Virus record (IMG/VR): IMGVR_UViG_3300046007_007307
Coordinates: 1-22,307 of that record
Length of the DNA stretch: 22,307 nt
Strand: one strand, 5' to 3'
From: a virus
This document shows, in pieces, positions 1 through 22,307 of the stretch; the stretch's first letter is position 1, and each line of letters starts with the position of its first letter. The position numbers and the translations under genes are program-made. The notes beneath the pieces are model-generated. The model saw only the letters and a list, made by a program, of their open reading frames with translations. It had not been told where the DNA came from and ran no database searches.

Positions 1-39
1 TGTGTCAACCTCGCCGGCCTGGGTGGCAAGGGCATGCAC
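1..39 (-). CDS. Possible start of next late gene (partial)
   Basis: After the stop of the Bbp19-like gene, the minus strand has a GTG at 39 opening a frame that reads MHALATQAGEVDT and runs off the left edge. The composition looks like coding sequence, and in related podoviruses a scaffold gene often follows here. No Shine-Dalgarno sequence is visible and only 13 codons are present, so the start is a guess. Confidence 0.2.
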   Translation of the reverse strand, partial: MHALATQAGEVDT

Positions 40-69
40 AGGGCCGGCGTCTGGGCGTGCCCGAGAAGA

Positions 70-270
70 TCAGCGCCCTGGCGGCTCGGCCTTGGCCAAC
101 TGCGCGTGGATGTGTTCGATCACCGCCTTGGTGCCGCAGTTGTAGGCCGTCTGGTCGGGCTGGCCGGCCACGAACGGTGCACCGCCGAACAAGCGCGTCA
201 GGTCGTCTAGCACGGCCTGGCCGTCTGCGGTTAGCTCGAACGTGCCGAGGTACTGCTGCGGGGTTGTCAT
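70..270 (-). CDS. Bbp19-like phage structural-region protein
   Basis: This 66-residue protein (68 if the GTG at 276 is used) has the pattern of the Bbp19-like phage family named after Bordetella phage BPP-1: a short N-terminus, then G-x-FELTADGQAVLDDL, a glycine-rich turn and the C-terminal TAYNCGTKAVIEHIHAQL helix. Family members lie just downstream of the portal gene in podoviruses; their molecular role is not established. It follows the deacetylase gene by about 20 bases in the leftward late operon. ATG at 270 is preferred because MTTPQQYLG resembles family starts; no strong ribosome site separates the two options. Family recognition is from memory of the motif. Confidence 0.7.
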   Translation of the reverse strand: MTTPQQYLGTFELTADGQAVLDDLTRLFGGAPFVAGQPDQTAYNCGTKAVIEHIHAQLAKAEPPGR

Positions 271-291
271 GGGCACCGGCAGGGGCTGGGA

Positions 292-1650
292 TCAGGCGGC
301 TTGCTCAAGCCTGAACTGGCGCTCGACAAGCCCGGCGCCGTAGATCGCCGCCGCGTACTGGCCCATCGTGGTGTTCATCAGCCGGCCGGCACGAACTTTG
401 GCGCCGATGTAGTCCATCAACTGCGCGTGCAGGCTGGCCGTCCAGTAACTTGCCGATGGCGCATTCGGGCCAAAGTCATGCCCCATGAATACAGCGGTTG
501 TGCCGTATTTTTCGCAGGCGTCCACTGCAGCCGTGAGCGTTGCAAGATCAGGCCCGGAACTGTCCATATAGGCGGTCTTCATGGAGTAGACGCCGCGCCC
601 CAAGCCAGCCAAGTGGAAGTTGTGCCGCAAATTGTCAACGCCACGCGCAATGCGCAGCCCCTCGGCGCGAAGCGTGTCAATCAGCGCCTGCGTGTGACCA
701 CCCTGGACGTATGGGTGGTAATCGCAGGATGCCGTGCCGCCCAAGATGCCACGCAAAGCCGCCAGACTTGTCCTGTAGTCGGTCTGATACTGGGATGCGG
801 TCTGGCTCCCGCTGATGCCGTCGTTGAATCGCGTATTGGCAACTTGGTGCGGGGCAATTTCGTGCCCAGCGGCGGCAAGGTTTCGGATATCGGTGCTGTT
901 GAGATACAACGTATCGTTGGTGCCGATCAGGTTCTGTTGGAATGCGAAAGAGCCAACCAGCCCATTGCGCAAGAGATCCGGCGCCACGATGCTGGCCCAC
1001 GAGCGGAAACCATCGTCGTAGGTCAGCATCACCACGCCAGTCCCACGCGGGGGGATGACAACCGCATCGACCCACACGTTCGCAGCAGTTGCCGCCGTGT
1101 TAGTGATGCGAATCTTGGTGTCGTTCAGGGTATCGGTGCCATGCACGAATGTGGCGCTGCTTGCCTGCCGCAGCGGCCCCGCCGCTAGCGGAAACTCCCC
1201 GTTGTACCTGGCCACATCGCTGGAGTTGAACTGATAGCTTTGCTGACTGAACCGGCCATAGCCGGTTGTGCCCGCATAGACGGCAATCTGTTGGATCGCG
1301 GTGAAGTCTTCAACCCACACGCGCCACAAAATGTGGTCATCAAACGTGCCCAACCCCAGGCCGGAAAGCTGGACCTCGGCCCAGGTTGTGCCAGCAGCCA
1401 GCGCGACCTTGAGCGCCGGTCGGCCAAAAGGGCTGGCCGCGTCGATGCTGATCGTCGCCGCTGTGCCGCTGTTGGCGTATGCAGCGCCGATCTGGTCAGA
1501 AAACCGCTTCAGGACTGAGGTGCGCCGCGCCGACTGAGACATCAGCGGCGCCAAAATCCCACCCCCTGACACCAGGGCTGCGATTGCGGCCTGCTGCGCA
1601 GTCAGCGTAATGTCAACCACCCACGGCGGCCCGGAAATGTTCATCGGCAT
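292..1650 (-). CDS. Virion-associated NodB-type polysaccharide deacetylase
   Basis: A 452-residue protein whose C-terminal half is a carbohydrate esterase 4 (NodB) domain. TYDDGF near residue 210 supplies the metal-binding/catalytic Asp pair (212-213), GHEIAPH (262-268) supplies the metal histidines, YHPY (311-314) matches motif 3 and MGHDFG (389-394) the C-terminal His motif. Residues 1-40 form a small hydrophobic lead and 60-200 look like a beta-sandwich that could bind a polymer or attach to the virion. The family removes acetyl groups from GlcNAc-type polymers (chitooligomers, peptidoglycan, capsule). AAAGGA lies 6 bases before ATG 1650, and the portal gene ends 10 bases upstream, so it is expressed with head genes. 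A receptor-modifying or entry enzyme is my inference. Confidence 0.8.
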   Translation of the reverse strand: MPMNISGPPWVVDITLTAQQAAIAALVSGGGILAPLMSQSARRTSVLKRFSDQIGAAYANSGTAATISIDAASPFGRPALKVALAAGTTWAEVQLSGLGLGTFDDHILWRVWVEDFTAIQQIAVYAGTTGYGRFSQQSYQFNSSDVARYNGEFPLAAGPLRQASSATFVHGTDTLNDTKIRITNTAATAANVWVDAVVIPPRGTGVVMLTYDDGFRSWASIVAPDLLRNGLVGSFAFQQNLIGTNDTLYLNSTDIRNLAAAGHEIAPHQVANTRFNDGISGSQTASQYQTDYRTSLAALRGILGGTASCDYHPYVQGGHTQALIDTLRAEGLRIARGVDNLRHNFHLAGLGRGVYSMKTAYMDSSGPDLATLTAAVDACEKYGTTAVFMGHDFGPNAPSASYWTASLHAQLMDYIGAKVRAGRLMNTTMGQYAAAIYGAGLVERQFRLEQAA

Positions 1651-1660
1651 GTTCTGTCCT

Positions 1661-3295
1661 TTACGCCGTCGCGGCGCGCTTGAATGCTGCGTCTGCGGCC
1701 ATGCCCTGCACTTGCTGGGCCTGTGCCGCCTGTGCCGCCTGTTGCTCGGCCTGCTGCTTCGATTCGCGGTAGAGCTTCAGCGCCTTCTCGTCGCGCAGCA
1801 CCTTGGCCGGGGCGCCCAGGCCGTCGGACGCGATGCGCAGTGACTCCTCGGCGTCGATCAGGTCGAGCGCCTCGGGCTTGCCCGTCTGAGCCATCAGGCC
1901 CGCAAGGCTGATGAGCCGCTCGGTCGCGCTCACATCCTCCAGCTTCTGCGCACGGGCCAGCGGCGACTGGTAGCGCACGCGGAAGACCTCACCCGCCAGG
2001 CTCTCGGGTGCATCGTCCAGCACCACTGGACCCGGCGCCCCGCCCAACTCAGGGCGCCCACGCCGGTACATCAGGCCGAACACCCGCTCGATGGTGGGCG
2101 CCAGATCCTCGGACTGGAAGCGCCCGAACAGCGGGCCCAGCAGTTGGCGGATGAGCGCCACCCGCACATGCACCTCGGTAGCCGTCATCGCCGGGCCGTC
2201 CTGCGGCTGCAGTTGGTCAGCCATCAACAGCTTGCGGATTTCGGCGCGCATCTGGTCGGCTTTGGAAAAGCTGACGTTGAAGTCCGCACCAGAGGGCAGC
2301 GGCTTGATGCTGTCCACGCTGTTGGCCACGATGACCGAGCCGCCGCGCACCTTGACCGTGCGGGGGTTCAGCACGCCGTCATCCTCGGCCACGTACACAC
2401 CAGCCGCAGCACGCGCCACGGCGACAGCCTCCAGGCGCAGCAGTTCGTTCAAGCTGCGGATGGTCGGCAGCGCGTTGGCAACCGGCCCGATGGCGTATGC
2501 GCTGTTCGGCAACTGCACCCAGCGCGGCACGATCACCGGGCTTTCGTGATAGCCGGACTCCCGCACTTCCTGCTTGCTGCTGCACTCGATGTGCACCGAT
2601 GCCACCGGCAGGTTGCGGGCCATGCGCGAGCCCGGCGCCGTGTTGCTGCGCGGGTAGATGCAGTGCATGAACTCATGCTTGGCGTCGGGCTTCAGCACGG
2701 CGTCGGTGCGAACCTTCTCGCTGAGCCGCTCCTCGCCGTATTCGCTCATGGCCTGCTCAGCGCTCAGCGTGAACTTGCGAAACACCGTGTCGATCCGCCC
2801 GCCCGGCTTGCTGGCTGCGATCCGGCATTGACTCAGCGGCCACTGCTGGAACATCAGCCGCCCGCTGTCGGCGTCCTCGTCCACGTACAGCACGAACCAG
2901 CCAGCGCACACCGAGTCAAGCACGCACTCGAACTTGGCCGAGTCGTAGTTCGCCCCGTGGATGGCTTCCCACATCGCCTCAGCGGCTTCACCGAGCCAGC
3001 GCTTCTCGTCGTCGGACTCCTCGCCCACATCCATGGCGAACCACACCGAGTTGGCCGGGGTCATGCCAGAGATGACCGACGACGTGAGCAGCCTGGCCGC
3101 GTCGGTGGCCGTGCTGTCCATCAACTCGGCCTTCTTGTTCTGCGCTGACTGGGCGTCGATGTGATCGCCCTGCAGACCGTCTGCACGCTCGGGATAGGTG
3201 GCCTCGAAACAGGCCCGCCACACCGCCACATGCCGCTGATAGTCGGCATCCATGGCGCCCCAGCGCCGCATGAGGCGGTCGGCGGTGTCGCTCAC
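1661..3295 (-). CDS. Podovirus portal (head-tail connector) protein
   Basis: The 544-residue product resembles the T7 gp8/BPP-1 type head-tail connector family. This is the dodecameric ring at one capsid vertex through which DNA is packaged and ejected and on which the tail assembles. Supporting features are the N-terminal helical part (DRLMRRW, YPERADG), the conserved SSVISGMTPANSVWF segment near residue 70, the long alpha/beta body and an Ala/Gln-rich C-terminal helix (EQQAAQAAQAQQ) typical of portal tails. The start is GTG at 3295, overlapping the stop of the upstream small gene as GTGA, so translation is probably coupled. The length is normal for the family. Confidence 0.9.
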   Translation of the reverse strand: MSDTADRLMRRWGAMDADYQRHVAVWRACFEATYPERADGLQGDHIDAQSAQNKKAELMDSTATDAARLLTSSVISGMTPANSVWFAMDVGEESDDEKRWLGEAAEAMWEAIHGANYDSAKFECVLDSVCAGWFVLYVDEDADSGRLMFQQWPLSQCRIAASKPGGRIDTVFRKFTLSAEQAMSEYGEERLSEKVRTDAVLKPDAKHEFMHCIYPRSNTAPGSRMARNLPVASVHIECSSKQEVRESGYHESPVIVPRWVQLPNSAYAIGPVANALPTIRSLNELLRLEAVAVARAAAGVYVAEDDGVLNPRTVKVRGGSVIVANSVDSIKPLPSGADFNVSFSKADQMRAEIRKLLMADQLQPQDGPAMTATEVHVRVALIRQLLGPLFGRFQSEDLAPTIERVFGLMYRRGRPELGGAPGPVVLDDAPESLAGEVFRVRYQSPLARAQKLEDVSATERLISLAGLMAQTGKPEALDLIDAEESLRIASDGLGAPAKVLRDEKALKLYRESKQQAEQQAAQAAQAQQVQGMAADAAFKRAATA

Positions 3296-3576
3296 AGGAT
3301 GACCTGACCCGAGCCGCCGCCCATCTGTGCGCGGCCCATCAGGCTGGTGGTGGATCGGCTGGCGGTGCCCTGGTCGGTGGCGGGTGCGCCGCTGCTCAGC
3401 AGGCTCTGCTGCCGGCGCCGCTGCGTGGCTGCGATGCGGGCGTTGGCTGATTGTGCCGCCCTGGCCTCGGCTGCGGCACGCTCGGCTGCAGGGTCGGGGC
3501 TTGAAGATCCGCCGCCCTGGTTGCTCATCACCTTCGCAGGGCCAGCGCCGAGCAGCATGGTCATCGCGTCACACAT
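3292..3576 (-). CDS. Small disordered phage head-region protein
   Basis: A 94-residue product starting MCDAMTMLLGAG. A short hydrophobic N-terminus is followed by an Ala/Ser/Gly/Arg-rich, probably unfolded body with a charged helix (AAERAAAEARAAQSANARIAATQRR shape, about residues 28-55). I chose ATG 3576 over the upstream in-frame start because the extension runs into the preceding gene and has no ribosome site. It ends in a 4-base overlap with the portal start. Proteins of this kind commonly sit directly before podoviral portal genes; the function is unknown. It could be a portal-associated or head-completion accessory factor. Confidence 0.6.
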   Translation of the reverse strand: MCDAMTMLLGAGPAKVMSNQGGGSSSPDPAAERAAAEARAAQSANARIAATQRRRQQSLLSSGAPATDQGTASRSTTSLMGRAQMGGGSGQVIL

Positions 3577-3584
3577 GGCACACC

Positions 3585-3785
3585 TCAGCGCAGCGGGGGA
3601 CGAGGAGCCTCGGCCGGGCACACCCAGCCCTGGCGGGTCAGCACCGGGCCGGTGATGGCCTTGGGGTCGATGTCGATGGCGTTGGGCAGCCCATCGTCGG
3701 CCGCAGGCTGCGCGGCTGCCGCATCGGCGGGGGTGTCATCGGCGGCTGCGGCTGCAGCGCCTGGCGTGCGGATGGTGCGGGCCAT
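3585..3785 (-). CDS. Small conserved phage protein, unknown function
   Basis: The 66-residue frame from ATG 3785 reads MARTIRTPG, then an Ala/Asp-rich linker (to about residue 33), then a compact conserved-looking end with IDIDPKAITGPVLTRQGWVCP. That end looks like the only folded part, and similar GPVLTRQGW motifs occur in short proteins upstream of podoviral portal genes. It lies between the HTH gene and the small gene before the portal, with short spacers, so it belongs to the same leftward transcript. Function is not assigned. Confidence 0.55.
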   Translation of the reverse strand: MARTIRTPGAAAAAADDTPADAAAAQPAADDGLPNAIDIDPKAITGPVLTRQGWVCPAEAPRPPLR

Positions 3786-3848
3786 GGGTGGATGTGCGGT
3801 AGGGTTGAACCGCCCGCACTCTGCCCCCCGCATGGGGTCGGAATCCCG

Positions 3849-4133
3849 TCAGGAGAAGCTGCGCAGCATCTGCGACACGCTGGGCACGGCCTTGGTCATC
3901 GGCGCGTCGGCCAGCTTTGCACCGCACCGCACGCACCACAGCGCCAGCAGGCAGTGCCCGGCCCAGTACGGCGGCTCGCTCGGCGCGTCGGGGTTCAGGT
4001 AGCCGTACAGCGTGCTTTTCCCAACCTCCACCTCGTCAGCGATCTGCTGCATCGACATGCCAGCGGCCTGCAGGTTGGACAGAATGCGCGCCCAGTCGAT
4101 GCGGCGGGCTCGGTTGACTGGCGGTGTCGTCAT
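3849..4133 (-). CDS. HTH DNA-binding protein at head of late operon
   Basis: A 94-residue protein with a helix-turn-helix centred on MSMQQIADEVEVGKSTLYGYLN (about residues 26-47), preceded by RRIDWARILSNLQAAG and followed by a segment with PPYWAGHCLLALWCVRCG. This arrangement is common in small phage proteins placed just ahead of late genes. It could act as a late-gene regulator; a small-terminase-like role is less likely because another candidate adjoins TerL. Its ATG overlaps the stop of a 16-codon leader as ATGA, so its translation should depend on ribosomes finishing the leader. Confidence 0.7.
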   Translation of the reverse strand: MTTPPVNRARRIDWARILSNLQAAGMSMQQIADEVEVGKSTLYGYLNPDAPSEPPYWAGHCLLALWCVRCGAKLADAPMTKAVPSVSQMLRSFS

Positions 4134-4180
4134 AGTTTTCGCCTATCAAATGCGCGTGCGCGATAGTAGGCTTTACTCAT
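4130..4180 (-). CDS. 16-codon leader ORF before HTH gene
   Basis: Translation from ATG 4180 gives MSKAYYRARAFDRRKL and stops in an ATGA overlap with the HTH gene. The start has one of the best ribosome-binding sites in the window, GGAGGTGA four bases upstream, inside the end of the preceding gene. A nested inverted repeat (4141-4171) lies within it. The strong initiation signal on such a short frame argues for a regulatory leader or coupling peptide rather than an enzyme. Basic and aromatic residues make it highly cationic. Confidence 0.5.
   Translation of the reverse strand: MSKAYYRARAFDRRKL
4141..4171 (-). repeat. Inverted repeat inside leader ORF
   Basis: GCCTA (4141-4145) pairs with TAGGC (4167-4171), TATC with GATA, and GCGC with GCGC in the centre. 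As RNA this would make a hairpin between the strong ribosome site of the leader and the start of the HTH gene; as DNA it could be an operator. It is not the TAGCG-type operator seen near 9058-9117. Confidence 0.45.
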
Positions 4181-4347
4181 GCAGTCACCTCCTCGATCCA
4201 ATCCACCGTTTTCCGGTCGCGCTCCACAGCCGGCTGCTTCTTTGGCCTGAGCAGTTCCGCCCGCTTTGCGCACTTTGGCCCGATGACGAGCCGGCCTAGC
4301 ATGGCTGCGGGCTTGTCGAGTGGGCGATTGCACATAGCGCACTTCAC
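4177..4347 (-). CDS. Small Cys-rich zinc-ribbon-like phage protein
   Basis: A 56-residue protein from GTG 4347, overlapping the upstream stop as GTGA. It begins VKCAMCNRPL and contains IGPKCAKRA: a CxxC plus later Cys pattern typical of short phage proteins thought to bind zinc. The charged C-terminus (VERDRKTVDWIEEV) carries the ribosome site for the next leader. The longer in-frame start upstream overlaps the neighbour entirely and was rejected. Role unknown; it belongs to the early leftward operon. Confidence 0.6.
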   Translation of the reverse strand: MKCAMCNRPLDKPAAMLGRLVIGPKCAKRAELLRPKKQPAVERDRKTVDWIEEVTA

Positions 4348-4649
4348 GGCAGTCTGATTTCGTTCGTTGCCGGCAGTTGCATCAGCCACGTAGCCACCAG
4401 CGGCCTGGGCTTCCCGTCGCGCCGCTGCGGTGCAAGTTCTGCCCTGCCCTCTACCCATGCGCGGCCGGCGTCGGTGAGTTCCCACACATGCGTGAAGTGG
4501 CGGCGGGTTGCGCGCACCAGGCCAAACTTGCGGGCATCGCGCAGCCCTTTGTAGGGGTCGGCGCCGCTTGCGTCCTGTGCAAACTCTGTGCGCTGCATTG
4601 GTCGCCCGGCTGCGTACAGTTCGCGTGTGACGAGTTTCCAGCCGCTCAT
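4344..4649 (-). CDS. Winged-helix-like phage protein
   Basis: The 101-residue product starts MSGWKLVTRELYAAGRPM and has a helix-helix-helix-strand pattern (RTEFAQDA, YKGLRDARKFGLV, HFTHVWELTDAGRAWVEG) suggestive of a winged-helix fold over residues 5-70; the turn before WELTDAGRAW is the likely wing. It overlaps both neighbours by 4 bases (ATGA upstream, GTGA downstream), so it is firmly in the operon. DNA binding is inferred from fold impression only; no family name is claimed. Confidence 0.6.
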   Translation of the reverse strand: MSGWKLVTRELYAAGRPMQRTEFAQDASGADPYKGLRDARKFGLVRATRRHFTHVWELTDAGRAWVEGRAELAPQRRDGKPRPLVATWLMQLPATNEIRLP

Positions 4650-4930
4650 GTCAGTGCCCCTATTGCGGTCAGTGCGCCTTGAACATCCGTCACGGTTGAA
4701 ACTGGCCCGCCGCGCCAGTCCAACATGAACGACTTTTGCAGTTCGGTATGGCGCGCTGGTTTTGGGTTGCGCTTGCCTGTCACGGTCTTGACCTCCATCA
4801 GCAGGCTCTGGCCTCTGTAGCCGACCAGCAGATCAACGGGCAATCCGATGATCCAGACCGATGCGCCGGCCTGCCTGAGTGCGGCCACGATTTCGGCTTG
4901 GTTGGCATCGACGCGGGCTGCGTGCCTCAT
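4646..4930 (-). CDS. PD-(D/E)XK (VRR-NUC-like) phage nuclease
   Basis: A 94-residue protein, MRHAARVDANQ onward. Residues 8-20 (DANQAEIVAALRQAG), the IGLPVDLLVG strand with D33, and LLMEVKT with E46-x-K48 form the PD-(D/E)XK nuclease signature; the family cleaves structured or damaged DNA, including branched intermediates in phages. Small size and position among replication genes fit a resolvase-like or replication-associated nuclease. ATG 4930 overlaps the preceding stop (ATGA). A longer upstream frame exists but is the shadow of that neighbour. Confidence 0.75.
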   Translation of the reverse strand: MRHAARVDANQAEIVAALRQAGASVWIIGLPVDLLVGYRGQSLLMEVKTVTGKRNPKPARHTELQKSFMLDWRGGPVSTVTDVQGALTAIGALT

Positions 4931-5163
4931 CCGATCCACTCCCGAGCCTGCTTCGGCTCGACCGGCTGCACTGCTGCGCTGTACGGAACATGCATGCGCC
5001 ACAGTGGTGCGGTGCAGTCGGCAACGTGGGCACCAGCCGGCACGCTGAAATCCCCGATCCACATGCCGGGCTTGTACGCAGCATCCCGGCGTGCGCAGGG
5101 TTGCGGGTGGCGGCAGGCGCTGGCGGTGCACTTCTTGCCGTCTGACAGCCATAGCGGCTTCAT
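4927..5163 (-). CDS. Small Cys-containing phage protein
   Basis: The 78-residue frame starts MKPLWLSDGKKCTASACRHPQPC: three closely spaced cysteines plus histidine (C12, C17, C23) and one later Cys suggest metal binding. The mid-part (PGMWIGDFSVPAGAHVADC) looks like a small beta fold. It shares ATGA overlaps with genes on both sides, good evidence that it is translated. No recognised family; role unknown. Confidence 0.6.
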   Translation of the reverse strand: MKPLWLSDGKKCTASACRHPQPCARRDAAYKPGMWIGDFSVPAGAHVADCTAPLWRMHVPYSAAVQPVEPKQAREWIG

Positions 5164-5468
5164 GCCGCGCCCCCGTTGGTAGCCTTCAGGATGGCGGCAT
5201 CAACCATTGCGCCAAGGTCTGCGCCCATCATTGGATTCGCTGCGCGGACGGCTTGAAGCACGGCCAGCAGATCAGGCGCGGCGGCAATAAGGTTTCGGTT
5301 GGCCTCGGCCACATCCCAGTCCCAATGGTGTTCAATCAGCGGCGAATGCGCGCCGTATGGCTTGCGGTCGTCTTCGGCCTTGAGGATTTCGTCTGCCTCC
5401 CTCTCGCCGCCCCAAAGTTGATTCGGACCAACCCAGCGCCACGGCCCAGGCGTGTGCTTTGCGCTCAT
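5160..5468 (-). CDS. Ead/Ea22-like phage protein
   Basis: This 102-residue protein has the two hallmarks of a widespread phage family: the N-terminal KHTPGPWRWVG and the C-terminal EANRNLIAAAPDLLAVLQAV. Members occur in early operons of many temperate phages (the lambda ea/ead type region) and have no agreed function. ATG 5468 was chosen because MSAKHTPGPW matches family starts; it overlaps the preceding stop by 4 bases. It ends overlapping the next gene (ATGA). Confidence 0.75.
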   Translation of the reverse strand: MSAKHTPGPWRWVGPNQLWGGEREADEILKAEDDRKPYGAHSPLIEHHWDWDVAEANRNLIAAAPDLLAVLQAVRAANPMMGADLGAMVDAAILKATNGGAA

Positions 5469-6460
5469 GCCTGCCCCCTCAGTTGCTGCCATTGCCGGGA
5501 GAACTCACCCACAACCACGGCACCGGGCGGCAGTTGATACCGGGCGTCGAACTTCGGCGTGTCGTCGCGGATGATCTTGGCTTTGGAGTAGTCCACCGCT
5601 CCCCGGATGTCGCTTGGCGTGCCCTTCAGCACCACCGGGGCGGGTTCTGCCGGCTTCGGCTTGATCGCCTCAAACTTCGGACTCGGCTTCGGCGGTGCTT
5701 TGCGCGGCTGCTGGGCCTTGCTCTTGAGCCGTTCACCGATTGCCACCAGCCGCTGCTGCCTGCGTTCTTCACGCGCCTCGCGTGCGGCCTGGCGGATTTG
5801 TTCCTTCTTGCTCCGGGGCCGGTGCGGGTTGTTCTCCCACGCTTTCACGCCTGCGGTGTGCCACTCACTCGGAACCAGCGGCGGCAGCGCTTCCCAGTTT
5901 GCCGCCCGTTCAGCGCTGTCGAAGTAGCGCAGGCGCGCCCCTGCCCTGTCGGCGCGGAAGATTCGCCCTTGACCCTCCATCGCCCGGGTGTGCTTGCCCA
6001 GCGAGGAAAGCTCGATCCGCACAAACTCCATCATCTGAGCCGCTGACGCACCCTCTGGCGCTTTGGTCAGTTGGTGCAGCCTGTCCCTGATCGTGGGCGG
6101 GGCAGCAGCACGCTTTTCAGCCCGCTGGCGAGCTTTTTCCGCCTTGGCTGCGGTGAGGGTAGCCTCGCGGGCTTTGCGCTTCTCTCGCGCCCGTTCTGCG
6201 CGCCGTTCGTGGGCGTTGGCCCACTCCGCTTGCTTGATGCGCGCCAGAGCCATCGGGAACCAGCCAACAATGCCGCCTTCGATGTAGACCGGCGCGGCTT
6301 CCCCGAAAGCGCTGATCCTGCTCAGTGCGTTCTTGGTGTGGCTGATGCTGTAGCAGGCTTTGTCCATCAGTTGCCGCATCGTCAGGCCAGGGTGGGCGTT
6401 GATGAGTTCGATCAGCTTGATGACGGCCTTGCTGTCGCGTTCGATTGGTTGTCGCTTCAC
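5465..6460 (-). CDS. Large early phage protein with N-terminal winged helix
   Basis: A 331-residue product from GTG 6460, preceded by AAGGAGAG three bases upstream and overlapping the previous stop (GTGA). Residues 10-65 (AVIKLIELINAHPGLTMRQLMDKACYS, then an IEGGIVGWF wing) resemble a winged helix. Residues 75-125 are Arg/Lys/Glu/Ala-rich and probably a long charged helix or coiled coil. A second basic, proline-rich stretch lies near 230-280. I do not recognise a family. The mix of DNA-binding module and basic linkers suggests a nucleoid or replication accessory role; that is inference. Confidence 0.6.
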   Translation of the reverse strand: MKRQPIERDSKAVIKLIELINAHPGLTMRQLMDKACYSISHTKNALSRISAFGEAAPVYIEGGIVGWFPMALARIKQAEWANAHERRAERAREKRKAREATLTAAKAEKARQRAEKRAAAPPTIRDRLHQLTKAPEGASAAQMMEFVRIELSSLGKHTRAMEGQGRIFRADRAGARLRYFDSAERAANWEALPPLVPSEWHTAGVKAWENNPHRPRSKKEQIRQAAREAREERRQQRLVAIGERLKSKAQQPRKAPPKPSPKFEAIKPKPAEPAPVVLKGTPSDIRGAVDYSKAKIIRDDTPKFDARYQLPPGAVVVGEFSRQWQQLRGQA

Positions 6461-6618
6461 TTTCTCTCCTTGAATGCCGGGCACCTTTGCGGCAGTTGCG
6501 CCAGCGTTGTCCCGATTTCGATTGATGCCCACGGACTCAGCCCGGCGGCTTTGGCTTGCATGCACCGGCCTGCGCGTAAGTGCTGGCATTGGCGGCAGGT
6601 CACACGGTCGTCAGTCAT
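6457..6618 (-). CDS. 53-residue four-Cys zinc-finger-like protein
   Basis: The short frame MTDDRVTCRQCQHLRAGRCMQ...PQRCPAFKERK has CxxC, a third Cys at 19 and a fourth at 46, with the C-terminal RCPAF-K typical of small phage zinc-ribbon proteins found next to replication genes. Its ATG (6618) overlaps the end of the preceding gene by 8 bases, and its stop overlaps the next GTG. Its end holds the AAGGAGAG ribosome site for the next gene. Role unknown, expression likely. Confidence 0.65.
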   Translation of the reverse strand: MTDDRVTCRQCQHLRAGRCMQAKAAGLSPWASIEIGTTLAQLPQRCPAFKERK

Positions 6619-6988
6619 CGCCCGCCAGTTCCCGCGTCACGTTGCGCACCGACATGCCTGCAATCGCCTTGAGTCGCGCCAGCACTTCAGGGCTTGGCTT
6701 GGTGCCGCCGCGTTCATCCCGCAGGCGCAGCACTTCGCGGGCATCGGGCACCGTGTTGGCGAACTGTTCGCCCAGCTTGCGGAAAGCGGTAGCCGTTGGC
6801 GGGAAGTCAGGCGGCAGATTCGCCAATGCAGCCTTGATGGCTTCGTTGCTCATGCCGTCCAGTTCATCCGCCCAATCGGCTTGGATCGCGGCTTGATCGA
6901 TGCCGGCCCACTTCGACAGCCAGGCCGAGCCGTAGCGGACGGTCAGGCGTTGATGGATTCGTTCAACGTAGGGCAAGGGGAGCGGCAT
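6611..6988 (-). CDS. Replication P-like / helicase-loader-type protein (putative)
   Basis: The 125-residue product begins MPLPLPYVERIHQRLTVRYGSAWLSKW and continues IQADWADELDGMSNEAIKAALANLPPDFPPTATAFRKLG. This pattern (a short helical domain then LPPDFPPT...F) is shared with phage proteins that follow an O-like initiator and are taken to load the helicase. ATG 6988 has GGAGG six bases upstream, which decides against the longer start at 7015. It overlaps the initiator's last 26 bases, as lambda P follows O. Exact function is inferred from position and pattern. Confidence 0.6.
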   Translation of the reverse strand: MPLPLPYVERIHQRLTVRYGSAWLSKWAGIDQAAIQADWADELDGMSNEAIKAALANLPPDFPPTATAFRKLGEQFANTVPDAREVLRLRDERGGTKPSPEVLARLKAIAGMSVRNVTRELAGDD

Positions 6989-7730
6989 TGGTTGCCTCCA
7001 TGTCGATGTAGTCAAACTCGGCAGCAGATGACTTCGGGTTCATCCACTTCGCGGCTTCAGCCTCTTTGCGGCTCATGGCATCGGGCCGCTCGTTGGCAAC
7101 GTACTTGGCATCAAAGCCCTTCCAGCCCCGCGCCATCACCCGTTCAGCCGCTGCCTTGGGCGTCCATCCGGCTTTTCGGCTTTCGGCCAAGTGATCCGCC
7201 CACGCCCTCGCAGTCAACGGCGCCTTGACGCGGGACTTGTGGGCAATGAACTCGGCAGCAGTCGCATCATCGAAACCGGCAGCAACCAACGCAGAGACAG
7301 GCGCGCACTCGGGCGCGCTCTTACGCTTCTTTGATGGTTCTACTGATGGTTCATTGATGGTTCTGGGTGCGCCGTTTGCGGGGGTGGGGTGCGCCGTTTG
7401 CGGGGGTGGGGGTGCGGTAACTGCGGGGGTGGGGTGCGCCGTTTGCGGGGGTGCGGCTGCTGCGGGGGTGCGCCAATTGCGGGGGTCTGCAATCCAGTAG
7501 ACGGTGCTGCGCCCGGTGCGGAACTCGCGCCGCATGTAGCCTTCACGCTCAAGCAACGCAATAGCGTCCTGCACGGTGCGCTCCCCTGCGCTGCACTTCT
7601 CCATGAGCGTGGGCACGGACGGATAGCACTCGCCCTGATCGTTAGCGCAGTCGCACAAGGCCAGCAACACCAGCTTCGGCGTTGACTTGATTGGCGCCTT
7701 GAATGCCGCGCTCATGAGAAGAATGCTCAC
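6963..7730 (-). CDS. O-like replication initiator with embedded iterons
   Basis: A 255-residue protein. Residues 7-85 are a winged-helix domain (KSTPKLVLLALCDCANDQGECYPS, then RTVQDAIALLEREGYMRRE and the wing STVYWIADP) of the kind found in phage and plasmid initiators. Residues 88-125 are a Pro/Ala/Thr linker with PPQTAHPTPA twice, encoded by a six-copy DNA repeat. Residues 135-245 form a helical C-terminal domain that could contact a helicase loader. GTG 7730 overlaps the upstream stop (GTGA); ATG 7715 (MSAAFKAP) is an alternative start. The plan, a DNA-binding domain with an origin in the linker DNA and a P-like gene next, copies lambda O. Initiator role: strong inference. Confidence 0.75.
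   Translation of the reverse strand: MSILLMSAAFKAPIKSTPKLVLLALCDCANDQGECYPSVPTLMEKCSAGERTVQDAIALLEREGYMRREFRTGRSTVYWIADPRNWRTPAAAAPPQTAHPTPAVTAPPPPQTAHPTPANGAPRTINEPSVEPSKKRKSAPECAPVSALVAAGFDDATAAEFIAHKSRVKAPLTARAWADHLAESRKAGWTPKAAAERVMARGWKGFDAKYVANERPDAMSRKEAEAAKWMNPKSSAAEFDYIDMEATNAAPLALR
7332..7363. repeat. AT-richer triple repeat beside iterons
   Basis: TGATGGTTC occurs at 7332-7340, 7344-7352 and 7355-7363 (plus strand), directly next to the first iteron. The spacings of 12 and 11 bases are not codon-phased. This stretch has clearly more A/T than its surroundings and could be the strand-opening part of the origin, as the AT-rich block beside the lambda iterons is. Confidence 0.45.
7365..7486. 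repeat. Six iterons: candidate replication origin
   Basis: The 21-base unit GGGTGCG-N6-GCGGGGGT (plus strand) occurs at 7365, 7387, 7410, 7432, 7449 and 7466. Both arms are identical in all six copies; only the six central bases vary (CCGTTT three times, GTAACT, GCTGCT, CCAATT). Spacings are 22, 23, 22, 17 and 17, with the last three copies overlapping by 4 bases. Since 22, 23 and 17 are not multiples of 3, conservation acts on DNA rather than peptide. Position within the initiator gene matches the lambda origin design. Confidence 0.7.
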
Positions 7731-8269
7731 GCTGCGGGCGCCTTGATCTTGTTCCAGCAGATGCCGCAGAAGTACTTGAAGCAGGTGGCCTCGCTGTACG
7801 GCTTGACGGCAATCGCCCGCTCCATCGATTCCAGAACGTCAACCATGCCCATGCGCTCGACAAACTTCTTGATGCTGGCGAAGTCAACCTTCTTGATGCC
7901 GTCAAGCGAGAAGTGGTCGATGAACACATCAGCAACGGTCCAGCAGTCAGCCTCTACGCGGTCCTTCTTGGCGCGCAGAACTTCCTGATAGCCCTCAAGC
8001 TGGGCTTCTTGCTCGGCAACCAGCGCAGCCTTGTCGGCCAGCGACTGCGGCACCGATGCCAGGTCACCAGCGCCCTTGCCGCGATTGCAGTCAAAGCAGG
8101 CGGCAACTAGGTTGTCAATGTCGTTGTCACCACCCAAGGCAACCGGCTTGATGTGGTCAACCTCAAGGATGGCTTCGGGCGGATGCGCGCCGCAGTATTG
8201 GCACTTGAAGCCATCCCGCTTGAAAACGTCAAAGCGGACCTTCTTGCTTAGGCTCTTGCGCTCGGCCAT
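7727..8269 (-). CDS. HNH endonuclease-domain protein
   Basis: A 180-residue protein. The N-terminal 70 residues are an HNH (zinc-binding) nuclease fold: FKRDGFKCQYCG with C23 and C26, the EVDHIKPVALGG strand with D38-H39, N53, and CFDCNRGKG with C58, C61 and N62. Residues 80-180 form a separate helical part ending CGICWNKIKAP, shared with related phage proteins located just before the replication initiator. It may nick or cut DNA during replication or host takeover. It overlaps the initiator start (GTGA) and follows the HTH gene with a one-base gap. Confidence 0.8.
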   Translation of the reverse strand: MAERKSLSKKVRFDVFKRDGFKCQYCGAHPPEAILEVDHIKPVALGGDNDIDNLVAACFDCNRGKGAGDLASVPQSLADKAALVAEQEAQLEGYQEVLRAKKDRVEADCWTVADVFIDHFSLDGIKKVDFASIKKFVERMGMVDVLESMERAIAVKPYSEATCFKYFCGICWNKIKAPAA

Positions 8270-8270
8270 G

Positions 8271-8525
8271 TCAGGCGGTCCACTTCGTCGGCTTCACCAG
8301 CCGATAGCTTTTGAACCGCGCACCGTTCGACACCACCCACTTGTCCACGATGGTGTGGCCGGCTGCGCGCCACTCGCTCACGCGCTGGCTGATGGTGGCG
8401 ATGCCGCACAGGCTCAGTGCGTCGATGTGCGTCATCCAGCGCTTGCCCAACATGGCGAAAAGCGCGGCTTTCTTGGTTGCTGTGGTCACTGTGTTTCGCT
8501 CCATGCTGTTGATCTGCACATTCAC
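8271..8525 (-). CDS. Small HTH phage protein
   Basis: The 84-residue product has a helix-turn-helix over MLGKRWMTHIDALSLCGIATISQRVSEW (about residues 25-52), then a wing-like AAGHTIVDKWVVSNGARFKSYRLV. This is the pattern of HTH domain proteins common in phage early operons. GTG 8525 overlaps the previous stop (GTGA); an internal ATG at 8504 (MERNTV) is an alternative start. Probably a DNA-binding regulator or replication accessory. Confidence 0.65.
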   Translation of the reverse strand: MNVQINSMERNTVTTATKKAALFAMLGKRWMTHIDALSLCGIATISQRVSEWRAAGHTIVDKWVVSNGARFKSYRLVKPTKWTA

Positions 8526-8602
8526 TGCGCGGGGGATGTCGCTCTGCCAATGCCATAGACGGGCGACTTGTCAAGGCGCAAGATGAACTTGCCATGACGC
8601 AT
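8522..8602 (-). CDS. 26-residue small ORF
   Basis: MRHGKFILRLDKSPVYG and nine more residues are read from ATG 8602, with GGAG eight bases upstream, and the stop overlaps the next GTG. The basic, beta-like sequence and the good junction favour real translation, but the frame is short and no family is recognised. It is the second gene after the Cro-like regulator. Confidence 0.4.
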   Translation of the reverse strand: MRHGKFILRLDKSPVYGIGRATSPAQ

Positions 8603-8660
8603 ATCACGCACTCCAAAAAGTTGGACGCCCGACGCGGCAACATCACGCGCCGGGTCGTCC

Positions 8661-8676
8661 AAAAGGCCCCGGCCTT
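8661..8676 (-). terminator. Weak hairpin with short T run after Cro-like gene
   Basis: On the minus strand AAGGC (8676-8672) and GCCTT (8667-8663) form a five-pair stem with a 4-base loop, followed by TTT. It sits in the 137-base gap between the Cro-like gene and the next small ORF. It could attenuate leftward transcription; the stem is short and the call is weak. Confidence 0.3.
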
Positions 8677-8739
8677 GTGTGCGGGGAGAGGTCGCACAGG
8701 CCACGCCGTAGGGGCGCACCGAGGGGGCCAGGAGAGCGG

Positions 8740-9045
8740 TCATGCGGCAGTCGCTGCGGGCTTTTGCTCGGGTTCTGCGGGCGGCGCACTCAGATCAACC
8801 AGCGGGCGCCCCTTGGGGTGCGGCCAGCGGCGATCCTTGACGCGCACCCAGACGACATCCGGGCGCATTTCCTCGCATGTCACGGCGCCATCGGTGGCGC
8901 GTTCGATTGCAAGGCAGCGAGGTGCCGGGACTTGGCGGGCGCCAGTATCGGCAGTCCACTGCGACACAAGGGCGGGCGGAATGCCTAGCGTCTTTGCCAG
9001 CTTCGCGGCTGCGCCGGCTGGTTCGGTGTAGGTCTTCAGGTCCAT
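8740..9045 (-). CDS. Cro/YdaS-like transcriptional regulator
   Basis: The 101-residue product starts MDLKTYTEPAGAAAKLAKTLGIPPALVSQW, an HTH of the YdaS/Cro type (residues 9-30), followed by PAPRCLAIERATDGAVTCEEMRPDVVW, the conserved second half of this family. The C-terminus is a loose Pro/Ala tail. It is the first gene of the leftward operon, divergent from the CI-like repressor with operators between, the usual place of Cro. It likely shuts off the repressor promoter during lytic growth. ATG 9045 was chosen over 9087 because the longer start would cross the -10 box and operator. Confidence 0.8.
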   Translation of the reverse strand: MDLKTYTEPAGAAAKLAKTLGIPPALVSQWTADTGARQVPAPRCLAIERATDGAVTCEEMRPDVVWVRVKDRRWPHPKGRPLVDLSAPPAEPEQKPAATAA

Positions 9046-9053
9046 AGGCGGTG

Positions 9054-9083
9054 ATCTTAGCGCACCGCTACCTTTCACCGCAA
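9054..9083 (-). promoter_or_regulatory. Leftward early promoter (PL/PR-type)
   Basis: On the minus strand TTGCGG (9083-9078), an 18-base spacer and TAAGAT (9059-9054) form a good sigma70-type promoter directed at the Cro-like gene. The 13-bp operator 9058-9070 fills the downstream part of the spacer, and its last TA is the first TA of the -10 box, so a bound repressor would block the polymerase. Confidence 0.6.
9058..9070. promoter_or_regulatory. Operator O1 (13-bp palindrome)
   Basis: TAGCGCACCGCTA: perfect TAGCG/CGCTA arms around a 3-base centre. It overlaps the -10 box of the leftward early promoter. The same arms recur at 10031-10043. Confidence 0.6.
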
Positions 9084-9093
9084 GCACTTTCCG

Positions 9094-9106
9094 TAGCCTG
9101 ACGCTA
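9094..9106. promoter_or_regulatory. Operator O2 (13-bp near-palindrome)
   Basis: TAGCCTGACGCTA matches O1 except one arm base (TAGCC for TAGCG). Its centre is 36 bp from O1. It lies upstream of the leftward -35 box, on the repressor side of the intergenic region. Confidence 0.5.
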
Positions 9107-9117
9107 ACGGCCCGTTA
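9105..9117. promoter_or_regulatory. Operator O3 (13-bp palindrome)
   Basis: TAACGGCCCGTTA is a perfect palindrome of the same length with arms TAACG/CGTTA, one base different per arm from O1. It overlaps O2 by two bases, so the two centres are 11 bp apart, one helical turn, suiting side-by-side dimers near the repressor's own promoter. Confidence 0.5.
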
Positions 9118-9140
9118 CACCGCACTTCTACGATGCGCGC

Positions 9141-9545
9141 ATGTCTACCGTGGCCGAAATCCGCCGTGCTAATCTGAACCTGCTGTTAAAGGAGGTGGGA
9201 GAAGGCCGGGGTGATGCCGCAAAGCTCGCACGATTGACGGGCGTGAAGGCCCCGACCATCTCCCAGTTGCGCCGCCTGACCTACTACCCCAACGGGGTGG
9301 AAAGGACGATGGGCGACGACATAGCACGCAAGCTGGAACACGGTATGGACAAACCGCTTGGATGGATGGACCACCCGCACGACACCACCCGCACCATGGA
9401 TGAAGTCGAGTTCTTGCGCACCTATCGCGCACTGACCGCAGAGCAGCGCGAGCACCTGGCCGCGACGGCGGCGCTGTTCGCAAAGAACAACAGCCCGCCC
9501 ACGCCGCAGCCGGCCCTGCCTGTTCCTCCACGACAGCGACACTAG
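9141..9545 (+). CDS. CI-like phage repressor (short type)
   Basis: The 134-residue protein begins MSTVAEIRRANLNLLLKEVG and has an HTH in AAKLARLTGVKAPTISQLRR (about residues 26-46), then the conserved MGDDIARKLEHGMDKPLGWMD, the pattern of short CI-type repressors of Burkholderiales phages. Residues 88-112 form a helix (EFLRTYRALTAEQREHLAATAALF) that may dimerise; a Pro-rich tail follows. There is no LexA/S24 peptidase domain, so SOS self-cleavage is not expected and induction must work otherwise. It diverges from the Cro-like gene across the operator region. Confidence 0.75.
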   Translation: MSTVAEIRRANLNLLLKEVGEGRGDAAKLARLTGVKAPTISQLRRLTYYPNGVERTMGDDIARKLEHGMDKPLGWMDHPHDTTRTMDEVEFLRTYRALTAEQREHLAATAALFAKNNSPPTPQPALPVPPRQRH

Positions 9546-9548
9546 ACC

Positions 9549-9577
9549 TTCACGCCACGCTATCTTTGCGCTAAGAT
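9549..9577 (+). promoter_or_regulatory. Promoter of candidate small RNA
   Basis: TTCACG (9549-9554), a 17-base spacer and TAAGAT (9572-9577) would start RNA near 9584. The 12 bases TGCGCTAAGATC at 9567-9578 are identical to the operator/-10 overlap of the leftward early promoter, so the phage repressor may also bind here; the other half-site (TATCT, 9561-9565) is poor. Confidence 0.5.
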
Positions 9578-9583
9578 CCTGCC

Positions 9584-9700
9584 TGCCATTGGGTAGGACC
9601 TTGGCGCGCAACTGTTTTTGAAGCCCTTGAGCTTCTGCCGTTGACCCCTGAAAAGGGGCCGTGTCCTACCCACGGACGGCAGAGCCTCAAGGGCTTTTTC
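9584..9700 (+). ncRNA. Candidate structured phage small RNA
   Basis: About 115 nt between a promoter and a U-tract. Stem A: 9590-9599 pairs with 9663-9672 (10 perfect pairs, TGGGTAGGAC). Stem B: 9621-9631 pairs with 9686-9696 (11 pairs), continued after one mismatch by 9633-9641 with 9676-9684. Between lies CCCCT-GAAA-AGGGG (9645-9658), a GNRA-capped hairpin. The order A, B, hairpin, A', B' is interleaved, so A and B either form a pseudoknot or alternate. Stem B followed by TTTTT (9695-9699) is also a good Rho-independent terminator. No protein frame fits here. It might be only the repressor gene's terminator, but stem A and the promoter are then unexplained. Confidence 0.55.
9621..9699 (+). 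terminator. Rho-independent terminator (long stem)
   Basis: The 20-pair interrupted stem B described for the small RNA ends CTCAAGGGCTTTTT. It would stop rightward transcription from the repressor and from the small RNA promoter before the structured gap and the next operon. Confidence 0.6.
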
Positions 9701-10005
9701 GTTTCCGGCGCCAGCGGGCGCGCAGCGTGGCAAAGCGTGCAGGGCCTTGAATCGGGCCACACCGCAGAAAGACCGGCCACCCTACCCCGGGTGCGTTGCC
9801 GTCCGACCTCTCAGCGAGGGATCGGGGATGGACCGGCGAACCTAGGGTGATGACAAGCGCCGGCCCGGATTGAATCGCTGCCTCATGGGTGCGCTGGGCC
9901 GAAAGGCTGGGCGGGGAGATGACAGACCATGCGCTGTCACCCCTTGGGGAACCCATCCCCGGAGTTGAGGGGTAGGCGCGACCCTCACAAACTTTTGCAG
10001 AAAGT
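9701..10005. other. Gene-free stretch with further RNA-like helices
   Basis: No convincing protein gene. By-eye helices on the plus strand: CACCC/GGGTG (9778-9793), CCTC/GAGG (9807-9819), CCGGCG/CGCCGG (9833-9863), GCC-GAAA-GGC (9898-9907), TGACAG/CTGTCA (9920-9939), TGAGGG/CCCTCA (9966-9987), and a long-range CGGGGATGG (9823-9831) with CCATCCCCG (9953-9961) enclosing most of them. This nesting suggests a structured RNA or long leader, but in such GC-rich DNA some helices arise by chance. Confidence 0.35.
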
Positions 10006-10018
10006 TAGCGTGGGGCTA
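10006..10018. promoter_or_regulatory. Operator O4 (upstream of rightward promoter)
   Basis: TAGCGTGGGGCTA has a perfect left arm and one change in the right arm (GGCTA for CGCTA). It abuts the -35 box of the rightward promoter, 25 bp from O5. Confidence 0.5.
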
Positions 10019-10047
10019 TTGCAATGTTCTTAGCGCTGCGCTACATT
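10019..10047 (+). promoter_or_regulatory. Rightward early promoter
   Basis: TTGCAA (10019-10024), 17 bases, then TACATT (10042-10047) would start the operon beginning at 10089 near 10054. Operator O5 lies in the spacer, with its final TA forming the start of the -10 box, exactly the geometry of the leftward promoter. Confidence 0.55.
10031..10043. promoter_or_regulatory. Operator O5 (perfect palindrome)
   Basis: TAGCGCTGCGCTA has the same perfect arms as O1, nearly 1 kb away and between the -35 and -10 boxes of a second promoter. This supports one repressor controlling both early operons. Confidence 0.6.
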
Positions 10048-10088
10048 CTCTCCATCGGTTCAACGAACCAGCACACAGGAGAGCAGAG

Positions 10089-10343
10089 ATGAACGCAGCA
10101 ACCTTCGCAGACGGCACCACGGTTACCCACACCAGCAAGCGCGCTGCCACCGTTGCATGGCGCCTGGTGTACCCGAGTGGCCGCATTGAGGCGGGCAACG
10201 GCACCGGCCAGCGTTTTGCCTTCAGCAAGGACGCCGCCACCGCAGAAAAGTCTGCCAAGTCCACCGCTGCCTTCTTTCGCAAGTACGGCACCGACAAGCG
10301 CGAAGGCGGCGCCCCGCGTATCGAAATCGTCGCCGCCATCTAA
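10089..10343 (+). CDS. First gene of rightward operon, unknown
   Basis: An 84-residue small protein, MNAATFADGTTVTHTSKRAATVAWRLV onward, with AGGAGAG upstream of the ATG. It looks like a compact beta fold with a Lys/Ala-rich helix (KDAATAEKSAKSTAAFFRKYG, residues 47-67) and a short final strand. No family recognised. As first gene under the repressed rightward promoter it is expected early after infection or induction, where phages often keep host-takeover or anti-defence proteins; that role is speculation. Confidence 0.6.
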   Translation: MNAATFADGTTVTHTSKRAATVAWRLVYPSGRIEAGNGTGQRFAFSKDAATAEKSAKSTAAFFRKYGTDKREGGAPRIEIVAAI

Positions 10344-10364
10344 CACCCCACAGGAGCGCACACC

Positions 10365-10685
10365 ATGTCCGCTTTGCTCACCGCCCTCCGCACCCGCCAG
10401 CCGCTGCCCACAGCCAAGCCGGCCCAGCACCGCGCCGACACCGGATGCAGCCAAGTCGAACTCGGTGAACTGACCGTGTTGGCCTACTACGAGGCTTGCA
10501 TGGTCGGCGCTGACGAACACATAGAAGTGACCGAGATCAGCGCCAACGGCTACACGGTGCCGGCTTACATGATCGCGGCGGATGTTCTGGAAGCGTGGTG
10601 CGCTGAGATCAAGGCCGAGCGTGCAAGTGATGCGCGCATGGCCCGCGAGGCTGCTGAATACGCCCGCTGGGAGGCCGCGCAATGA
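10365..10685 (+). CDS. Small early phage protein, unknown
   Basis: A 106-residue product. Residues 1-25 are Ala/Pro-rich, 29-60 carry VELGELTVLAYYEACMVGADEHIEVTEIS, then a long helix ends in the charged EIKAERASDARMAREAAEYARWEAAQ. ATG 10365 has AGGAG eight bases upstream. It overlaps the next gene (ATGA). No family is recognised; its acidic and helical character is compatible with a protein-binding factor. Confidence 0.55.
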   Translation: MSALLTALRTRQPLPTAKPAQHRADTGCSQVELGELTVLAYYEACMVGADEHIEVTEISANGYTVPAYMIAADVLEAWCAEIKAERASDARMAREAAEYARWEAAQ

Positions 10686-10912
10686 ACAACATCGAACTTG
10701 AGCCGGCACGCTTCGGCATCACCGGCATGCCCTGCGGCGCAACCCAGCACCTGCGCGCTGGCTTCAGCCTGAGCGACATGCAGCCGCTTGATGCTCCCGA
10801 GATGTCGCCGCGTGGCAGCGTTACCTGCGGCCACCTGAAGGATGACGGCACGCACTACGCAGGCACCACGCTGACCCTGTGGGAGCGCATCCGCTTTGAG
10901 GTGCTGGCATGA
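10682..10912 (+). CDS. Small early phage protein, unknown
   Basis: The 76-residue frame starts MNNIELEPARFGITGMPCG and contains a middle GSVTCGHLKDDGTHYAGTTLTLWERIRFEV beta-like part. Four-base overlaps tie it to the genes on both sides. Two cysteines only; no motif recognised. Confidence 0.55.
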   Translation: MNNIELEPARFGITGMPCGATQHLRAGFSLSDMQPLDAPEMSPRGSVTCGHLKDDGTHYAGTTLTLWERIRFEVLA

Positions 10913-11013
10913 ACAGCGCCTACATCGTGCTGTGCCTCAACGCCCAGCAGCAAGCGCAAGACGAAGCGTGGATTGCGTACCTCGCCAACGTGCCGATGTC
11001 GTGGCTGCCATGA
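10909..11013 (+). CDS. 34-residue small ORF
   Basis: MNSAYIVLCLNAQQQAQ and a further 17 residues ending SWLP are read from ATG 10909, overlapping the previous stop (ATGA) and itself overlapped by the next ATG (ATGA). The hydrophobic start and chain of overlaps favour translation. Function unknown. Confidence 0.5.
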   Translation: MNSAYIVLCLNAQQQAQDEAWIAYLANVPMSWLP

Positions 11014-11096
11014 ACAGCCGCACCACATGGGCCGACTGGCTCGCCGCCATCGTCATCGGTTTGGTTCTCGGCGCCATTGCCGGCGCTGGCTTCTAG
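11010..11096 (+). CDS. 28-residue small membrane protein
   Basis: The frame from ATG 11010 begins MNSRTTWADWLAAIVIG and is one transmembrane helix rich in Ala, Gly, Ile, Val, ending GAGF. It overlaps the preceding ORF by 4 bases, and the next ribosome site (AGGAG) follows its stop. Small inner-membrane phage peptides may affect superinfection or host membrane enzymes; no specific role is visible. Confidence 0.5.
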   Translation: MNSRTTWADWLAAIVIGLVLGAIAGAGF

Positions 11097-11105
11097 GAGC
11101 ATCAC

Positions 11106-11381
11106 ATGGCATTCCCTCAAGTCGATACGCCGTCCGGTGGCCCGCTGACTGCCGATGACTTCAAGCCCGTGCCCGCTGGTTGCGGTCAGCAGCGGTGGCC
11201 CGAGCGTCGCGTGAACTGGCCCGACACCGTGCCCACGGATCACGCACCGATGCCCGCAGAAGCCTGCACCGACATCGGCGCGGATTCTGACCCTTACGAC
11301 GACACCGCCCTGATTCGCGGGCTGATGTCGGCAATCGCAATCACCGCAGTCATCGCCGCAATCGTCGCGGTGGCTGTCTAG
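11106..11381 (+). CDS. C-terminally anchored small membrane protein
   Basis: A 91-residue protein with a polar N-terminal 68 residues (Pro/Asp-rich, MAFPQVDTPSGGP) and a single C-terminal hydrophobic helix (MSAIAITAVIAAIVAVAV), i.e. tail-anchored with the bulk in the cytoplasm. AGGAG lies six bases before the ATG. A 126-base spacer without an obvious gene follows, then erf. No family recognised. Confidence 0.55.
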   Translation: MAFPQVDTPSGGPLTADDFKPVPAGCGQQRWPERRVNWPDTVPTDHAPMPAEACTDIGADSDPYDDTALIRGLMSAIAITAVIAAIVAVAV

Positions 11382-11507
11382 TCAACCGGGGCGAGGCAAG
11401 CGCCTGAGCGCGGGGGCCTGCTTTCAGCGAGTGTGCCGGTAGCCCAGAGCATCGCGCAATAGCCCGGCTGCACCGGGGCGCCCCGACCCATCACCAAGGA
11501 GAACCAC

Positions 11508-12293
11508 ATGAGCGCACTTGCTCAGATTCAGGAAACGCCCGTTGTGGCAAGCAGCGTGACAACGCCGGTTGATCTGCTGCGCATGGCCGTGCAGTCGGGC
11601 GCCGACCTCGACAAGTTGGAGCGCCTGATGGCGCTGCAGGAGCGGTGGGAGAAGTCAGAAGCAGAGAAGCAGTACAACGCCGCCTTTGCCGCTTTCAAGG
11701 CGGAGGCCGTCAAGATCGTCCGCGACAAGCTCATCAGCGCCGGCCCGTTGAACGGCAAGAAGTACGCGAGCCTGCAAGCCGTCATCGAAGCCATCACGCC
11801 CGCGCTGACTGCGCATGGCCTGTCGGCATCGTGGAAGCTCACCAAGGATGAACCCGGCTGGCTGGAAGTCACCTGTGTGCTGAAGCACGTGGGCGGGCAC
11901 GCTGAAACGGTGTCGATGGGTGGCCCGCCTGATGCCGGTGGCGCCAAGAACGCCATTCAAGCCCGCGCCTCGACCGTCAGCTACTTGGAGCGCTACACGC
12001 TCAAGGCCATCTGTGGCGTGTCTGAACAGGACGACGACGACGACGGCAACAGCGCAGGCCCCGGCCATCCGTCTGTGGGTGGACCGCGCCCCCCGGTGGA
12101 TCGCACGATGCTGATGAAGGTGCGCCGCGCTATTGCCGACAAGTTGGCGAACGGCACAGACATGGGCGCTTATCAGGAGTGGGAAGAAGCGCAGGCCATC
12201 AGCGAAGACTTCGCAAAGGACGTTTGGGCCGGACTGACTTCCGACAACCGCGAAGCCATCCGCAAGCTGGCACAGGAGTTCAACGCCAAATGA
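11508..12293 (+). CDS. erf: ERF-family ssDNA-annealing recombinase
   Basis: A 261-residue protein of the Erf superfamily (phage P22 Erf): ring-forming single-strand annealing proteins that circularise or recombine phage DNA. The core spans about 50-180: YNAAFAAFKAEAVKIVRD, KYASLQAVIEAITPALTAHGLS, WLEVTCVLKHVGGHAE and NAIQARASTVSYLERYTLKAICGV, followed by an acidic EQDDDDDG stretch. A helical C-terminal part (110 residues or less) ends at the stop that overlaps the next ATG. AAGGAG is six bases before the start. Neighbours (DUF736-like, Ref-like, NinB) make a full recombination block. Confidence 0.9.
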   Translation: MSALAQIQETPVVASSVTTPVDLLRMAVQSGADLDKLERLMALQERWEKSEAEKQYNAAFAAFKAEAVKIVRDKLISAGPLNGKKYASLQAVIEAITPALTAHGLSASWKLTKDEPGWLEVTCVLKHVGGHAETVSMGGPPDAGGAKNAIQARASTVSYLERYTLKAICGVSEQDDDDDGNSAGPGHPSVGGPRPPVDRTMLMKVRRAIADKLANGTDMGAYQEWEEAQAISEDFAKDVWAGLTSDNREAIRKLAQEFNAK

Positions 12294-12535
12294 GCTACGA
12301 CAACACCAACAGAGGCGCCCTGTTCAAGAACGAAGGCGAACGCAAGCGCGAGAACGGCCCCGACTATTCGGGCAACCTGAATGTCGGCGGGCAGGAGTTC
12401 TTTCTTGATGCGTGGATCAAGACAAGCCAGAACGGGCGCAAGTTCATGTCCGTCAGCGTGAAGCTCAAGCAGCAGCAGGCAGAGCAACAGCAGCCGCCGC
12501 GCCGGGGCCGTGCCGAGTCTGAGCCGCCGTTCTGA
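12290..12535 (+). CDS. DUF736-like small protein
   Basis: The 81-residue protein MSYDNTNRGALFKNEG...PDYSGNLNVGGQEFFLDAWIKTSQNGRKFMSVSVKLK resembles the DUF736 type: small beta-rich, possibly OB-like proteins common beside recombination or SSB genes. A Gln/Arg/Pro tail follows (residues 62-81). ATG 12290 overlaps the erf stop (ATGA), which decides against the longer in-frame start. A single-strand DNA accessory role is inferred from position. Confidence 0.65.
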   Translation: MSYDNTNRGALFKNEGERKRENGPDYSGNLNVGGQEFFLDAWIKTSQNGRKFMSVSVKLKQQQAEQQQPPRRGRAESEPPF

Positions 12536-12846
12536 TGGGACCGAGCAAGCCGCCAACCAAGACTGAGCGCGATTGGATGGCCCGCGCTGCTGACTTCGGC
12601 TGCGTGGCTTGCCGCAAAGACGGGCACCAGACGCCGGCCAGCATTCACCACATCGTGCAGGGCAATCGGCGGTTGGGGCATCTGTTCACCCTGCCACTCT
12701 GCCCGCTGCACCATCAAGGCGACGGGCGCCAGGTGCCATCGGTTCACTTCACAAAGCGCACGTTTGTGCAGCGGTACGGCAGCGAGTTGGAGCTACTGGC
12801 CGAGCTACAGATTGAGCTTGGCATCTATGACAAGGTGACGCAGTGA
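12535..12846 (+). CDS. Ref-like RecA-dependent HNH nuclease
   Basis: A 103-residue protein matching the catalytic part of phage P1 Ref, an HNH endonuclease that cuts at RecA-made D-loops. It has CVACRKDG (Cys pair, residues 23-26), SIHHIVQGNRRLGH (His pair 40-41), LPLCPLHHQG (residues 56-65), then VHFTKRTFVQRYGSELELL. Start and stop overlap the neighbours (TGATG and GTGA). Length fits small phage Ref homologues. It probably assists recombination or host-genome breakdown together with Erf and NinB. Confidence 0.8.
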   Translation: MGPSKPPTKTERDWMARAADFGCVACRKDGHQTPASIHHIVQGNRRLGHLFTLPLCPLHHQGDGRQVPSVHFTKRTFVQRYGSELELLAELQIELGIYDKVTQ

Positions 12847-13220
12847 AATTCATCCTTGCACACGAACTAGCCCGCCGCCGCGCAATGGCTGCGGTAGCCG
12901 ATGCGCCGGCCGGCTGGGTCATCAGCGTGACAGAGCCGCGCCGTGGCCTTGCCATCAATGCAGCACTACACGCCAAGCTGACCGAGATTGCACAAGCCCG
13001 GGAGTGGGCCGGCAAACGGTGGGATGTGGAAACGTGGAAGCGCCTTCTCACTGCCGCATGGGGCCGCGCTACGGGTCAAGCCGTGGTGATGTTGCCGGCG
13101 CTGGATGGTGCGGGCGTTGACATCGTGTTTCGGCGCACATCCGAACTGACGCAAGCCGAGTGCCGCGATCTGCTGGCGTTTATCGAAGCATGGGAAGCAG
13201 AAACCGAGGAAACGGCATGA
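12843..13220 (+). CDS. ninB: NinB/YbcN-family recombination protein
   Basis: The 125-residue protein carries the NinB signature: WVISVTEPRRGLAINAALHAKLTEIA, GKRWDVETWKRLLTAAWGRATG, VVMLPALDGAGVDIVFRRTSELTQAE and LLAFIEAW. Lambda NinB (Orf) supports RecA-independent recombination by acting with SSB and replacing RecFOR. It starts at GTG 12843 with a GTGA overlap and ends in ATGA with the next gene. Length is slightly below lambda's 146, as is common in Burkholderiales phages. Confidence 0.9.
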   Translation: MKFILAHELARRRAMAAVADAPAGWVISVTEPRRGLAINAALHAKLTEIAQAREWAGKRWDVETWKRLLTAAWGRATGQAVVMLPALDGAGVDIVFRRTSELTQAECRDLLAFIEAWEAETEETA

Positions 13221-13513
13221 CAACCCCCACCCTGCGCGAAGCCGCGACAGATGCGCTGCGCATCTTCGACTGGCTGCACCGCCGCTCGATCTACGGCGAC
13301 ACCGACATGGCGACCGTACATGCCAATCTGCGCGCCGCCCTAGCGCAGCCAGCGCGGGTGCCGCTGACGCCAGATCGCGTGAATGCGATCCTGACAGGTG
13401 CGGGCTACAACCGCGCAGACGCAGCAGCGCGGAGCGACTTTATCAACGGGCTGCGCCACGCAGAAGCCGCCCACGGCATCGTGCCGGCGCCCACCACCGG
13501 GGAGGGGCAATGA
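13217..13513 (+). CDS. Small phage protein, unknown
   Basis: A 98-residue product, MTTPTLREAATDALRIFDWLHRRS onward, mostly helical, with a second half (LTPDRVNAILTGAGYNRADAAARSDFINGLRHAEAAHGI) resembling small helical phage proteins. It overlaps ninB and the next gene by 4 bases each. No function assigned. Confidence 0.55.
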   Translation: MTTPTLREAATDALRIFDWLHRRSIYGDTDMATVHANLRAALAQPARVPLTPDRVNAILTGAGYNRADAAARSDFINGLRHAEAAHGIVPAPTTGEGQ

Positions 13514-14067
13514 CCCACGAACTGAAGCCGTGCCCGTTTTGCGGCAGCACGAACCTCATCACCGAAAACGCCCGCGACTTCATCGCCTGCGGAGACTGCG
13601 CCACCGAGGGGCCGTGGGTTTGCGGCCAGGGCAGCACGGAGAGCATCGAAGCCTGGAACCGCCGCGCCGCTCCCAGCGTGCCCAGCGGGGAGCCTGCCGG
13701 CATTGAAGACGAGCCCGACGCGCTGACGATTGCCTACATGATGGGCGCCGCATCGGCCAAACGCGCCCCGCAGCCAGCCCCAGCAGGGTGGCGACCGATT
13801 GAGACGGCGCCAAAGTCTGCATTGATGGGTCAGATTCTGACGTACCGCCACAACAGCCCGAACTGGACAAAAGGCGGCGGAGGTGGACCGCACTTCCAAA
13901 CATCCTTTTGGTCGGCCAGGCACGAACTGTGGGTGGGTTGGCCTTTGAACATCCAGCCAACGCACTGGATGCCACTTCCCGCCGCACCGGCAGCACCCGG
14001 GGGCGAAGCGGGGCCTAACGTGGCCGGTAACCGGACCGTTGCGGCTTGCCGCAATGGGTCCGGTTGA
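13510..14067 (+). CDS. Lar-like zinc ribbon fused to DUF551-like domain
   Basis: A 185-residue protein in two parts. Residues 1-52 (LKPCPFCGSTNLI, IACGDCATEGP, SIEAWNRRA) are a Lar-type restriction-alleviation zinc ribbon with paired CxxC. Residues 94-165 (GWRPIETAPKSALMGQIL to HWMPLPAAPAAP) are a DUF551-like domain. Lar of the Rac prophage modulates type I restriction; whether this short form does so is not shown. The last 18 or so codons lie inside an attC-like palindrome, so the natural C-terminus has been replaced or extended by the cassette junction. It overlaps the upstream gene (ATGA). Confidence 0.75.
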   Translation: MTHELKPCPFCGSTNLITENARDFIACGDCATEGPWVCGQGSTESIEAWNRRAAPSVPSGEPAGIEDEPDALTIAYMMGAASAKRAPQPAPAGWRPIETAPKSALMGQILTYRHNSPNWTKGGGGGPHFQTSFWSARHELWVGWPLNIQPTHWMPLPAAPAAPGGEAGPNVAGNRTVAACRNGSG

Positions 14068-14082
14068 CTGGCGTGTTAGGCC
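14012..14082. repeat. attC-like integron recombination site
   Basis: GCCTAAC (14013-14019) and GTTAGGC (14075-14081) are the complementary outer boxes expected of integron attC (RYYYAAC and GTTRRRY); with one extra pair each side they span 71 bases. Between them the two halves pair imperfectly: AACCGGACC (14029-14037) with GGTCCGGTT (14057-14065), and TTGCGG with CCGCAA around a TTG-type apex, with unmatched bases near the outer boxes. Size and layout fit an attC of normal length. Confidence 0.55.
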
Positions 14083-14106
14083 ACTGGTTGATAACTGAGA
14101 GGGACT

Positions 14107-14532
14107 ATGAAAGCAACCTACATCGAAGTTTGCGCCGAAGTGCGCTACTGGGAAGATGCAACCGTGAACGGCGCCGAGGACAAAGAAGGCGCGCTCATTC
14201 CCTTCCGGGAAGGCCGCTACTGGACGCCGACGATTCGGCTGGCGGATGGCCTGGTGATGGACTGGCCGCAAGGGACCACGGCAGACATTCACTACAAGGT
14301 GTGTGACGCGGGCGAATACTGGCTTCTGGACGACGAGCGCGAGCGCGTTGCGAAGTGGGCTGGCTTCTACGTGCCGGGAGGCTTCCTGTGCCACGGCGAC
14401 AACGGCTATGGCGACTACATCATTTTTAAGGTTGGCGCGGATGGCCTGATCGAGAAGTACAGCGCGCCCGAGATTTGCACGGTCTGCCCGTGTGACGAGG
14501 ACGATCAATCTGGGTGGGCTGTAGTGGCCTAA
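14107..14532 (+). CDS. Cassette-like gene, unknown function
   Basis: A 141-residue acidic, aromatic-rich protein (MKATYIEVCAEVRYWEDATVNG; WPQGTTADIHYKVCDAGEYWL; FLCHGDNGYGDYIIFKV; ICTVCPCDEDD). It looks like a compact beta-rich domain with six cysteines, three near the C-terminus. Similar proteins are, to my memory, scattered among Burkholderiales accessory genes, without a known role. It begins 25 bases after the attC-like right box, and its TAA stop lies inside another GCCTAAC box, as in integron cassettes. It is not linked to neighbours by ATGA overlaps, unlike the rest of the operon, which marks it as inserted. Confidence 0.7.
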   Translation: MKATYIEVCAEVRYWEDATVNGAEDKEGALIPFREGRYWTPTIRLADGLVMDWPQGTTADIHYKVCDAGEYWLLDDERERVAKWAGFYVPGGFLCHGDNGYGDYIIFKVGADGLIEKYSAPEICTVCPCDEDDQSGWAVVA

Positions 14533-14544
14533 CGACAGTTAGGC
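14527..14544. repeat. Collapsed attC-like palindrome
   Basis: GCCTAACGACAGTTAGGC: the same two outer boxes as the site at 14012-14082 but only four bases apart. It ends the cassette-like gene. A full attC would hold about 50 more bases of hairpin here; loss of a hairpin by slippage would leave this. Confidence 0.5.
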
Positions 14545-14559
14545 GAACGAGGAAGGCAT

Positions 14560-14790
14560 ATGCCCTACATCATGAACGACCGCCCCAAACCACAGAAACT
14601 GACGCCGTGGTTTCCGCGCCGCATCAAGCCCGTGCGCGATGGCGTCTATCTGGTGAAGTTCCACCCTGACCTGTACTCGGTGCGCGCAACGTGGCGCCGC
14701 AACTCATGGTGGTTCGGTCAAATGAATGCCCGGGCCAGCTACTGGCCGCTGTTTCAGTGGCGCGGGCTGGCACAGGAGCCGCAGCCGTGA
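14560..14790 (+). CDS. Small aromatic-rich protein, unknown
   Basis: A 76-residue protein, MPYIMNDRPKPQKLTPWFPRRIKPVRDGVYLVKF...RATWRRNSWWFGQMNARASYWPLFQWRGLAQ, rich in Trp and Arg. The WRGLAQEP ending and the P-V-R-D-G-V-Y start recall DUF551-type proteins (W-x-P-I-x-x-x-P, then a beta sandwich), so it may be a divergent relative. GAGGAAGG stands before the ATG. It starts 15 bases after the collapsed attC-like site and overlaps the next gene by 4 bases (GTGA). Confidence 0.6.
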   Translation: MPYIMNDRPKPQKLTPWFPRRIKPVRDGVYLVKFHPDLYSVRATWRRNSWWFGQMNARASYWPLFQWRGLAQEPQP

Positions 14791-15005
14791 GCCTGACACT
14801 TGCGCCCGACGAACTAGTGACCCTGACGGGCTACAAGCAGCCCGCTGCGCAGCTTGCCGAGCTTCACCGGCAAGGCTACTGGCGCGCACGCCGAGCGCCG
14901 ATTACCGGGCGGGTGATCTTGGAGCGCGCACACTATGAAGCCGTGGCGCGAGGGATTGAACAGCAGCCGGCAGACCGCCGCGCCCCGCGACTGAGGGCAG
15001 CATGA
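14787..15005 (+). CDS. DUF4224 protein preceding integrase
   Basis: The 72-residue protein starts MSLTLAPDELVTLTGYKQPAAQLAELHRQGYWRARRAP, the DUF4224 signature (LxELVxLTGYKQPxxQ), and is a short helical DNA-binding-like domain. The family sits almost always directly upstream of phage tyrosine integrases, as here, and is a candidate excisionase or integrase partner. GTG 14787 overlaps the previous gene; its stop overlaps the integrase ATG. Confidence 0.75.
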   Translation: MSLTLAPDELVTLTGYKQPAAQLAELHRQGYWRARRAPITGRVILERAHYEAVARGIEQQPADRRAPRLRAA

Positions 15006-15994
15006 CCCGATCCGACATGCCGCGCCGCGTGTACTTGCGGCACGGCTCCTATTTCTACGTGACGCCTGCTGGGAAATGGCTGAAGCTCTGCCGCGAGCGT
15101 GACGGCCTGCCGGCCATGTACCGGGCGCTGGGCCGGATCACCGACAGCGAGGCCACCAGCGACCGCATGCCCGCCGTCATCACGCGCTGGCTGGATGCCA
15201 AGCGCCCGGAGTGGTCCGACAAGACCGCAAAGGATCAGGACCGGATAGCCGGGATCATGAGCAAGCGGTTTGCCGAGTTCTCGCCGACCGAAGTCACCAC
15301 ACCCATCTGCGCGCAGTACCTGAAGACCTACGCAGCCCAGGCCCGCACGCACAACCTGCACCGCACCATGCTGTCTCAGGTGATGGCGTTTGCCGCCGTC
15401 GAGGGGCTGCGCGAGGGGCACAACCCGGTGTCCAACATCGCGCCCAAGCCATTGCAGGCCCGGCGCAGGATCGTCACCGACGACGAGGTGACAGCCCTCA
15501 AGGCATCAGCCCTGCTGCAGTCGCGCAACGGTGAGGCACTGGTGCAGATGATCGACCTGGCGATGCTGACCGGCCAGCGCATCAGCGATGTGCTGCGCAT
15601 GCGCTGGCAGGATGTCGGCCCCGATGGCGTCACCGTCACCCAAGGCAAGGGCAAGGGCGCCGTGCGGCTGCTGATCGAATGGAGCCCAGCCCTGCGCGCT
15701 GCGGTGGACGCCTGCGCCGATGGTGGCGACCGCATCGGGCATCTGCTGAAGACGCAGAGCGGCCACGGCTACCGATACGCCGGGATCAGGTCGGCATGGG
15801 ATCGTGCGTGCGCCAGAGCCGGCATTGAGGATCTGAACATCCACGACCTACGCGGCAGGGCTGGCGTCGATGCGCTGGAAGGCGCCGGCCAGGACGTTCG
15901 CGCAGCCCAGCGCCTGCTAGGCCACAGCGGCGAAGCGATGACCCGGGGCTACGTTGAGGGCAAGTACGCGAAGCGGGTGAAACCGGCCCGCTGA
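15002..15994 (+). CDS. int: Tyrosine integrase
   Basis: A 330-residue site-specific recombinase that inserts and excises the phage at the adjacent tRNA. Residues 1-50 form a small arm-binding region (YLRHGSYFYVT). About 55-150 is the core-binding helical domain. The catalytic domain has R193 (GQRISD), the beta-hairpin lysine around 216-218, H281-x-x-R284 (HDLRGRAG), H308 (LLGHSG) and the nucleophile Y317 (TRGYVEGK). All key residues are intact, so it should be active. Its gene ends 165 bases before the tRNA, which is the expected attachment region. It overlaps the DUF4224 gene by 4 bases, so both are co-expressed. Confidence 0.95.
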   Translation: MTRSDMPRRVYLRHGSYFYVTPAGKWLKLCRERDGLPAMYRALGRITDSEATSDRMPAVITRWLDAKRPEWSDKTAKDQDRIAGIMSKRFAEFSPTEVTTPICAQYLKTYAAQARTHNLHRTMLSQVMAFAAVEGLREGHNPVSNIAPKPLQARRRIVTDDEVTALKASALLQSRNGEALVQMIDLAMLTGQRISDVLRMRWQDVGPDGVTVTQGKGKGAVRLLIEWSPALRAAVDACADGGDRIGHLLKTQSGHGYRYAGIRSAWDRACARAGIEDLNIHDLRGRAGVDALEGAGQDVRAAQRLLGHSGEAMTRGYVEGKYAKRVKPAR

Positions 15995-16003
15995 GTGTCT
16001 AAA

Positions 16004-16159
16004 AGGGTCGGAACACGCCGGGCTAAACCGGCCAGATTTCACGCGTCAAGAATTGGACAAACACCGCTGCAACCCGCGCCAACGCTTGATCGGAAGCCTG
16101 CCTTCTAAGCATCTGCCCACCCTATGAGCCGTGTCCAATTCCGGGCACATTGTCCAAAT
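16004..16159. repeat. attP-like arm: repeated integrase-site candidates
   Basis: AATTGGACA (16051-16059) is inverted as TGTCCAATT (16132-16140), and TTGTCCAAAT recurs at 16150-16159: three copies of one TTGGACA-type motif between int and the tRNA. AGGGTCGGA (16004-16012) is the inverse of TCCGACCCT at the tRNA 5' end (16159-16167). GCCTTCTAAGC at 16100-16110 repeats the anticodon arm at 16190-16200. A GCCGG/CCGGC hairpin lies at 16017-16032. This is the picture of arm- and core-type sites in an attP. Confidence 0.5.
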
Positions 16160-16236
16160 CCGACCCTAGCTCAACTGGATAGAGCACCCGCCTTCTAAGC
16201 GGGAGGTTGCCCGTTCGATCCGGGCGGGTCGGGCCA
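16160..16236 (+). tRNA. tRNA-Arg(UCU), likely at phage attachment site
   Basis: A complete 77-base cloverleaf: acceptor CCGACCC (16160-16166) with GGGTCGG (16226-16232); D arm GCTC/GAGC; anticodon stem CCCGC/GCGGG with loop CTTCTAA (anticodon TCT, reading AGA/AGG); variable AGGTT; T arm GCCCG-TTCGATC-CGGGC; discriminator G and encoded CCA, then a second CCA. All stems pair perfectly. The first pair is C-G, unusual for a tRNA-Arg. Phage genes flank it on both sides. It is either carried by the phage or is an att junction formed from the host gene. Confidence 0.85.
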
Positions 16237-16580
16237 CCACTACGGGAAAACCCGCATGACTGACGACACCCGCGCAGCTATGGCCCAAGCGCATCAGTAG
16301 GTGGATGGCCCACACTCCCCCAAAGGTGACAGCAGAGGGTCTGTCTACCTTCGCCCAGCCTTTGGAGTTGATCCAGGCCCAGCGCACCATGGCGGCTGCG
16401 ATTCACTCGATGGCGGGGTTGTCAGTCACCTATTGCCCCATCCGTCTTGCGCGATACCTCGCAGACAGTTCGCACGGCGCGCAGTCGGTGTGTGGCCGCT
16501 GGCCGGTCTGTTGTGCGGTGGGGGTCGATGCAAACCCGCTAGCTGTTGCGCCACATCAGTCGCCGCTCTGGCTGACCGGA
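16237..16580. other. Gene-free stretch after tRNA
   Basis: Contains a small CGGG-AAAA-CCCG hairpin (16243-16254) and a 14-codon frame from ATG 16256 (MTDDTRAAMAQAHQ). No convincing gene, repeat or promoter. A longer plus-strand frame from 16305 has no protein-like pattern. Confidence 0.5.
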
Positions 16581-16589
16581 AAGGCGAAG

Positions 16590-16695
16590 ACCCGTAGCGG
16601 GTGCCCATCCGTGCTTGGCGGCATTGACGCAGTGCGTCTACGGATGAGCCCATTACGGGCCTTCAGGGTCAATTGTGTGCCAACGCCGCCAAGCA
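16590..16695 (+). ncRNA. Possible structured RNA near attP
   Basis: Helices seen by eye: ACCCG-TAG-CGGGT (16590-16602), alternatively CCCGTA (16591-16596) with TACGGG (16654-16659); CATCCGT (16606-16612) with ACGGATG (16640-16646); GACGC-AGT-GCGTC (16626-16638); and GCTTGGCGGC (16613-16622) with GCCGCCAAGC (16685-16694), ten perfect pairs that interleave with the previous stem. The order A, B, hairpin, A', B' is the same as in the 9584-9700 element. Strand and promoter are unknown; it might instead be a DNA-level site for recombination proteins. Confidence 0.35.
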
Positions 16696-16715
16696 GTGAC
16701 AGGTGTGATTTTATA

Positions 16716-16742
16716 CAGGTGCGGGCAAACCCGCAACACCTG
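16716..16742 (-). terminator. Hairpin at end of late operon
   Basis: CAGGT-GCGGG-CAAA-CCCGC-AAC-ACCTG: two five-pair stems with a 3-base bulge, 30 bases beyond the last leftward late gene. It probably ends late transcription, although the minus-strand sequence after it (TATAAAA) has no clear T run. Confidence 0.4.
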
Positions 16743-16771
16743 GTGCGCGTTTCGTGATATTCGCGTGCGCG

Positions 16772-16972
16772 CTATTCTTGCACCTTCGGCTGACTCACCA
16801 GCCGCGTCACCATGAACAGGCCACCCAGCACCGCAGGGATGCTCTCAGGTGCTAGCCCAAGCCACGCAAGGATGGCTGATTGCTGATCTGGCGGGAGACT
16901 GCCGAACAGCACCGCAAGGGCTGCGACTTGCATGGACAGCATGCGCCACGAACGGCGCCAGTTCGGTATCAG
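16772..16972 (-). CDS. DUF7940-like holin-type membrane protein
   Basis: The conserved part runs IPNWRRSWRMLSMQVAALAVLFGSLPPDQQSAILAWLG...VPAVLGGLFMVTRLV-type sequence: a basic Trp-Arg lead, one hydrophobic helix, a short QQSAI hairpin and a second hydrophobic helix. This is the DUF7940 pattern of small phage lysis-region proteins. The start is unclear. The conserved part begins at a CTG (16972) overlapping the upstream TGA as CTGA; an ATG at 17113 with AGGGG upstream would add a 47-residue Gly/Arg-rich extension running through the 45-residue gene in another frame. About 66 residues if CTG. Two-helix holin or spanin helper is inferred. Confidence 0.55.
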   Translation of the reverse strand: MIPNWRRSWRMLSMQVAALAVLFGSLPPDQQSAILAWLGLAPESIPAVLGGLFMVTRLVSQPKVQE

Positions 16973-17106
16973 GGCTGGCCGAGCCAGCGCGCCAGTTCTT
17001 CCAGCGCCGCCGCCCCTGCTAGAGCCACGCACAGCCAGGCCAACACCCCCTCGGGTGTCAGTTTCGGCAGTTTTAGCAGCCCCATCACTTTGCGGGTTAG
17101 GCTCAT
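16969..17106 (-). CDS. 45-residue small membrane protein
   Basis: From ATG 17106 the frame reads MSLTRKVMGLLKLPKLTPEG, then a hydrophobic segment (VLAWLCVALAGAAALEELARWLG): a basic head plus one membrane helix. Third codon positions are mostly G/C, unlike the overlapping longer frame, which supports this one. The best ribosome site (AGGGG) is 13 bases away and better spaced for the other frame's ATG at 17113. The stop shares bases with the next possible CTG start. A lysis accessory role is likely but unproven. Confidence 0.5.
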   Translation of the reverse strand: MSLTRKVMGLLKLPKLTPEGVLAWLCVALAGAAALEELARWLGQP

Positions 17107-17124
17107 GCACCATTGTCGGCCCCT

Positions 17125-17538
17125 TTACTCTTTCGCACACCTGGCAGAGTTGACAGTTGCGGCCACGAGAAAACACACAGCCAAAACGCCGATCCTGCCT
17201 AGATCAAATTGCAGCAGCGCGGAACACTGCGCCTGCCCCGGTTCGACGTTCCACGGGCTGAAGATGTAGGCCACCGAACAACCTGCGACCATCAGTTCCT
17301 CGCACACCCACCAAGCCGCCACAAAGGCCGCTAGCGCGCTTTTCAGCTTCCACACCACCGCCACTAGCAGGCATGCCCTTGCAAACGCTCCTAGGGCATT
17401 CCAGGCCTGCGCCTGATGCTCTGCCGGGAACCACGCCCACCCGTAGTGAACGAGGATGCCTAGACCGATCAGGGCAGCACAAGAAACGGCATCTCGACGG
17501 TGGTTTCTATCGGCCAAAAGTGGTGAACCCGGTTGCAC
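17125..17538 (-). CDS. Multi-pass membrane protein of lysis region
   Basis: A 137-residue frame with four hydrophobic segments: LIGLGILVHYGWAWF, ACLLVAVVWKL with SALAAFVAAWWVCEELMVAGCSVAYIF, and IGVLAVCFLVAATV. The central WWVCEELMVAGCS segment looks conserved in similar phage proteins. GTG 17538 would overlap the preceding gene by 70 bases. The protein-like part begins at a CTG (17472) sharing CTGA with that gene's stop, so the true start is uncertain (about 115 residues if CTG). Probably a holin-like or superinfection-related membrane protein; the assignment is from topology and place only. Confidence 0.55.
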   Translation of the reverse strand: MQPGSPLLADRNHRRDAVSCAALIGLGILVHYGWAWFPAEHQAQAWNALGAFARACLLVAVVWKLKSALAAFVAAWWVCEELMVAGCSVAYIFSPWNVEPGQAQCSALLQFDLGRIGVLAVCFLVAATVNSARCAKE

Positions 17539-17936
17539 TTGTACTGAAGCACCGTCTGCATGATCGCCGGCCCAGGCTTCGCAGCAGGCGGAACGACAAA
17601 CGCCACCGCCAGAACCCCGGGACTTCTGCGCTCCATGCTGGCGATTGCATCGGCTGATGCCTGTGATCTGCCAAGGTCAAAACGCGTGCCGTGACTGTCG
17701 AAAACGTACCGACTGAACTCCGTGTTGCAGCGCCTGGAAACGTAGCGAGTTACTTTGGCGCGGATGGTCACATAGTCGCCCGCTTGTGCTTCTGCTGGCT
17801 CCGATGTGTGCATCTCAAACGGTGGCTCTCTGTCGGCTGCGTAGTAGATCACCAGCAATGCAGCAAGGAACAGGATCACCCTTGCGACCCACTCAGTCGC
17901 AATGACAGCGTGATTGATGGTGCGGGCTATTTCCAT
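17469..17936 (-). CDS. Single-pass membrane protein with periplasmic domain
   Basis: From ATG 17936 (MEIARTINHAV) a 155-residue protein: one transmembrane helix at about 19-33 (VILFLAALLVIYYA), then a beta-rich soluble part (YVTIRAKVTRYVSRRCNTEFSRYVFDSHG, VLAVAFVVPPAAKPGPAIMQTVLQYKCN) with two Cys that could form a disulfide in the periplasm. It could be a spanin-like or envelope-acting lysis factor; no coiled coil typical of Rz is seen. Start overlaps the end of the upstream gene by 10 bases. Confidence 0.6.
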   Translation of the reverse strand: MEIARTINHAVIATEWVARVILFLAALLVIYYAADREPPFEMHTSEPAEAQAGDYVTIRAKVTRYVSRRCNTEFSRYVFDSHGTRFDLGRSQASADAIASMERRSPGVLAVAFVVPPAAKPGPAIMQTVLQYKCNRVHHFWPIETTVEMPFLVLP

Positions 17937-18139
17937 AGGTCTTTCGCCAATCCAGTCAGCGACGACCACAGCAGATCCTTCAGAACCCAGGCGGCGGTCA
18001 GCCATGTGATCCATCCCCGGATTGCTTCCATCCGTGATTTTCGCCTAGCCTTGAGCCAATCCTCATGGTGTTTTTCTTCCGCGATGGCTTGCAGTCTTGC
18101 CCGCTCTGAATCGCTGAAGTCCGGCTTCTTGCTAACCAC
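17927..18139 (-). CDS. 70-residue phage membrane-associated protein
   Basis: GTG 18139 opens MVSKKPDFSDSERARLQAIAEEKHHEDWLKARRKSRMEAIRGWITWLTAAWVLKDLLWSSL-type sequence: a highly charged helical N-terminal half and an aromatic, amphipathic or membrane helix in the second half. The arrangement (charged helix, Trp-rich membrane helix) is common in small lysis-cassette proteins. Function unassigned. It overlaps the following gene start. Confidence 0.6.
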   Translation of the reverse strand: MVSKKPDFSDSERARLQAIAEEKHHEDWLKARRKSRMEAIRGWITWLTAAWVLKDLLWSSLTGLAKDLWK

Positions 18140-18149
18140 ATGGCACCGC

Positions 18150-18326
18150 CTATTTCACCGGCTTCGGCCCGCCACCGCCGCCGCTTTTCTGCTGGTCATC
18201 TGCCATCTCGGACGCGTGATCCTGCATGCGCCGATGGCTGCGCCACGCCACATAGCAGGCAATCAGCACGCCCACTGCGATGATGGCCGACAGGGCCGCG
18301 AGGATGGTGCCGAGTGTTTCGATCAT
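18150..18326 (-). CDS. 58-residue single-TM protein (possible holin)
   Basis: MIETLGTILAALSAIIAVG continues to a single membrane helix (residues 5-27), then a basic RSHRRMQDH turn, a charged helix and a Gly5 run before PKPVK. An N-terminal membrane anchor with a positively charged cytoplasmic tail is typical of small pinholin or Rz-helper proteins. The ATG is three bases after the tail-fibre stop, so it is the first gene of the small-membrane-protein cluster. Confidence 0.6.
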   Translation of the reverse strand: MIETLGTILAALSAIIAVGVLIACYVAWRSHRRMQDHASEMADDQQKSGGGGGPKPVK

Positions 18327-18328
18327 GG

Positions 18329-19924
18329 TCAGGCCAATGTGATGTTGCCAACGCGGGTCACGCCATCGCTGCCACGGTAGCTGATGCGCATGTTCGTATT
18401 GCTGGTCGGCGTGATCGCCATTTGCCCGTTGATCGTCAGCGTCGGCGCAGTGTTCGCCGGTTGCCAGATCATGTTCTTGGATGCATCGATGCGGAGGATC
18501 TCGCCCGCCGCATTGGAAAACGTGGCATAGGTCTGACTCGCCGGGATCTCGACGTCAAACGTCTGCGTGCCAGTCTGGTTCAGGCGCAGCCCGGCCAGCG
18601 TGCCGGCATTGGTCACAGCGTCGATGGTTTTGACGTTGACGTAACTGCTGCCCGCGCCGTTGCCTGCGATCAGGCCATCTTGACCCTGCACAGGCCCACG
18701 GCTGTAGATCATGGCCTGCGACTCGTTGTTGATCGCAAGCACAACGCCCGTCGCCGGGTTGAAGCCCATGCCGCCCTTGCCGTAGCCCAGCGGCAGGTAC
18801 ATGCCATAGCAGTTCGTGACCGCGCCCGCACCCGTGACGGTCGGCGCGTTGACGATCAGCCCGTAATAGTTCGTGAGCGTGCCCGCGCTCACAATGGGGC
18901 TGGTCACAAACGAGAACAGATTGCCGAACGTGCCCGACACAGCAAACTCGGACCCGACCTGATAGCAGGCATGGTGCCCGCTGACCGATGCGCCCACCGT
19001 CTTGGTGCGGTCGTCGAAACTGTTGTGGCTGACGTCGGTCCGGTTGTAGACGCTGCTGTCCGTGAAGCTGTGCGGGTTCAACCCACCGGCACCCTCCAGC
19101 ACGCGGCTGACGACAACCTGCGCGTCTTCGCTGTTGTTGACGTTGTTGTCGCCAACCCACAGCACGCCTTCAAAACCGTCAGTGTCGTATGTGCGCGTGG
19201 TGGCGCCGCGCTTGTAGGAGCCTTTTGGCCTCCACACGATGCGGCCCGTGGCCGCAGCAGCCGTGAATGCCGCCGAACTGTCAGCCACGCCAGTGGGGTC
19301 TGCCCCGGTGAAGTCCAGCACGCTGATCCGGTCTTGCAGCCGCGTCGATGTCGCACGCGAAGCGCTGCCCGAGAAGCCCGGGTTGTAGAGGATGGACGCC
19401 GCGTTGTTGCCGGTGGCGTTGATGAAGCTGTTCACCGCAGATTCAAGCTGGGCCACGGTGATCGTGGACACAACCGGGGCGCCGCCGCCGTTGAAGGTCA
19501 GCAGCCTGTCGGAACGGCTCAACGCTGCCGGGAGTTCTGGCAACACCTCGCCGGCCGGTGCGCGCACGCTGGTGGGGCTGGCCTTTGAGCCGAAAACCAA
19601 CTCCTGCAGCACCAGCCAGAGCCGGTCGAAGTCGGCATTGACAACCGCCGCCAGCAGGTCGCCGTTGTTCTGGTAGTCCGTCGAGCGAGTGACCGAACTG
19701 TTGCGCAGCAGCACCACACGCTGGCCCAGCGTCGGCGTGACCACCATGGTGACCGAACCACCCATGCCGGTGGTCACGCTGAAGTCAGCGCCCACCGTCT
19801 TGACCACGCCGTCAACCAGCACGGTCATGTCGCCCGCAGACAGAAGCTGGAACGAGAAGGCAAAGACGGCGCTTGTGCCGTTGGCGGTGTAGGCCTGAAG
19901 TGGGGTCTGCTGTGAAACGGCCAT
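18329..19924 (-). CDS. Tail fibre/tailspike with T7 gp17-type N-terminus
   Basis: A 531-residue receptor-binding protein. Residues 1-115 (MAVSQQTPLQAYTANGTSAVFAFSF, VLVDGVVKTVGADFSV, RVVLLRNSSVTRSTDYQNNG) are the T7 tail-fibre N-terminal domain that fixes the fibre to the tail tube. Residues 205-250 (ISVLDFTGADPTGVADSSAAF, VWRPKGSYKRG) open a pectate-lyase-like beta-helix, as in tailspikes that hold or cut polysaccharide. The rest is Gly/Asn/Thr-rich beta sequence ending with NTNMRISYRGSDGVTRVG, a common trimer tip. It lies directly downstream of TerL. With the deacetylase at 292-1650 the phage would carry two sugar-acting virion proteins. Confidence 0.85.
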   Translation of the reverse strand: MAVSQQTPLQAYTANGTSAVFAFSFQLLSAGDMTVLVDGVVKTVGADFSVTTGMGGSVTMVVTPTLGQRVVLLRNSSVTRSTDYQNNGDLLAAVVNADFDRLWLVLQELVFGSKASPTSVRAPAGEVLPELPAALSRSDRLLTFNGGGAPVVSTITVAQLESAVNSFINATGNNAASILYNPGFSGSASRATSTRLQDRISVLDFTGADPTGVADSSAAFTAAAATGRIVWRPKGSYKRGATTRTYDTDGFEGVLWVGDNNVNNSEDAQVVVSRVLEGAGGLNPHSFTDSSVYNRTDVSHNSFDDRTKTVGASVSGHHACYQVGSEFAVSGTFGNLFSFVTSPIVSAGTLTNYYGLIVNAPTVTGAGAVTNCYGMYLPLGYGKGGMGFNPATGVVLAINNESQAMIYSRGPVQGQDGLIAGNGAGSSYVNVKTIDAVTNAGTLAGLRLNQTGTQTFDVEIPASQTYATFSNAAGEILRIDASKNMIWQPANTAPTLTINGQMAITPTSNTNMRISYRGSDGVTRVGNITLA

Positions 19925-19951
19925 AAGCCCTCGCGCTGGTGGCGCGCAGGG

Positions 19952-21586
19952 TCAGTCCGTCAGCACAACCTCATGCACGCCCGCGCTTGGGCGCCAATCG
20001 TCGCGGTCTTGCTGGGTCGGAATCCCGTCAGAAGCCTGGGCCCGCACGATGCGCTCGGGCGTCTCGGCCACCGCGCCGGCCACCGCGTCGAGGTAGTCGT
20101 CGGGTTGCTCTCTGACTGCCGGGTTCCAGTCGCGCATCTGCTCGGGCAATGGCCCATCCAGCACAGACACATGCGCCCACAGTTGGCCGTCGGACAACAG
20201 CAGCGGCTCCAGGCTTTCCAGAATGCGCCGGTTCTTGTTCTGCGTGGCGGTGTCTTCCTTCACCCCGCAGGTCAGACGCTGCTGCTTCAGCGCCGCCTTA
20301 ACCACGGCCGGGCTGAATTTGCCGATGCCGTTGGTCTCGATGGTCAGGCGCGGCAGCATGAACTGGCGGATCAGGTTGCACAGCCCCAGCACTTGCCCAC
20401 CGATGATGGTCTTCCCGTCCTCGGCAAAGACGGCCACATCCCCGAGCAGCCGTTCAGTGCGGTGCAGGTAGCGCCGGCCGTCCTCGTCCTGCAGCACCAC
20501 GGCCACGGCCGACACATCGCTGGTCAGCTTGCCGCTGGCCGGGTCCCACCGCATGGAAGCCGCCACGATCCGCACGCCGCCCAGCGTCATCACGGCCTCG
20601 CCGTTGGCGCGACGAATCGTCGGCTCCACGTCGTAGGGGATCAGCCGGTCGGGGTTGAGCCTGGTGTCGGTGATCGGCTTGGAGTGCAGTTGATACTGCG
20701 AATCCCACTCGTTGATGGTGCGCGTCTGCCGGCGCCGCTTCAGCATCTCGCTCGATGTGAAGCGCTCGGGCCAAGCGCTGCCGGCGTAGCAGTCCACCAC
20801 CGCAGCCGGTGGCTTCTTGAACACCACGACCCGCCCGGTCAGCGTGTAGTCCTTGCCCGCAACCAGCAGCCGGGCCGGCTCACCGATGCCGCTGAAGATC
20901 ATCTCGGGCGCGAACGGCAACGCATAGCGCACCTCGGTGGCCATTTCGATGCGGTGTTCATGTTCAAACATGCGGATGGTCAGGCAGTCCGCGCCGAGTC
21001 GCTGCTGCTCGTCATAGAGGCTGTCGTGTGTGTGGGGCGTGCCGATGAACAGCTTCCGGCCACCGGGCACCAGAATGTGCGTCTGCTCGCCCAGCCTGTA
21101 GCGCAGTTTTTCCCGCGCCTCGGGCGTCTGGATGTTGCGCGGCACCTCGACGTCGTCGTTCTGGCACTCGTCGGCCCGTGCCGAGGTGACGTTGGACAGG
21201 ATGCCCTTGGCGTACATGCTCGCGTTGCGGGCGTCGGTGGCGCCATGCACCCACCACTGCTCGACCTCGCCCTCGCGCAACATGCCGGCAGTCAGCGGGT
21301 GTGCCGCAATCACGTTTTTCGTGTCGCGGCTGGTCTTGTACGCGGTCGGGTCGCTCTCGGACTGGTGCAGGATGCGGAACGTGGGGTCGCTGTAGTACCT
21401 CCAGGCGTTGTAGACGGCCAGCAGCGTGGACTTGCCGAACCCTCGGAAGCACCGCAACACCGCCAGGTCGCCCCGCGTCTCAAGCCAGTAGCAGGCGCGG
21501 ATGTGGATGGCCGGCACCACCCAGCGCTGGCGCTCCGCCCACATCAGGAAGAACGCCAGGAAGGTGATCTTAGGCTTTGCCGCCAT
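19952..21586 (-). CDS. terL: Terminase large subunit (podovirus type)
   Basis: The 544-residue DNA-packaging motor. Walker A is CFRGFGKST (residues 46-54); the ATPase lobe continues with TSRDTKNVIAAHPL, SARADECQNDDVEVP (acidic Walker B region) and LFIGTPHTHDSLYD. The C-terminal RNaseH-like nuclease has ASMRWDPASGKLTSDVSAVAVVLQDEDG, TIETNGIGKFSP and the final DDYLDAVAGA acidic residues. It matches T7 gp19/BPP-1 type terminases in order and size. The ATG at 21586 overlaps the end of the upstream gene, suggesting coupling with a small subunit. The tail-fibre gene follows after 27 bases. Confidence 0.92.
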   Translation of the reverse strand: MAAKPKITFLAFFLMWAERQRWVVPAIHIRACYWLETRGDLAVLRCFRGFGKSTLLAVYNAWRYYSDPTFRILHQSESDPTAYKTSRDTKNVIAAHPLTAGMLREGEVEQWWVHGATDARNASMYAKGILSNVTSARADECQNDDVEVPRNIQTPEAREKLRYRLGEQTHILVPGGRKLFIGTPHTHDSLYDEQQRLGADCLTIRMFEHEHRIEMATEVRYALPFAPEMIFSGIGEPARLLVAGKDYTLTGRVVVFKKPPAAVVDCYAGSAWPERFTSSEMLKRRRQTRTINEWDSQYQLHSKPITDTRLNPDRLIPYDVEPTIRRANGEAVMTLGGVRIVAASMRWDPASGKLTSDVSAVAVVLQDEDGRRYLHRTERLLGDVAVFAEDGKTIIGGQVLGLCNLIRQFMLPRLTIETNGIGKFSPAVVKAALKQQRLTCGVKEDTATQNKNRRILESLEPLLLSDGQLWAHVSVLDGPLPEQMRDWNPAVREQPDDYLDAVAGAVAETPERIVRAQASDGIPTQQDRDDWRPSAGVHEVVLTD

Positions 21587-21929
21587 GCGTGCGCCTGTCG
21601 AATGCCGCCTTGCCAGCGCCAGATTGGATGCGACTCAGCGCCTTTGCAGCCTCCTTTTCGGCGCTGGCAATGATCTTGTCAAGGTCTGCGCCGTCGCCGT
21701 CCGCGCCCCCGCTTGCGTGGTGCGCCACCAGATCGAGCGTGTACTTCAAGACGCCGCCCGTTGCCATCGCCATCTTGCGGCACCAGTAGGCGTCGCCGCG
21801 CTCCTGTTGCGTCAGGTCAGCGGGTGGCCTGCCGCCGCACGTCCACTGGCTCGGGTCGGCGTTGGCGATGAACGTGTCGGCCAGCGCCTCGGACAGCGCC
21901 TGAATGCGTGCGATCTGGTCGGGTCTCAT
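21570..21929 (-). CDS. Conserved protein before TerL, likely TerS-like
   Basis: A 119-residue protein: MRPDQIARIQALSEALADTFIANADPSQW, then QQERGDAYWCRKMAMATGGVLKYTLDLV and a charged C-terminal helix (DLDKIIASAEKEAAKALSRIQSGAGKAAFDRR). The GDAYWCRKMAMAT-like motif is shared by proteins placed just upstream of podoviral terL and thought to act as small terminase. The helical N-terminal part and C-terminal coiled coil would suit an oligomeric DNA-recognition protein, but no HTH is evident. ATG 21929 shares its A with the previous gene's stop region; the end overlaps terL by 17 bases. Confidence 0.65.
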   Translation of the reverse strand: MRPDQIARIQALSEALADTFIANADPSQWTCGGRPPADLTQQERGDAYWCRKMAMATGGVLKYTLDLVAHHASGGADGDGADLDKIIASAEKEAAKALSRIQSGAGKAAFDRRTHGGKA

Positions 21930-22307
21930 CAGTTCGCTCCTGCCATGGCCTCAAAACTCGGGGCGCGCTCGGGCGCGAAGTCGCCGCCCGGCGACCACCA
22001 GTAGTCCTGGCCCCAATCCTTGCGCGCCTTGTTCTGGATGCGCGACAGGTAGCCAGGGCTCATGGCCTCCTGCGCAGCATGCAGCCCGGCCTGGTCGAGC
22101 GCTGTCTTCGCGTACCAGAGATTGACCAGCGGCAGATGGCTGCGAGCGAATCGCATAGCCTCGGCGCCTGCGTGCGTCTGCTTGCCGGCGCGCATCTCGT
22201 CGAAGTTGCCCTTGGTCAGTTCGTACAGGTCGGCAGCGCTGCCGAAGGACGGCCCCAGCAGCAGGCGCCCGAAGCTGTCCATCGGGCTGCGGTCGTCGGT
22301 CGTGTCG
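21929..22307 (-). CDS. C-terminus of large internal virion protein (partial)
   Basis: The frame is open from the right edge (DTTDDRSPMDSFGRLLLGPSFGSAADLYELTKGN onward in meaning), so the ATG at 22282 is probably internal. The ending SRIQNKARKDWGQDYWWSPG is the typical tail of very large podovirus core/ejection proteins, often over a thousand residues long, which form the internal core and enter the host envelope with the DNA. Only about 125 residues are visible. It is followed at once by the TerS-like gene. Identity as ejection protein is from the C-terminal pattern. Confidence 0.65.
   Translation of the reverse strand, partial: DTTDDRSPMDSFGRLLLGPSFGSAADLYELTKGNFDEMRAGKQTHAGAEAMRFARSHLPLVNLWYAKTALDQAGLHAAQEAMSPGYLSRIQNKARKDWGQDYWWSPGGDFAPERAPSFEAMAGAN

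Follow-up and report, generated by a model that had tools for sequence, protein, structure and literature searches.

The window, i.e. the whole stretch of viral DNA analysed here (22,307 nt, IMG/VR record IMGVR_UViG_3300046007_007307), carries a repressor gene at 9141-9545, and between this gene and the right operon, in the immunity region, lies a structured element that starts 40 nt past the repressor stop codon. The two downstream genes that were tested (10089-10343 and 10365-10685) gave no Pfam or PHROG match. A putative promoter (TTCACG, a 17-nt spacer and TAAGAT, 9549-9577, plus strand) has its predicted start at about 9584-9585 and is weak, with 8 of 12 consensus matches. On the same strand follow the P1 hairpin GCCA/TGGC (9585-9605), whose pairs covary and whose loop carries the 5' strand of helix A (TGGGTAGGAC, 9590-9599), and the 5' strand of helix B or P2 (9620-9631 and 9633-9641). 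Next come the P3 hairpin CCCCT-GAAA-AGGGG with its GAAA tetraloop (9645-9658), the strand A' (GTCCTACCCA, 9663-9672), which forms 10 pairs with A, and immediately after it B' (9676-9684 and 9686-9697), which lies opposite 9620-9641 and forms 12 + 9 pairs around one C.C mismatch. The T-tract TTTTT (9695-9699) closes this 5' module, so that B' and the T-tract (9676-9699) form an intrinsic-terminator-like end, a G+C-rich stem followed by a T run. The sequence-only reading had proposed interleaved stems at 9549-9700 in the order A, B, GAAA-hairpin, A', B', and both the stems and their order were borne out. A scan for the interleaved topology (A, B, A', B') scored -64 at 9585-9704, a value that was never reached when the whole window was dinucleotide-shuffled 100 times (best -61.1, median -47), and the nested MFE of 9584-9704 was -58.6 kcal/mol (z = -5.0). 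The layout was the same in the related contigs L018, L003, L046 and L045, and the P3 tetraloop was GAAA in L018 and L046 and GCAA in L003.

The extent first proposed holds for the 5' module and falls short of the full length. Actually, 9585-9704 makes up no more than the 5' module; the structured phage RNA element to which it belongs measures about 350-400 nt, and conservation reaches approximately 9950. The 250 nt past the terminator are conserved also in L003 and L004 and make up a 3' domain (~9705-9950, plus strand), the core of which was delimited at 9741-9897 by R2, a covariance model of this domain. It ends in CACCCCTTGGGG and contains a pseudoknot between CAGCG, in a hairpin loop (9812-9816), and CGCTG (9876-9880), both on the plus strand. 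No conserved terminator closing the 3' domain was found. A conserved tail TATCACCCTTGGGGAACCTAT at the 3' ends of the members (e.g. L045, ~7349-7366) has a slight likeness to the 3' end of 16S rRNA (GGGGAACC, ATCACC), in a different order, which may be due to chance. A second copy of the whole element was found in the window on the minus strand (~16702-16317; R2 core 16539-16379, E = 1.6e-28). It was first seen as a weak match (16579-16700) to R1, a covariance model built from the window and L018 only, with the same layout and other arms, and the 250 nt downstream of its 5' module match 9705-9950. Its arms A (GCTTGGCGGC, 16694-16685) and A' (GCCGCCAAGC, 16622-16613, then B' ACGGATGGGC) differ from those of copy 1 yet stay complementary, and a -10-like sequence TATAAAAT is found at 16708-16715 on the minus strand.

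Copy 2 lies about 80 nt from a tRNA-Arg; nine other loci examined with Rfam (besides L057) had no tRNA nearby. This tRNA-Arg(TCT) gene is complete (16160-16236, plus strand) and stands beside a tyrosine integrase (15002-15994, plus strand); lysis-like, fibre and terminase genes flank it on the opposite side. The sequence GCCTTCTAAG recurs approximately 85 nt upstream of the tRNA-Arg anticodon arm and could be an attachment-site arm. The terminase (19952-21586) and the portal (1661-3295), both on the minus strand, are about 60% and 53% identical to those of Yersinia phage YeP4, whose early region differs from that of the window. The window is a mosaic.

About 20 further IMG/VR contigs carry the element, some of them near-duplicates and all of them phage DNA, from many metagenomes. 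Relatives of the window repressor (66-71% identity) were found in L003 and L004, and directly downstream of them the same layout is present, with A TGGGTGAGAC and A' GTCTCACCCA and with different B/B'. What these two have in common with the window is limited to the immunity genes, the RNA and, on the L003 contig, one weak protein match. L018 was found by a pattern search (A TGGGTGCGAC, A' GTCGCACCCA), its element sitting between terminase-like and portal-like reading frames, named by eye from sequence and position. R1 recovered L003 and L004 at ~1e-13 and L046 at 5e-24. A pattern search with the 3' region led to L045 and L046, and a second pattern to around sixteen more true members; in members found in this way the fixed bases of the motif are conserved through the choice of hits, while the motif had N at two covarying columns of the 3'-domain pseudoknot, the 5' side of which lay outside the motif. 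R2 gave 22 hits at E <= 1.6e-28, mostly build sequences or near-duplicates, and the six loci outside the build set are near-duplicates of included ones. Near-duplicates among the members are L051/L061, L053/L064, L060/L063 (3' domain) and L003/L004. The pattern matches L017, L047, L048 and L055, together with most matches of one pattern search, were discarded as chance.

Outside these contigs, blastn against phage and plasmid records gave no homologue; a weak phage match, MW202753, lies inside a gene, and R2 finds nothing there. No element was found with R1 and one pattern in 399 Burkholderiales genomes, nor with R2 in 369 genomes from the class or 398 from the phylum, in searches of low sensitivity and partly overlapping samples. 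The initial screening step evaluates few candidates in each genome, and with R1 it overlooked two known viral members, so that bacterial genomes may yet contain the element. An Rfam search had been suggested for the original site, and no family matched: Rfam 15 gave no match at the gathering threshold for the window and ten homologous loci, nor up to E = 10 for window 9000-10100 and L054 9700-10260. The literature search returned no description of this element. Two further places deserve mention. In the phage G003 (L038), which otherwise carries the 5' module only, ATGGGCCTGGATGGGCTGGCATGGCAAGAAACACCGG at 1966-2077 (minus strand) resembles the start of the 3' domain, with an uncertain partial R2 match of 16.6 bits. 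L067 (MW202545.1), from a phage with a large terminase 67% identical to the one in L063, has a 1.4-kb stretch without annotated genes (12227-13602) near the small terminase gene, in which R2 finds nothing.

The 3' domain keeps its sequence and, across 16 members compared, carries compensatory changes at 20 of its 31 predicted pairs. Including the pseudoknot, 95% of the cells are paired versus 78% in shuffles, and the covariation is 0.456 versus 0.154; none of 500 shuffles did as well. The pseudoknot helix itself (helix 5) is 100% paired with compensatory changes at two of five pairs, CAGCG/CGCTG becoming CAGCT/AGCTG in L003 and CTGCG/CGCAG in window copy 2. Two U-G pairs (columns 9-15 and 77-86) are kept in all 16 sequences, supporting the plus strand as the RNA. 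A minus-strand protein in this domain (the AQRTHEAAI... frame) was considered and rejected: the frame has an in-frame stop in L003 and L004, is lost in L046, lacks a common start and shows weak codon periodicity, so that RNA is favoured instead. The candidate small RNA of the sequence-only reading is very probably an RNA; the reading was incomplete in that it took in just the 5' portion of a larger element.

The 5' module behaves differently, with A/A' and B/B' rewritten in almost every lineage and their complementarity retained. In nine lineages the helix between the P1 loop and A' has 7 pairs, is 100% paired and is compensated at six of the seven, in segments assembled by hand so that the count leans towards pairing; this indicates interleaved stems that are genuine and under selection. 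An automatic search for A/A' across all members confused A with B in several of them and was left out of the evidence. The arms are longer in L057 (13 pairs), L058, L050, L066 and window copy 2, and between L003 and L004 stem B shows a compensatory A-T to T-A exchange. The clearest case is L050 versus L058, in which every stem of the 5' module differs and the pairing is still intact. These two are identical at 433 of 440 positions upstream (98.4%), 288 of 289 in the 3' domain (99.7%) and 333 of 348 downstream (95.7%). Their 5' module appears as a hypervariable island, some 110 bp long, in surroundings of otherwise 96-99.7% identity. Losses that would have counted against the sequence-only reading were confined to a few homologues: L056 has B/B' and no clear A/A', and L060 and L063 have the 3' domain without a 5' module, behind a gene and with no good promoter seen. 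L018 has a 5' module without an adjacent 3' domain detectable by R2.

The original idea of an RNA linked to the repressor and silenced by it did not fare well. The box that the RNA promoter was said to share with the leftward promoter does exist, as exact copies of TGCGCTAAGATC at 9053-9064 (minus strand) and 9567-9578 (plus strand). The RNA promoters of the relatives L003/L004 and L046 lack this box, and therefore control by the repressor is not supported. Most members do have a promoter-like sequence of their own, with -10-like sites at the matching position in L003 (TATAAT), L018 (TAGGAT), L045 (TAGAAT) and L046 (TACAAT), and homologues have promoters better than that of copy 1, for instance TTGACA-18-TAGAAT in L045. 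As to linkage, the element follows closely behind the repressor in L003 and L004, within the same immunity region as in the window, and in L046 it is also in the immunity region and faces a repressor homologue convergently. Window copy 2, L018, L045, L054, L060, L063 and others lie away from any recognised repressor. The repressor as a key partner was also discarded from the other side: the distant repressor homologues L007-L012 and L016 have no such element downstream by eye, and among those tested R1 found none. The element comes after large-terminase genes in L054, L063 and L064 and apparently in L018, close to both a tRNA and a terminase in L057, and among early-type genes, by eye, in L045, L062 and others. 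Its orientation to neighbouring genes is inconsistent across phages. With varied places and orientations in unrelated phages, the element is autonomous.

The predicted fold of 5' module plus 3' domain is well supported, and most likely we are dealing with large non-coding phage RNAs of a new family, which has a pseudoknotted terminator as its 5' head. When the transcript was folded up to A', the probability of A-A' was 0.63-1.0 in 13 of 14 members (L059 disfavours it, P = 0.03), and when B' was added the nested fold dropped A-A' for the terminator stem in 13 of 14 (window copy 2 keeps it). This early formation and late loss makes plausible both alternatives of the initial proposal, a pseudoknot or a sequential refolding; since the program cannot display A-A' and B-B' together, the drop-out is compatible with a coexisting pseudoknot. 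If the two helices do coexist as a true pseudoknot, no switch would be necessary. In 13 of 19 members B' is followed by a run of four or more Ts, 31-50 nt ahead of the 3'-domain core, and the T-tract is poor in window copy 2, L018 and L046. From these features we infer that the element would be transcribed and its 3' core attenuated by the 5' module. During the passage of RNA polymerase the P1 loop (A) would pair with A'; as B' emerges the long B-B' stem would close and many transcripts might end at the T-tract, with the remaining ones reading through to make the 3' core. This core would be the effector, probably a stable non-coding RNA. L060 and L063, in which the 3' domain behind a gene has no 5' module, count in favour of such a head. 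The arms would be free to vary as long as they pair, and may even be pressed to change so that copies avoid cross-pairing. Taken as a whole, the reading of a structured phage RNA with an attenuator head and a 3' effector core seems to us about evenly balanced between right and wrong.

A possible although less probable account is that the 5' module is a complete trans-acting small RNA of about 115 nt ending at the T-tract, with the 3' domain a separate entity that often travels with it. It fits an end that looks like a terminator and has a T run in the majority of members, and it also fits L060/L063 and their reverse, L018, which suggests that the 5' module may be complete alone. However, both parts occur together in nearly all members, mostly at similar spacing, no promoter is evident by eye between them, and the lack of conservation in the 5'-module sequence would be unusual for a small RNA with conserved host targets. 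The head, rapidly exchanged, could also be an RNA identity tag on the constant 3' core, copies with the same arms recognising and regulating each other and copies with different arms not; such a recognition role of the arms is conjectural and we think it unlikely. Distinctly improbable is an immunity based on self-recognition, by which the RNA of a resident phage would pair in trans with the same arms of an incoming copy and block it, in the manner of the antisense RNAs of immunity (C4, P4 CI) or of plasmid copy control. Arms that are hypervariable yet complementary on a constant chassis speak for it, as in L050 versus L058 or in the two copies of the window, and the immunity-region location in the window, L003/L004 and L046 agrees with it. 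Many copies are nevertheless outside immunity regions, the interleaved intramolecular arms cannot give a continuous two-arm duplex between two molecules, and no antirepressor or other target was identified.

Very doubtful is a mainly structural RNA in which A/A' kissing loops would assemble copies into a homo-oligomer, comparable to GOLLD and ROOL, RNAs that phages also carry, or to the phi29 packaging RNA with its loops. The P1 loop contains A in the window and L018, where a 7-nt hairpin loop holds A'; the model alignment shows L046 to be similar. In addition, the element is phage-borne, adjoins terminase genes in several phages and is near a tRNA in L057. Against this, A' is a linker and not a loop in L003, L045 and L062, the Rfam covariance models of GOLLD and ROOL do not match, and the element is shorter than both. 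Finally, it is scarcely credible that the element amounts to no more than a DNA site, or the 3' untranslated region of the repressor mRNA with its terminator, as its closeness to the repressor stop in the window and L003/L004 might suggest, given that it is convergent in L046 and has no recognised repressor near other members, and that U-G pairs, GNRA loops and an oriented T-tract indicate an RNA of one strand.

Structured large phage RNAs lacking a known function are few and poorly understood, and this one is absent from Rfam 15. Near-identical phages with wholly different self-pairing 5' modules constitute a natural experiment, in which it can be tested whether the arms encode specificity or serve as neutral scaffolding. 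Among known systems, HDV-like ribozymes have a similar strand order (P1, P2, P3 hairpin, P1', P2'), and the element shares their interleaved P1/P2 with an internal hairpin. Between P1' and P2' these ribozymes have P4 and the catalytic J4/2 segments, whereas most members of the element have an A'-B' gap of 0-5 nt, too short for them; in addition, the arms have no conserved bases and the Rfam match is absent. The function of the C4 antisense RNA of phages P1 and P7 (RF01695) rests on short complementary stretches (PMC12197685). Our element is also a phage RNA with such stretches, but its arms are interleaved within one RNA, most copies are outside the immunity region, no antirepressor was seen, and the Rfam covariance search of the window and homologous loci gave no RF01695 match. 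GOLLD and ROOL are large ornate RNAs of phages and prophages, sometimes near tRNA genes, pseudoknotted and without known function (PMC12286853). The element is likewise a large structured phage-borne non-coding RNA with pseudoknots, all members being on IMG/VR viral contigs and several beside terminase genes, and like GOLLD it has a conserved 3' part and a less conserved 5' part (PMC12286853). By covariance model it is outside GOLLD, and it differs from both in its size (~350-400 nt versus ~650 for ROOL and >800 for GOLLD), in its internal terminator-like stem and in arms that are rewritten between near-identical phages. Attenuator leaders, for their part, precede a gene and not a non-coding RNA domain, and the 5' module has no conserved ligand site; what it has in common with them is a promoter, an upstream strand, a terminator and an alternative helix able to form before the terminator.
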